A program made the translations under genes and the position numbers. The notes beneath the pieces are model-generated. The model did not search any database, was not told where the DNA came from, and saw only the letters and a list, made by a program, of their open reading frames with translations. From assembly GCF_009795845.1 (NCBI RefSeq), contig NZ_WTEX01000011.1, forward strand, positions 1-64,000: DNA of 64,000 nucleotides. Reading direction: 5' to 3'. Positions within the stretch are counted from its first letter, which is position 1. Every line of letters begins with the position of its first letter. The DNA comes from Gilliamella sp. Lep-s35. GTDB lineage: Bacteria; Pseudomonadota; Gammaproteobacteria; Enterobacterales; Orbaceae. Shown here piece by piece: positions 1 through 64,000 of this stretch.

Positions 1-80
1 TGCCGAACTCAGAAGTGAAACGCCGTAGTGCCGATGGTAGTGTGGGTATTACCCATGTGAGAGTAGGGTGCCGCCAGACT
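1..80 (+). rRNA. rrf: 5S ribosomal RNA, 3' part
   Basis: The first 80 bases match the 3' two-thirds of a gammaproteobacterial 5S rRNA, including the conserved GAACTCAGAAGTGAAACGCC block and the closing GAGAGTAGGG stretch. The last bases, CCGCCAGACT, would pair with the missing 5' end to form helix I. The gene is cut by the window edge, so an rRNA operon probably ends here. A terminator follows about 12 bases downstream. The exact 3' end is uncertain by a few bases. Confidence 0.93.
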
Positions 81-92
81 TTTAAATACACG

Positions 93-119
93 AGCCCAGC
101 AGCAATGCTGGGCTTTTTT
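93..119 (+). terminator. Terminator after 5S rRNA
   Basis: A 9-bp stem (AGCCCAGCA / TGCTGGGCT) closes a GCAA loop and runs straight into six T residues. It sits just after the 5S gene and should end the rRNA operon. The AT-rich 120-315 stretch that follows shows no gene and should carry the rppH promoter. Confidence 0.9.
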
Positions 120-315
120 CTTTTGTAGTTTTTTATTTAGAGATAAAAGTAGTACATAATGACATGTGTATATGAGTAATATTATAGTAAATATTTTTAG
201 TGTTAAAAACGCACAAAAAAGATGTATTTATCCTATTAATACTATTTTTTTATTTATTTATTGCTCTATGTATGAAACAATTTAACTATATAAAAATAGA
301 TTTTTGAGGTAGTCA

Positions 316-888
316 GTGATCGATAATGATGGCTACCGTCCAAATGTAGGAATAGTTATTTGTAACAGGTATGGTCAGGTACTTTGGGCTCGTCGTTACG
401 GGCAGAATTCCTGGCAATTTCCTCAGGGCGGCATAAAACAAAACGAAACGCCTGAGCAGGCAATGTTTCGTGAATTAAACGAAGAAGTTGGTTTATCATC
501 AAAAGATGTGAAGATTTTATCCGTTACTAATGGTTGGTTACGATATAAATTACCTAAAAGGATGGTTCGTTGGGAAAATCACCCCGTCTGTATTGGACAA
601 AAACAAAAGTGGTTCTTACTAGAATTAATATCTGATGTATCGGTAATAAATCTTAATACATCGTCAACTCCTGAATTTGATGATTGGAAATGGGTCAACT
701 ATTGGTATCCTATTCGGCAAGTAATTACTTTTAAAAGAGATGTTTATAGGAAAGCAATGAAGGAGTTTTCTTGTATTGTTTTTTCGATTCAAATTGAAAT
801 AGATGTACCTATTACTAACATTTCTAAAAAGAAACGGTTTAATTTCTTTGTTCATAAACATAAAAATAAAAAGCGTATTAAAAAATGA
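316..888 (+). CDS. rppH: RNA 5'-pyrophosphohydrolase RppH
   Basis: RppH is a Nudix hydrolase that removes pyrophosphate from the 5' end of primary transcripts and so opens them to RNase E decay. The Nudix box is complete: GG at about residues 38-39, then the REL-NEEVGL core at about 53-61. The N-terminal [10 protein letters not shown] and the WQFPQGGI stretch are typical of the RppH/NudH group. The start is GTG, preceded by GAGGT six bases upstream. At 190 residues it is slightly longer than usual because of a lysine-rich tail ([19 protein letters not shown]), which may add RNA affinity (inference). Its stop overlaps the lgt start as ATGA, so rppH, lgt and thyA are probably one transcript. 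The E. coli order has ptsP between rppH and lgt; it is absent here. Confidence 0.95.
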
Positions 889-1754
889 ATCAATATTTGC
901 AATTTCCTAATTTCGATCCAATAGCATTTTCTATTGGTCCTATATCGCTCCATTGGTATGGTGCTATGTATTTGTTTGGTGTGCTTGGAGCTCTTTATTT
1001 AGCCAAACGCCGTGCAAATAAACCTAATAGTAAATGGACGTCACAACAGGTTGAAAATTTATTATTTTGGGGATTTTTAGGCCTTTTTATTGGTGGTAGA
1101 TTAGGTTATGTTTTCTTTTATAACTTTGATGCCTTTATTAAAGATCCTGTTATTTTATTTAAAGTTTGGGAAGGAGGAATGTCTTTCCATGGTGGTTTAA
1201 TTGGCTCTATTTGCGTTATTGCTATTTTTGCAAAAAAAGCAAAGAAAACTTTTATGGAAGTAGGTGATTTTGTTGCTCCGCTTGTCCCGATTGGTTTGAT
1301 GTTTGGACGATTTGGTAATTTTATTAATGGAGAACTTTGGGGAAGAGTAACTAATTTGCCTATTGGTATGTTATTTCCAACCTCAGCACATGCCGATTTT
1401 ATGTTTGTTCAGTCCCATCCTGAATGGTTTTCACTTTACTCACAACTAAATGGTATTTTGCCAAGGCATCCTTCGCAGCTTTATGAAATGCTGTTTGAAG
1501 GAATTTTATTATTTATTATTTTAAATATTTTTATCCGAAAGCCAAGACCTGCTGGCGCAGCATCAGGGTTATTTTTGCTTTGCTATGGTTTATTTAGATT
1601 TGTTATAGAGTTTTTTAGGCAACCAGATGAACAACTAGGTTTATTTTTAAATATTATCAGTATGGGACAAATATTATGTCTACCAATGATTATTGGTGGT
1701 ATTTTAATTCTTTTATTTGCGTATAGATTTAATAATAAGGCAAAAACACAATGA
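885..1754 (+). CDS. lgt: Phosphatidylglycerol-prolipoprotein diacylglyceryl transferase
   Basis: Lgt transfers diacylglycerol from phosphatidylglycerol to the lipobox cysteine of prolipoproteins in the inner membrane. It is the first step of lipoprotein maturation and would act on LpoA and the siderophore-binding lipoprotein of this same window. The 289-residue length is normal. Seven or so hydrophobic segments are visible. The Lgt signature [14 protein letters not shown] lies at about 142-155, and the conserved SFHGGLIG is near 101-108. The C-terminal [12 protein letters not shown] also matches the family. The gene overlaps rppH and thyA by four bases at each end, implying translational coupling. 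Confidence 0.97.
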
Positions 1755-2545
1755 AACAATATTTAGTGTTAATGCAAAAAATTTTAGATGAAGGTACTCC
1801 TAAATCAGATAGAACAGGAACAGGCACGTTATCTATTTTTGGTCACCAAATGCGGTTTAATTTACAAGAAGGTTTTCCGCTTGTTACAACTAAAAAATGT
1901 CATTTACGGTCAATTATCCATGAGTTGCTTTGGTTTCTAAGAGGCGATACTAATATCAACTATTTAAAAGATAACAAAGTAACAATTTGGGATGAATGGG
2001 CTGATGCCAACGGTGACTTAGGGCCTATTTATGGCAAGCAATGGCGAGCATGGGGTTCTGCTGATGGTCGTCAAATAGATCAAATTTCACAATTAATTGA
2101 TCAAATTAAAAATGATCCTGATTCTAGACGTATGATTGTTTCTGCTTGGAATGTTGGAGAATTAGATCAAATGGCATTAGCACCATGTCATGCTTTTTTC
2201 CAATTTTATGTTGCAAACGGTAAACTTTCTTGTCAGCTTTATCAGCGTTCTTGTGACGTATTTTTGGGACTACCATTTAATATAGCTAGCTATTCATTGT
2301 TAGTTCATATGGTTGCACAACAATGTGAGTTAGATGTCGGTGATTTTGTGTGGACAGGTGGTGATACACATCTTTACTCTAATCATATGGAACAAGCTCA
2401 TTTGCAATTAAGCCGTGAGCCAAGAGTATTGCCAAAATTAACTATTAAACGTAAACCTCCAACAATTTTTGATTATAAGTTTGAGGATTTTGAAATTGCT
2501 GGCTATGATCCACATCCAGCAATCAAAGCCCCCGTTGCTGTTTGA
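1751..2545 (+). CDS. thyA: Thymidylate synthase
   Basis: ThyA converts dUMP to dTMP with methylenetetrahydrofolate as methyl donor and reductant. The 264-residue length equals that of E. coli ThyA. The nucleophilic cysteine is in [14 protein letters not shown] at about residue 146. The dUMP-binding segment [17 protein letters not shown] follows, and the C-terminal end IKAPVAV closes over the active site in this family. The start overlaps the lgt stop (ATGA), as in enterobacteria, where lgt and thyA are also coupled. A dispersed GTTTCAG repeat begins exactly at the stop codon, and no clear terminator with a T-run follows. Confidence 0.98.
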
Positions 2546-2592
2546 TTTTTGTCAAAAAGTTTCAGGAAACTATGTGTTTCAGTATAAAAATA
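2545..2592 (+). repeat. Dispersed GTTTCAG repeat, copy A
   Basis: This copy starts at the last base of the thyA stop codon. It has TTTTTGTCAAAAA, then GTTTCAGG, and 17 bases later a second GTTTCAG followed by TATAAAAA. Related copies lie at 13917, 15806 (other strand), 22233 and 47006. Its function is unknown. Confidence 0.7.
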
Positions 2593-2604
2593 GATAATTT
2601 TAAG

Positions 2605-2648
2605 AATAAATCATAGTTCATAAGTTTCAATTATTAACTATGATTTAT
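2605..2648. repeat. Inverted repeat downstream of thyA
   Basis: AATAAATCATAGTT at 2605-2618 is matched by its complement AACTATGATTTAT at 2636-2648, giving a stem of about 13 bp around a 17-base spacer. No T-run follows, so it is not a standard terminator. It could end the thyA transcript with help from Rho, stabilise its 3' end, or be a protein site. Confidence 0.55.
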
Positions 2649-2778
2649 CTTAAATATCAATTGATAACAAATATTGTAACACAATAATGTTATTAAGCTT
2701 TGTTTATTTTTATGTCCTGAAAAATAAGATATGGTATATAATAAACAACTGCATTATTAATAATAATTTGATCTTAAT

Positions 2779-3729
2779 ATGAGTCAAAACCAAGAAATTC
2801 GGCCTATTTTTACTAAAAATTTATTGCACCCTCGTTATTGGTTAACGTGGTTTGGTATTGGTGTTTTATATATAATCGTTTTATTGCCATACCCTATTAT
2901 TTATCAATTAGGAAAAGGGTTAGGATTGCTTTCGATGAAACTAATTGGTAAACGGAAAGAGACTGCAAGGCAGAATCTTAAACTTTGCTTTCCAGAAAAA
3001 ACGCCGCAAGAACGTGATCAGATGTTGCGTGAGAACTTTATTTCTACTGGATTAGCTATTTTTGAAACCGGTATGGCTTGGTTTTGGTCTGATAAACGTT
3101 TAGCTAAAAATACGTCTATTGTTGGCGATAATTATATAACAAAAGTACAACAGTCAGGTCAAGGCGTTTTACTTATTGGTATCCATTTTTTAACATTAGA
3201 ATTAGGTGCACGTATTTTGGGAATGAGTCATCCAGGAGTGGGGGTGTATCGACCGAATGATAACCCTGTTATGGATTATGTTCAGCTTAAAGGACGTTTA
3301 AAATCAAACAAATATATGTTGGAACGCCATAATACAAAAGGTATGATTAGGGCATTAAAAAATGGTGAATTGCTTTGGTATGCTCCTGATCATGATTATG
3401 GTCCTAAAAATAGTGTTTTTGCTCCTCTATTTTCAGTTGAAAAAGCAGCGACAACAGTAGGTACGCGTATATTAGTCAAGTTAGGTCATCCTGCTATTAT
3501 TCCATTTACACCTAAACGAGAAAAAAGTGGTCGGTATGTTGTTTATATTTCTCCTAGAGTTGAAGGATTTCCTATAGAAGATGATGTTCTAGCGGCAACG
3601 TTCATGAATAAAATAATTGAACAAGAGATTTTAAAAGCACCAGAACAATATATGTGGTTACATCGTCGATTCAAAACACGTCCAAAAGGAGAAGCCCCTT
3701 TATATTCTAATAATGTGCAATCTGATTAA
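2779..3729 (+). CDS. lpxL: Kdo2-lipid IVA acyltransferase (LpxL/LpxP family)
   Basis: This enzyme adds a secondary acyl chain to Kdo2-lipid IVA during lipid A synthesis, at the inner face of the inner membrane. It has one N-terminal membrane anchor (about 23-45). The HX4E acyltransferase motif is in GIHFLTLEL at about 137-145, and [18 protein letters not shown] at about 207-224 is typical of LpxL/LpxP. The 316-residue length is usual. LpxL (lauroyl) and LpxP (palmitoleoyl) are hard to separate by eye; the DYGPKNSVF form favours LpxL. It is preceded by a 233-base gap and stands as its own unit or with rlmM downstream. Confidence 0.9.
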
Positions 3730-3773
3730 AATATTTTTTTATAACATCTTTTAAAAGAGTAAAAAATTACAAT

Positions 3774-4856
3774 ATGCAAAAACTAAATAAAATTATTTTA
3801 TATTGTCGTTCTGGATTTGAAAAAGAGTGTGCGGCAGAAATTACAGATAGAGCTGTGAAAAAAGAAATATATGGTTTTGCTAAAGTAAAAGAAAACAGCA
3901 GTTATGTTATTTTTGAATGTTATCAAGATGGTGATGCGCAATTATTAATAAAAGATTTGGCTTTTCGGACACTTATTTTTGCACGGCAAATGTTTGTAGC
4001 AGGTGATTTATTAGTTGATTTGCCAACAGATGATCGTATATCTCCTATTATTAATGCATTATCTGGATGTATAGATAAAGCCGGTGATTTACGAGTTGAA
4101 GTTGCTGATACTAATGAAGGCAAAGCGCTTTCAGGATTTTGCCGTAAATTTACTGTTCCGCTTCGTCAAGCATTACGAAATAAACGTATTTTATTGAAAG
4201 TTGAAAATCCTTCTCGTCCGGTTATTCATTTATTTTTTATCAATAATAATAGCTGTTATGTTGGTTATTCATTTAGCCAAAATAATTCTCCTTTTTATAT
4301 GGGAATTCCACGGCTAAAATTTCCTGCAGATGCTCCAAGTCGCTCTACGTTAAAATTAGAAGAAGCTTTTCATATTTTTATCCCATATGAAGAGTGGGAT
4401 GAGCGATTAAAAGGTGGGTTGAATGCTGTCGATTTAGGAGCTTGCCCTGGGGGATGGACTTATCAGCTGGTTAAAAGAAGTATGATGGTTTATGCCATTG
4501 ATAATGGATCTATGAATGAAAAATTAATGCAAACAGGTCAAGTTAAACATTATAGAGAAGATGGTTTTAAATTTATGCCTAAAAAGCATAATATTTATTG
4601 GTTGGTCTGTGATATGGTTGAAAAACCAACCAAAGTAACCGAATTAATAGCTAAATGGCTAATTAATGGTTGGTGTAGAGAGGCTATTTTTAATCTCAAA
4701 TTACCAATGAAAAAGCGTTATGAAGAAGTAAAACAAAGTTTACAATTACTAAACAATGAATTAAATAATAAGAAAATTAATGTACAAATTCAAGCTAAAC
4801 AGCTTTATCATGATCGAGAAGAAGTGACCGTTCATGTACAACGAATTTGGGGATAA
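3774..4856 (+). CDS. rlmM: 23S rRNA 2'-O-ribose C2498 methyltransferase RlmM
   Basis: RlmM methylates the ribose of C2498 in 23S rRNA using S-adenosylmethionine. The N-terminal half is a THUMP-type RNA-binding region with the family opening [15 protein letters not shown]. The C-terminal half is a Rossmann-fold methyltransferase with the SAM loop [15 protein letters not shown] at about 219-233. Catalytic lysine and aspartate positions occur in VCDMVEKP and NLKLPMKKR. The 360-residue length matches the family. It ends 20 bases before the chosen lpoA start. Confidence 0.95.
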
Positions 4857-4876
4857 CAACTTATAAGGGAATAGGT

Positions 4877-6718
4877 ATGAATCTAAAACGCTCCTTTTGT
4901 GTTATGTTAATAATGTCATTATTTGTATTTTTGGTGGGATGTAGTTTTGAATCAAATAAGTCTCTTGACTTTGATGAGCATCAAAACTCTAATTATTATT
5001 TGTCACAAGCGGATAATAGCACAGGTTCCATTAAAGTTAATTGGCAACTATTAGCTATTCGGGCTTTAATAAAAGAAAATAAATTTTCGCAAGCAAATGC
5101 ATTATTAGCAAATTTACCTCTTAATCTTAATGCTGAACAGCAAAAAGAAAAGTTATTATCAGAAGGTGAAATTGCTGTAAAAAAGAGGAAAAAATTTGAC
5201 CTTAATCAATTTACTCTCGATAATTTGACTAATTCACAGTTATACCGTTATTACACTATAAAATTAGGTCTAGATATAAATAATAAAGATATTAATGCTC
5301 AAGCTCATGATTATCTTCAATTAGAAAAGTATGTATCAGAAACTGAAAAACGGCAATTATTAATTAATACATGGAATTTTTTTCGTAAGTTAAAATCTGA
5401 TAAACTTGGTAAGATTTTAGTTGATGAAAACGAAACCGTATTACGAGGTTGGGTTGATTTAGCTTACACTTACCAAAATAATAGTAACAAACATGTTTCG
5501 CAAGATGATGATACTCCAGAAACAATTGCAGCAAAATCTGAAAATCAAAAACAGTTACTAAACCAAGCTATCAATAATTGGGCTACACAATACCCACATC
5601 ACCCTGCTAACGAAATTATTTCAATATTGACTGGAGGGCAAACACTTTCGGTTGATGCTAATGCAAAAAATGTTGCTTTATTATTACCATTAAATGGTCC
5701 TTCACGTATATTTGGTGAAACGATTCGTCAAGGTTATATCAATGCTATAAATTTTTTTCCGCAAGAGCCACAACAAAATGTGATTGTATTTGATACAACT
5801 AGTGCTCCTATGGATACTTTAATTCAACAAGCACAAGAGCAGAATGTTGAATTAATTGTAGGGCCTTTATTAAAAAATGAAGTTACTAAAATAAAAGAAT
5901 TAGCACCAACCATTCCGGTTTTAGCCTTAAATAAAGTTGATAGCATGGCTTCTTCTGCTAATAAAATGTGTTTTTTTGCTTTATCTCCTGAAGATGAAGC
6001 AAAAGATGCGGCAGACCATATTTATTCTCAAAATAAAGTAAAACCATTGCTATTAGTACCCCAAACTGATTTAGGACGACGTGTTGCTCAAAGTTTTGCA
6101 ATGGAGTGGTCACAATTGTCGGCAAATAACTCACAAGCTTACGTACAATATTTTGGTAATACTACAACATTAAGCGCCAATATGAATCATAATATAGGTA
6201 TTACCCTTGCAGGAAATCCTATCTTGAATGATGAGGCCGTGTCAGAGGGAATGTTATCTACTGGGTTTGATGCTATTTATATTTATTCTTCATATGATGA
6301 ATTGACATTGATAAAACCAATGCTTGATATGGGGGCAAATAAAACTATTGGCAATTCATCGGCTATTATGCTTTATTCAAGTTCAAAAAGCCATGTAGCT
6401 AATGCTTCTAAAGATTTTAACTACGATATGAATAAAACTGAATATGCAGAAATTCCTATGATTGTGAATCAAAAGGATAATACAAATAATATTCCTAGTA
6501 ATGTTCAAAAAGATTATTCATTAATGCGTTTGTATGCGATGGGAATTGATGCGTGGAGACTTGCCAATCGTTTTAATCAACTTAGTTCATATCAGCCTAA
6601 TTTTTTAGATGGAATGACAGGTAAATTATCCACAACTGATCAATGCGAAGTAACTCGAACACTCTCTTGGCAGCAATATATTTATGGTGATGCTAAATCA
6701 GATTCTAAGAGCGAATAA
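4877..6718 (+). CDS. lpoA: Outer-membrane lipoprotein LpoA, activator of PBP1a
   Basis: LpoA is an outer-membrane lipoprotein that reaches through the periplasm to activate the peptidoglycan synthase PBP1a. The chosen ATG is preceded by AAGGGA and gives a signal peptide of 21 residues ending in the lipobox LVGC, with Cys22 as the acylated residue. The open frame extends 30 bases further upstream, but that start would precede the signal peptide. The N-terminal third is a helical TPR-like domain. From about residue 260 it has a periplasmic-binding-protein fold (NVALLLPLNGPSRIFGETIRQGY). The order lpoA-yraN-diaA is the enterobacterial yraM-yraN-diaA order. It overlaps yraN by 35 bases. Confidence 0.92.
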   Translation: MNLKRSFCVMLIMSLFVFLVGCSFESNKSLDFDEHQNSNYYLSQADNSTGSIKVNWQLLAIRALIKENKFSQANALLANLPLNLNAEQQKEKLLSEGEIAVKKRKKFDLNQFTLDNLTNSQLYRYYTIKLGLDINNKDINAQAHDYLQLEKYVSETEKRQLLINTWNFFRKLKSDKLGKILVDENETVLRGWVDLAYTYQNNSNKHVSQDDDTPETIAAKSENQKQLLNQAINNWATQYPHHPANEIISILTGGQTLSVDANAKNVALLLPLNGPSRIFGETIRQGYINAINFFPQEPQQNVIVFDTTSAPMDTLIQQAQEQNVELIVGPLLKNEVTKIKELAPTIPVLALNKVDSMASSANKMCFFALSPEDEAKDAADHIYSQNKVKPLLLVPQTDLGRRVAQSFAMEWSQLSANNSQAYVQYFGNTTTLSANMNHNIGITLAGNPILNDEAVSEGMLSTGFDAIYIYSSYDELTLIKPMLDMGANKTIGNSSAIMLYSSSKSHVANASKDFNYDMNKTEYAEIPMIVNQKDNTNNIPSNVQKDYSLMRLYAMGIDAWRLANRFNQLSSYQPNFLDGMTGKLSTTDQCEVTRTLSWQQYIYGDAKSDSKSE

Positions 6719-7055
6719 AAAACAAATTGGTGAGTATTATGAAAATATTGCTTGCCAATATCTACTTAACAAAGGTCTTATATTTTTAGCACATAATATT
6801 CAATTTCGCCAAGGTGAAATCGATTTAATAATGTTAGATAAGGACTGCATTGTTTTTATTGAAGTGCGTTACCGAAAAAATGCAAATTTTGGTGATGCCG
6901 AAATGACCGTAACATTAAATAAACAAAATAAGATAAAGCAGGCTGCTCAGCTATGGATGATAGAGCAAAATTTAAATATTGAAGATACCGCGTTTAGATT
7001 TGATATTTTTGCTATTACAGGTAAAAGTCAAAAGTGGATTATCAATGCATTTTAA
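6684..7055 (+). CDS. yraN: YraN family endonuclease-like protein (UPF0102)
   Basis: YraN is a small protein with a restriction-endonuclease-like fold. Its biological role is not established, though some relatives have been linked to DNA recombination. The family signature is visible: QYLLNKGLIFLAHN, then GEIDLIM at about 45-51 and VFIEVRYR at about 58-65, which supply the D-ExK-type residues. The 123-residue length is normal. The start at 6684 lies inside the end of lpoA. No better in-frame start occurs before the conserved IGEYYENIA region, so overlap with lpoA is real and suggests coupling. Confidence 0.88.
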   Translation: MVMLNQILRANKKQIGEYYENIACQYLLNKGLIFLAHNIQFRQGEIDLIMLDKDCIVFIEVRYRKNANFGDAEMTVTLNKQNKIKQAAQLWMIEQNLNIEDTAFRFDIFAITGKSQKWIINAF

Positions 7056-7070
7056 TTTTTAGGTGAAAGC

Positions 7071-7649
7071 GTGCAAGATTTAATTAAAAATTATTTTACT
7101 GAAAGTATTCAGACTCAAATCGTAATGGCTGAATCACTTGGTTATTCTATCGAAAAAGCAGCAAATATTATTGTTGATAGTTTACTTAATGGTAATAAAA
7201 TTATGAGTTGTGGCAATGGCTCATCAGCAGCCAATGTGCAAAGCTTTACTTCACGTTTAATTACTAGTATTAACATTGAAAGACCGAGTATTCCTGCGAT
7301 AGCTTTAGTATCGGACAATGTTTTATTAAGTGCGATAGCTAATCATGAAGAAATTTATGCTCGTCAAATTCAAGCACTAGGGCAACAAAGCGATGTTTTA
7401 ATTATAGCTACTTGTCAAGGTAAAAGTCGTGCAATTATTCGAGCTGTTCAAGAAGCAGTAATTAAAGATATGAAAATTGTTGCATTAACGGCATTTGATG
7501 GTGGTGAAGTTATTGGTTTATTAGGACAAAACGATATCGAAATTAGAATACCATCTTATAAAAAGGTCATGGCTTACGAAATGCATGCCATGATTTTAAA
7601 CTGTTTATGCCAATTAATTGAAAATACCTTGTTTAATCACGTTGAATAA
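7071..7649 (+). CDS. diaA: DnaA initiator-associating protein DiaA (SIS domain)
   Basis: DiaA is a tetrameric SIS-domain protein that binds DnaA and promotes its assembly on oriC, timing replication initiation. The sequence shows the sugar-isomerase motif SCGNGSSAANVQSFTSRL at about 46-63 and a second half with ALGQQSDVLIIATCQGKS. The start is GTG with AGGTG about six bases upstream. The 192-residue length is close to E. coli DiaA (196). The GmhA phosphoheptose isomerase is the close paralogue, but the yraN neighbourhood argues for DiaA. Confidence 0.9.
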   Translation: MQDLIKNYFTESIQTQIVMAESLGYSIEKAANIIVDSLLNGNKIMSCGNGSSAANVQSFTSRLITSINIERPSIPAIALVSDNVLLSAIANHEEIYARQIQALGQQSDVLIIATCQGKSRAIIRAVQEAVIKDMKIVALTAFDGGEVIGLLGQNDIEIRIPSYKKVMAYEMHAMILNCLCQLIENTLFNHVE

Positions 7650-7746
7650 GTTTGAATAAAACAGTTTTGTTCTGCCTTAATAGTGAATATTATGCTATAA
7701 TTATAAGCTGTTTTAATGAATTAAATTATTAAGAGAAGTTGGTGTT

Positions 7747-10443
7747 ATGACCGAACTAGCCAAAGAAATAACTCCCGTTAATATTGAAGATGAACTAAAG
7801 TCCTCATATCTTGATTATGCTATGTCAGTAATTGTAGGTCGAGCTTTACCTGATGTGCGAGATGGTTTAAAGCCGGTGCATAGGCGTGTTTTATTTGCAA
7901 TGCATGAAGCAGGGTATGATTGGAATAAACCTTATCGAAAATCGGCACGTGTTGTTGGGGATGTAATTGGTAAATACCATCCGCATGGTGATTCTGCTGT
8001 TTATGATACAATCGTCCGTATGGCTCAACCATTTTCATTGCGTTACATGCTAGTTGATGGTCAAGGTAACTTTGGTTCTGTTGATGGCGACTCAGCTGCT
8101 GCAATGCGTTATACCGAAATTAGGATGCAAAAATTTGCAGGAGCATTGCTTACAGATCTTGATAAAGAAACTGTTGATTTTTCACCTAACTATGATGGAT
8201 CAGAAATGATCCCAGATGTGTTACCAACTCGTATTCCAAATTTGTTAATTAATGGTTCATCAGGAATTGCTGTTGGTATGGCAACTAATATTCCTCCTCA
8301 TAATTTATCTGAAGTTATTAATGGTTGTTTGGCCTTTATTGAAGATGAAAATATCTCGATTGATGGTTTAATGGAATATATTCATGGGCCTGATTTTCCG
8401 ACAGCAGCATTAATCAATGGTCGAAAGGGTATTGAAAACGCATATCGTACTGGTCGTGGTATTATCTATATTCGCTCTAGAGCAACAATTGAAGTTGATG
8501 AGCATAGCGGTCGTGAAACAATTATCGTTAACGAAATTCCATATCAAGTTAACAAGAAAAAATTGATCGAAAAAATTGCTGAATTAGTCAAAGATAAAAA
8601 AGTAGAAGGTATTTCGGCATTACGTGACGAATCAGATAAAGATGGTATGCGTATTGTTATTGAAATAAAACGTGATGCTGTTGGTGAAGTTGTTTTAAAT
8701 AACCTTTTTTCTTTAACTCAATTACAAGTTTCATTTGGCATTAATATGGTGGCCTTGCATAAAGGTCAACCTAAACTGTTAAATTTGCGTGAGATGATTG
8801 AAGCTTTTGTACTTCATCGCCGTGAAGTTGTAACGCGTCGAACCATTTATGAACTACGCAAAGCACGCGAACGCGCTCATGTATTAGAAGGTTTAGCAAT
8901 CGCACTTGCCAATATTGATCCTATCATTGAACTAATTCGTGCTGCTGCAACGCCTAGTGAAGCAAAAACTAAATTATTGAGTCAAGCTTGGCAACTTGGA
9001 AATGTTGCAGCCATGTTAGAAAAAGCAGGTAATGATGCAGCTAGACCAGAAGATTTAGCGCCAGAGTTTGGTATTCATGATGGACATTATTATTTATCAG
9101 AAGCACAAGCTCAAGCGATTTTAGATCTTCGCTTACACCGCTTAACTGGCCTTGAACATGAAAAAATTCTTCATGAATACAAAGATTTGTTAGTTCAAAT
9201 TGGTGAGTTATTGCATATTTTGGCAAGTTCAGAGCGTTTAATGGAAGTGATTCGTGAAGAATTAGAAAGTGTTCGAGACCAATTCCAAGATGCTAGACGA
9301 ACAGAAATTACAGCAAGCAGTGCCGATATTAATATTGAAGACCTTATTGCTCAAGAAGATGTCGTCGTCACTCTTTCCCATCAAGGTTATGTAAAATATC
9401 AACCACTTTCAGATTATGAAGCTCAACGTCGTGGTGGCAAAGGTAAATCTGCAACTAAAATTAAAGAAGAAGACTTCGTTGAAAAATTATTAGTGGCTAA
9501 TACTCACGATACGATCCTCTGTTTTTCAAGCCGTGGTCGATTATATTGGATGAAAGTTTATCAATTACCTGAAGCTAGCCGAGGTTCTCGTGGTCGTCCA
9601 ATTATTAATTTGTTACCTCTAGAACAAAATGAGCGTATTACCGCAATTTTACCAGTTCGAGAATTTGATGATGAACATTGCGTATTTATGGCAACAGCGC
9701 AAGGTACAGTTAAGAAAACATCCTTAATTGAATTCAGTCGTCCACGAAGTGGAGGTATTATTGCGATTAATTTGCGTGATGATGATGAATTAATTGGCGT
9801 TGACTTAACTAGCAATGATCTTTCAGCTATGACTGATGATGAAGAAATGAATGATGATATCGTTGTAGAAGACGTTGATGTTGAAGATGATGAAGTTTCA
9901 CAATGTTCAACGACTGAAGATATTATGTTATTCTCAGCCAATGGTAAAGTTGTTCGATTCCCTGCTAATAAAGTTCGTTGTATGGGAAGAACCGCAGCGG
10001 GTGTTCGAGGTATAAAGCTTGATAGTGATGATAAAGTGGTATCTTTGATAGTACCGCGTGGAAACGGTGCAATATTAACTGCAACTCAAAACGGTTATGG
10101 TAAACGAACTCAGCAAGAATTATATCCAACAAAATCACGAGCAACTAAAGGCGTTATTTCTATTAAAGTAAGTGAGCGTAATGGTGCTGTGGTTGGCGCA
10201 GTTCAGGTTGATGAAACCGATCAAATTATGTTAATTACAGATGCAGGAACACTGGTTCGCACTCGAGTTTCAGAAGTAAGTATTGTAGGTCGTAATACTC
10301 AAGGCGTTATGCTTATCCGAACAGCTGAAACTGAAAAGGTTGTGGGATTACAGCGAATAGCTGAAACAGAGGATGATAGCGAATCTGATTCATTATCTCA
10401 TAGCGAAGAGCGGAGTGATTTTGAACAAGGATCCGAAGAATAA
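7747..10443 (+). CDS. gyrA: DNA gyrase subunit A
   Basis: GyrA is the DNA breakage and reunion subunit of gyrase; it wraps DNA and, with GyrB, introduces negative supercoils. The N-terminal region aligns without gaps to E. coli, placing Ser83 and Asp87 in [13 protein letters not shown] (the quinolone-sensitive residues) and the catalytic Tyr122 in AMRYTEIR. The C-terminal beta-pinwheel contains the GyrA box QRRGGKGK at about 559-566. Unlike E. coli GyrA, the pinwheel carries an extra acidic stretch at about residues 692-724, rich in Asp and Glu. The total is 898 residues against 875 in E. coli. A strong terminator follows at once, so the gene is probably monocistronic. Confidence 0.98.
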
Positions 10444-10455
10444 TTTTTAATTATA

Positions 10456-10488
10456 AAAAGGATTAGTGATATTAACTAATCCTTTTTT
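10456..10488 (+). terminator. Terminator of gyrA
   Basis: A perfect 12-bp stem (AAAAGGATTAGT / ACTAATCCTTTT) with a 7-base loop ends in a run of T. It begins 13 bases after the gyrA stop and its A-rich left arm makes it usable in both directions. Confidence 0.92.
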
Positions 10489-10521
10489 ATTTAGAATAAC
10501 CTCGATAAGGAACAGTATTAG

Positions 10522-11844
10522 ATGGCATTTTTTACAAAAAAAATCTTAACAAATCTTGCATGGCAAATTTTAATTGCTTTGGTTTTAGGTGTTGCGATGG
10601 GGGCTTATTTATTTGAGCTTTCTGTTCCATCTCATCCATTACACACTTATTATCAATTTTCTATAGTTAATATTTTTCAGCCCGCGGGTGATATTTTTAT
10701 TCGTTTAATCAAAATGATTGTATTACCTATTATACTCAGTACATTAACGTTAGGTATTGCAGGTATTGGTGGTTCGAAAAGACTAGGAACTTTAGGTTTT
10801 AAAACAATACTTTATTTTGAGATTATTACCACTATTGCTATTTTATTAGGTCTTTGCTGGGGAAATATTTTTTCACCAGGGGCGGGTATTGATTCATCTA
10901 CGCTTGCAACAACAGATGTGAGTAAATATGCAAAGGCAGCCGAAGAATTAAGCGGAAAACCACACGGTTTAATTGTTATGATTCTTGATATGATTCCTGC
11001 AAATATTTTTAAAGCAATGACTGATGGGGCTGTTTTACCCGTTATCTTTTTTTGTGTCTTTTTTGGTTTAGGACTAATGTCTTTACCTGACAAACAACGT
11101 GAACCGTTTCTTTTCTTTTTAAAAGTAATTTCAGATACCATGTTTAAAGTAACCAATATGATAATGCGTTATGCACCTATTGGTGTATTTGCACTTATCA
11201 CAGTAACTGTTGCTAAATATGGTTTTGCATCTTTACTGCCATTATTTAAGTTAATTTTAACTGTATATTCGGCAATGATTATTTTTACATTAGTAGTACT
11301 TGGCCTTGTTTGTAAAATATGTCGCTTCAATATTTTTACATTGCTGAGAATTTTAAAAGAAGAGCTAGTCATTGCATTTTCAACGGCAAGTTCAGAAACA
11401 GCATTACCGAAAATTATTGAAAAGATGGAAGCCTATGGTGCTCCAAAATCAATAACTAGCTTTGTGATTCCAACGGGATATTCATTTAATCTTGATGGTT
11501 CAACACTTTATCAAAGTATAACAGTTATCTTTTTAGCTCAACTTTTTAACATTGATCTCACCATTTTGGATCAAATTATTATTGTTATTACATTGATGAT
11601 TGCTTCTAAAGGTATTGCAGGTGTTCCAGGTGCATCAATTTTAGTTTTATCGGCAACGCTTGGTAGCGTTGGCATCCCTCTTGAAGGTATTGGTTATATA
11701 ATGGGCGTGGAACGAATTTTAGATATGGGAAGAACGGTAGTTAATGTCGTTGGTAATGCATTAGCTGCAATAGTTATTGCTCGCTGGGAACATGTTTTTG
11801 ATGATAAAAAAGCAAGAGCATATGAACAGCAATATTTAAAATAA
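10522..11844 (+). CDS. gltP: Dicarboxylate/amino acid:cation symporter (GltP/DctA family)
   Basis: This is an inner-membrane secondary transporter of the DAACS family, which takes up glutamate, aspartate or C4-dicarboxylates with protons or sodium. Family marks are visible: the serine-rich re-entrant loop AFSTASSETALPKIIE at about 291-306, PTGYSFNLDGSTLYQS at about 317-332, and the C-terminal GVERILDMGRTVVNVVGNA at about 394-412. At 440 residues it fits GltP (437) better than DctA (428), but substrate cannot be fixed by eye. It has its own terminator and follows the gyrA terminator, so it is likely a single-gene unit. Confidence 0.85.
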   Translation: MAFFTKKILTNLAWQILIALVLGVAMGAYLFELSVPSHPLHTYYQFSIVNIFQPAGDIFIRLIKMIVLPIILSTLTLGIAGIGGSKRLGTLGFKTILYFEIITTIAILLGLCWGNIFSPGAGIDSSTLATTDVSKYAKAAEELSGKPHGLIVMILDMIPANIFKAMTDGAVLPVIFFCVFFGLGLMSLPDKQREPFLFFLKVISDTMFKVTNMIMRYAPIGVFALITVTVAKYGFASLLPLFKLILTVYSAMIIFTLVVLGLVCKICRFNIFTLLRILKEELVIAFSTASSETALPKIIEKMEAYGAPKSITSFVIPTGYSFNLDGSTLYQSITVIFLAQLFNIDLTILDQIIIVITLMIASKGIAGVPGASILVLSATLGSVGIPLEGIGYIMGVERILDMGRTVVNVVGNALAAIVIARWEHVFDDKKARAYEQQYLK

Positions 11845-11862
11845 AATCATTATTTGTTTACT

Positions 11863-11892
11863 AAAGCTTCAGCTAAAAACTGGAGCTTTTTT
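11863..11892 (+). terminator. Terminator of the gltP-like gene
   Basis: The stem AAAGCTTCAG / CTGGAGCTTT (one mismatch) surrounds a short A-rich loop and is followed by a T-run. It lies 19 bases after the symporter stop. Confidence 0.85.
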
Positions 11893-11946
11893 ATTGCTTA
11901 AATAATTATTTGATAATTAATGAATAATATCATCATTTAAAAGATA

Positions 11947-11975
11947 TAAAAAAACCCAGCATAACTGGGTCTTTT
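11947..11975 (-). terminator. Terminator of rpmB-rpmG
   Basis: On the minus strand a 6-bp stem (ACCCAG / CTGGGT) is followed by seven T residues. It lies just 3' of rpmG. A T-run on the plus strand side too suggests it also works for transcripts coming from the symporter. Confidence 0.85.
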
Positions 11976-11988
11976 TGTTTATTTAAAA

Positions 11989-12156
11989 CTATTTAATTTT
12001 AGCTTCTTTATAAACTACATGCTGACGAACTACAGGATCATATTTTTTGATCTCCATTTTTTCAGGCATAGTTCTTTTGTTTTTGCTAGTGGTATAAAAA
12101 TGACCTGTACCAGCAGAAGAAACTAATCTAATTTTTTCGCGTACACCTTTTGCCAT
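11989..12156 (-). CDS. rpmG: Large ribosomal subunit protein bL33
   Basis: This is a 55-residue ribosomal protein. The translation begins [20 protein letters not shown] and ends YKEAKIK. The family features are the basic N-terminus, the YTTSKNKR segment and the [14 protein letters not shown] beta-strand region. There is no CXXC pair, so this is the zinc-free (C-minus) form. The stop is TAG. It follows rpmB by 15 bases in the conserved rpmB-rpmG operon. Confidence 0.97.
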
Positions 12157-12171
12157 GATATGGTTTCCTTA

Positions 12172-12408
12172 TTAGTACTTTTCACCACGGGCACGAAGTT
12201 CAGCTAAAACTGCATCAATACCCTTTTTATCGATAGTACGCATACCTTTAGCAGATACACGTAGTTTTACAAAACGTTTTTCACTCTCAATCCAAAAACG
12301 ATGAGTTTGAAGGTTTGGTAGAAAACGACGTTTAGTAGCATTCATCGCATGAGAACGATTATTCCCTACTAAAGGACCTTTTCCTGTTACTTGGCATACT
12401 CGTGACAT
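12172..12408 (-). CDS. rpmB: Large ribosomal subunit protein bL28
   Basis: bL28 is a 78-residue basic ribosomal protein. [23 protein letters not shown] at the start, with the conserved [12 protein letters not shown], matches the E. coli protein length and sequence closely. It heads the rpmB-rpmG operon. A ribosome-binding GGAG lies in TTTTGGAGAATTATTGAC just upstream of the ATG. The 5' leader is long (about 135 bases) and folds, which may mean autogenous control. Confidence 0.97.
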
Positions 12409-12546
12409 GTCAATAATTCTCCAAAATTTCTATGCTTAAGCCCTGGGCGTAATATGTTAATGGAATTAACCTCGTCAGGCTTTTAGTTTACTGCAGTTCT
12501 ATCTGAGAAGCAGTCTACCTCTCACATTACACCCACAATAATGAGG
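12409..12546 (-). promoter_or_regulatory. Long structured 5' leader of rpmB
   Basis: Between the predicted transcription start and rpmB lies about 135 bases without a reading frame of note. On the transcript the sequences CTACCTC and GAGGTAG near its 5' end are complementary and separated by about 20 bases, so a stem can form. Ribosomal protein operons often carry leaders that bind one of their own products; whether this one does is inference. With the promoter, this accounts for most of the 390-base gap between rpmB and aroE; the remaining 12582-12798 is AT-rich and shows only the likely aroE promoter region. Confidence 0.45.
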
Positions 12547-12552
12547 TAGCGA

Positions 12553-12581
12553 AGTATACGCTTTTATGCGCAAATTCTCAA
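12553..12581 (-). promoter_or_regulatory. Sigma70 promoter of rpmB-rpmG
   Basis: On the minus strand TTGAGA is followed after 17 bases by TATACT, a good -35/-10 pair with ideal spacing. Transcription would start near 12546 and read through the leader into rpmB. Confidence 0.75.
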
Positions 12582-12798
12582 GCATTATCTTATTTAAGTG
12601 TAAAATAATTTTATTGATAAAATGAATATTAACAAATGAATAACAGCTATTGAGTTATTATAATTAAAACAATTACTTTCCAATTTAAATTATTTTGATT
12701 AAAAACAAAAACGGTTTAATTTTATAATAAATATGTTTTAATACTAAATTATAGATTTTATCTATTAAATTTAATTTTTTGACTTTTATGGAGGTTAT

Positions 12799-13629
12799 AT
12801 GAACCAATTTACGCCATATAATATATACGCCATTATCGGTTATCCTTTAGGGCATAGTATGAGCCCTCTCATTCATACAACTTCATTTCAAGACTATAAT
12901 ATTCCTGCTGTTTTAGTTCCTTTTGCTACACCTCCGCAAGAGATTGCAGCTTTATTTAAATCAGTAAGATTATTAAATATTCGTGGTTTATGTGTCACTA
13001 TTCCGCATAAACAAACGATTATTCCTTATTTAGATGAAGTGACCGAGCATGTAAAAAAAGCAGGAGCGGCTAATTTAGTATATTGGCGTGGTGATAAGCT
13101 CTGTGGTGACAATACGGATATTGTTGGATTTATGGAACCACTCAAAAGCAAAAAACTATCGGCAGAATATAACAAAGTGTTATTACTTGGTGCAGGTGGT
13201 GCTGCGCGAGCAGCCGTTGTTGGCTTACAAGAGCTTGGTTATACCAATATCACAGTAACCGATATTGCAGATGACTCAGCTCAAATATTAGCTAATGAAT
13301 TCAACCTAAAAACCATTAAATGGGAAGACCGTGGCGAGGTTGAAGCACAAATTATTATAAACTCAACACCACTGGGCATGACAGGTAAGTTTGAAGATCA
13401 AACTCCTTACAAACAGGCTTGGTTTAAAGGCAAAGGTGTGGCTTATGACATCGTTTATACTCCATACAATACACGATTTAGACAAGAAGCAGAGCAAGCG
13501 GGTTGGGAATCTATATCAGGACGTGAAATGTTTATTGGCCAAGCAAATGCTCAATTTAAAATTTGGACAGGAAAGGATCTTTCTGAGCGTGCAAAACAGG
13601 CTGTAATTGATGCTTTAACTAAAAAATAA
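12799..13629 (+). CDS. aroE: Shikimate dehydrogenase
   Basis: AroE reduces 3-dehydroshikimate to shikimate with NADPH. The substrate domain carries GYPLGHSMSPLIHTTSF at about 14-30 and the catalytic lysine in VTIPHKQTIIPYLDEV at about 69-84. The dinucleotide-binding loop is LLLGAGGAARAAV at about 131-143, and NSTPLGM and IGQANAQFKIWTG complete the family pattern. At 276 residues it is normal in length. The GYPLGHSMSPLIH form with Thr after His differs from the enterobacterial GNPIAHSKSPFIH pattern, so the gene may have a non-enterobacterial origin. An IS481-like end lies three bases after its stop. The start has a strong GGAGG. Confidence 0.93.
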   Translation: MNQFTPYNIYAIIGYPLGHSMSPLIHTTSFQDYNIPAVLVPFATPPQEIAALFKSVRLLNIRGLCVTIPHKQTIIPYLDEVTEHVKKAGAANLVYWRGDKLCGDNTDIVGFMEPLKSKKLSAEYNKVLLLGAGGAARAAVVGLQELGYTNITVTDIADDSAQILANEFNLKTIKWEDRGEVEAQIIINSTPLGMTGKFEDQTPYKQAWFKGKGVAYDIVYTPYNTRFRQEAEQAGWESISGREMFIGQANAQFKIWTGKDLSERAKQAVIDALTKK

Positions 13630-13631
13630 TT

Positions 13632-14054
13632 TGTAGGAAAACGCCGAGTTGTTTACACTTTATGATTAAAATAATCCGCTAAAAATCATAAGGTGTTTTC
13701 TCTGAAATCGCTTTATGCGGTTTAACCGTATGATAAAAATTAATCAAACATTTAAGCTTTTGTTTTCACTCTTTGGAATCGTTAAATATTGGCTGATTAT
13801 GCTGCATCTCAATTCAAAATTCGTATCACGTTTTCGGCTTTTCCACTGGTTTATGGGCAGGTGATTTTTGCTTGATATACTAGTTATCACACAGTTTATC
13901 TAAATCAATACAGTAGAATTTTTGTTAAAAAGCTTCAGGAGTGTACTACGTTTATGTATAAAAACCTTAAAAATCAAATAGATACAAACAGGCAAATATT
14001 CTTTGGTTTGTTGCTTGGTTTGTTTTTTAAGTAACGGCAAACTTTAGGTATCAG
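13632..14054 (-). mobile_element. Eroded IS481-like element, copy 1
   Basis: The end sequence TGTAGGAAAACGCCGAGTTG matches the left end of the fuller copy at 34143. Homology continues through the transposase C-terminal region (13632-13910) and resumes at 13975-14054 with the part equivalent to about 34590-34665. The middle is missing and replaced by a GTTTCAG repeat. No reading frame survives. The element begins three bases after the aroE stop and, together with the hairpin at 14081, fills most of the 750-base gap to aroL; 14140-14380 is AT-rich with no gene, and should hold the aroL promoter. Confidence 0.8.
13917..13966 (+). repeat. Dispersed GTTTCAG repeat, copy B
   Basis: TTTTTGTTAAAAA is followed by GCTTCAGG and, 18 bases on, GTTTATG then TATAAAAAC. 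It is more divergent than copies A, C and D. It sits inside the eroded IS481-like remnant, at the same junction as copy E. Confidence 0.6.
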
Positions 14055-14080
14055 TTCACGGAAGCAATTCAATTTAATAT

Positions 14081-14137
14081 AAAATTCGCTCAACTTAGTA
14101 AAAAACTCGGTTTGCATGTTGAGCGAATTTGTTTTTT
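14081..14137 (+). terminator. Long-stem terminator-like hairpin between aroE and aroL
   Basis: AAATTCGCTCAAC is repeated in inverse as GTTGAGCGAATTT, giving a 13-bp stem with a loop of 23 bases, followed by GTTTTTTATTTT. On the plus strand this could be the original aroE terminator, pushed away from aroE by the IS insertion (inference). Confidence 0.55.
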
Positions 14138-14380
14138 ATTTTGGCTAGCGCGATACAGGAAGGCTCTGTTAGTTGACTTCATCAAAAAATTTAGTGTTAT
14201 TTAGGATTTCTTTATGTTTTAATGTAAAAATGACAAAAATTTTTTTAGGTAGCTATTGAAATTATTGTAAAAAATAATTTTTTCAATGCATTAAAGAATG
14301 TTTAAGAAAATATTGCAAAAAAAAGAACAAATCACTAGCATGACTAGCATATTCTGTAAATCAGAAAGGACATACCCAAT

Positions 14381-14893
14381 ATGAACAAAACAATTTTTTT
14401 AGTTGGAGCAAGGGCTGCAGGTAAAACAACAATAGGGAAAATGTTAGCTGATAAGCTATCATTTTCTTTTATTGACACTGACAGCCACTTACTTAAAACA
14501 ACTCAAAAAACAGTCGCCGAAATTGTTGAAGAAGAAGGTTGGGAAGGATTTAGAGCAAGAGAAAGCCAAGTGCTTGTTGATACGACTAAATCTAATCGTG
14601 TTATTGCAACTGGCGGAGGAATGGTGTTAGCTGAGCATAACCGTAATTTTATGAAACAAAATGGCATTGTTATCTTTTTATCGGCACCTGTTGATACTTT
14701 AGCTGCTCGTTTAATGAAAGACCCCAATGTTGCTCAACGTCCATCACTAACGGATTTACCAATTATTGATGAAATGGAAAACATATTGTCTGAAAGATTA
14801 CCTTTGTATCATGATGTTGCGCACCATGTGGTGAATGTTGATCAAGATAAAGATTTGATTTTGGAAAGAATAATTGAAATACTTGAACGGTAA
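14381..14893 (+). CDS. aroL: Shikimate kinase
   Basis: This P-loop kinase phosphorylates shikimate at the 3-hydroxyl with ATP. The Walker A loop is GARAAGKTTIG at about 8-18. The shikimate-binding residues are in FIDTDSHL at about 30-37 and in TGGGMVL at about 78-84. The lid arginine lies in AQRPSL at about 118-123. GARAAGKT is closer to AroL (GARGCGKT) than to AroK (GPMGAGKS), and the 170-residue length agrees. It is separated from aroE by the IS remnant, so the two may once have been adjacent. Two TGTAAA half-sites lie upstream (one at 14266), but no convincing TyrR box is seen. Confidence 0.92.
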   Translation: MNKTIFLVGARAAGKTTIGKMLADKLSFSFIDTDSHLLKTTQKTVAEIVEEEGWEGFRARESQVLVDTTKSNRVIATGGGMVLAEHNRNFMKQNGIVIFLSAPVDTLAARLMKDPNVAQRPSLTDLPIIDEMENILSERLPLYHDVAHHVVNVDQDKDLILERIIEILER

Positions 14894-15083
14894 CTTTAAT
14901 TTTTTCAGAAAATACTAACTGAAAACGGAATTTTTGACAATAGAAAATAGTGGTATAGAAAATTCTTGCATTGTTTTTCTCCAGTTATTCAATCAGTTAA
15001 AACTAGCTAAAAAGAGCTAGATAACAGCAGTTTTTCTTATTAACATAATAATAAAATAATGCTTCGAGATGATATCAAATTAT

Positions 15084-15123
15084 AAAAAATAAGGCAATTT
15101 CAGGAAAACTTGCCTTATTTTTT
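15084..15123. terminator. Bidirectional terminator between aroL and the TM2 gene
   Basis: A perfect 14-bp inverted repeat (AAAAAATAAGGCAA / TTGCCTTATTTTTT) with a 12-base loop lies between the two convergent genes. Its A- and T-runs suit termination on either strand. Confidence 0.88.
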
Positions 15124-15147
15124 AGAAAATTATTTTAATCAAACGTA

Positions 15148-15426
15148 TTACACATTTTTTTTGTTTATAGTTACGATAGTATCCGTTGACGATTGATTTT
15201 GATTCATATTGTTAGTCGGTGATAAATTATATTTGCTTTTATAGATGCAATTAGCATAGTCAACCATACCACTAGTTAAAAATAGGTCTAAAAACCATCC
15301 AATACCAAATAAACCAACAGTAAAAAACCAAATAATGCCAGTAATCCATTTACCACAGTACATTCGATGGACTCCCCATACTCCAAAAAAGAACCACAAT
15401 AAATAAGCAAGGCCTTTACTTCTCAT
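15148..15426 (-). CDS. TM2 domain membrane protein
   Basis: This is a 92-residue inner-membrane protein with two hydrophobic helices (about 5-20 and 27-50). Between them is the TM2 hallmark FGVWGVHRMYCGKWITGI, including the conserved G-HR-Y-GK. The C-terminal 35 residues are polar and low in complexity (NQNQSSTDT). TM2 proteins are common in bacteria but have no settled function. It is transcribed convergently to aroL and has no obvious partner. Confidence 0.8.
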   Translation of the reverse strand: MRSKGLAYLLWFFFGVWGVHRMYCGKWITGIIWFFTVGLFGIGWFLDLFLTSGMVDYANCIYKSKYNLSPTNNMNQNQSSTDTIVTINKKNV

Positions 15427-15805
15427 ACTATCTCCGTTTTATAATTAATTTATGATTTTATTAATTATTAATGTTTTTTGACATCTACTAGATTATATTT
15501 GTTAGCATCATATTTTTTATATAATGCACTATTCTAACGGATATCGTTCATGCCTGAGGCAATTAATAATTGATATAATGTCGGTTTTATTAAAATGTGA
15601 TATTTTTACACTTTTTTATTTATTGTGCAAATAGATACATATAATATCACAACAAGTTAAATCTGTTTTAGGTAAACACCTTGATGTTTTCTTATGCTTT
15701 AACTTTTAAACTAAACTAGCTCGGTACAATGTTGACTGTGAGGTGTTAGCTTAATGTCCTTATGCAACTATATACACTTATTCATATCGCATTAATTAAA
15801 TAGGA
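15427..15805. other. AT-rich intergenic stretch without a gene
   Basis: This holds the upstream region of the TM2 gene. No reading frame, RNA gene or clear repeat was seen. The rest of the gap down to gltD is taken up by a GTTTCAG repeat and an IS481-like remnant. Confidence 0.6.
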
Positions 15806-15852
15806 TTTTTTTACTTAAACACGATACGTTCCTGAAACTTTTTAACAAAAAA
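15806..15852 (-). repeat. Dispersed GTTTCAG repeat, copy E
   Basis: Read on the minus strand it gives TTTTTTTGTTAAAAA, GTTTCAGG, and 18 bases later GTTTAAG. It directly abuts the IS481-like remnant at 15855, at the same internal position as copy B in the 13632 remnant. Confidence 0.6.
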
Positions 15853-15854
15853 AG

Positions 15855-16072
15855 GCTTTTGTTTGTTTAGGTAAACAGTGTGATAACCAGCGTATCAATC
15901 AAAAATTTACCAGCCACAAACCAATGGGAAAGCCGAAAGCGTGATACGAACTTTGGATTGAGGTGTGGCATAATCAGACATTATTTAGCGATTAACAAGA
16001 GAGAAAACGCCTTATGAATTTTTAGTGGATTATTTTAATCATGAAGAGTAAATAACTCGGCGTTTTCCTACA
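15855..16072 (+). mobile_element. Eroded IS481-like element, copy 2
   Basis: This is the C-terminal transposase part and terminal repeat of the element seen at 34143, in opposite orientation. CGTATCAATCAAAAATTTAC, the CAATGGGAAAGCCGAAAGCG segment and the end AACTCGGCGTTTTCCTACA all match it. The reading frame is broken. The IS end lies 23 bases beyond the gltD stop. Confidence 0.8.
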
Positions 16073-16095
16073 TTTAATTTAAACTAAAATAGTTA

Positions 16096-21979
<5,884 letters not shown>

Positions 21980-22232
21980 ATCATTGCCTCTAATTCATCG
22001 CTTTTATCATTTTGAGAAGGTATAGGCATTAATCCCATATTGGCTACAAAATTAAAGAAAAATCACCTTTTGGTCAAATAAATATTACTTATAAGTCAAG
22101 CTTTTAATAAGTGATATGGGTGTTATTAATAAAGCTAATAATGATAAATATCACAATGATTTTTAATGATTTTATAAGTTGGAATTATCTTTTAGTCGTC
22201 TAGAGGGCGATTTTTGATATAAGTTGTTTTTC
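21980..22232. other. Divergent intergenic region of gltB and the flavoprotein gene
   Basis: This AT-rich region should hold the gltB promoter (minus strand) and the promoter of the gene at 22358. I could not fix a convincing -35/-10 pair. ATTACTTATAAG and ATAAGTGAT near 22085-22120 form an imperfect dyad that might be an operator. The remainder up to 22357 holds GTTTCAG repeat copy C. Confidence 0.4.
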
Positions 22233-22280
22233 TTTCTTGTTAAAAAGTTTCAGGGAAATATCTGTTTCAGTATCAAAACT
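22233..22280 (+). repeat. Dispersed GTTTCAG repeat, copy C
   Basis: TTTCTTGTTAAAAA is followed by GTTTCAGG and, 17 bases later, GTTTCAG then TATCAAAACT. It is close to copies A and D and lies about 78 bases before the flavoprotein start. Confidence 0.7.
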
Positions 22281-22357
22281 ACTGTTCAAGCTAATGGCTA
22301 TGAGTAGCAATTGTATGCTGTTATAATTTGTTATCTTCTATTTTTGATCTTTTAATA

Positions 22358-23539
22358 ATGCAAACGAAAATTACAATTATAGGCGCTGGCGCCGCTGGGC
22401 TTTTTTGTGCTGGTTTACTGGGGCAAAAAGGGTATGACGTTACCGTGATTGATAATGGTAAAAAGCTAGGTCGTAAAATTTTAATGTCTGGCGGGGGAAA
22501 ATGTAATTTTACTAATTTGGACGTTGAGCCTAAACATTATTTGTCACAAAATCCGCATTTTTGTAAATCAGCATTAACGCGTTATACGCAGTGGGATTTT
22601 ATTCATTTGGTGAATCAATATCATATTGCTTATCATGAAAAAGAGCACGGACAGCTTTTTTGTGATGATTCAGCTCAGCAAATTGTTGATATGTTAGTTA
22701 AAGAGTGTCAAAAAGGGGGCGTTAATTTTATGATGCAAACGCAACTTAATGACATGGAGTGTGATGCAGGTAAATTTAAATTACATACTTCAAAAGGTGT
22801 GATTGAGTGCGATAATGTGATTATTGCAACAGGTGGGCAGTCTATGCCTGCGTTGGGGATGACTTCGGTGGGGTATAAAATTGCCGAAAAATTTAATCTG
22901 CCCGTTGTTCCTGTAAAAGCTGGTTTAGTGCCATTCACTCTGCATAAACCTTTGTTAGATGTGCTTTCAACATTGTCTGGCATTGCTGTGCCAGTTGAAG
23001 TATCAATACCTAAAATCAGTTTTAAAGATAATTTGTTATTTACTCATCGGGGATTATCTGGACCTGCTATTTTGCAAATTTCAAGCTATTGGCAAGCAGG
23101 AGATACAATTCAGGTTAATTTGTTGCCGAATATGCATTTCGAAACAGAATTTAAACCATTATTAGAGCAAAACCGTAATCAAAATATAAAAAATTGTTTG
23201 GCTCAGATTTTACCTAAAAGGCTTGTTGAAGCATTAATGCAACTAAATTTAGTGGCCGATTTGACTGTGAAGCAACTTACTCCTAAACAACAACAAAATC
23301 TTTATGATGTTTTAACCCAATGGGCGATTATTCCTAATGGTACTGAAGGGTATCGTACCGCCGAGGTGACATTAGGTGGTGTCAGTACCGATGGGCTATC
23401 ATCAAAAACCATGGAAGCAAAAAACCAGCCCAATCTTTATTTTATTGGTGAAGTTGTTGATGTGTCAGGCTGGTTAGGGGGGTATAACTTTCAATGGGCT
23501 TGGAGCAGTGCGTTTGCTTGTGCTCAAGCATTTGATTGA
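22358..23539 (+). CDS. HI0933/YhiN family NAD(P)/FAD-dependent oxidoreductase
   Basis: This is a flavoprotein of the YhiN (HI0933) family; members are predicted oxidoreductases and the physiological reaction is mostly unknown. It begins MQTKITIIGAGAAGLFCAG, a Rossmann FAD loop. GRKILMSGGGKCNFTN at about 37-52 is the family signature, with VIIATGGQSMPALG near 158-171. The C-terminus has the FAD-closing pattern LYFIGEVVDVSGWLGGYNFQWAW. The open frame begins ten codons earlier at a TTG; the ATG at 22358 is preferred because it starts the Rossmann strand, although its ribosome site is weak. It is convergent with the sigma54 regulator gene, 19 bases away. Confidence 0.85.
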   Translation: MQTKITIIGAGAAGLFCAGLLGQKGYDVTVIDNGKKLGRKILMSGGGKCNFTNLDVEPKHYLSQNPHFCKSALTRYTQWDFIHLVNQYHIAYHEKEHGQLFCDDSAQQIVDMLVKECQKGGVNFMMQTQLNDMECDAGKFKLHTSKGVIECDNVIIATGGQSMPALGMTSVGYKIAEKFNLPVVPVKAGLVPFTLHKPLLDVLSTLSGIAVPVEVSIPKISFKDNLLFTHRGLSGPAILQISSYWQAGDTIQVNLLPNMHFETEFKPLLEQNRNQNIKNCLAQILPKRLVEALMQLNLVADLTVKQLTPKQQQNLYDVLTQWAIIPNGTEGYRTAEVTLGGVSTDGLSSKTMEAKNQPNLYFIGEVVDVSGWLGGYNFQWAWSSAFACAQAFD

Positions 23540-23558
23540 TCGTTTTTGAATGATTAAA

Positions 23559-24995
23559 TTAATCATTAATCACTCCCATTTGAATGCAATATTTTTTGAC
23601 TTTATATTGTAACGTTGTGCGTGAAATGTTTAATATTTTTGCTGCTGTAATAATTTTACCATTAGCTTGATTTAAGGCATCAATGATAAGTTGTCGTTCG
23701 TAGTTTTCTACTTGTTCGGTTAAGTTATTTCCGTTTGGCGATGTGATTTGTGTTGTTTTGTTTGGCTTACTGCTTTCATTGCCTTGATAAAATGAACTAT
23801 TGAGATCAAATAGTTCTTCGTCAAGTGTGATATGTTTTAATTCACCTGGTTCGCTTTGCAATACCATACTTCTGACTATAGTATTTTCAAGCATTCGCAC
23901 ATTACCAGGCCAAGGGGCTGATATTAATTGTTGTAGTGCATGTTCACTAATACCGCTGATAACAATATTTATATCATTTTTATGTTTATCAATAAAATAG
24001 TGCGCTAAAACGGGAATGTCTTCTGTTCTGTCTCGTAAAGCTGGGAGCTTTATTAAACCTACGTTTAATCGATAAAATAGATCATTTCTTAATTTACCTG
24101 TTTTTAATAATTCTGTTGGTGATTCATTCATCGCTGCAACAATACGAACATCAGAATACATTTCTTTATTGCCACCTAATGGCCAATAGGTTTTTTCTTG
24201 TAAAAATCGTAATAATTTGCTTTGCATATCTAAAGGCATGGCATTTAGTTCATCAAGAAACAGTGTACCGCCATTAGCAAGCTCTAAATATCCTTGTCGA
24301 GTTTCAGCGCCCGTAAATGCCCCTTTGACCGTACCAAATAGGGTGCTTTCAATTAGTGTTGTTGGTAACGCACTACAATTTAGGGATATGAAAGGTTTGT
24401 GTCGGCGCTGACTTGTTTGGTGTATTAAGCGAGCAAATAGCTCTTTACCTGTGCCTGTTTCGCCAACAATTAATACAGGAACATCATTTGCACCCAACAT
24501 ATTGGTTTGATCAATAACTTGTTGCATTTTTGAGGAAACAAAAACAATTTCGGGTAATGGTTGTTCTTTATTGTGGTATAACTTGCTATTTAGTTTAAAA
24601 ACCTGATCTTGTAAGTGCCTAACAGTAGATAAATTTCGTCCTATTTCTATTGCGCCGATAATTTCTTTATTCTTATTATAAAGTGGTACGGTTGTGTGCA
24701 TGTAATCAACAAATTTACCAACATGATTGTAATAACTTTGGTAATTATCTTGATATTCTTTACCTTGCTGTAGTGCTTGTAGCATGGTGCTGTCTTCTTT
24801 CTTCATTTTTGGATAAACCTTAAGTATGGGTTTACCAATAGCTTGCTCTATGGGGTAACCATCTAGTTCTGCACTTTCTTGATTGTAATAAATGTATTTG
24901 CCTTCTTTATTGATAATGGCGATTGGTTGATGGATTAGATCAAAAAAATGTTTAAATATATCTAGCGATTGTAATAATTCAGGATCGATTGTCAT
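23559..24995 (-). CDS. Sigma54-dependent transcriptional activator with PAS sensor
   Basis: This 478-residue protein is a bacterial enhancer-binding protein. An N-terminal PAS domain (about 15-125) should sense a small ligand. The AAA+ domain has Walker A GETGTGKE near 177-184, the sigma54-contact loop GAFTGA near 226-231, and LDELNAMP as Walker B. A Fis-type helix-turn-helix (about 440-470, AAKILNISRTTLQYKVKKY) binds DNA. There is no receiver domain. The architecture matches RocR of Bacillus, activator of arginine and ornithine catabolism. It is divergent from the decarboxylase operon, which has a sigma54 promoter and TGAC/GTCA dyads, so it very probably activates that operon. The inducer is unknown; ornithine, lysine or a diamine is my guess. 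Confidence 0.92.
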   Translation of the reverse strand: MTIDPELLQSLDIFKHFFDLIHQPIAIINKEGKYIYYNQESAELDGYPIEQAIGKPILKVYPKMKKEDSTMLQALQQGKEYQDNYQSYYNHVGKFVDYMHTTVPLYNKNKEIIGAIEIGRNLSTVRHLQDQVFKLNSKLYHNKEQPLPEIVFVSSKMQQVIDQTNMLGANDVPVLIVGETGTGKELFARLIHQTSQRRHKPFISLNCSALPTTLIESTLFGTVKGAFTGAETRQGYLELANGGTLFLDELNAMPLDMQSKLLRFLQEKTYWPLGGNKEMYSDVRIVAAMNESPTELLKTGKLRNDLFYRLNVGLIKLPALRDRTEDIPVLAHYFIDKHKNDINIVISGISEHALQQLISAPWPGNVRMLENTIVRSMVLQSEPGELKHITLDEELFDLNSSFYQGNESSKPNKTTQITSPNGNNLTEQVENYERQLIIDALNQANGKIITAAKILNISRTTLQYKVKKYCIQMGVIND

Positions 24996-25074
24996 GATAT
25001 GAGTGCCTTTTAATTTTGAATTATTTTTAAGCCTTGTTTAGGTTAATTTAAATCCTTTTCAACTCTTACTAAAA

Positions 25075-25116
25075 TGACGAATTTTTGTCATAAAGATATG
25101 TTTTACACTATATGAC
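25075..25116. promoter_or_regulatory. Putative upstream activator sites of the decarboxylase operon
   Basis: TGAC at 25075 and GTCA at 25087 form a dyad (TGAC-N8-GTCA), and GTCATA at 25087 also pairs with TATGAC at 25111. The array lies about 60-100 bases before the sigma54 promoter, the usual distance for an enhancer. The likely binder is the divergent Fis-type activator; this is inference. Confidence 0.5.
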
Positions 25117-25171
25117 TAATTTTCTTTTGTGATAATTATTATTAATGATTTGATTATTATTGTTTTTTAAG

Positions 25172-25189
25172 TTGGCATACTGATTGCAT
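25172..25189 (+). promoter_or_regulatory. Sigma54 promoter of the decarboxylase operon
   Basis: TTGGCATACTGATTGCAT has GG at 25174-25175 and GC at 25186-25187, exactly ten bases apart, matching the -24/-12 consensus TGGCAC-N5-TTGCA with one change. Transcription should start near 25199, giving a leader of about 55 bases before the decarboxylase. Confidence 0.88.
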
Positions 25190-25254
25190 TACAGGTGAGA
25201 AGCCATTTTTCTTATTCATTATGTACTTTTATGTACTAATTAACTGGAGGTCAT

Positions 25255-26652
25255 ATGTCCGACACAATTATGTCAAATTATAACAAAATACGCACTGATC
25301 TTGTAACTAAAGATCGTCGTTTTAGTGCTGAAAGTGGCAAACTATGTTTTGATGGTATTAATTTAGAAAAGTTAGCCAAAAAATATCCAACGCCTTTTTA
25401 TGTGTTTTCTGAAAAGGAAATTGATCGTAATGTGCAAGAAATCAAAGATGCATTTAAAGCGCATCCAAATACAAAAATCTTCTATGCATCAAAAACCTGT
25501 TCTGTAATGGGTGTGCTTAAAGCAATTAAAGATGCAGGAATTTATGCTGAAGCGAACTCAATGTTTGAAGTGCGTAAATGTTTAGATATCGGTTTCCCTG
25601 GTAGCCAAATTGTGTTTAATGGTGTGGTTAAAAAACCAGTGGATTTAGAGTTTGCTATCCAAAATGATCTTTATATTATCAATGTGGATAGCTTATATGA
25701 GCTTGATATTATTGATGAAATTTCAAGACGTTTGAAAAAAGTAGCAAATGTTTGTGTTCGTGTTGAGCCAAATGTTCCGTCAGCAACTCACGCAGAATTA
25801 GTTACTGCTTATCATGCTAAGTCAGGTATCGATTTAGAACAAGCAGAAGAAACCTGTCGTCGTATTTTAGAAATGCCATATGTTCATTTACGCGGTTTAC
25901 ATATGCATGTTGGTGATCAGGTGCCTGAAGCCGAGCCTTTTGCTAAAGCAACGAAGGTTTTAGTTGATGAATCACGTCGCTTAGAAGAAGTGCTTGGTAT
26001 TAAATTTGATTTAATCAACGTTGGTGGCGGGATTCCTGTTCCATATAAATATGATGAAGAAAATGGTAATCCATTAGAAGATAATATGTATGCAGGTATT
26101 ACGGCACAAGATTTTGCTGATGCGGTTATTAGTGAAGTACACAAATGGCGCACTGATGTTGAGATCTGTATTGAACCAGGTCGTAAAGTAACAGGCTCAG
26201 CTGGTGTGCTTGTAACTGAAGTTGCCTGTGAAAAACGTAAAACCAATTATGATTTAGACGGCAACATTGAGGAGCATGTTGAGTGGAAATTTGTTGATGC
26301 AGGCTATAGTGTTTTATCTGATAGTCAACATTTTGATTGGTTCTTCTATGTTTATAATGCTTCAAAAATTAATGAAACACATGATGAGTACATCAAATTA
26401 GCAGGTCCTTTATGTGATGGAGGTGACTATTTCCATGTAGGTGTTAAAGGTGAAGAATTCTTAATGCCAAAAGACACTCAAATCGGTGATATTGTGGCTT
26501 TCCTTGATGCTGGTGCTTATACCATCGAAAGCCAAACTGTTTATAACAATCGTCCTCGTACTTCTGTTGTTATGATAGATAAAGAAGGTAAAGATCGATT
26601 GATTCGCCGTGAGGACACTTACGAAGATATGGTTGGATACGACATCTATTAA
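25255..26652 (+). CDS. Fold-III PLP decarboxylase, probably D-ornithine/D-lysine decarboxylase
   Basis: The protein (465 residues) is an alanine-racemase-fold decarboxylase of the LysA/ornithine decarboxylase group. The PLP lysine is Lys80 in FYASKTCS. The phosphate-binding glycines are VGGGIP at 256-261 and EPGRKVTG is at 307-314. The second-subunit cysteine is Cys387 in [10 protein letters not shown]. In meso-diaminopimelate decarboxylase this loop usually reads CESGD, so CDGGD and the lack of lysine-biosynthesis neighbours argue against LysA. Length and setting recall the Salmonella enzyme DokD (STM2360), shown to act on D-ornithine and D-lysine; I recall this from the literature and could not align. 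The racemase two genes downstream would supply the D-isomer. The start has a strong GGAGG. Products would be putrescine or cadaverine. Confidence 0.75.
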
Positions 26653-26657
26653 TCATC

Positions 26658-26688
26658 AATATCTGGGGCATTTTATGCTCCAGATATT
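26658..26688 (+). other. Intercistronic hairpin between decarboxylase and exchanger genes
   Basis: AATATCTGGGGCAT and ATGCTCCAGATATT pair over 14 positions (one G-U) with a TTT loop. No T-run follows, so it is more likely an mRNA stabiliser or processing site than a terminator. It would allow more decarboxylase than transporter to be made. Confidence 0.6.
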
Positions 26689-26704
26689 ATAAAGTGAGGT
26701 TATT

Positions 26705-28111
26705 ATGAGTGATTCTAAAGATTCAAGCCTACTTGGTATTAAAGACATTGTTTTTATGAATGTCATTGCAATACTAAGTTTGCGCCAAATTCCGAATGTT
26801 GCTCCTTATGGAGCGTCAGCGATGGTACTTTGGTTACTTGCTGCATTTTGTCTTTTCTTCCCATTAGCGATGGTTTGCGGTGAGCTTTCAACTGGTTGGC
26901 CAAAAGATGGTGGTATTTTTGTTTGGGTAAAAGAAGCATTTGGTAAACGTATTGGTTGGATTGTTGTTGTTTGCTTTTTGTTTTCTTGCGTTCTTTTCTT
27001 CCCTCTAATGTTGCAATTTGGCTTTACTGCCATAGGCTATATGTTTAGTGCGGAGCTAGCTCAAAATCAAGTGTTTATTGGCGTTGGTTCAATGGTTGTG
27101 TTTTGGATTCTAACGTTGATGAATATTCGTGGCATGCAATGGACTAAAATCATTAATAGTGTGAGTGCATGGCTTGGCGTATTTATTCCTGCTGCCATTA
27201 TTATTGTTTTAGCCGTGGTGTGGTTATTAACTGGGCATCCAATGGCAACAAGTTATAGCCATGTTAGTGATTGGATCCCTGATTTAAGCAGTTGGGATAC
27301 TATCGTATTTTTGTCTAGCATGATGTTTGCATTTGCAGGTCTTGAAGTTGCACCTATGATTGCAGGACGTACGCGCGATCCTCAACGTGATTTTCCAAAA
27401 GCAATGCTAGTTTCTGCAATTGTAATTGTTGGTATTTATATGGTGGGTTCATGGGCAATTAATACATTGTTACCTGCAGCTGATACCGATATTGTTGCTG
27501 GTGTTATGCAAGCGATGGAAGCTGCGGCTAATGAATTACATATGCCTTGGTTATTACCTGTTATGGCAATTTGTTTATTCTTTGGCGCTTTAGGACAAAT
27601 TAACTCATGGTTAGTAGGCCCTATTTATATGTTACAAGAAGCATCAAAAGAAGATAATTTGCTTGGTGAGCGTATTGGTCGTTTACATCCTGTGTATAAA
27701 ACACCTGCTTTTGCTTTAATTATTCAAGCAATTATTGTTACTGTGCTTTGTTTTTCAACATTTGTGTCACCAAGTATTGCAGCGGCATATTGGATGTTAA
27801 CAGCACTTACAACAATTTGTTATTTTATTCCATATTTAGTGATGTTTATTGCGTATTATCGTTTACGCTTTACTCAACCTGATGTACCGCGTAGCTTTAA
27901 AATTCCAGGTAAGATTATGCCAATTGTTTTACCTGCATTAGGATTTTTATCAACGCTATTTGCTGTCATTTTGGTCTTTATTCCACCAGCTCAAATTGAT
28001 ATGGGGGGATATGTTGAGTATATCGCTAAAATAGTAGGTGGTGCTGTGCTTGCTATTGGTTTAGCTGAGTGGATCTACTATCGAGCACAAAAGCGTAACC
28101 GTTTGCAATAG
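26705..28111 (+). CDS. APC family amino acid exchanger (GadC/AGT type)
   Basis: This 468-residue inner-membrane protein has about 12 hydrophobic helices. The N-terminal IVFMNVIAILSLRQIPNVAPYGAS and the CGELSTGWPKDGGIFVWVKEAFG segment are typical of the glutamate:GABA antiporter branch of the APC superfamily. FAGLEVAPMIAGRTRDPQRDFPKA at about 213-236 carries the conserved substrate-site region. In a decarboxylase operon an exchanger of this kind usually brings in the amino acid and releases the amine. Here that would be ornithine or lysine for putrescine or cadaverine (inference). It follows the decarboxylase by 52 bases with a hairpin between, and precedes the racemase by 25 bases. Confidence 0.8.
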   Translation: MSDSKDSSLLGIKDIVFMNVIAILSLRQIPNVAPYGASAMVLWLLAAFCLFFPLAMVCGELSTGWPKDGGIFVWVKEAFGKRIGWIVVVCFLFSCVLFFPLMLQFGFTAIGYMFSAELAQNQVFIGVGSMVVFWILTLMNIRGMQWTKIINSVSAWLGVFIPAAIIIVLAVVWLLTGHPMATSYSHVSDWIPDLSSWDTIVFLSSMMFAFAGLEVAPMIAGRTRDPQRDFPKAMLVSAIVIVGIYMVGSWAINTLLPAADTDIVAGVMQAMEAAANELHMPWLLPVMAICLFFGALGQINSWLVGPIYMLQEASKEDNLLGERIGRLHPVYKTPAFALIIQAIIVTVLCFSTFVSPSIAAAYWMLTALTTICYFIPYLVMFIAYYRLRFTQPDVPRSFKIPGKIMPIVLPALGFLSTLFAVILVFIPPAQIDMGGYVEYIAKIVGGAVLAIGLAEWIYYRAQKRNRLQ

Positions 28112-28136
28112 TAACAATATATAGAGGAGTAATTGT

Positions 28137-29243
28137 ATGTACAAACCTATATTAGAAATTGATTTGCGCAAATTAAGAAATAATGCTCGCGTTGAAAAGG
28201 AATTGTTAGCTAAACACGGCATTGAAGTCATGGCTGTCAATAAAGTTTTTGATGGCTGTGTAGAAACCGCCAAAGCCGTCCTTGACGGCGGTATCGATGT
28301 GATTGCCGAGTCAAGAACTTACAATTTAAAAAAATTGAAAGAGGCTTTAAATTGTAAAACATGCTTATTACGCAGTCCTTGTTTAAGTGAAATTACTGAT
28401 GTGGTTAAATATGCTGATATTAGCCTAAATAGCGAAAGGCAAGTTATTCAAGCCCTTTCTGATGAAGCGGTTAAGCAACAAAAAGTTCATCAAGTGTTGT
28501 TGATGGTAGATATGGGAGATTTGCGAGAAGGTATTTGGTTTGAACATGTTGATGAAATTATTGATATGGTCAAATTAATTCTTTCTTTACCAGGTGTTGA
28601 GCTCTATGGGCTTGGCACCAATTTCAACTGCTATGGTACCGTTTTACCAACAGTAAAAAATGGAGTGGACTTTTTACATATTGCGCGTAAAGTAGAAGAG
28701 TCTTGTAATATTAAAATTAACTATTTATCGGCTGGTAATTGTACAAGCTATCACCTATTAGATAAAGGTATTTGGCCAGAAGGGTTGAATCACTTAAGAA
28801 TAGGAGGATTGCATGAATTTGGTATTGAGTATGTAGATATGAAATATCTGGATGAGTTTCATCATTCAAGCAAACCTGTTGATAAAGCATGTAGTGATTT
28901 GTATAAATTATATGCGCAAGTTATTGAGCTCAATAGCAAGCCAACAGTTCCTGTTGGTGAATTAGGTGTAGATGCATTTTTAAACAGCAAAACGTTTGTT
29001 GATAATGGTACACGCAAACGAGCACTTCTTGCCTTTGGACGGCAAGATGTACCCGCCGAAAGCTGTGTGCCTATCAATGATAAAATTACTGTTTTAGGGC
29101 AAACAAGTGATCATACTATTGTTGATATCGAAGATGTTTCTGAAACATTACATGTCGGTGATATGATCGGTTTTGAACTTGATTACACTGCCTTACTTAT
29201 GGCTTGCCAAACAAATGGTGTAGAAAAACGGTTTATTTATTAA
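28137..29243 (+). CDS. orr: Alanine/ornithine racemase family PLP enzyme, probable ornithine racemase
   Basis: This 368-residue protein has the alanine racemase N-terminal barrel with PLP lysine Lys36 in VMAVNKVFDG. Segments VDMGDLREGIWFE, GLGTNFNCYGTVLP and YLSAGNCTSYHLL resemble the clostridial ornithine racemase Orr, which interconverts L- and D-ornithine. It lacks the typical C-terminal domain of classical Alr, so a cell-wall D-alanine role is unlikely. Lying between the decarboxylase and permeases, it would supply D-ornithine (or D-lysine) for decarboxylation. GAGGAG precedes the ATG. A strong terminator follows at 29253, which makes it the last gene of the core operon. Substrate is inferred from similarity recalled by eye and from context. 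Confidence 0.75.
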   Translation: MYKPILEIDLRKLRNNARVEKELLAKHGIEVMAVNKVFDGCVETAKAVLDGGIDVIAESRTYNLKKLKEALNCKTCLLRSPCLSEITDVVKYADISLNSERQVIQALSDEAVKQQKVHQVLLMVDMGDLREGIWFEHVDEIIDMVKLILSLPGVELYGLGTNFNCYGTVLPTVKNGVDFLHIARKVEESCNIKINYLSAGNCTSYHLLDKGIWPEGLNHLRIGGLHEFGIEYVDMKYLDEFHHSSKPVDKACSDLYKLYAQVIELNSKPTVPVGELGVDAFLNSKTFVDNGTRKRALLAFGRQDVPAESCVPINDKITVLGQTSDHTIVDIEDVSETLHVGDMIGFELDYTALLMACQTNGVEKRFIY

Positions 29244-29252
29244 TTGTGTTAG

Positions 29253-29275
29253 CTGCTGGGAAACCAGCAGTTTTT
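29253..29275 (+). terminator. Terminator inside the cluster, after the racemase gene
   Basis: The stem CTGCTGG / CCAGCAG closes a GAAA tetraloop and is followed by TTTTT. It stands between the racemase and the second permease, so the permease is expressed by read-through or from a promoter not recognised here. Confidence 0.85.
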
Positions 29276-29296
29276 ATTGATTATTAGGCGGTTTAT

Positions 29297-30691
29297 ATGG
29301 CAACATCAGAATCACAAGAAAGTCCTTATCCCAGTAGTTTGAAGAAAAACCTAAAAAATCGTCATCTTTTGATGATTTCTTTAGGTGGTTCAATTGGCAC
29401 TGGCTTATTTATCGGTATCGCATCACCACTTAGTACGGTTGGTCCATTAGGAACCATTATTGCCTATTTAATGGCAGGAAGCATAATGCTTTCAACTATG
29501 TTATGTTTAGGCGAGCTTTCTTGTGCATTCCCTCATGCCGGCTCTTTTCAACATTATGCATTGATGTTTATACCCAATCCAATTTGGAGTTATACCATCG
29601 GTTGGTTGTATTGGCTTAGTTGGGTGCTATCTATGGCAGCTGATTTGACTGCTGCTTCTATGATTGCTCACCAAACTTTCCCTTCGATTCCTATTTATCT
29701 TTTTAGTCTATTAATTCTAATTGTTCTTACTTCAGTGCATTTAACCTCTGTTCGTGCATTTGGAGAAAGTGAGTATTGGTTTTCAACGATTAAGGTTCTT
29801 GCGATTATTGCATTTATTGGGGTGGGGATTTATTTACTTCATCACCAATATACCCAAACGCATATCTTACCAACATTTAAAACCGAAAAAGGCTGGTTTC
29901 CTAATGGCTTTTTAGCAATATTTGTTTGTATGACTATTGTTACTTATTCATTTCAAGGTGTCGAATTAATTGGAAATGCAGCGGGTGAAGCTGAGTCTCC
30001 GCAATCTGTTTTACCTAAAATTATTACTGGTGTTGCTTTTCGTATTATTTTATTTTATGTCTTGGCTATTGCTGTTTTGGCTTTGGTGTATCCATATGGA
30101 ACAGAACATAATGAAATCAGTCCATTTGTGTGGGTATTTAATCAGGCTGGAATTACATTTGCTTCGTATTTAATGCTTTTTGTGATTTTTTGTGCAGCTA
30201 TATCTGCTGCTAATTCAGCTATTTATGCAAGCTCAAGAATGTTGTGGTCTATGGCCCAAGATAATTTGGCTCCGAAATATTTTTCAGAAGTAAATCGACG
30301 AGGAGTGCCAACAAAGGGTATATTATTTATTGCTGTTATTGCATTAGTTTCTTTGTTTTCTAAATATATTGCGGCTGAAAAGCTTTATATTTATTTAGTA
30401 GCAGGTACAGGGCAAGTAGGGTGCTTTGCGTGGATTATTATTGCTTGGTGCCAATATCGTTTTCGTAAAGGTGTAAATAGCGGTAAATACGCTAAAGAGA
30501 TGATAAAGTTTAAGTCACCACTTTTTCCTTGGCTTGCTGTTATTTCTATCATTATAAATAGTATTATTATTGTTGGTGTTTGGTTTGGTGAATCTGGGAA
30601 ATTTATTTTATTATCTGAAGTTATATTAGTTATTATTATTCTTATTTCTTATTTGTTTTATAAAAAAAACAACCCAATTAAAAATGATTAA
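29297..30691 (+). CDS. Amino acid permease, AAT/LysP-RocE type
   Basis: This is a 464-residue APC-superfamily permease with about 12 helices. The first helix region LLMISLGGSIGTGLFIGIASPLSTVGPLG and the YSFQGVELIGNAAGEAESPQSVLPK segment (about 218-242) are diagnostic of the amino acid transporter family that includes LysP, RocE and GabP. A role in ornithine, arginine or lysine uptake fits both similarity and context (inference). It is separated from the racemase by a terminator, so it may be a proton-coupled importer expressed at a lower level than the exchanger. AGGCGG lies before the ATG. Confidence 0.8.
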   Translation: MATSESQESPYPSSLKKNLKNRHLLMISLGGSIGTGLFIGIASPLSTVGPLGTIIAYLMAGSIMLSTMLCLGELSCAFPHAGSFQHYALMFIPNPIWSYTIGWLYWLSWVLSMAADLTAASMIAHQTFPSIPIYLFSLLILIVLTSVHLTSVRAFGESEYWFSTIKVLAIIAFIGVGIYLLHHQYTQTHILPTFKTEKGWFPNGFLAIFVCMTIVTYSFQGVELIGNAAGEAESPQSVLPKIITGVAFRIILFYVLAIAVLALVYPYGTEHNEISPFVWVFNQAGITFASYLMLFVIFCAAISAANSAIYASSRMLWSMAQDNLAPKYFSEVNRRGVPTKGILFIAVIALVSLFSKYIAAEKLYIYLVAGTGQVGCFAWIIIAWCQYRFRKGVNSGKYAKEMIKFKSPLFPWLAVISIIINSIIIVGVWFGESGKFILLSEVILVIIILISYLFYKKNNPIKND

Positions 30692-30703
30692 TGTGATGTG
30701 TAT

Positions 30704-30752
30704 TTGTATGCAATCATCTGAACAATGTTATTTTCAATATGATTACATACAA
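30704..30752. terminator. Terminator-like dyad between permease and marC
   Basis: TTGTATGCAATCAT at 30704-30717 is mirrored by ATGATTACATACAA at 30739-30752 (one mismatch) around a 21-base spacer. It is followed by a T-rich stretch. It lies between convergent genes and may serve both. Confidence 0.55.
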
Positions 30753-30770
30753 TCACTTTTATTTTAAGCA

Positions 30771-31373
30771 TTATTTTAAAAAAGCAGATATTCCTGTAAA
30801 CACAACCTGCGCTGCAATTGCTGATATAAGTAACCCTGTTAGCTTTGATAAAATCGCAATTCCTGTATTTTTTAATACGTTAGCAATTCTTTTTGCGCAT
30901 AACAGCATTGCATAAATTCCAGAAGAAGCAATAAATAAAGAGACAGCACCAATCATATTGGCCGCAAATCCAAGTGAACTTGTCCCCATTACAATAATAG
31001 TACCGATGGATGCGGGTCCCATACATAGCGGGATAGCAAGAGGAACTACACTGATATCTTCATCGCTATTAATTTTGTTCTTTTCAGGCGAGTCATTCAT
31101 GAGTGAAACAGCCGTAATAAATAGTAATGCCCCTGAGCCAATTCGAAATGCATCAAGCGTAAAGCCAAAAACACTAAACATGGTATTACCAAAAAAGAAT
31201 AGTACAATGCCAATGATGAAAACCGCACAAGATGTTTTGAGTGCAGTTTTTCGTTTATGTTCTTCATCATATTGCTTTGTGCCACTTAGAAATGCACTCA
31301 AGACAGCGGGCGGTGTCATTAATGCAAATAATTTTACCGTTGTCGATAAAATAGCAAAAATATAGTCAATCAT
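30771..31373 (-). CDS. MarC family inner-membrane protein
   Basis: This 200-residue protein has six hydrophobic segments and the MarC/YhgN/YchE family pattern, including LMTPPAVLSAFLSGTK near the start and PLAIPLCMGPASIGTIIVMG at about 111-130. MarC proteins are widespread, and although the name refers to multiple antibiotic resistance no clear function has been shown. It stands alone between the permease and the rplS terminator. Confidence 0.85.
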   Translation of the reverse strand: MIDYIFAILSTTVKLFALMTPPAVLSAFLSGTKQYDEEHKRKTALKTSCAVFIIGIVLFFFGNTMFSVFGFTLDAFRIGSGALLFITAVSLMNDSPEKNKINSDEDISVVPLAIPLCMGPASIGTIIVMGTSSLGFAANMIGAVSLFIASSGIYAMLLCAKRIANVLKNTGIAILSKLTGLLISAIAAQVVFTGISAFLK

Positions 31374-31451
31374 AGCTCATCTTTTGTATTAATTATTTTA
31401 AAAACTACATTAATTTACCAACGATGATTGTTGGATTAAAAAGTTTTATAC

Positions 31452-31486
31452 TATATATAAAAACGGTCACCACGAAGGTGACCATC
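31452..31486 (-). terminator. Terminator of the rpsP-rimM-trmD-rplS operon
   Basis: On the minus strand a perfect 7-bp stem (GGTCACC / GGTGACC) is followed by GTTTTTATATATAG. It lies about 35 bases after the rplS stop. Confidence 0.88.
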
Positions 31487-31520
31487 TTAATCTGATATTT
31501 TTATTGATAACAATAAAAAA

Positions 31521-31904
<384 letters not shown>

Positions 31905-32657
31905 TTAATTGCTTTGTTTATTGCTGTATTCATGTTTAAATTCAGCAAGCAAACATTGCTCTTCATCAGTCAGAGCTAGATTTGCAAGAAGATCTTCTCT
32001 TCTTAACCAAGTTCGTCCTAGTGATTGTTTTAATCGCCAACGACGAATCGCTTCATGGTGACCAGACATTAATACATCAGGCACCGCCATTCCATCTAAC
32101 ACCTCAGGCCGAGTATAGTGTGGACAATCAAGTAAACCGTTAGCAAAAGAGTCTTCTTCTGCTGATGATTGGTGATTTAATACACCAGGAATAAATCTGG
32201 CTAGTGCATCAATCATTGTCATCGCTGGCAACTCACCACCACTTAACACATAATCCCCAATTGACCATTCTTCATCAATTTCGGTTTGGATAACGCGTTC
32301 ATCTATACCTTCGTATCGTCCACAAATCAAAATTAATTTTTGATTTTGTGACAACTCGCAAACACCTTGTTGGTCTAATTTACGCCCTTGTGGGGAAAGA
32401 TAGATTACTTTTGTATTATCACCTGCAACTGCTTTTGCCGCATGAATTGCATCCCTAAGTGGTTGTACCATCATTAACATGCCTGGACCACCACCATAAG
32501 GTCTGTCATCGACAGTCTTATGCTTATCATGCGCAAAATTGCGCGGGTTCCAATAATCTACTGTTAACAGCCCGTTTTTTACTGCTCGACCAGTTACGCC
32601 ATAACAGGTAATAGCTTGAAACATTTCGGGAAAAAGGCTAATTACGCCAATCCACAT
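31905..32657 (-). CDS. trmD: tRNA (guanine37-N1)-methyltransferase
   Basis: TrmD methylates G37 of tRNAs reading CNN codons and so prevents frameshifts. The 250-residue protein has the SPOUT knot: [15 protein letters not shown] at about 110-124 and [18 protein letters not shown] at about 128-145 form the SAM pocket, with PHYTRPEVL and [14 protein letters not shown] completing the active site. It lies 33 bases upstream of rplS and 16 bases downstream of rimM. Confidence 0.98.
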
Positions 32658-32673
32658 ATTGTTACCTTACCAA

Positions 32674-33204
32674 TTAAAAAGCAGGATCCCAATCGACCAA
32701 AACCGTTTTTGTTGTCAAATCAACTTGTTTAATAAATTGATCTTCAACAAAAGGGATTAAACGTTCTGTTGCTCCAAATGCATCTTTTAGATTTGCTTTT
32801 ACCACCAATACATCATTAGATCCAGTTTCCATTAAATCAGCCACCAGTCCTAAATCATAACCATTAACTGTTTTAACTCGGCAACCAATGAGATCTTTCC
32901 AATAAAAGTCACCGTTGCTAAGCGCTGGTAATTTTTCAGCATCAACAAATACTTCAGCATTAGTTAGTGCATTAGCTTGATCTCGATCATCAATGCCTTT
33001 GAGTTTCACAATCATGTCTTGATTATGCGGTTTAAAGCTTTCTACGATTATTTCTTGCCATTGTCCAGCACGCTGGATATACCAAGGAGTATAATCAAAA
33101 ATACTATCTGGAATTTCTGTAAACGAAAAAATTCTGATCCACCCACGAATTCCGTAGCTTGAACCAAGCTTGCCAACAACAATGAGGTTATCAGTATTCA
33201 TCAT
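32674..33204 (-). CDS. rimM: Ribosome maturation factor RimM
   Basis: RimM assists maturation of the 30S subunit head and binds S19. The N-terminal half has [20 protein letters not shown]. The C-terminal PRC barrel has [36 protein letters not shown], ending [27 protein letters not shown]. The length of 176 is usual. Two ATG codons stand at the start; the second would shorten it by one residue. The genes on both sides are the standard operon partners. Confidence 0.97.
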
Positions 33205-33227
33205 TACAGTGACTCTTAATAACTTTA

Positions 33228-33476
33228 TTAAGCAGCTTTTTGTGCTTGTTTGATTAGTGCGTTAACACGATCAGAAACAGTTGCACCTAAACCAACCCAG
33301 TGATTTACGCGATCAAGATCTAAACGTAATTCTTCTGCTTTACCTTGTGCAATTGGATTAAAAAAGCCAACGCGCTCAATAAAACGACCATCACGTGGGT
33401 TACGGCTATCAGTGACAACTACTTGATAAAAAGGGCGCTTTTTAGAGCCGCCACGAGCTAAACGAATAGTTACCAT
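33228..33476 (-). CDS. rpsP: Small ribosomal subunit protein bS16
   Basis: bS16 is an 82-residue ribosomal protein. [20 protein letters not shown] and the [19 protein letters not shown] core match E. coli S16 closely. It heads the operon with rimM, trmD and rplS. A strong sigma70 promoter lies about 65 bases upstream. Confidence 0.98.
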
Positions 33477-33541
33477 AACATCCTCTTAAGTTAAAAAATA
33501 ATCTTTTTTCTGCCCAACATGGACAAAATCAAAGCCTCAGA

Positions 33542-33569
33542 ATTATACTCTTTCTAGTAAAAAGTGCAA
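33542..33569 (-). promoter_or_regulatory. Sigma70 promoter of the rpsP operon
   Basis: On the minus strand TTGCAC (33569-33564) is followed after 16 bases by a perfect TATAAT (33547-33542). Transcription would start near 33535, about 58 bases before rpsP. Confidence 0.82.
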
Positions 33570-33661
33570 TGGCTGATTGTTGTTGATGTGATTCTATGTT
33601 GTTTGTTTAAGCTAAGTTACAAAAAAGAATAAAAAAAGTAATACCATTATGGTTTATTTAA

Positions 33662-33687
33662 TTTTAGTGCCACAAAAAGCACTAAAA
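33662..33687 (-). terminator. Terminator-like hairpin after manO
   Basis: TTTTAGTGC and GCACTAAAA form a perfect 9-bp stem with an 8-base loop. It lies 40 bases beyond the manO stop. The minus strand continues TTAAAT, so the T-run is weak. Confidence 0.6.
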
Positions 33688-33728
33688 ATAGTCCATTTTA
33701 TTTATGGAGGGTTATCATAATGATGATG

Positions 33729-34103
33729 CTATTTCTTTTTATTTTTTCGAAAAAAAGCTCGCTTTAAAACATCAAAAAAGCCCAGTGAGCGAACCATTTT
33801 TTGTCCGTCAACATAAACTCTAATAGCTTTTAGTACTTTTTTCGGGTCTTTAGATGCAAAAGTGAAAGTTCCATTTTTTTTGGTTTGAATTGAATAGCGA
33901 GGAATCCATCTACCGCCCAATAGCACAGATGCGACAACGTAGTCTACTTCGTCCCAAGGTATTTGTATATATTTATGAGGGTCATGTTTGTGATAGAACT
34001 CAAAGGCTTTGTCGCCAATCATAATATTGCCATATTCTGTAAAACCAACGAAAGCTGTGGCTTGAATAGTTAAGTCTATTTTAGTATTTAATGATTGAAC
34101 CAT
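33729..34103 (-). CDS. manO: DUF956 family protein, mannose PTS accessory (ManO-like)
   Basis: This 124-residue protein has the DUF956 pattern: LTIQATAFVGFTEYGNIMIGDKAFEFY, then IPWDEVDYVVASVLLGGRWIPRYSIQTKKNGTFTFASKDPK and a basic tail. In lactic acid bacteria this gene (manO) follows the three mannose PTS genes and is thought to modulate that transporter; its mechanism is unknown. Here the manXYZ genes lie 5 kb upstream on the same strand, with an IS481-like element 39 bases before this start. That element has probably cut it from its operon. The family is largely known from Firmicutes, so transfer with the PTS is likely (inference). Confidence 0.82.
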   Translation of the reverse strand: MVQSLNTKIDLTIQATAFVGFTEYGNIMIGDKAFEFYHKHDPHKYIQIPWDEVDYVVASVLLGGRWIPRYSIQTKKNGTFTFASKDPKKVLKAIRVYVDGQKMVRSLGFFDVLKRAFFRKNKKK

Positions 34104-34142
34104 TGTTATCCATAAATAAATTGGTAGTTTTATAAATTAACC

Positions 34143-35013
34143 TGTCGGAAAACGCCGAGTTGTTTACACTTCATGATTAAAATAATCCTCTAAAAACGCA
34201 TAAGCGTTTTCCAAAAATCGCTTTATGCAGTTTAACGGTATTATAAAAATTAATAAAGCGTTTGAGTTTTTGTTTTCTATCTTTTGAATCGCTAAATATT
34301 TGCCGATTATGCCACATCGCAATTCAAAGTTCGTATCACTCTTTCGGCTTTCCCATTCGTTTGTGGGCGGGCCGGTTTGGTGAATTTTTGATTAATACGA
34401 TGGCTATGACACGTTTTAACAAATAGGTGCTCGCTGGTGCCTTGATATTCATGCCCATTATCGGAATAAATACATGTAGTGGTATAAGGACACTGGGCTA
34501 ACACATCGTCTTGTAAAAATTGTGCTGAGCTAAATTGGGATTTATCAGGGTAAATACCGGCATAAAGCTCACGTGAAAAATCATCAATGCCAACAAATAA
34601 ATATTCTCTCGTTTGTTGTTTCGTTTCATTTTTAAGTAAAGGTAAACGTTTGGTATCAACGTGTAGCATTTCACCTGGATAGGTTTTGTTATCGCGTTTA
34701 GCTTGCCGTCTTAATTTATCTTCAATCGATTTTTCAACTTTAACCAGACGTTTAATTCCATAACTGATGGTTTTATAACGTTCATTTTTACTGGATAAAG
34801 GCACAAACAGCTTCAATCTAGCTTTCTTTAGTACGTTATAAATGGTAGGGCGACTGACCATAAAGCGTTTAGCCAAATCAGTGGCCGTTATTTTTTCTTT
34901 ATGCTATAAACGCCATATTTCTTGTCTGTGATAAGGCGTTAATTTTGTTTTTTTATGTATATTCATTACAGTATTTTCTCAAATTACTGTAAACAACGAG
35001 AGGAATTTCTACA
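34143..35013 (-). mobile_element. IS481-like insertion sequence, most complete copy
   Basis: The element spans about 871 bp. Its ends, TGTCGGAAAACGCCGAGTTG at the left and, on the other strand, TGTAGAAATTCCTCTCGTTG at the right, share TGT-G-AAA and GTTGTTTACA as imperfect inverted repeats. No clear target duplication is seen. The single transposase gene is broken, so the copy is probably immobile unless helped by another. Remnants of the same element lie at 13632, 15855 and about 46540. Confidence 0.85.
34164..34966 (-). pseudogene. IS481 family transposase, inactivated
   Basis: Read from the ATG at 34966 the protein begins with a helix-turn-helix region (MNIHKKTKLTPYHRQEIWRL) and meets a TAG stop at 34904-34906. 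The frame then continues with ITATDLAKRFMVSRPTIYNVL and the rve integrase core, including HVDTKRLPL, FVGIDDFSRELYAG and YSDNGHEYQG, which supply the DDE residues. Near 34310 a frameshift separates RVIRTLN from the expected end MWHNRQIFSDSKDRKQKL. Both lesions make it a pseudogene. Confidence 0.88.
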
Positions 35014-35125
35014 AATAATCAAAAACAATAATCAACAAAACAATATCGCCTTTTTTGCCAATGATATTATGTGTTAAAATTGTTATTATCAAATACAAAT
35101 CATATCAAAAAATAAACGACTAATT

Positions 35126-35611
35126 ATGTCTATTTGTTATATCGCCTTAGGTAGCAACCTTGAAGATCCATTAGCACAAGTTAATCGTGCAATAACGGCA
35201 TTAAAGCTATTGCCTAACACAACTTTTTTAGAAGTCTCACCTTTTTATCGCAGTAAGCCACTTGGTCCGCAAGATCAAAATGATTATCTTAATGCCGTTG
35301 TAAAAATTACAACAACCCTATTCCCGATTGAACTACTTGATGCACTACAAGCAATTGAAAAAGTCCAAGGCCGTGTGCGTAAAGAAAATCGATGGGGTGC
35401 AAGAACCTTAGATCTTGATATTTTACTGTATGATGATTTAGTGATCGAAAGCGAAAGACTAACAATCCCTCACTACCATATGAAAAACCGAGAATTTGTC
35501 CTCTACCCGCTATTTGATATCAGTCCTGAACTTATTTTACCTGATAACGATAAGTTGTATGATTTAGTAACCAAATGCCCTAAAAATGGATTAGAAGAGT
35601 GGAAAAAGTAA
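35126..35611 (+). CDS. folK: 2-amino-4-hydroxy-6-hydroxymethyldihydropteridine pyrophosphokinase
   Basis: FolK (HPPK) transfers pyrophosphate from ATP to 6-hydroxymethyl-dihydropterin in folate synthesis. The 161-residue protein starts SICYIALGSNLEDPLAQ and carries the signature RWGARTLDLDILLYDD at about 88-103, with the metal-binding aspartates. FYRSKPLGPQDQNDYLNAV matches the substrate loop. In E. coli folK lies after pcnB, close to dksA and gluQ; here folK, dksA and gluQ remain together without pcnB. Confidence 0.96.
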   Translation: MSICYIALGSNLEDPLAQVNRAITALKLLPNTTFLEVSPFYRSKPLGPQDQNDYLNAVVKITTTLFPIELLDALQAIEKVQGRVRKENRWGARTLDLDILLYDDLVIESERLTIPHYHMKNREFVLYPLFDISPELILPDNDKLYDLVTKCPKNGLEEWKK

Positions 35612-35747
35612 TTATCTTTATTAATAACATACAGTTGTACTATTTTGCTTATTTATAGGCAGAAAAAAGATAAAAAAAAATTTGCCAACAGCTAATTTAT
35701 TGTTATAGTTTACCGCTTGCAAATAATCTGTACTTAAGGGGATTGCT

Positions 35748-36203
35748 GTGAAAAAGGAACAAAAATTAAATACATCTTCTCTTAGCCTGCTTTCAATTGC
35801 GGGGCTTAAGCCTTATCAAGAGGCAAAAGGCGAGGAGTATATGAATCCTAAGCAATTAAAACATTTTAAACTTATTTTAGAAGCATGGCTTGCTCAATTA
35901 CAAGATGAAATGGGAAAAACAGTTTCGCACATGCAAGACGAAGCCGCTAATTTCCCTGATCCTGCTGACCGAGCAACGCAAGAAGAAGAATTCAGTTTAG
36001 AATTACGCGCTCGCGATAGAGAACGAAAACTAATCAAAAAAATCAAAAAAACATTAAAGAAAATTGAAAACGATGATTTTGGTTATTGTGAATCTTGTGG
36101 AGTTGAAATTGGTATTCGCCGCTTAGAAGCAAGACCAACAGCTGATTTATGTATCGACTGTAAAACACTTGCTGAACTCCGCGAAAAACAAATGGGCATG
36201 TAA
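35748..36203 (+). CDS. dksA: RNA polymerase-binding transcription factor DksA
   Basis: DksA enters the secondary channel of RNA polymerase and, with ppGpp, represses rRNA promoters and activates amino acid synthesis genes. The coiled coil carries the tip aspartates in [20 protein letters not shown]4 zinc finger follows (CESCG ... LCIDC). The 151-residue length equals E. coli. The start is GTG with AAGGGG about eight bases upstream. Confidence 0.97.
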
Positions 36204-36246
36204 ACCCAACTTTCTTAGTCTTTTATTATCCTACCTAATTTGACCT

Positions 36247-37134
36247 ATGCACTATATTGGTCGTTTTGCCCCGTCACCATCTGGACCATTACATTTTGGT
36301 TCACTGGTGACCGCGCTTGGTAGCTATTTACAAGCAAAATCTTGTCATGGCAAATGGTTGGTTCGTATTGAAGATATTGACCCGCCACGAGAAGTAAAAG
36401 AAGCATCATCACTCATCTTAAAAACATTAGAAGCTTTTAATTTATACTGGGATGATGAAATCTTATACCAATCGGCGTGCAGTGAACGTTATCGAGCTGT
36501 TTTACAATCTCTTTTAGATACACAGCAAGCTTATTTTTGTGACTGCACAAGACAACGCATTCACAATTTACCTTATGGAATTTATGATGGTTTTTGTCGT
36601 GATCGACATCTAAATAGCCCCAACCAACCACTTGCCATGCGCCTAAAACAGACTCAACCCGTATATCAATTTACTGACCGCATTCGTGGCATCCAAACGT
36701 TCGACGCCAAAAATGCCCAAGAAGACTTTATTATTCACCGCAAAGATGGATTATTTGCTTACAATTTAGTGGTTGTACTCGATGATCATCAGCAAGGTAT
36801 TACCGAAATAGTGCGAGGCGCAGACTTATTGCCTGTCACCGCTAAACAGATTTCGCTCTACCAGCTTTTTGGCTTACCAACACCAAGCTACTGTCATTTA
36901 CCATTGGTACTAGATAATAACGGCAACAAGCTTTCCAAACAAAACCACGCAAAACCCATTGAGGTCAGTAATACACAATCCTTAACAATACAGGCACTGC
37001 AGTTTTTAGGACAACAAATCCCTCAAGATTGGCAAGATGCCACGCAAAAACAGTTATTAGATTGGGCGATTAAAAACTGGAAAATAACCAATATTCCTAA
37101 ACAAAATAGCTTATTAACCACCAACATAAGATAA
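36247..37134 (+). CDS. gluQ: Glutamyl-Q tRNA(Asp) synthetase
   Basis: GluQ-RS attaches glutamate to the queuosine at position 34 of tRNA-Asp. It is a class I synthetase catalytic core without an anticodon domain (295 residues). The HIGH-like motif is in RFAPSPSGPLHFGSL at about 6-20, and the KMSKS-like motif is KLSKQNHAK. A zinc site (CDC ... Y ... C) lies at about 97-118. It follows dksA by 43 bases as in E. coli, and overlaps moaA tail to tail by 21 bases. Confidence 0.95.
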   Translation: MHYIGRFAPSPSGPLHFGSLVTALGSYLQAKSCHGKWLVRIEDIDPPREVKEASSLILKTLEAFNLYWDDEILYQSACSERYRAVLQSLLDTQQAYFCDCTRQRIHNLPYGIYDGFCRDRHLNSPNQPLAMRLKQTQPVYQFTDRIRGIQTFDAKNAQEDFIIHRKDGLFAYNLVVVLDDHQQGITEIVRGADLLPVTAKQISLYQLFGLPTPSYCHLPLVLDNNGNKLSKQNHAKPIEVSNTQSLTIQALQFLGQQIPQDWQDATQKQLLDWAIKNWKITNIPKQNSLLTTNIR

Positions 37135-38088
37135 GTTAGGCATAATCCCAACCTTATGGTCATGCAATAGATGTTTTTCAGGCTTTATCATCAACGAAGC
37201 AAAGATTCTTTCAATTAATTGTTGCTTTTGTTCTGAACTTTGGAGTAAATCACGCAAATCCACTGCCGCATCACCAAATAAACAATAATGCAACCGCCCA
37301 ATCGATGATACCCTTAACCGATTACAACTGTTACAAAAATCTTTTGAATACGGCATAATCAGTCCAATCTTGCCTTGATAATCACGATGAGCATAAACCT
37401 TAGCTGGTCCAGATAAAGCCGCTTTAGGCTGCAACTGCCAACCTTGCTCAATTAGTTGTAATTCGATTAATTGCCCAGAAACATGGTGACGATTAAAAAT
37501 ATCACCGCTTTCGCCTGTTTCCATCAGTTCAATAAAACGCAATTCAACAGGACGGGGTTTAATCCACGATAAATAATCATTTAGATTATCATTCATGTTT
37601 TTCATCAAAACGGTGTTAATTTTGACCTTTTTTATACCCACTTCTAACGACTTTTCAACACATTGCAATAATTCTTTAAGCTTATCTTGCCCAGTAATTA
37701 ATTTAAACAAATGGGGGGAAAAACTATCAATACTAATATTAATCGCATTCAAACCTGCTTGATGCCAATGATGGATATTTTTTAATAAACGCGAGCCATT
37801 AGTTGTCATGGCAATTTCGTTAATACTTGAATATGCAGAAATCAGCGACAAAATATCAACAAAATCACGACGCAAACTCGGTTCGCCACCTGTTAACCTA
37901 ATTTTGTGCACACCAAGCTTGGCAAATGTTGATACTACATTATCAATCTCGTTAAGAGTTAAAAATTGATGTGTTTTATTAGGTTGATAACCATTAGGCA
38001 GGCAGTACTGACACTGAAAATTACACTGCTCGGTAATCGACAAACGCAGATACTGAAATCGACGTTGATAATTATCCATTAATTGCAT
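37114..38088 (-). CDS. moaA: GTP 3',8-cyclase MoaA
   Basis: MoaA is a radical SAM enzyme that rearranges GTP to 3',8-cH2GTP at the start of molybdenum cofactor synthesis. The SAM cluster motif is CNFQCQYC at about 17-24, followed by GGEPSLR. A second C-terminal Fe-S site has CNSCNRLRVSSIGRLHYCLFGD. The protein ends in Gly-Gly, which is functionally needed in MoaA. The 324-residue length is normal. No other moa genes are in the window, which is unusual because moaABCDE often cluster. AAGGTG stands about 11 bases upstream of the start. Confidence 0.95.
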   Translation of the reverse strand: MQLMDNYQRRFQYLRLSITEQCNFQCQYCLPNGYQPNKTHQFLTLNEIDNVVSTFAKLGVHKIRLTGGEPSLRRDFVDILSLISAYSSINEIAMTTNGSRLLKNIHHWHQAGLNAINISIDSFSPHLFKLITGQDKLKELLQCVEKSLEVGIKKVKINTVLMKNMNDNLNDYLSWIKPRPVELRFIELMETGESGDIFNRHHVSGQLIELQLIEQGWQLQPKAALSGPAKVYAHRDYQGKIGLIMPYSKDFCNSCNRLRVSSIGRLHYCLFGDAAVDLRDLLQSSEQKQQLIERIFASLMIKPEKHLLHDHKVGIMPNLSYVGG

Positions 38089-38529
38089 ATAAAATAAACA
38101 CCTTATCCAAATCGGGAAGCATAGCCATTTCTGAGCTATACTGCGGCTAATCTACCGTATAAAATAACTATTTCACTTAGATAAAAGAGCTTCAGAGTTT
38201 GGCTCAGTCTAGCATAGACTTTATTTTTTGACTATGAACAAATTGGCCTTTACAAGTAAACGATTTTTGACGGAAATAAGATTTTTTTGGTTTTGAATGA
38301 TGGAATAGATTAGGTATAAGAAAATGCTCCTCATGCTTTTAAGGCATACTTATCTATAAAATATAAGTATTTTGCATGGATAAGTTCGGCAGGTTTCTGC
38401 TATTATCAAGATCATATTGATTAATAAAAAACGGCGGAGTTATTCGCTTCAGATTGATGACAAAGAACTGGCTTTTTGGCGAGTTCTTTGAGTTAATAGA
38501 GAACAGTCCATTATAAGAGGAATTCTTCT
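38089..38529. other. Intergenic region between moaA and an IS1182-like remnant
   Basis: No gene was found. It should contain the moaA promoter on the minus strand. ATAGCCATTTCTGAGCTAT near 38121 forms a small hairpin in the leader. I looked for a molybdenum-cofactor riboswitch but could not support one. The last 100 bases (GGCTTTTTGGCGAG and on) probably belong to the transposable element's left flank. Confidence 0.4.
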
Positions 38530-39254
38530 ATGCTAAAAAAACAACTCGAGCGACACCAGAAAAAATAAAGCAAATTTCGTTAGATGCTCTTGTCCCTCAA
38601 AATCACCTTGTTCGTAAAATAGCTAAAGTCATTGATTTTGAATTTATTCGAGAAGCGGTAGCACCACTTTAATTGCCCTAATAACGGTCGTCCGGCAGAA
38701 GTTCCGGACAGTGGCTTTATGTATCGGGAAGGCAAGCCTAAAGGGTTCTTTTACTTAGATCACCGAACGGTTGATGGAAATCATTAATATATAAAACGAC
38801 TAGCAGAGAAGGTTATCGTCATTATCATTCTGATGCAGCAACCTGCAAAGTCTGTCCGTTATTGTCACAGTGTACACAGAGTAAAAATAAACAGAAAGTC
38901 ATCACACGCCATATCTGGGAAGCAGATAAAGAGAAAGCCAATCAGATTCGTTTAAGTCAGTGGGGTAAAAAAGTCTATGCTCGGCGAAAAGAGACCGTAG
39001 AGCGCAGTTTTGCTGATGCTAAACAACACCACGGACATCGCTATGCAAGATTTAGGGGAAGAGCACAGGTTCAAATGCCGTGTTTATTGGCCGCAACAGC
39101 TCAAAATATCAAGAAAATAGCGATAAAGCTATTTTTGTTACGTTTTTTTAGGCTGTTTTTTAATTTATTTAATAAAATCCAAATTAAAAATCCTGTTTAT
39201 GATTTAAATCAAGAAATAAACCCCGAATTATATCGAGGTTTGTCACTAATCTGA
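38530..39254 (+). pseudogene. IS1182-like transposase, frameshifted and internally deleted
   Basis: From ATG 38530 the frame stops after 12 codons. One extra base in the A-run would restore TTRATPEKIKQISLDALVPQ, the start of an IS1182-type transposase. A shifted frame then gives CPNNGRPAEV joined directly to PDSGFMYREGKPKGFF, which indicates a large internal deletion. The C-terminal part (38862-39254) is open: CKVCPLLSQCTQSKNKQ, VERSFADAKQHHGHRYARFRG and AATAQNIKKIA. At least two frameshifts and the deletion make it dead. Element ends could not be defined. It lies 52 bases from the end of manZ. Confidence 0.82.
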
Positions 39255-39306
39255 CTATATATTAAAATATAGTACTTTTTTAGAAAATTTTATAAAACTT
39301 TATATT

Positions 39307-40218
39307 TTATAACAGGCCGATTACATGCCCAACTATACCAATAATAAATAATCCAAGGATGATTAAAATTGGTGATACTTTTTTACGAAGTAACCACATA
39401 CAGAAGAAGGTCAATAGTAAAGGAACTAGTCCTGGTATTAATTGATCTAAGTTATTTTGTAAAGTAGTTACCTTTTCTTGGGTAAGTGATAATCCATTTT
39501 GCATTTGCATCAATGCTTTTTGAATGCCTTCTCCACCAGTAGGTAATGAGTTCCAGTCAATGAATGCACCGTTATCTAATTTTACTTTTGCAACAACGGG
39601 TTGGAATTTTATTGATACCCACCTTTGTACTAAGGCGGCTAGAATAAACATCCCTAAAATTGATGCTCCTTTCGTAATTTTTTGTAGTAAGCCGCCAGAT
39701 AAATTATCAGTAATTTTCGAGCCTGTACGATAACCAAATTCTTGGGTATACCACATAAAGGACCATCGAATAATATTCCATAAGAAAAAGAATAAAATTG
39801 GTCCCATAATATTGCCACTAAGCGCTAGCGAAGCACCAAGTGCACCAAGCATAGGGCGGACAGTAAACCAGAATACAGGATCACCCACACCCGCTAATGG
39901 TCCCATCATTCCGACTTTTACCCCTTGAATAGCTACATCGTCAACAGCAGCTCCATTAGCTCGTTCTTCTTCAAGAGCAAGTGTTACACCAAGTACAGGC
40001 GAAGCTAAATAAGGGTGAGTATTAAAAAACTCTAAGTGGCGTTTAAGAGCTGCTGAACGATCTTCTTTGCTAGTATATAATTTTTTGATAGCAGGAATCA
40101 TTGAGTAAACCCAACCACCATTTTGCATACGTTCATAATTCCAAGAACCTTGAAGGAAAGTTGAGCGCCAAGCAACAGCTAAACGATCTTTTTTACTTAA
40201 TTGAATTCTATCAGTCAT
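39307..40218 (-). CDS. manZ: Mannose-family PTS transporter subunit IID
   Basis: IID is an inner-membrane subunit which with IIC forms the sugar channel. The sequence has the family patterns FLQGSWNYERMQNGGWVYSMIPAIKKLY and GVTLALEEERANG, with hydrophobic helices at the C-terminal end. The annotated start is the ATG before TDRIQLSKK (303 residues). It is preceded by TTGGAG; the open frame extends nine codons further and would overlap manY. It is third in the manX-manY-manZ operon. Its sequence resembles Firmicutes ManN as much as enterobacterial ManZ, in keeping with the presence of manO. Confidence 0.93.
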   Translation of the reverse strand: MTDRIQLSKKDRLAVAWRSTFLQGSWNYERMQNGGWVYSMIPAIKKLYTSKEDRSAALKRHLEFFNTHPYLASPVLGVTLALEEERANGAAVDDVAIQGVKVGMMGPLAGVGDPVFWFTVRPMLGALGASLALSGNIMGPILFFFLWNIIRWSFMWYTQEFGYRTGSKITDNLSGGLLQKITKGASILGMFILAALVQRWVSIKFQPVVAKVKLDNGAFIDWNSLPTGGEGIQKALMQMQNGLSLTQEKVTTLQNNLDQLIPGLVPLLLTFFCMWLLRKKVSPILIILGLFIIGIVGHVIGLL

Positions 40219-40234
40219 TTTTTTCTCCAAGTTC

Positions 40235-41035
40235 CTAGTAATCATTTAAAATATCATCAAGTGGATCACCTTTACTGCCACCATTGGATGAATTGCCACG
40301 TTCAGAAAGATTGAGATAAATCAGTGCTAATGCAATACCTAATGCACCGAGTGCAATTAGTGTAAGTTGTGATATTGCTGCAACTACAAAACCAATAATG
40401 AAAAATGGCCATACTTCACGATTTGCCATCATATTAATTACCATTGCATAACCCACAGCAACCACCATTCCACCACCAATAGCCATACCAGTTGTTAGCC
40501 ATTTTGGCATTGCATCTAGTGCGCTTTTAACAACTTCGGCAGGAATAAAGAGTAATGCTGCTGCTGGAATTGCGATTCTTAAACCTTGTAAGCAAATACC
40601 TAAAATTTGTAATAATTCAATTTTTCGGAAATTGCCTTCTTCTGCTGCCGCATCCATCATATGTACTAATGGGACAGCAATGGTTCGAACTACCATAGTT
40701 AAAAATAGCCCTGCAACAGCTAAAGGAATAGCAATAGCAATGGCAGTAGATACACCAGCAACACCTTGTCCACCTAACACTAAAATAATTGACGAAGCAA
40801 TAGATGCCAGTGCGGCATCGGGTGCAACAGCTGCCCCAATATTAGCCCAACCAAGAGCTATCATTTGCAATGAACCACCTAGTACGACGCCTGCTTCTAA
40901 ATTACCTGTCACTAGTCCAATTAACGAACAAGCAACCAAAGGTTGATGGAATTGGAACTGATCTAAGATGCCTTCCATTCCTGCTAAAAAGGCGATAATT
41001 ATCACCAAAATAATAGCAATAATTGATAATGTCAT
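40235..41035 (-). CDS. manY: Mannose-family PTS transporter subunit IIC
   Basis: IIC is the polytopic sugar-binding subunit. The 266-residue protein has about 8 hydrophobic segments and the family motif GVVLGGSLQMIALGWANIGAAVAPDAALAS at about 49-78, which is the IIC signature. The C-terminal tail NSSNGGSKGDPLDDILNDY is polar. It is 20 bases after manX and 16 before manZ in a tight operon. The substrate could be mannose, glucose, glucosamine or a related sugar. Confidence 0.94.
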   Translation of the reverse strand: MTLSIIAIILVIIIAFLAGMEGILDQFQFHQPLVACSLIGLVTGNLEAGVVLGGSLQMIALGWANIGAAVAPDAALASIASSIILVLGGQGVAGVSTAIAIAIPLAVAGLFLTMVVRTIAVPLVHMMDAAAEEGNFRKIELLQILGICLQGLRIAIPAAALLFIPAEVVKSALDAMPKWLTTGMAIGGGMVVAVGYAMVINMMANREVWPFFIIGFVVAAISQLTLIALGALGIALALIYLNLSERGNSSNGGSKGDPLDDILNDY

Positions 41036-41055
41036 AATATAACCCCTTAAATAAA

Positions 41056-42030
41056 TTAATTATTTTGCCGCGCTAATTCTTCTTTGGCTTTTTTTAGTAA
41101 TTCGTCCATATTGCTATTAGAATCGTTAGGAACTTTGCGAACATCAAATTTTATATTTCTGGTTTTTAATTTTTCAAATGTTTCGACATCTTCGGCATTC
41201 ATTGATAGTACTTTGTTTACCATAACTTTGCCTACAGAGTGAGCCATCGATCCCACATTAATCTCATTGATGTCAACACCTCCTTCTATTGTTCGTAATA
41301 CATCTTGCGGTGTTTCAAATAAAAGTAGCGCTTTGGTATTACCAAAACGAGGATCGCGTGAAACTTCAATAATTTTTTTAATTGGAACAACATTGGCTTT
41401 TACACCAGGAGGGGCAGCTTCTTCAATGAGTTTTTTTCTTAATTCATCTTTTGCAACTGAATCCGAAACAACAATAATGCGGTTAGGGTTGGTTGATTTT
41501 GTCCATGCTGTCGCCACTTGCCCATGTAATAGGCGCGAATCAACACGGGCTAACACGATTTTCATTTTACCATCGCCAAGTACTGTGCCTTCTGGAATAG
41601 TTGGCGATTGCTTGCTTGATTGAGTATTACTTGTTGGAATTTCGACTGTTGTACGAACGCCTTCTTTACCGGGTTCAATAATTGCAGCTGCAATTTCTTT
41701 CGCTGTTTCCATTGAAAAACGAGAGGAATAGGCTTCAATTAACATAGGTAGGTTTAAACCTGCTACAATAGCCCAGTTACTATGCTCTCCACATAAATTA
41801 TTGGCCTGATTAAATGGTGTGCCTCCCCATAAATCAACTAAAAAAATTACTTCATCTTGATTATTAAATGTAGATATTGCTTCAAGCATTCGCTCTTTTA
41901 AACTTTCAGGACTATCACTTGGATGTAAGGTAACAGCTTTAACATTTTCTTGTTCTCCAAATATCATCGAACCTGATTGTAAAATACCTTCTGCAAACTC
42001 ACCATGAGTTGCTAGGATAATTCCAACCAT
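41056..42030 (-). CDS. manX: Mannose-family PTS fused subunit IIAB
   Basis: The protein (324 residues) carries IIA then IIB. His9 in ILATHGEFAEG accepts phosphate from HPr in the IIA domain, and the linker at about 130-155 is rich in Ser, Thr and Pro. The IIB domain starts near MKIVLARVDSRLLHGQVATAW, where His is the second phosphate carrier. It heads the manXYZ operon and has AGGAGG before the ATG. Upstream, TGTGATGAGTGTATAT is a one-sided match to a CRP site and is not called. HPr could come from ptsH elsewhere or from the FruB HPr domain in this window. Confidence 0.95.
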   Translation of the reverse strand: MVGIILATHGEFAEGILQSGSMIFGEQENVKAVTLHPSDSPESLKERMLEAISTFNNQDEVIFLVDLWGGTPFNQANNLCGEHSNWAIVAGLNLPMLIEAYSSRFSMETAKEIAAAIIEPGKEGVRTTVEIPTSNTQSSKQSPTIPEGTVLGDGKMKIVLARVDSRLLHGQVATAWTKSTNPNRIIVVSDSVAKDELRKKLIEEAAPPGVKANVVPIKKIIEVSRDPRFGNTKALLLFETPQDVLRTIEGGVDINEINVGSMAHSVGKVMVNKVLSMNAEDVETFEKLKTRNIKFDVRKVPNDSNSNMDELLKKAKEELARQNN

Positions 42031-42161
42031 ACAGCGACCTCCTAATTTGCATTAATTTGTAGGCAATATTTTTTTATTTTACATCATAAAAAAACATAAA
42101 AAATATACACTCATCACATTATGATAAAAAAACTTTTTTGTTTTTATCAAAAAATGATTGG

Positions 42162-44238
<2,077 letters not shown>

Positions 44239-44253
44239 GTGACATCCTTTAGT

Positions 44254-46395
44254 TTATTCGTCAGCCATTTTTCGTAAAGTAATAAAATCAATTTTACCTG
44301 TACCTAGTAGTGGTAACTCTTTTACTATACGAATATCACGAGGAACGGCTAATGCTGGAATGCCCAATTCTTGAGATGCTTGATTAAGTTGCTCTCGATT
44401 TAATTTTGTTGAGGTAGTAAATAAGACAATTGCTTCCCCTTTGCCTGCATCGGCTTTAACTGTTGCCCCGTGCATTGCATCAGAGTCAACTTTTTTTGCT
44501 AAGGATTCAACACTTTCTAATGAAACCATTTCACCGGCAATTTTGGCAAATCGTTTCAAGCGTCCTTTAATTGTTACAAACCCCTCACTATCAATAGCAA
44601 CGATATCGCCGGTATCATACCAACCTTTTTCGGCTTGTCCATTTTCATCAACTGCTACTGGTTTTTCAAGTTTACCCGGATTTTCCACCCGTAAATAGCC
44701 TTTCATCACATTAGGTCCTTTGACTTGCAATTGACCTCCATCGCTAATGCCTGGAATGTGAATTAATCTTGATACCATGCCTGGAAGTAATCGCCCTACA
44801 GTCCCAGCTTTAAACGCCATAGGAACATTAAGGGCTACAACAGGTGCACACTCGGTAACGCCATAACCTTCTAAAATACGAATGCCATATTTATCTTTCC
44901 ATTGTTCTCGTACTGCATCTGATAATTTTTCGGCACCTGCAACAACATAGCGTAAACGCATAAAATCATATGGGTGCGCATAACGGGCATAGTTTGCCAA
45001 GAAAGTTGGCGTACCGAATAAAACTGTACAGTTTTGGTCATAAATAATTTCAGGCACCATACGGTAATGTAATGGATTTGGATATAAAAATGTACGACTA
45101 CCTGAAAATAGTGGTAGGAATAATCCTGCTGTAATACCAAAAGCATGGAATAATGGTAGAGCCGACATGAAGCGATCTGCAGGAGTTGGATCTATAACCG
45201 TTCGAATTTGCTCAACATTAGCAAGTAAGCTGCCATGGCTGTGAACAACACCTTTAGGATTCCCCTCTGAACCAGAAGTAAACAGTACGAGTGCTTCGTC
45301 ATCGCTTGATTGTTGGTATTTAATTAAGCGTGGAATATATTGATGCACTGCAACATAAAGTTTATCTTTTAAAGTTAAGTTGTTACGCAAATCTTCAAGA
45401 AAACACCACTTAACATCTTTAATTTCTTCAAGTAGATAATCAAGTTTGCCTTTTCTAATAAATTTGCGTGAAGTAATAATCGTTTTGATTTCAGCAGCAG
45501 TAATGGCACAGTTTAAGCCTTTTGTTCCCGCAGTATAGTTAAGCATTGCTGGAATTCGATTTTTTACTGACAAACCAAAAATAGTTGCAACAGTAATGGT
45601 TGCATTGGGTAATAAAACACCTATTCGCTCTTTGTCTTTGGTTATTTTGGCAATAATGCAGCTAACGCCAATAATTTGTTTGAGTAGGTTACGATAAGAA
45701 GCTTCATGAGTTGTTGGGTCTTGTACCATTCTTGATTTCACGCCATAGCGAACTTGTGCTTCTAATAATGCTTCAAACAACGTTAATTTTGGACGACTTG
45801 CCATGCGTGCATTCATCATAATTTGATGAAGTTTTTCACCTGCAATATAGCGCCTTTCACTAGCCTTAGGGGCGTCAGGCATCGCAATTGATGTTGGCTC
45901 AAGCACATGAATGGTTATTTTAGGGAATAAACGACGTTTAAATAATCCTTTTAAACGGCTAGTTAAGGTAAATTCTGCTCCCTCTATCCAAACAGGTACA
46001 ATGGTGGCTTGAGAACGAGCTGCAATAAAAGCAGCGCCATCATAAATTTTCATTAAAGAACCAGTTACAGTAATTCTTCCTTCAGGAAATATCACTATCG
46101 GCCTACCTTTTTCAACTTCTCTAACTAATCGCTTTATTGCCATTGGACTAAGTGGATCCATTGGCACAAAATCAACATAGCGCTTTGCTAAGCGGACTAA
46201 CCAATGATTAATATAACCCGAATAAATAGCAAAGACAGGTCTTACAGGTAAAAATACAGCGATTAGAATACCATCAAGGAAAGATACATGATTAGGGGTA
46301 ATAAGAAGTTTATCTTGTTTTAAGTTTTCAAAATTACCATGAATTTTTACATGGAATAACATCTTTAAGAAAAATTTTAATATTTTAAATAACAT
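44254..46395 (-). CDS. aas: Acyltransferase/acyl-ACP synthetase Aas
   Basis: Aas re-acylates 2-acyl-lysophosphatidylethanolamine. The N-terminal acyltransferase has NHVSFLDG (HX4D) at about 35-42 and [13 protein letters not shown]. The C-terminal AMP-forming domain has [19 protein letters not shown] and [30 protein letters not shown]. The start is taken at [11 protein letters not shown] (713 residues), which matches the E. coli N-terminus and has TTGAGA upstream. The open frame extends 22 codons further, into residues that lack family similarity. It precedes lplT and murQ on one transcript. Confidence 0.94.
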
Positions 46396-46539
46396 CTGAT
46401 TTCTCAAGTATCGTGCAAAATTACACGCTGTAATAATAGTGAAAATATAGAAAATATACAAGAAAGGTAATTTTTATTATATAAAACCCAATAAAATAAT
46501 GAGTTATTTTTATTTCATAATTAAGAGTCTACTAAAACG

Positions 46540-46840
46540 TATTAGGAATTTTTCAAAAATCTCTCAAAATTTTGCTTTTTATCTTTTGCACTTTCGAATA
46601 TTTGCTGATTATGCTCATTTTAATTAAAAGCACGAATTACTACATCTATTTTTTTTATCTCAAACGGTATAGAATCCTGAATATTTTTTACAAAAAATAT
46701 AATCTACAAAGTGAATAATTATGTAAATTTACCATAGCAAGTACCACTTAACGCAGAAAATTACATTACCCGTTTTTAGTCGCTTATATTCATTACAGTA
46801 GTTACTTAAATAGCCATAAACAACAAGAAAAATTCCTACA
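46540..46840 (-). mobile_element. Eroded IS481-like element, copy 4
   Basis: TTTTTATCTTTTG and CGAATATTTGCTGATTATGC match the transposase 3' region of the copy at 34143, and the right end is recognisable as TATATTCATTACAGTA ... ATAAACAACAAGAAAAATTCCTACA. The middle is largely lost. It fills much of the gap between aas and gpsA. The rest (46841-47005) shows no gene, though a short stretch near 46940 could be another transposase scrap. Confidence 0.65.
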
Positions 46841-47005
46841 GATATAAAATAACCTGCTCTATGTTGTCAAAATGATGAGCAAATAGCATTATTTAAAACG
46901 GTTGGAACCGCTATATTAGATGTGTATATTGGTTAGAATATCTACTTAAAGAAAAACGAAAAGCAATAGGTACGTATTTATAACAATTAAACATCAAGCT
47001 CGTAT

Positions 47006-47053
47006 GATTTTTGTCAAAAAGTTTCAGGTAGATAGGTGTTTGAGTATAAAAAC
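47006..47053 (+). repeat. Dispersed GTTTCAG repeat, copy D
   Basis: TTTTTGTCAAAAA is followed by GTTTCAGG and, 17 bases later, GTTTGAG then TATAAAAAC. The last base is the first of the gpsA stop codon triplet, so this copy abuts the 3' end of a gene, as copy A does at thyA. Confidence 0.7.
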
Positions 47054-48066
47054 TAGCTTTTTAGTTCTTCTTTTTGTGACCGTCCAAGTAATGTCATTGC
47101 AGCTTGTTTGGGTTCTTTATTTTCATAAAGAACGCGATAAATTTGTTCGGTTATTGGCATATCAACATGATATTTTTGGGCTAGTAACCAGACTTCTTTG
47201 GTATTATTACGCCCCTCAACAACTTGCGCAATGGCATCTTGGGCTTCTTGAATTGATTTATTTTGACCAAGTAAAATTCCAAAACGACGATTACGGGATT
47301 GATTATCTGTGCAAGTTAAAACAAGATCACCAAGTCCTGCCATTCCCATAAAGGTTGCAGGATCTGCGCCTAACACCGCGCCTAATCGCATCATTTCGGC
47401 AAGTCCACGGGTAATTAATGCTGTTCTGGCATTGGCGCCAAAACCAAGACCATCAGACAATCCTGCGCCAATAGCGATAACATTTTTAATTGCACCACCA
47501 AGTTGCACACCAATAAAATCTTTGCTGCTATAAACACGAAAACTTTTACTACAATGAAATAAATGTTGTAGTTGAGTTAAAAACTGATCATCAGTCGATG
47601 CGACAGTTACTGCTGTAGGTAGGCCGGATGCCACTTCTTTGGCAAATGTTGGGCCTGAAATAACCGCTAACGAAATTTGATTACCTAAAATCTCTTTTGC
47701 GACATCTTGTAATAATCGACCTGTATCAACTTCTAGTCCTTTTGTTGCCCAAACTATCTTAGTATCTTTACGCAAAAAAGGTTTGATTTGCGTTAGTGTG
47801 CTTGCAAAAGCGTGGCTTGGTACCACGATAAGTAAAATAGGGGCAGCTGAAACCGCTGTTTTTAAATCGCTTTCAATTTGTAATAAATCTGGAAAAGAAA
47901 TATCGGGTAAAAATTGTTTATTTTGCCTATCATGCTGCAAAATGGTCATTTTATCTGGGTTATGTCCCCATAATAAAGTGGAATGACCATTTCTTGCTAG
48001 TAAAATAGCTAAAGAAGTCCCATAGGAGCCTGCGCCAATTACTGTAACTGCAGCATTTTTTTTCAT
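47053..48066 (-). CDS. gpsA: NAD(P)H-dependent glycerol-3-phosphate dehydrogenase
   Basis: GpsA reduces dihydroxyacetone phosphate to sn-glycerol-3-phosphate for phospholipid synthesis. The N-terminal NAD loop is [19 protein letters not shown] at about 9-27. The catalytic lysine region is [23 protein letters not shown] at about 188-210. The length of 337 residues is normal. It follows secB by 46 bases in the conserved yibN-secB-gpsA run. Its stop codon is TAG and overlaps a dispersed repeat. Confidence 0.97.
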
Positions 48067-48112
48067 AATATCCCAATAAACTTATCGTTAATTAACTAAA
48101 ATACAATAATTA

Positions 48113-48589
48113 TTATTGTAATGTTTCAGTTGATTCAGTTTGTTGTTGCTGTTGTTGAAGATAATTAATAAATAAAGCCTCAAAATTTACTGGCTCTAAA
48201 TTTACTTGTGGGAATGTTCCTTTATTAACTAAACTGGAAATAACTTCACGCGCGTAAGGGAACAAAATATTTGGGCAGTAAGCGCCAACGCAATGTTGAA
48301 TTTGGCCGTCGTCAAATCCGATAAGTGAAAAAATACCCGCTTGAGTTACTTCACAAATATATACTACCTCATCTTGTTGTTTTGCCGTTAAAGTGACACG
48401 TAGCGCAACTTCGTACACATTTTCACTTAATGTTTGTGAAGATGAATTTAACTCAATATTTAATTCTGGTTGCCATTGCTTGGTAAAAACTTCAGGAATA
48501 TTGTTAGTTTCAAATGAAACATCTTTAGTATAAATACGCTGAATAGCAAATTGTGTTTCGGGTTGTTGTGTATTGTTTTGTTCTTTCAT
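48113..48589 (-). CDS. secB: Protein-export chaperone SecB
   Basis: SecB is a tetrameric cytosolic chaperone that keeps outer-membrane and periplasmic precursors unfolded and hands them to SecA. The 158-residue protein has [19 protein letters not shown] at the start and [37 protein letters not shown] in the core. The C-terminal tail is a run of six Gln followed by TESTETLQ. GpsA and YibN genes on either side are the expected neighbours; grxC, found between yibN and secB in E. coli, is missing. Confidence 0.97.
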
Positions 48590-48614
48590 GGTAACACCTT
48601 ATTTTTTAATAATA

Positions 48615-49055
48615 TTATTTTTTAACTAATGGTAAATTTTCGCCGTTCCATCCAGCAATGCCATCTTTTAGCACAAAGACATTTGAAAAACCTTGTTTGA
48701 CAAGTATTTCACCAACACCAACAGATGATAGGCCATTTTCGTCAATCAAAATGACAATTTTTTCTTTAAATTTTTCAATTGTTTTTGCGCTCGCATTTTT
48801 AATGTCGATAGGTAAAACGTTGTAAGAATCAGTGATATGCCCTTTTTTAAAGCTATCGGCTGAGCGAATATCAATAATAACGGCATCTTGCTTATTAAGC
48901 ATTTGGATAGCTTGCGCATTATTGGTAACTTTAACTTTAGAAAGTTTACCTTTAATGGTTAATACAATAATTGCAATAAACAGTACAATCCAACCTAAGG
49001 AAAGCAAAAGATGGTTTTTTATAAAAGGTAGAATTTCGAGTGTTATAAAGTCCAT
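48615..49055 (-). CDS. yibN: Rhodanese-like membrane-anchored protein YibN
   Basis: This 146-residue protein has one N-terminal membrane segment (about 12-32) and then a rhodanese fold. The usual active-site cysteine position carries LIDENGLSSVGVG, with no Cys, so sulfurtransferase activity is doubtful. VIIDIRSADSFKKGHITDSYNVLPIDI is the rhodanese front half. YibN has been linked to protein export and membrane insertion; that role rests on the literature and is not visible here. It lies directly upstream of secB. Confidence 0.9.
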   Translation of the reverse strand: MDFITLEILPFIKNHLLLSLGWIVLFIAIIVLTIKGKLSKVKVTNNAQAIQMLNKQDAVIIDIRSADSFKKGHITDSYNVLPIDIKNASAKTIEKFKEKIVILIDENGLSSVGVGEILVKQGFSNVFVLKDGIAGWNGENLPLVKK

Positions 49056-49307
49056 ACTTGTATGATTACCTAATTTTTTAAATATAAGAAAAGATTATAA
49101 CGATATTGCACACCGAAATACAGTGTCTAGAGAAGAAAACTTGTTTATAAGAACAACGCTTATTTAATTTAAAAAATTACATAACCTGAAGTGTATCATA
49201 TGATTTGTTGCTTGTTTTAGTATGGAAATTTATTATCCGTTCTAATTAGGAGGTACTAATTTTATACAATTAAATCTAGATACTTATATTACAGCCTTTT
49301 ATTTTGG
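49056..49307. other. Divergent upstream region of yibN and glnA
   Basis: No gene is seen. The yibN promoter should be here. Beyond it, towards glnA, lie NtrC-type sites and a sigma54 promoter. TTACTATAGCC near 49371 may be part of a sigma70 promoter of glnA, but no good -35 accompanies it. Confidence 0.45.
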
Positions 49308-49344
49308 TGCATTACTTTGGTGCTGATTGCTTTATTTTAGTGCA
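49308..49344. promoter_or_regulatory. Two NtrC-type binding sites before glnA
   Basis: TGCATTACTTTGGTGCT (49308-49324) and TGCTTTATTTTAGTGCA (49328-49344) both match the 17-base NtrC pattern TGCAC-N7-GTGCA at most outer positions. Their centres are 20 bases apart, close to two helix turns, and about 95 bases from the predicted start. The nearby glnG product is the expected binder. Confidence 0.75.
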
Positions 49345-49404
49345 ATTGTAATATTTATGTTACTATAGCCACTTATAAAGCTATTAAAAAATAGAGTTAA
49401 AAAG

Positions 49405-49421
49405 TGGCATTATATTTGCAT
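49405..49421 (+). promoter_or_regulatory. Sigma54 promoter of glnA
   Basis: TGGCATTATATTTGCAT has GG at 49406-49407 and GC at 49418-49419, ten bases apart. Expected start is near 49431, about 60 bases before glnA. This corresponds to the nitrogen-regulated glnAp2 of enterobacteria. Confidence 0.88.
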
Positions 49422-49492
49422 ATTATCTAATAATTCGGCAAGAATACCTTTTAAACTGAACAATTATTATTTGTCCTTAATGGAGAAGATAC

Positions 49493-50902
49493 ATGTCTAT
49501 ACAAAAAGTTTTAAAATTAATTAAAGAAAATGATGTGAAATTTGTTGATTTACGTTTTACCGATACTAAAGGTAAAGAGCAACACGTAACTATCCCTGTT
49601 AGTCAAATTGATGCGGATTTTTTTGAAGATGGTAAAATGTTTGATGGTTCATCAATTGCTGGTTGGAAAGGAATTAATGAATCAGATATGGTATTAATGC
49701 CTGATGCTTCAACTGCGGTTATTGATCCATTTTTTGAAGATGTAACATTAAATCTACGTTGTGATGTATTAGAACCAGCAACACTGCAAGGGTATGATCG
49801 TGATCCTCGTTCAATTGCTAAACGTGCTGAAGAGTTTTTAAAATCATCAGGTATTGCTGATACCGTTATTTTTGGGCCTGAGCCAGAGTTTTTTTTGTTT
49901 GATGATGTCCGTTTTGGTTCGCCAATGTCAGGTAGCTTTGTGCATATTGATGATATTGAAGCCGCTTGGAATTCTGGTACTAAATATGAAGAAGGCAATA
50001 AAGGACATCGTCCTGGTGTGAAAGGTGGTTATTTTCCACTTCCTCCAGTTGATTCATCACAAGATATTCGTTCTGAAATGTGCTTAATTATGGAGCAGCT
50101 TGGTTTAGTGGTCGAGGCTCATCACCACGAAGTGGCAACTGCGGGTCAAAACGAAATTGCATGTCGTTTTAATACGTTAACTAAAAAAGCTGATGAAGTA
50201 CAAATCTATAAATATGTAGTACAAAATGTTGCTCACGCTTACGGTAAAACTGCGACGTTTATGCCTAAACCAATGTTTGGGGACAATGGTTCAGGTATGC
50301 ACTGTCACCAATCATTAGCGAAAGATGGCGTAAATTTATTTGCTGGCGATAAATATGCAGGTCTTTCTGAAATGGCATTATTCTATATTGGTGGCATTAT
50401 TAAACACGCTAAAGCAATTAATGCATTTACTAACCCAGCGACTAACTCTTATAAACGTTTAGTACCAGGTTATGAAGCACCTGTAATGCTTGCTTACTCA
50501 GCACGTAACCGTTCTGCATCAATTCGTATTCCTGTTGTAACTAGCCCTAAAGCTCGTCGTATTGAAGTTCGCTTCCCAGATCCAGCTGGTAATCCATATT
50601 TATCTTTTGCTGCACAGTTAATGGCTGGTTTAGATGGTATCATCAATAAAATTCACCCTGGTGATGCAATGGATAAAAACTTATATGACTTACCACCAGA
50701 AGAGTCTAAATTAATTCCGCAAGTTGCAGGTTCACTAGAGGAAGCTCTTAACGCATTAGATGCAGATCGCGAATTTTTAACTCGTGGTAACGTATTTACT
50801 AATGACACTATTGATGCTTATATTGATTTAAAACGTCAAGATGTTGATCGTGTACGTATGACTCCACATCCAGTTGAGTTTGAAATGTACTATAGTTTAT
50901 AA
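49493..50902 (+). CDS. glnA: Glutamine synthetase, type I
   Basis: GlnA joins ammonia and glutamate with ATP to give glutamine, the main route of ammonium assimilation with gltBD. The dodecameric enzyme's family marks are visible: [22 protein letters not shown] near the N-terminus, [22 protein letters not shown], and [17 protein letters not shown]. The adenylylation tyrosine lies in [10 protein letters not shown] at about 397, so control by GlnE is likely. The length of 469 equals E. coli. It has both NtrC sites and a sigma54 promoter upstream. Confidence 0.99.
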
Positions 50903-50922
50903 GTTATTTTTACAATAAATTT

Positions 50923-50948
50923 AAACCACCGCTAACGTGCGGTGGTTT
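50923..50948 (+). terminator. Hairpin between glnA and glnL
   Basis: AAACCACCGC and GCGGTGGTTT form a perfect 10-bp stem with a 6-base loop. Only CTAAAT follows rather than a T-run, so it may attenuate rather than fully stop glnA transcripts, leaving less glnLG message. Processing is the alternative. Confidence 0.65.
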
Positions 50949-50972
50949 CTAAATCAGGACGGAAAACCGACG

Positions 50973-52022
50973 ATGACATTTGCTAATGAATCTGATGCTA
51001 ATCTTGTTCTCGATTCAATGCTCACAAGTATTTTATTACTTGATAAAAAACTTAATATTCTTTATGTTAATACTGCAGCACAACAGTTATTAGCGCAAAG
51101 CAACAAAAAGCTACTAGAAAGTTATTTTCCCGACTTATTAAGCTATTTTTCATTAGATATTAATTTAATGCTGAGTGCATTAGAACAAAATCAAGGTTTT
51201 ACCGACAATGAAGTGAATTTAGTTATTAATAATGAATTGCATATTTTATCGTTGACTGCTCAACTATTAGGTAATGGTCGCATTTTAATTGAGATGGTTC
51301 CATTAAATAATCATAAACGCCTTAGTCAAGAACAACTGCAACAAGCTCAACAAAATGCAGCTCGTGAATTAGTTCGAGGGCTTGCTCATGAAATAAAAAA
51401 TCCTCTAGGAGGGCTTCGAGGCGCCGCTCAGCTATTATCACGCGAATTACCTAAAAATGAATTACAAGATTATACAAAAATCATTATTGAACAGGCAGAC
51501 AGATTACGAAATCTTGTCGATAGATTATTAGGACCACAACAACGTTTGCAACAAAAAGAGCAAAGTATCCATCAAGCAATAGAGCGAACTTATGCTTTGC
51601 TGTGTTTAGAAAAGCCAATCAATATTGAAATTTTTCGTGATTATGACCCAAGTTTACCGGATTTTATTCATGACTCCGAACAAGTAGAGCAAGTGATTTT
51701 AAATATTGTTCGTAATGCTTTACAGGCCATTGGTTCTAATTCTGGCATAATTACAATTAGGACAAGAACAGCTTTTCAGGTTACTTTACACGGGCAGCGT
51801 TACCGCTTATGTGCTCGTATTGATATTGAAGATACAGGTCCAGGAGTGCCTGTACATATACAAGATACCTTATTTTACCCTATGGTGAGTGGCTATGAAG
51901 GTGGTACAGGTATTGGGCTTTCAATTGCACACAATATTGTTGATCAACATCACGGTAAAATCGAATTTAATAGTTGGCCTGGGCATACGATTTTTTCTGT
52001 CTATCTGCCAATTAAGCAGTGA
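50973..52022 (+). CDS. glnL: Nitrogen regulation sensor kinase GlnL (NtrB)
   Basis: NtrB phosphorylates NtrC when nitrogen is short and, with PII, dephosphorylates it when nitrogen is plentiful. There is a PAS domain at about 10-115. The phosphorylated His139 lies in [16 protein letters not shown], the same position as in E. coli. The ATPase has [11 protein letters not shown] (N box), DTGPGVP and [15 protein letters not shown] (G boxes). The start is taken at the ATG that opens MTFANESD (349 residues). An earlier GTG frame start at 50937 lies within a hairpin and is not accepted. Confidence 0.96.
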
Positions 52023-52033
52023 GGTAAATTAAA

Positions 52034-53488
52034 ATGAATGTTTGGATTGTTGATGATGATAGTTCAATTCGCTGGGTATTAGAAAAAGCATTAACTAATG
52101 CTCATTTTAACTGTGTTAGTTTTGAGAGTGGTCAACAAGTTATTGATGCATTAAATACATATGTACAAAAACCAGCAGTATTAATTTCTGATATCAAAAT
52201 GCCGGGGCTTGATGGCTTAACATTACTTCATTATGTTAAAGAAAAGTTGCCTCATTTACCTGTTATTATTATGACTGCCCATTCTGATCTGGATGCAGCA
52301 GTAAATGCCTATCAAAAAGGTGCTTATGATTATATCCCTAAACCTTTTGATGTGGACGAAGTTATACAACTGGTTGAAAGGGCAATTTCCCAAACTCAAA
52401 CCAATAAAACTAACAATAATACAACTACAAAAGCATCAACAGGCATTATTGGTGAAGCCCCTTCAATGCAAGAGGTATTTCGTATTATTGGACGATTATC
52501 TAAATCATCAATTAGTGTACTTATCAATGGTGAATCAGGCACGGGTAAAGAGTTAGTTGCTAAAGCATTACATACCCATAGCCCACGTTCTCAATCCCCT
52601 TTTATTGCGTTAAATATGGCTGCAATTCCTAAAGAGCTGATTGAAGCTGAACTTTTTGGGCATGAAAAAGGCGCATTTACAGGTGCTGCTCAAATTAGGC
52701 ACGGACGGTTTGAACAAGCTAATGGTGGCACTTTATTTTTGGACGAAATTGGTGATATGCCACTTGATGTTCAAACTCGATTACTCAGAGTTTTAGCCGA
52801 TGGGCAGTTTTACCGTATTGGTGGTTATTCCCCCGTAAAAGTTGATGTGCGAATTATTGCAGCTACACATCAAGATTTAGAGGTAAGAGTTAGAGAAGGT
52901 AAATTTAGAGAAGACTTATTTCACCGTTTAAACGTTATTCGTATATTACTTCCGCCTTTACGGGATAGATCGCAAGATATTCCAAAACTTGCTGAACATT
53001 TTTTGCATACCACAGCAAAAGAACTTGGCGTAGAAAGTAAAATATTAAGCTCCGAAGCATTAGATGTTTTATGTCGATTTAATTGGCCAGGTAATGTTCG
53101 CCAACTTGAAAATACCTGTCGATGGATTACGGTAATGTCTTCAAATAAAGAAGTTCTTGTTCAAGATTTACCGCCAGAATTGTTGCAATTATCAACAACT
53201 AAAATGATTGATAAAAATGAATATTCAGCATTAACTACTAACCGATTATCACAACAACAAGCCGATTGGAAACAATTATTTGAACAATGGGCAAAGCAAG
53301 CCCTTATGAGTGGGAAAACGGGCATTTTGACTGAAGTGATACATGATATTGAATGTATCTTATTAAAAAATGCGCTTAATTTTACTCGAGGCCATAAACA
53401 AGATGCGGCTCATCTATTAGGTTGGGGACGCAATACATTAACGCGAAAACTTAAAGATTTATCAGTTGATCCAAATCAAAATTTCTAA
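52034..53488 (+). CDS. glnG: Nitrogen regulator GlnG (NtrC)
   Basis: NtrC is a sigma54 activator. The receiver domain has Asp53 in LISDIKMPG as the phosphate acceptor. The AAA+ domain has GESGTGKE near 169-176, the sigma54 loop GAFTGA near 211-216, and LFLDEIGDMP. The C-terminal Fis-type helix-turn-helix is at about 450-475 (DAAHLLGWGRNTLTRKLKDL). The length of 484 is near E. coli (469). It follows glnL by 11 bases. It should bind the two sites before glnA. Confidence 0.97.
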   Translation: MNVWIVDDDSSIRWVLEKALTNAHFNCVSFESGQQVIDALNTYVQKPAVLISDIKMPGLDGLTLLHYVKEKLPHLPVIIMTAHSDLDAAVNAYQKGAYDYIPKPFDVDEVIQLVERAISQTQTNKTNNNTTTKASTGIIGEAPSMQEVFRIIGRLSKSSISVLINGESGTGKELVAKALHTHSPRSQSPFIALNMAAIPKELIEAELFGHEKGAFTGAAQIRHGRFEQANGGTLFLDEIGDMPLDVQTRLLRVLADGQFYRIGGYSPVKVDVRIIAATHQDLEVRVREGKFREDLFHRLNVIRILLPPLRDRSQDIPKLAEHFLHTTAKELGVESKILSSEALDVLCRFNWPGNVRQLENTCRWITVMSSNKEVLVQDLPPELLQLSTTKMIDKNEYSALTTNRLSQQQADWKQLFEQWAKQALMSGKTGILTEVIHDIECILLKNALNFTRGHKQDAAHLLGWGRNTLTRKLKDLSVDPNQNF

Positions 53489-53505
53489 TTATTGATATTT
53501 ACTAT

Positions 53506-53531
53506 GCTACCGAATAAATCGGTAGCTTTTT
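53506..53531 (+). terminator. Terminator of glnA-glnL-glnG
   Basis: The perfect 8-bp stem GCTACCGA / TCGGTAGC with a 5-base loop is followed by TTTTT. It starts 17 bases after the glnG stop. Confidence 0.9.
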
Positions 53532-53642
53532 AGTCTATTGATTATCATTTTACTTCTATTTAGCCGCCTTTATTACATATTGTGTTTTTTAATATTTAAA
53601 GTTCATTGAACCTTATATATTTTTTGGTTACAATCATAATGT

Positions 53643-53669
53643 AAATGATAATTATTATAATTATCATTT
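53643..53669. promoter_or_regulatory. Fur box of the siderophore transporter operon
   Basis: The 27-base stretch is a near-perfect palindrome of the form AAATGATAATTATT-ATAATTATCATTT, matching the Fur consensus of repeated GATAAT hexamers. It lies 38 bases before the lipoprotein start. Iron-loaded Fur should repress the operon here. Confidence 0.88.
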
Positions 53670-53706
53670 TGTAAATTTTTATTCGGACTGACAATTAGGA
53701 GTTATA

Positions 53707-54660
53707 ATGTATTCATATATTAAAGCAAAATCCGTTGTTCTACTTACTGTATTACTTGTTTTAGTTGGATGTGATAATAAAAAAGAACAACAATCGTCTA
53801 TTAAAACGGTTACCGTTGAACATTCTCAAGGTAAAACAGACGTACCTGACAACCCTAAAAAAGTTGTTGTTTTTAATACTGCAACGCTTGATATTATGGA
53901 CGCATTGAATATACCTGTGACGGCAGTACCTCAATCAGATGTTCATTATCCCACTTTCTTATCTAAATACGACAGTAAAGATTACACCAATGTGGGTACT
54001 TTATTTGAACCAAATTATGAAGTTTTAAGTTCTATTCAACCTGATATTATTATTGCTGGTGGTCGCGCCAATGATGCTTATAATAAATTAAATGACATTG
54101 CACCAACAATTTCGTTAGATATTGATTACAATAATTTTCTAGGAAGTATAACGCAAAGAACACAACAATTAGGCGAGATTTTTCATAAACAAAATGAAGC
54201 GAATAAACTATTAGCTGATTTTAATCAAAAAATAGATCAACTAAAACCTAAAACAAGTACAGCAGGAACTGCATTAGTTATCATGATTAATGGTGGAAAA
54301 ATGTCTGCTTATAGTGCGAAATCTCGTTTTGGTTTTATATTTGATGTATTAGGATTCAAACCTGCCACCACTTTCCAAGAAGCAGGGCGTCACGGCAATG
54401 CTGTTAGTTCGGAATTTATCTTAAGTGTCAATCCAGAATGGTTATTTGTTTTAGATAGAGATAATGCAATTGGTAATAAAGAAGCGCAATCAGCGCAGCA
54501 AGTATTGAATAATGAATTAATTCAAAAAACCTCAGCATGGCAGCACAATCATATTGTTTACTTAGATTCAACATCGATCTATATTTCTGGCGGTATTCAA
54601 ACTTATAGCCGTTTGATGGAACAAATTAGTGTAGCTTTACAAGCTGAACCAGCTCATTAA
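53707..54660 (+). CDS. Siderophore ABC transporter substrate-binding lipoprotein
   Basis: This 317-residue protein has a signal peptide with lipobox LVGC at 19-22, so Cys22 is lipid-anchored. The rest is a class III periplasmic-binding fold: VTVEHSQGKTDVPDNPKKVVVFN, then EPNYEVLSSIQPDIIIAGGRA, and near the end VYLDSTSIYISGGIQT. It resembles the FatB/YclQ/CeuE/VctP group for catecholate-type siderophores such as petrobactin or enterobactin hydrolysis products (by eye only). Gram-negative lipoprotein form is unusual but known in CeuE. It is the first gene of a four-gene iron operon preceded by a Fur box. Confidence 0.88.
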   Translation: MYSYIKAKSVVLLTVLLVLVGCDNKKEQQSSIKTVTVEHSQGKTDVPDNPKKVVVFNTATLDIMDALNIPVTAVPQSDVHYPTFLSKYDSKDYTNVGTLFEPNYEVLSSIQPDIIIAGGRANDAYNKLNDIAPTISLDIDYNNFLGSITQRTQQLGEIFHKQNEANKLLADFNQKIDQLKPKTSTAGTALVIMINGGKMSAYSAKSRFGFIFDVLGFKPATTFQEAGRHGNAVSSEFILSVNPEWLFVLDRDNAIGNKEAQSAQQVLNNELIQKTSAWQHNHIVYLDSTSIYISGGIQTYSRLMEQISVALQAEPAH

Positions 54661-54668
54661 TATAAAGC

Positions 54669-55628
54669 ATGATTAAATCGTTTTATTATATTGCAGGCAT
54701 TTTCATTTTATTGATCATGGCTGCAATAAGTTTATTTATTGGTGCTGGAAACGTGACGCTATTGGACTTATGGTTTGATAGTAACATGCGCGAAATTTTC
54801 TTTGTTAGCCGTGTACCTAGAACTGTTGCTTTATTATTAGCTGGTAGCGCTATGAGCGTTGCAGGGTTAATTATGCAACTTTTAACCCAAAATCGATTTG
54901 TTGAACCCTCTTTAGTTGGCACTACTCAATCTGCAAGTTTTGGTTTATTAGTTATGATGGTTCTAGCTCCTGGTGCTAGTGTCATGACTAAAATGGTTGT
55001 TGCTAGTCTATTTGCTATGATTGGCACAATGATATTTATGGTGATTTCTCGAAAGATTATTTTAAAGTCAGCAATAATGGTACCTCTTATTGGCATTATG
55101 TTAAGTGCAGTTATTAGCGCTATTACTACATTTTTTGCCATGTATTTTGATCTGTTACAATCACTTGGTGGTTGGGAATCAGGTGATTTTTCAGCTATTT
55201 TAAAAGGCCGTTACGAATTATTATGGTTGGTGGGTGGTTTGACATTACTTGCTTGTTGGTGTGCGGATCAGTTTACTGTAGTTGGCTTAGGGCGTGATTT
55301 TTCTATTAATGTAGGGCTTAACTATCGTCGTGTTATGTTGACAGGACTTATTGTCATTGCATTAATCGGTGGTATTGTCGTTGTAGTTGTTGGCGTTTTA
55401 CCCTTTCTTGGGTTAATTGTCCCCAATATCGTTAGCTTATTATTTGGAGACAATGTTCGTAAAACCATTCCATGGATCTGTTTGTTTGGTAGTGGATTAG
55501 TTTTAATTTGCGATATTATTGGGCGTGTAATTCGCTATCCTTTTGAAATCCCCGTGAGTGTTATTCTTGGCGTAGTTGGCGCTATTATTTTTTTAATATT
55601 GTTGAGTCGAAAACGTCATGTTAATTAA
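54669..55628 (+). CDS. Siderophore ABC transporter permease 1 (FecCD family)
   Basis: This 319-residue inner-membrane permease has about nine hydrophobic helices. RVPRTVALLLAGSAMSVAGLIMQ at about 48-70 is the FecCD signature, and VGVLPFLGLIVPNIVSLLFGDN at about 240-261 is the ATPase-coupling loop. It begins eight bases after the lipoprotein gene and overlaps the second permease by 11 bases. Two separate permease genes, as here, correspond to FatD/FatC, YclN/YclO or VctD/VctG. The protein pairs with the next gene product to form the channel. Confidence 0.9.
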   Translation: MIKSFYYIAGIFILLIMAAISLFIGAGNVTLLDLWFDSNMREIFFVSRVPRTVALLLAGSAMSVAGLIMQLLTQNRFVEPSLVGTTQSASFGLLVMMVLAPGASVMTKMVVASLFAMIGTMIFMVISRKIILKSAIMVPLIGIMLSAVISAITTFFAMYFDLLQSLGGWESGDFSAILKGRYELLWLVGGLTLLACWCADQFTVVGLGRDFSINVGLNYRRVMLTGLIVIALIGGIVVVVVGVLPFLGLIVPNIVSLLFGDNVRKTIPWICLFGSGLVLICDIIGRVIRYPFEIPVSVILGVVGAIIFLILLSRKRHVN

Positions 55629-56589
55629 TCAAAACCGTCATATTTCAAGTCAAAAAAGAGTGCTTTTATTATTTATTATTGCATCAATTTGTGTAGTTTG
55701 CTTTATGACAATTGGTCTTAAAGGCAATATTAACTACATTTTGAAGCATCGAACTTGGATTATACTAACAATGATTTTAGTTGCCTTTTCGGCAGCAACA
55801 TCAACATTACTTTTCCAAACCGTTACCAACAATCGGATATTAACTCCTTCCATTATGGGGTTTGAATCGCTGTTTGTACTTATTCAAACAGTTGTGATCT
55901 TCTGTATTGATGCACAAGGTATTACCTATATTGGTATTATTGGTCGATTTATATTTGAATCACTTTTATTAATTTTATTCTCTTTATTTTTATATCGAGG
56001 TTTGTTTACTAAGCTCAAGCAAAACTTACATTTAGTATTATTAATCGGTATTATTTTAGGCACATTATTCCGTAGTTTTTCTAATTTATTACAGCGTTTA
56101 ATGACGCCTTCCGAGTTTGCAATATTGCAAAGCCGAATTTTTGCTACCTTTACCCGTGCCGAACCGATGTTAATTATCTTCTCATTAATCATTGCTTGTA
56201 TCATTGGTTTGTTTTTATGGCGAATGCGATATCAGTTTGATGTTCTGGCGTTAGGGCGTGATAATGCTATAAATCTAGGCATTGATTACCAAAAAAGTGT
56301 TACCGTTATTTTATTGCTTGTGTCTGTTTTGGTTTCGATATCAACCGCATTAGTTGGACCATTTACTTTTTTAGGGCTTTTAATTGCTAATTTAGCTTAT
56401 AGTATTAGTGGATCAAGCCAACACCGTTTTTTACTTCCTACTGCTTTTTTGTTGGGGGTGATATTTCTTATTGGTGGGCAAATATTCTTAGAACGGGTGC
56501 TAAATATGATTGGCGCATTATCGATTGTGATCGAATTTATAGGTGGCTTATTGTTTATCTTCTTATTATTGAAAAAGGTTCCGATGTGA
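55618..56589 (+). CDS. Siderophore ABC transporter permease 2 (FecCD family)
   Basis: This 323-residue FecCD permease has helices over most of its length. LVAFSAATSTLLFQTVTNNRILTPSIMGFESLF is the second-permease variant of the family motif, and VGPFTFLGLLIANLAYSISG is the coupling loop. It overlaps the first permease by 11 bases and the ATPase gene by four bases, a compact arrangement that suggests balanced translation. The order lipoprotein-permease-permease-ATPase is that of vctPDGC. Confidence 0.9.
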   Translation: MLINQNRHISSQKRVLLLFIIASICVVCFMTIGLKGNINYILKHRTWIILTMILVAFSAATSTLLFQTVTNNRILTPSIMGFESLFVLIQTVVIFCIDAQGITYIGIIGRFIFESLLLILFSLFLYRGLFTKLKQNLHLVLLIGIILGTLFRSFSNLLQRLMTPSEFAILQSRIFATFTRAEPMLIIFSLIIACIIGLFLWRMRYQFDVLALGRDNAINLGIDYQKSVTVILLLVSVLVSISTALVGPFTFLGLLIANLAYSISGSSQHRFLLPTAFLLGVIFLIGGQIFLERVLNMIGALSIVIEFIGGLLFIFLLLKKVPM

Positions 56590-57341
56590 TAGAAATTGAT
56601 AATATTAGTAAAAACTATCAAACAATACCTGTATTAAAAAATGTCAATGCGACGATTTCAAAAGGTGGTATTACAGCTATTATTGGTCCAAATGGGGCAG
56701 GTAAATCGACATTATTGTCAATCATAAGTCGACTTTTAGTTGCTGATGAAGGGCAAGTTAAAATTCAAAATATGGATGTTGTAAATACGCCAAGCGATAA
56801 GCTAGCGACCTATTTATCGGTATTAAGACAAGAAAATCGTTTTACCAGCAGATTAACGGTTTTTGAATTAGTCGGATTTGGTCGTTACCCTTATAGCAAA
56901 GGGTGCTTAACTGTCGATGATTACGAGCACATTCATCGAGCCCTTGAGTTTTTAGATCTTACGCAATATAAAGACCGTTTTTTAGATGAGCTTTCAGGTG
57001 GCCAACGACAACGCGCTTACGTTGCTATGGTATTATGTCAAGATACGGAATATGTATTACTTGACGAACCGCTCAATAACCTCGATATGAAACATGCTGT
57101 TGCCATGATGAAACAATTACGCCGCGCAGCTGATGAGCTTGATAAAACAATTATGATTGTTATCCATGACATCAACTTTGCGTCTGTATACTCAGACTAT
57201 ATTTTAGCCATGAAAAATGGTGAACTGGTATATCAAGGCAATCCTCAACAGATTATGAAAGCTAATATTTTAGAAGATATATTCGATACTCCAGTAAAAA
57301 TTGAAAATATCCACAATCAAAATATTGCTATTTACTATTAA
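56586..57341 (+). CDS. Siderophore ABC transporter ATP-binding protein
   Basis: The 251-residue ATPase shows Walker A GPNGAGKST at about 35-43, the signature LSGGQRQRAYVAM at about 138-150, Walker B YVLLDEPLNNLD at about 157-168 and the switch His in VIHDINFA. It starts with GTG inside the end of the second permease gene. It is the last gene of the iron operon. No outer-membrane receptor or TonB gene accompanies the cluster, so one must be elsewhere or entry is by porin (inference). Confidence 0.93.
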   Translation: MIEIDNISKNYQTIPVLKNVNATISKGGITAIIGPNGAGKSTLLSIISRLLVADEGQVKIQNMDVVNTPSDKLATYLSVLRQENRFTSRLTVFELVGFGRYPYSKGCLTVDDYEHIHRALEFLDLTQYKDRFLDELSGGQRQRAYVAMVLCQDTEYVLLDEPLNNLDMKHAVAMMKQLRRAADELDKTIMIVIHDINFASVYSDYILAMKNGELVYQGNPQQIMKANILEDIFDTPVKIENIHNQNIAIYY

Positions 57342-57465
57342 CAAATATAATACAAATTAATAGTAAAAAGTTACAAGTGTTTAATTAAGTAAATAAAAAT
57401 TATTGTTTACTATTTATTTCTAACCATGTTAAATAATTGGCAATATTTTTGTTGAGATAATTATA

Positions 57466-58470
57466 ATGAAATTACAGGAAATAGCACTTTTAGCCGGTGT
57501 ATCAAGGACGACGGCCAGTTATGTGATTAATGGAAAAGCCAAAAAATACCGTGTTAGTGACAAAACAATCGAAAAAGTCATGTCGGTAGTAAAAGAGCAC
57601 AATTACCAACCTAATGCAGTTGCAGCAGGGCTTAGAGCCGGTAAAACCCGTACTATAGGCATTATTATTCCTGATTTAGAAAACAACAGTTACACTCGCA
57701 TAGCTAATTATTTAGAGCAATTAGTCAGAAAGGAAGGATACCAATTATTATTGGCATGTTCTAAAGATAATCCCAAAATTGAAAAAGAGTGTGTTAAACA
57801 TCTACAACAACGCCGTGTTGATGCATTACTGATTTCATCGTCATTTATTTCTGAGCAAGATTATCTTTTTTATGATGATTGGCAAAACGAAAAAATTCCA
57901 CTATTTGCACTTGACAGAATATTATCCACAACAAAATTTAGAAATATTGTAGGCGCAGATAAACAAGACTCAACATCACTAGCTAAAGCATTCAATAACT
58001 TTGTGGAAGGTTCTGTTGTTTATATTGGGGCTTTACCTAACTTATCCGTTAGTCAACTTCGTTTAGATGGCTTTAACGATATCAAACTTAATTATTGCAA
58101 TAAAGTTGATTTTTTATATGCAAATAATTATAGTCGCCACGACGCTGATTTTGCGTTTAGTCAATGGTTAGAAAATAATGAAATGCCTAACGGTATTTTC
58201 ACCACTTCCTTTTCTTTATTACAAGGAACGATCGATGCAATTTTAAGAAAATTTGGTCATTTACCAGAAAGCTTAACCATTGCAACTTTTGGTGATAACG
58301 AATTGTTAGACTTTTTACCATGTAAAGTTATATCACTTTCGCAAGATCATAAAGAAGTTGCTAACATCACAATAAAATTATTTTTAAACTATATGGATAA
58401 CCAGAATTACCAATCTGGCACAACAATAATTCCAAGAAAATTGATCTATCGAGGTAGTTTAAGTCGTTAA
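57466..58470 (+). CDS. cra: Catabolite repressor/activator Cra (FruR)
   Basis: Cra is a LacI-family regulator, released from DNA by fructose-1-phosphate. The N-terminal helix-turn-helix MKLQEIALLAGVSRTTASYVINGKAKKYRVS is close to E. coli FruR, including the characteristic YVINGKA. The ligand-binding domain fills 60-330. The 334-residue length is the same as E. coli. It lies directly upstream of fruBKA, and a Cra-type operator stands between them, so it very likely represses that operon until fructose enters. Confidence 0.94.
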   Translation: MKLQEIALLAGVSRTTASYVINGKAKKYRVSDKTIEKVMSVVKEHNYQPNAVAAGLRAGKTRTIGIIIPDLENNSYTRIANYLEQLVRKEGYQLLLACSKDNPKIEKECVKHLQQRRVDALLISSSFISEQDYLFYDDWQNEKIPLFALDRILSTTKFRNIVGADKQDSTSLAKAFNNFVEGSVVYIGALPNLSVSQLRLDGFNDIKLNYCNKVDFLYANNYSRHDADFAFSQWLENNEMPNGIFTTSFSLLQGTIDAILRKFGHLPESLTIATFGDNELLDFLPCKVISLSQDHKEVANITIKLFLNYMDNQNYQSGTTIIPRKLIYRGSLSR

Positions 58471-58504
58471 TGTTTTTATAAGAACCAAAAAATAATTTAG
58501 ATAA

Positions 58505-58526
58505 AAATAAGATCTAGATCACATAT
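58505..58526. promoter_or_regulatory. Likely CRP site before fruB
   Basis: The central GATCTAGATCACAT is identical to the core and right half of the CRP consensus; the left half (AAATAA in place of AAATGT) is poor. It lies upstream of the Cra operator, where an activator would be expected. Confidence 0.55.
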
Positions 58527-58573
58527 TCTTTATTAATAGATATAAGTTATTGGATTATTAATGTTAATCTATT

Positions 58574-58600
58574 CATTATTGCTGAAACGATTCAATAATG
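58574..58600. promoter_or_regulatory. Cra operator of fruBKA within a larger palindrome
   Basis: GCTGAAACGATTCAA at 58581-58595 fits the Cra operator (TGAAACGATTCA). It is framed by the perfect outer repeats CATTATTG (58574-58581) and CAATAATG (58593-58600), giving a 27-base dyad. It lies 72 bases before fruB. Confidence 0.85.
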
Positions 58601-58671
58601 TTAATTCAAAGATTTATATTTGCTGAGTCATTTTAAACGACCCAACATTTTAACCCAGAGGTATTTATTAT

Positions 58672-59844
58672 ATGTTTCATTTAGTTAAAGAAAATATTCA
58701 TTTGAATGAACAATCCGCCAATAAAACTGAAGCGATAAAAAAAATTGCTACAGCCTTAACTAGTGCCGGATTTGTTGAACAAGGTTATGTTGATGGAATG
58801 CTTGAACGAGAATCTCAAGCGGCTACCTATCTGGGTATAGGTCTTGCTATTCCTCATGGCACAACTAAAACTCGCCATTTAGTCAAAAAAACAGGAGTGC
58901 AAGTATTTTGCTTCCCGAATGGTGTTGAGTGGGGAGACGATGGTGAAAAGGCCTATCTTGCTATTGGTATTGCAGCGAGTTCTGACGAACATTTAGAGTT
59001 GCTTCGACAATTAACCCATGTACTTAGTGCTGATGGAGTAGAGGAACGAATTAAAGCAATTAAAACTGCCGACGAAGCTATTGCTATTTTAACGGGTAAA
59101 ACAAGTGCCGAAGATAGTCAATTTGTTGTTGATTCATCATCATTGCTACTTGATATTCCTGCCGATAGTTTAGCTATGCTACAAGCATTAAATGCCTCAC
59201 GTTTAAAACAACAAAATGCGGTAAATACAACTTTTATTACCGATGTGTTAGACAACAAACCTAATTATCTTGGTCAAGGTGTTTGGTTAAATGATAGCAA
59301 AACTGGTAATGTAAAAAATGCTATTGCTATTAGCCGTACAACAAGCAATTTGAGTGAAGATGGTAATCCAGTTAAATTACTTATTACAATGTCTGCTATT
59401 GATGATTCTATTTCAGGTGTTGTCAACAATATTGCTTCTTTAGTTTTCAATCAAAATTTAGAACAATTAGTTTCAGCCAATGCTGATAAACTTATTAATC
59501 TACTTGTTGCTGAACAACAAAATCCTGCAGATAATTCTGTTTCAGAAGCTAGCACCAATAACGGTGCGCTTACTTGTGAATTTATTGTTCCTAATGAAAA
59601 CGGCTTACATACACGCCCATCATCTGTTTTAGTTAAACTTGTTAAAGAATTTAACAGCAAAGTGACGGTTGCCAATTTAGATGGTAAAGGTGAACCTGTA
59701 AGTGCAACTAGCTTAATGAAAATTGTTGCACTAGGTGCTAAAAAAGGCAGTCGATTACAATTTACCGCTGTTGGCGATGATGCGCAGCAAGCGCTTGATG
59801 CTATAGGTAAAGCGATTGAAAGTGGTTTAGGTGAGGGAGTTTAA
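58672..59844 (+). CDS. fruB: Fructose PTS diphosphoryl transfer protein (IIA-HPr)
   Basis: FruB passes phosphate from enzyme I through its own HPr domain to its IIA domain and on to FruA. The IIA-Fru domain is at about 1-140, with the active His in GLAIPHGTTKTRHLV. A middle domain follows, and the C-terminal HPr domain (about 300-390) has the phosphate acceptor His in NENGLHTRPSSVLVK. The length of 390 is close to E. coli FruB (376). It is the first gene of fruBKA and is directly followed by fruK with no gap. Confidence 0.97.
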   Translation: MFHLVKENIHLNEQSANKTEAIKKIATALTSAGFVEQGYVDGMLERESQAATYLGIGLAIPHGTTKTRHLVKKTGVQVFCFPNGVEWGDDGEKAYLAIGIAASSDEHLELLRQLTHVLSADGVEERIKAIKTADEAIAILTGKTSAEDSQFVVDSSSLLLDIPADSLAMLQALNASRLKQQNAVNTTFITDVLDNKPNYLGQGVWLNDSKTGNVKNAIAISRTTSNLSEDGNPVKLLITMSAIDDSISGVVNNIASLVFNQNLEQLVSANADKLINLLVAEQQNPADNSVSEASTNNGALTCEFIVPNENGLHTRPSSVLVKLVKEFNSKVTVANLDGKGEPVSATSLMKIVALGAKKGSRLQFTAVGDDAQQALDAIGKAIESGLGEGV

Positions 59845-60780
59845 ATGACTTATCGTATTGCAACAATCACCTTAAATCCAGCTTATGACCTTTTGGGTTT
59901 TTGCCCTAAAGTTGAGCTTGGCGATGTTAATTTAGTCCAAACCAATGCATTACTTGCGGCAGGTAAAGGCATTAACGTTGCTAAAGTTTTATCGAATTTA
60001 GACATTCAATTAACTGTTGGTGGATTTTTAGGTAAAGATAACCGTGATGGTTTTAATTTATTATTTAAAACACTAAATGTAGTTGATAAGTTTCAAACTG
60101 TCGAAGGTCGTACACGCATTAATGTCAAATTGACAGAAGAAAATAGCGAAGTTACCGATCTCAACTTTTCCGGCTTTACAATTAGTGAACAAGATTGGCA
60201 ACAATTTGTCACTAACTCATTAGAATGGCTAAAAAACATTGATATGGTTGCTATTAGTGGTAGCTTACCGGCAGGTGTTTCGCTTGAAAAATTCACACAG
60301 TGGATGAAGCAGGTTAAAGCAATTTGCCCAAAAATAGTATTTGATAGTAGCCGAGATGCCCTAGTTGCAGGTTTAAAAGCAAAACCGTGGTTGATCAAAC
60401 CTAATGACAAAGAGCTTGAAATGTGGGTAGGTCGCAAATTACCGACATTAGAGGATATCAAAAAAGCCGCTATGGAGCTAGTTAGTGGTGGCGTTGATAA
60501 TGTCGTGATTTCGCTAGGAAGTAAAGGTGCTTTGTGGGTAACTAAACATGAAGCATGGCTAGCAAAACCACCTAAATGCCACGTAGTTAGTACCGTTGGT
60601 GCCGGTGATTCAATGGTTGCTGGTTTAATGTATGGTTTAATGACCGAACAATCAATTAAAGACACTTTAGTATTTGCATCAAGTGTTGCGGCTTTATCGG
60701 TTGGACAGGCCGGTGTGGGGATATCTGATCGCCAAGCTGTAAATAATATGCTAGAAAAAATTGAAATAATTGCTGCATAA
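59845..60780 (+). CDS. fruK: 1-phosphofructokinase
   Basis: FruK phosphorylates fructose-1-phosphate to fructose-1,6-bisphosphate, removing the Cra ligand. It is a PfkB-family kinase of 311 residues: AGKGINVAKVLSNL at about 38-51 binds substrate, and STVGAGDSMVAGLMYG at about 249-264 carries the catalytic Asp. The ATG follows the fruB stop directly (TAAATG), and fruA starts nine bases after its end. Confidence 0.97.
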   Translation: MTYRIATITLNPAYDLLGFCPKVELGDVNLVQTNALLAAGKGINVAKVLSNLDIQLTVGGFLGKDNRDGFNLLFKTLNVVDKFQTVEGRTRINVKLTEENSEVTDLNFSGFTISEQDWQQFVTNSLEWLKNIDMVAISGSLPAGVSLEKFTQWMKQVKAICPKIVFDSSRDALVAGLKAKPWLIKPNDKELEMWVGRKLPTLEDIKKAAMELVSGGVDNVVISLGSKGALWVTKHEAWLAKPPKCHVVSTVGAGDSMVAGLMYGLMTEQSIKDTLVFASSVAALSVGQAGVGISDRQAVNNMLEKIEIIAA

Positions 60781-60789
60781 GGAGTATTC

Positions 60790-62487
60790 ATGAATATATA
60801 TATTATTGAAGGTAGTAATGCAGGTCCAGTTAATGGACGTTTAGCTAAAGCAGAATTAACTTTAGTGGCAAATGCATTAAATTTGAATGTAGTTGAAAGT
60901 GCCGCGTCAGCAGATGTTATTATTGCCGTCGGTTCAGGAACTATTAGTGATAAATCGGTGATTGGTAAAAAAGTTTATGTTGTTGATGACTTAAACTGCC
61001 TTTTTGCTAATCCAAAACAGATTTTAACTGATGCACCTAATAAAGCTGAGGTTTATCAAGCAAGCAACAATATTGCGCCAACATCAAGTAATAATAATAC
61101 AGGTGTAAAACGCATTGTTGCTGTTACTGCTTGCCCAACAGGTGTTGCTCACACCTTTATGGCAGCAGAAGCGATTGAAGAAGAAGCCAAAAAACGCGGT
61201 TGGTGGTGTAAAGTTGAAACCCGTGGTTCAGTTGGTGTTGGTAACGAACTCACTCCAGAAGAAGTGGCTTCTGCCGATGTGGTTATCGCCGCTTGTGATA
61301 TTGATGTTGATTTAAGCAAATTTGCAGGTAAAAAGCTTTATCGCACCAAAACAGGTCCTGCTCTGAAAAAAACAGCGCAAGAATTTGATAAAGCCTTTGA
61401 AGAAGCAACCGTATATCAACCAAACGCTAATGCTTCAACAACTAAATCCAATAATGAGAAAAAAGGTGTTTATCAACATCTTTTAACTGGCGTATCTTAT
61501 ATGTTACCAATGGTGGTTGCAGGTGGTTTGATTATTGCACTTTCATTTGCTTTTGGTTCCTTTGAAATGGTTGATGGCGTGCAAAAATTAATTGGTGAAT
61601 CGCATTTAGCTCAAATTGGAGGACTTGCTTTCTCACTTATGGTACCACTGCTTTCAGGTTATATTGCTTATTCTATTGCTGATAGACCTGGTCTTGCTCC
61701 CGGTCTTGTTGGTGGATTACTTGCTGTATCGACTGGTGCCGGCTTTTTAGGTGGAATTATTATTGGTTATTTTGCGGGTTATTTGGCGCTACTAATAACA
61801 AAATATTTACCATTACCAAAAACGTTAGAAGCCTTAAAACCAATCTTAATCGTACCGTTATTTGCAACGCTAATTACAGGTCTTGTAATGCAATTTATTA
61901 TTGGTACTCCTATTGCATGGTTAATGAATTTTGTGAAGGAATGGTTGAATTCAATGGGTACTGCTAATGCTGTTATATTGGGTGCTATTTTAGGTGGTAT
62001 GATGTGTACCGATATGGGGGGACCAATTAATAAAGTTGCATACGCATTTGGTACAGGCCTAATTTCAGCACAAGTTTATGCCCCAATGGCAGCCGTTATG
62101 GCGGGCGGAATGGTTCCACCTTTAGCAATGGGGATTGCGACACTTATTGCACGCAAAAAATTTGCTAAAGCTGAGCAAGAAAGCGGTAAAGCTTCATTAG
62201 TATTAGGACTATGCTTTATCTCAGAAGGGGCAATTCCGTTTGCCGCTCGTGATCCATTACGCGTTATTCCATGCTGTATTATTGGTGGAGCTATCACTGG
62301 TGGTATGGCGTTAGCCTTTGGTTCAACATTAATGACACCACATGGTGGTTTATTTGCTTTAGCAATTCCGGGTGTGGTTGAACCAGTTGGTGGCTACTTA
62401 TTATCTATTGTTGTTGGTGCAGTTATTGCAGGTGTTGCTTATGCATTGATTAAACAACCAGAATCAGAAGCTGCAACTGTCGCTTAA
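60790..62487 (+). CDS. fruA: Fructose PTS transporter subunit IIBC
   Basis: FruA imports fructose as fructose-1-phosphate. The 565-residue protein has an N-terminal degenerate IIB-like part (about 1-95), then a working IIB domain with the cysteine in AVTACPTGVAHTFMAAEAIEEEAKK at about 112-136, then a IIC membrane domain from about 230. IIC marks include GGLLAVSTGAGFLGGIIIGYFAGYL and SEGAIPFAARDPLRVIPCCIIGG. GGAG precedes the ATG. A terminator follows. Confidence 0.97.
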   Translation: MNIYIIEGSNAGPVNGRLAKAELTLVANALNLNVVESAASADVIIAVGSGTISDKSVIGKKVYVVDDLNCLFANPKQILTDAPNKAEVYQASNNIAPTSSNNNTGVKRIVAVTACPTGVAHTFMAAEAIEEEAKKRGWWCKVETRGSVGVGNELTPEEVASADVVIAACDIDVDLSKFAGKKLYRTKTGPALKKTAQEFDKAFEEATVYQPNANASTTKSNNEKKGVYQHLLTGVSYMLPMVVAGGLIIALSFAFGSFEMVDGVQKLIGESHLAQIGGLAFSLMVPLLSGYIAYSIADRPGLAPGLVGGLLAVSTGAGFLGGIIIGYFAGYLALLITKYLPLPKTLEALKPILIVPLFATLITGLVMQFIIGTPIAWLMNFVKEWLNSMGTANAVILGAILGGMMCTDMGGPINKVAYAFGTGLISAQVYAPMAAVMAGGMVPPLAMGIATLIARKKFAKAEQESGKASLVLGLCFISEGAIPFAARDPLRVIPCCIIGGAITGGMALAFGSTLMTPHGGLFALAIPGVVEPVGGYLLSIVVGAVIAGVAYALIKQPESEAATVA

Positions 62488-62502
62488 TATTAATAATATA
62501 AG

Positions 62503-62531
62503 AAATGCCATCAAATGATGGCGTTTTTTTA
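62503..62531. terminator. Terminator between fruA and the LOG-family gene
   Basis: The stem GCCATCA / TGATGGC is followed on the plus strand by seven or more T residues. The two genes are convergent, but the T-run favours the fruA side. Confidence 0.87.
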
Positions 62532-62540
62532 TTCTGTAAA

Positions 62541-63119
62541 CTACTTTTTAACCCAACGTTGCAAATCTTTAGGGATAAAGTTATCCATTTTTTGAAGCAT
62601 ACTTTCAGGGTTATTATCAACAATTAATGTTTTATAAAAACTATCTCGAACAAATCCTTCATTCACCGCATGTTGTAAAAAATTGAGCATAGGTTGCCAA
62701 AATTCAGCAACATTAAACAAAGCGACAGGTTTTTCATGATAACCGATTTGCATTCCCGTCCAAACTTCAAAAACTTCCTCTAGCGTACCTGTTCCGCCGG
62801 GCATTGCAACAAAACCATCGGCAAGCTCAGACAGTCTTGCTTTACGTTGATGCATATTATCCACCACCTCTAAGCGAGTAATACTATGGTGTGCAGTTTC
62901 GGCTTTGACTAAGCGTTCAGGAATAATACCAATCACTTCGCCACCATGAGCTAGTGCCGCATTAGCAATAATGCCCATTAATCCCTTATTACCACCGCCA
63001 TAAATTAAACGCCTATTTTGCTGAGCTAATATTTTACCCAACTGTTCGGCTTGCTCACGATATTCTGGGCGACAGCCTTCACTTGCACCACAAAAAACAC
63101 AAATATTTTTTTTCATCAA
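62541..63119 (-). CDS. LOG family protein (TIGR00730), nucleoside 5'-monophosphate phosphoribohydrolase
   Basis: The LOG family cleaves the N-glycosidic bond of nucleotide monophosphates; plant members activate cytokinins, and many bacterial members act on AMP or purine nucleotides. The 192-residue protein has VFCGASEGCRPEY at the start, LIYGGGNKGLMGIIANAAL at about 38-56 and the signature FVAMPGGTGTLEEVFE at about 102-117. It is a single gene, convergent with fruA. The exact substrate cannot be told from sequence. Confidence 0.88.
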   Translation of the reverse strand: MMKKNICVFCGASEGCRPEYREQAEQLGKILAQQNRRLIYGGGNKGLMGIIANAALAHGGEVIGIIPERLVKAETAHHSITRLEVVDNMHQRKARLSELADGFVAMPGGTGTLEEVFEVWTGMQIGYHEKPVALFNVAEFWQPMLNFLQHAVNEGFVRDSFYKTLIVDNNPESMLQKMDNFIPKDLQRWVKK

Positions 63120-63264
63120 TTTGATTTTACCTGTTATGTTAGTTGCTCGCTATTTTAGCACAGTTAGCTTTTGATTTGTTTACAAGGTGAGCAATTGATT
63201 GCATTTAATATTTTATCAATTGACATTGTGGTAATAGATCGTTAATATTTTGCCTGTTAAGTGT

Positions 63265-63340
63265 TCCTCCATAGTTCAGTCGGTAGAACGGCGGACTGTT
63301 AATCCGTATGTCACAGGTTCAAGTCCTGTTGGAGGAGCCA
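63265..63340 (+). tRNA. tRNA-Asn (GTT anticodon)
   Basis: The 76-base gene is nearly identical to E. coli tRNA-Asn. The acceptor stem TCCTCCA pairs with TGGAGGA, and the anticodon GTT is at 63298-63300 in CTGTTAATCC. The T-loop is GGTTCAAGTCC, and the 3' CCA is encoded. A terminator follows within 15 bases. Confidence 0.97.
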
Positions 63341-63354
63341 ACTACCGAATTGTT

Positions 63355-63380
63355 AAAACCTGCTTATAGCAGGTTTTTTT
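63355..63380 (+). terminator. Terminator of tRNA-Asn
   Basis: A perfect 9-bp stem AAAACCTGC / GCAGGTTTT with loop TTATA is followed by further T residues. It lies 14 bases after the tRNA end. Confidence 0.9.
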
Positions 63381-63446
63381 ATTTCCTAAATAATCACTTG
63401 TTTATATTTAAATGCCAAGCTACTGGTTTAGATCATTTCTATAAAA

Positions 63447-64000
63447 TCAACGATGATTTAGATATAATGCATCTAAAATATATCGTAATTGGTTAACATC
63501 CAATTGTCCTGGTGCCGATGCATTTTTAGCTGCCCCAAAGGTCATTGCTGAACCAAATGTCGTTCCGGCAATACGACTAATAGCGCCAAGCCCTGCCATA
63601 GACATGGTGATAATCGGTTTTGTTGCGTATTTTTCGTTCATTTCAGTGGTGGCGGCAAGTAAAGTTAAAACATCATTCGTTGTTTGTGGCATAACGGCAA
63701 TTTTAGGAATATCCGCGCCTAAATCTTGCATTTTTTTTAATCGATTAATAATTTCGCTTTTTGGCGGTGTTTTTTCAAAATCGTGGTTTGATGCTACAAC
63801 AAAGACCTGATTGTTATGGGCAATATCAATAATATCTTTTACATAATCATCATCAATAAATGCTTCAACATCAATTAGATCAACAAGCCCACTACAGGCC
63901 ATGTCTTTATTTAATTGAATATAAGAGGATAACGGCCAAGGTTTTACTCCACCTTCATTTGCCGTTCTAAAGGTGAATAAAAGGGGTTTATTGGGTAATA
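63447..64000 (-). CDS. aroD: 3-dehydroquinate dehydratase, type I (C-terminal part)
   Basis: AroD dehydrates 3-dehydroquinate to 3-dehydroshikimate, the substrate of AroE in this window. The gene runs off the right edge; the reading frame continues open through 64000, where it encodes [12 protein letters not shown], a conserved part of the barrel. Downstream come VDLIDVEAF, the catalytic histidine in [13 protein letters not shown], and the Schiff-base lysine in [11 protein letters not shown]. The C-terminal [25 protein letters not shown] is typical. About two-thirds of a usual 250-residue protein is present. Confidence 0.93.

Follow-up and report, generated by a model that had tools for sequence, protein, structure and literature searches.

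Organization of the locus

The window analysed here, a 64,000-nucleotide stretch of DNA from Gilliamella sp. Lep-s35, carries a cluster of five intact genes, each assigned to its family with Pfam and NCBIfam models: an activator gene faces the gene of the decarboxylase DokD, which is followed by genes for a GadC-like transporter, an Orr-like racemase and an AAT-family permease (Table 1). The open reading frames lie where an earlier note on this DNA, made from the letters alone, had placed or implied them. The AAT permease indeed comes last, but that note had set it apart from the operon, of which it is a standing member (STM2357 position). The activator (Pfam Sigma54_activat, 213.7 bits, plus PAS_4 and HTH_8) is 57% identical to the divergent activator of the Salmonella locus L028; these domains and the GG-N10-GC match agree with the earlier description of a PAS-AAA-Fis activator gene divergent from a -24/-12 promoter.

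The next gene after the AAT permease is marC-like and lies on the minus strand. The GC content of the cluster (34-38%) is like that of the window (35.7%), dN/dS is 0.02-0.09 for all genes, and trees, considered with regard to horizontal transfer, group Gilliamella close to the enterics and single out no clear donor. The genome to which the window belongs has a size of 2.47 Mb, and the closest named match of its DokD, with 100% identity, is that of Gilliamella sp. Pra-s52.

Table 1. Features of the DokD cluster, in window coordinates
Feature	Position	Strand	Remarks
bEBP (PAS-AAA+-Fis HTH)	23559..24995	-	STM2361 orthologue; predicted operon activator
Palindrome TGACGAATTTTTGTCA, 16 bp	25075..25090		candidate upstream activator-binding site
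Possible second half-site TGACTAA	25113..25119		between palindrome and promoter; weak
Sigma54 promoter TGGCATACTGATTGCA (-24 GG / -12 GC)	25173..25188	+	TGGCA-N6-TTGCA, canonical GG-N10-GC spacing
DokD, fold-III PLP D-ornithine/D-lysine decarboxylase	25255..26652	+	NF052544, PDB 6n2h, conserved residues
APC-superfamily GadC-like transporter	26705..28111	+	AA_permease_2; probable amino acid/diamine exchanger
Orr-like PLP racemase	28137..29243	+	predicted ornithine (lysine) racemase; NF040742 below cut-off
AAT-family permease	29297..30691	+	AA_permease; predicted basic amino acid importer

The STM2360-2356 operon of Salmonella Typhimurium depends on sigma54, and STM2361 is predicted to be its activator; a 100-fold increase is listed for it when the activator is constitutive, and the promoter of STM2360, TGGCATGCCTTTTGCTTT, is among those listed as bound by sigma54 (PMC3844500). 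Judged by sequence comparison, the Gilliamella cluster is a version of this already known operon: the divergent activator, the sigma54 promoter, DokD, the GadC-like and Orr-like proteins and the AAT permease stand in an order identical to that of STM2361/STM2360-2357, and the palindrome and promoter have matching spacing. The terminal ubiX gene, which is present in L028 and is not defining for the module elsewhere, is missing in Gilliamella; in Salmonella, argT and another gene for a binding protein also lie downstream.

The decarboxylase

The predicted decarboxylase passes the NCBIfam DokD equivalog model NF052544 with 886.4 bits against a cut-off of 700, and its best matches in the PDB are six distinct solved sequences at ~900 bits, five of them named D-ornithine/D-lysine decarboxylase (902 bits for 6n2h). 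It is identical to the enzyme of Salmonella enterica subsp. diarizonae at 385 of 465 positions (83%), and Lys80, Cys387 and Tyr430 (Salmonella numbering) are all conserved; the PLP lysine and the cysteine of the CDGGD loop are the residues that the earlier note had singled out. With the C387A mutation, the activity of the Salmonella enzyme drops to about 1% (PMC13294871), and a title in the reference list of the same article attributes altered stereospecificity to a Y430F mutant.

The segment DAGYSVLSD of the Gilliamella protein places Asp356 at the position of the distal Arg of DAP decarboxylase. In DAP decarboxylase the arginine of this segment binds the second carboxylate of the substrate, and the genome's own LysA (DAGMNNLIR) retains it. 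Asp at position 356 is common to the DokD relatives examined, and in 2019 Phillips and co-workers reportedly recognized the replacement of Arg by Asp as a specificity switch. It is extremely improbable that the gene is a duplicated DAP decarboxylase gene with unrelated neighbours. The lysA model TIGR01048 is just passed (299.9 vs 297.9 bits), as such a reading would have it, but the DokD model scores 886 bits, the distal Arg expected of LysA for the second carboxylate is replaced by Asp356, a separate LysA is encoded elsewhere in the genome, on contig C4, and the operon context is conserved. The model score, Asp356 and the separate LysA led us to reject the LysA paralogue.

The racemase and the transporters

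The racemase is an Ala_racemase_N protein, 75% identical to its Salmonella orthologue, and its PLP lysine is Lys36, as had been proposed. It matches the Orr model NF040742 over the full length with 365.8 bits, which is under the cut-off of 480, and the same is true of the Salmonella orthologue (353.5 bits). The protein shares the PLP lysine with Orr but belongs with the STM2358 branch; it falls outside NF040742 membership and may work like Orr. STM2358 is said to have shown ornithine racemase activity in the hands of Phillips et al. in 2017.

The GadC-like transporter (Pfam AA_permease_2, 209 bits) is 82% identical to the Salmonella gene product in the corresponding place. Like the glutamate/GABA antiporter GadC it is a member of the APC superfamily, and the match is full-length, but with 319.4 bits it reaches about half of the curated GadC cut-off (650), and it represents a distinct subfamily found with DokD. 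The protein itself is probably an amino acid/diamine exchanger. The AAT permease (Pfam AA_permease, 348 bits), a predicted importer of basic amino acids, occupies the corresponding place in the loci of Salmonella, Citrobacter, Kluyvera, Edwardsiella, Mixta, Yokenella, Syntrophomonas and Sutterella.

Promoter and candidate activator-binding site

A promoter-like match is expected in about 0.1% of first-order Markov sequences of equal length, and the pattern is matched four times when both strands of the entire window are scanned. Each locus that has an activator gene next to the cluster also has a counterpart of the promoter ahead of DokD. Of the remaining three matches in the window, one precedes glnA, a well-known sigma54 gene, by 88 bp, and the glnA-glnL-glnG locus (49405-53488) is a positive control for the promoter scan. 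The gene for sigma54 itself, rpoN, is present in the window's genome; the idea that its presence tracks that of DokD was rejected, because rpoN occurs in all 44 Orbaceae genomes.

The palindrome starts at position 25075, exactly where the earlier note had set the beginning of the cluster. All 33 of the Gilliamella and enteric loci whose activator is divergent have a palindrome TGACRAATTTTYGTCA that precedes the -24 element by 96-99 bp and shows 0-4 mismatches to TGACGAATTTTCGTCA, and three or fewer mismatches were never reached in 1000 shuffles. The window's genome contains the exact pattern a single time. The palindromes of Edwardsiella differ in sequence, yet are still palindromic (CGCCGAATTTTCGGCG), and none was seen in the more distant Syntrophomonas loci. 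The palindrome is a likely binding site of the activator. In the aligned upstream regions, the TGAC of the possible second half-site is also shared by Gilliamella and most enterics. For the Salmonella activator STM2361 the binding site and the signal are listed as not known (PMC4987338), and the conserved palindrome thus provides a concrete prediction of the site.

In Gilliamella Choc4-2 (L021:7387-8000) stop codons interrupt what is left of the activator gene, the palindrome has decayed and the -24 GG has been lost, but the genes for the enzymes and transporters are intact and have low dN/dS. The joint decay of activator, palindrome and -24 element, a single event in a single strain, indicates that activator, site and promoter are tied together.

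Distribution of the operon

The window's proteins were mapped onto 51 DokD loci. The full layout, with the activator facing DokD followed by the GadC-like, Orr-like and AAT genes, was found in 22 complete Gilliamella loci, and also in Salmonella, Citrobacter, Kluyvera, Yokenella, Edwardsiella, Mixta and Syntrophomonas; outside Gilliamella the same gene order is seen in two Salmonella loci and nine further ones. Sutterella and Photobacterium have the activator downstream instead. Throughout the mapped loci, every cluster with the GadC-like transporter also has the racemase. Distant DokD relatives in Brenneria, Desulfobacterium, Aquitalea and Oxalobacteraceae had no partner genes in the stretches examined. 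The view that the system is little described outside Salmonella holds for the literature that we found, and no account of Gilliamella together with the DokD operon turned up in the open literature searched, but the layout itself is shared by at least six other genera, and an NCBIfam equivalog model for DokD exists.

DokD is encoded in 32 of 35 Gilliamella genomes, in one case split over two contigs, and the genomes without it are two near-complete ones and one that is 59% complete. A gene that is common in the genus, yet missing from near-complete genomes, must be dispensable. None of the nine genomes from the other four Orbaceae genera encodes DokD, and blastn against the complete-genome collection gave no match for DokD in E. 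coli.

Other arrangements were observed as well. In a Veillonellaceae locus (L031:5456-10818) the order is GadC-like, Orr-like, DokD, PotE, without an activator or a sigma54 promoter. In two further loci (L032:7164-9395 and L044:8001-10271) DokD relatives without racemase and exchanger adjoin a basic amino acid ABC substrate-binding protein, and this version is possibly fed by ABC import.

Diamine metabolism and the proposed function

The genome was searched for other routes to diamines with fold-I and fold-III decarboxylases, agmatinase and spermidine synthase. It contains no OKR_DC_1 gene (fold-I ornithine/lysine/arginine decarboxylases of the SpeA, SpeC/F and CadA/LdcC types), no fold-III decarboxylase besides LysA and DokD, no spermidine synthase of the SpeE type, and no agmatinase over the cut-off (a weak arginase-family match has 30.8 bits, and 25.4 vs 174.3 with the agmatinase model). 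Among the families searched, DokD is thus the only recognized diamine-forming decarboxylase of this genome. Replacement of DokD by L-ornithine/L-lysine decarboxylases across Orbaceae was rejected: these exceed the cut-off in only three genomes of one other genus, and hence there is no clean replacement pattern.

With high probability the cluster is the Gilliamella counterpart of STM2361/STM2360-2357, in which an activator-switched sigma54 promoter serves a racemase and DokD, D-ornithine/D-lysine is converted to putrescine/cadaverine, and the diamine is most likely exchanged. A signal, probably sensed through the PAS domain, would lead the activator to bind the palindrome, which precedes the -24 element by ~97 bp, and to switch on the promoter; the permeases would bring in a basic amino acid, the Orr-like enzyme would interconvert L- and D-ornithine, possibly also lysine, DokD would turn the D form into putrescine (or cadaverine) by decarboxylation, and export of the diamine against incoming amino acid would most likely be the task of the GadC-like protein. 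The scheme is built on gene identities, orthology, active-site residues and the conservation of promoter and site, from which we infer the signal, the binding of the activator, the substrates and directions of transport, and the benefit. Its core, a racemase and a D-ornithine/D-lysine decarboxylase under a sigma54 activator, had been proposed in the earlier note, and the orthology with Salmonella, the active-site residues, and the joint conservation and joint loss of promoter and activator support it strongly; the biochemical route deduced there is very likely right. The diamine exchange by the GadC-like protein, a resulting proton gradient, acid tolerance and the feeding of host or neighbours, which that note proposed as well, are more conjectural, and the benefit may lie in acid tolerance, energy, putrescine supply or cross-feeding. 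Decarboxylase and exchanger are combined in the same way, for the same amino acids and diamines, in SpeF-PotE and CadA-CadB, but those systems use L-specific decarboxylases of fold I, a type not found in this genome, and have no racemase.

We consider it unlikely that the operon serves to scavenge external D-ornithine or D-lysine, e.g. from peptidoglycan or peptides, with the racemase returning the D forms to the L pool. DokD acts on D-amino acids, as the title of Phillips et al. 2017, cited in PMC7857480, states, two permeases are without an assigned substrate, and racemization is reversible in principle. Yet if external D-ornithine were the only substrate, decarboxylation would need no racemase, whereas the racemase accompanies every GadC-like transporter, and the families of PotE and of the lysine/arginine/ornithine-binding proteins, which occur in other versions, are known for L-amino acids. 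That the operon supplies putrescine to the cell itself, and is not an exchange system, seems somewhat doubtful to us: the dearth of other decarboxylases and of agmatinase described above would fit, but the genome also lacks spermidine synthase, the operon includes the GadC-like exchanger, two near-complete Gilliamella genomes do without DokD, which is thus not essential to the genus, and a role of D-ODC in polyamine metabolism is argued to be unlikely (PMC7857480).

Circumstantial evidence favours ornithine and putrescine as the amino acid and product of the system: the racemase resembles Orr, PotE, a putrescine-ornithine antiporter (589.6 bits, cut-off 409), stands beside DokD in the Veillonellaceae locus, and lysine/arginine/ornithine-binding proteins adjoin DokD in L044 and L032 (Aquitalea and Brenneria), and in Salmonella such proteins come after the operon. 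An ornithine carbamoyltransferase is encoded in the genome, which implies an ornithine pool. Conversion of lysine to cadaverine is possible.

Three points are worth keeping in mind: the predicted site of the activator, the regulation lost naturally in one strain, and a D-amino-acid route that appears to hold a monopoly on diamines in a bee symbiont. We suggest, tentatively, that in most Gilliamella, core symbionts of the bee gut, diamines might arise only via racemase-made D-amino acids and the sigma54-controlled DokD, putrescine or cadaverine being a main polyamine output to the bee and neighbouring bacteria. The operon is of a biochemically characterized kind and lies here in a genome with no competing diamine-making decarboxylase found.
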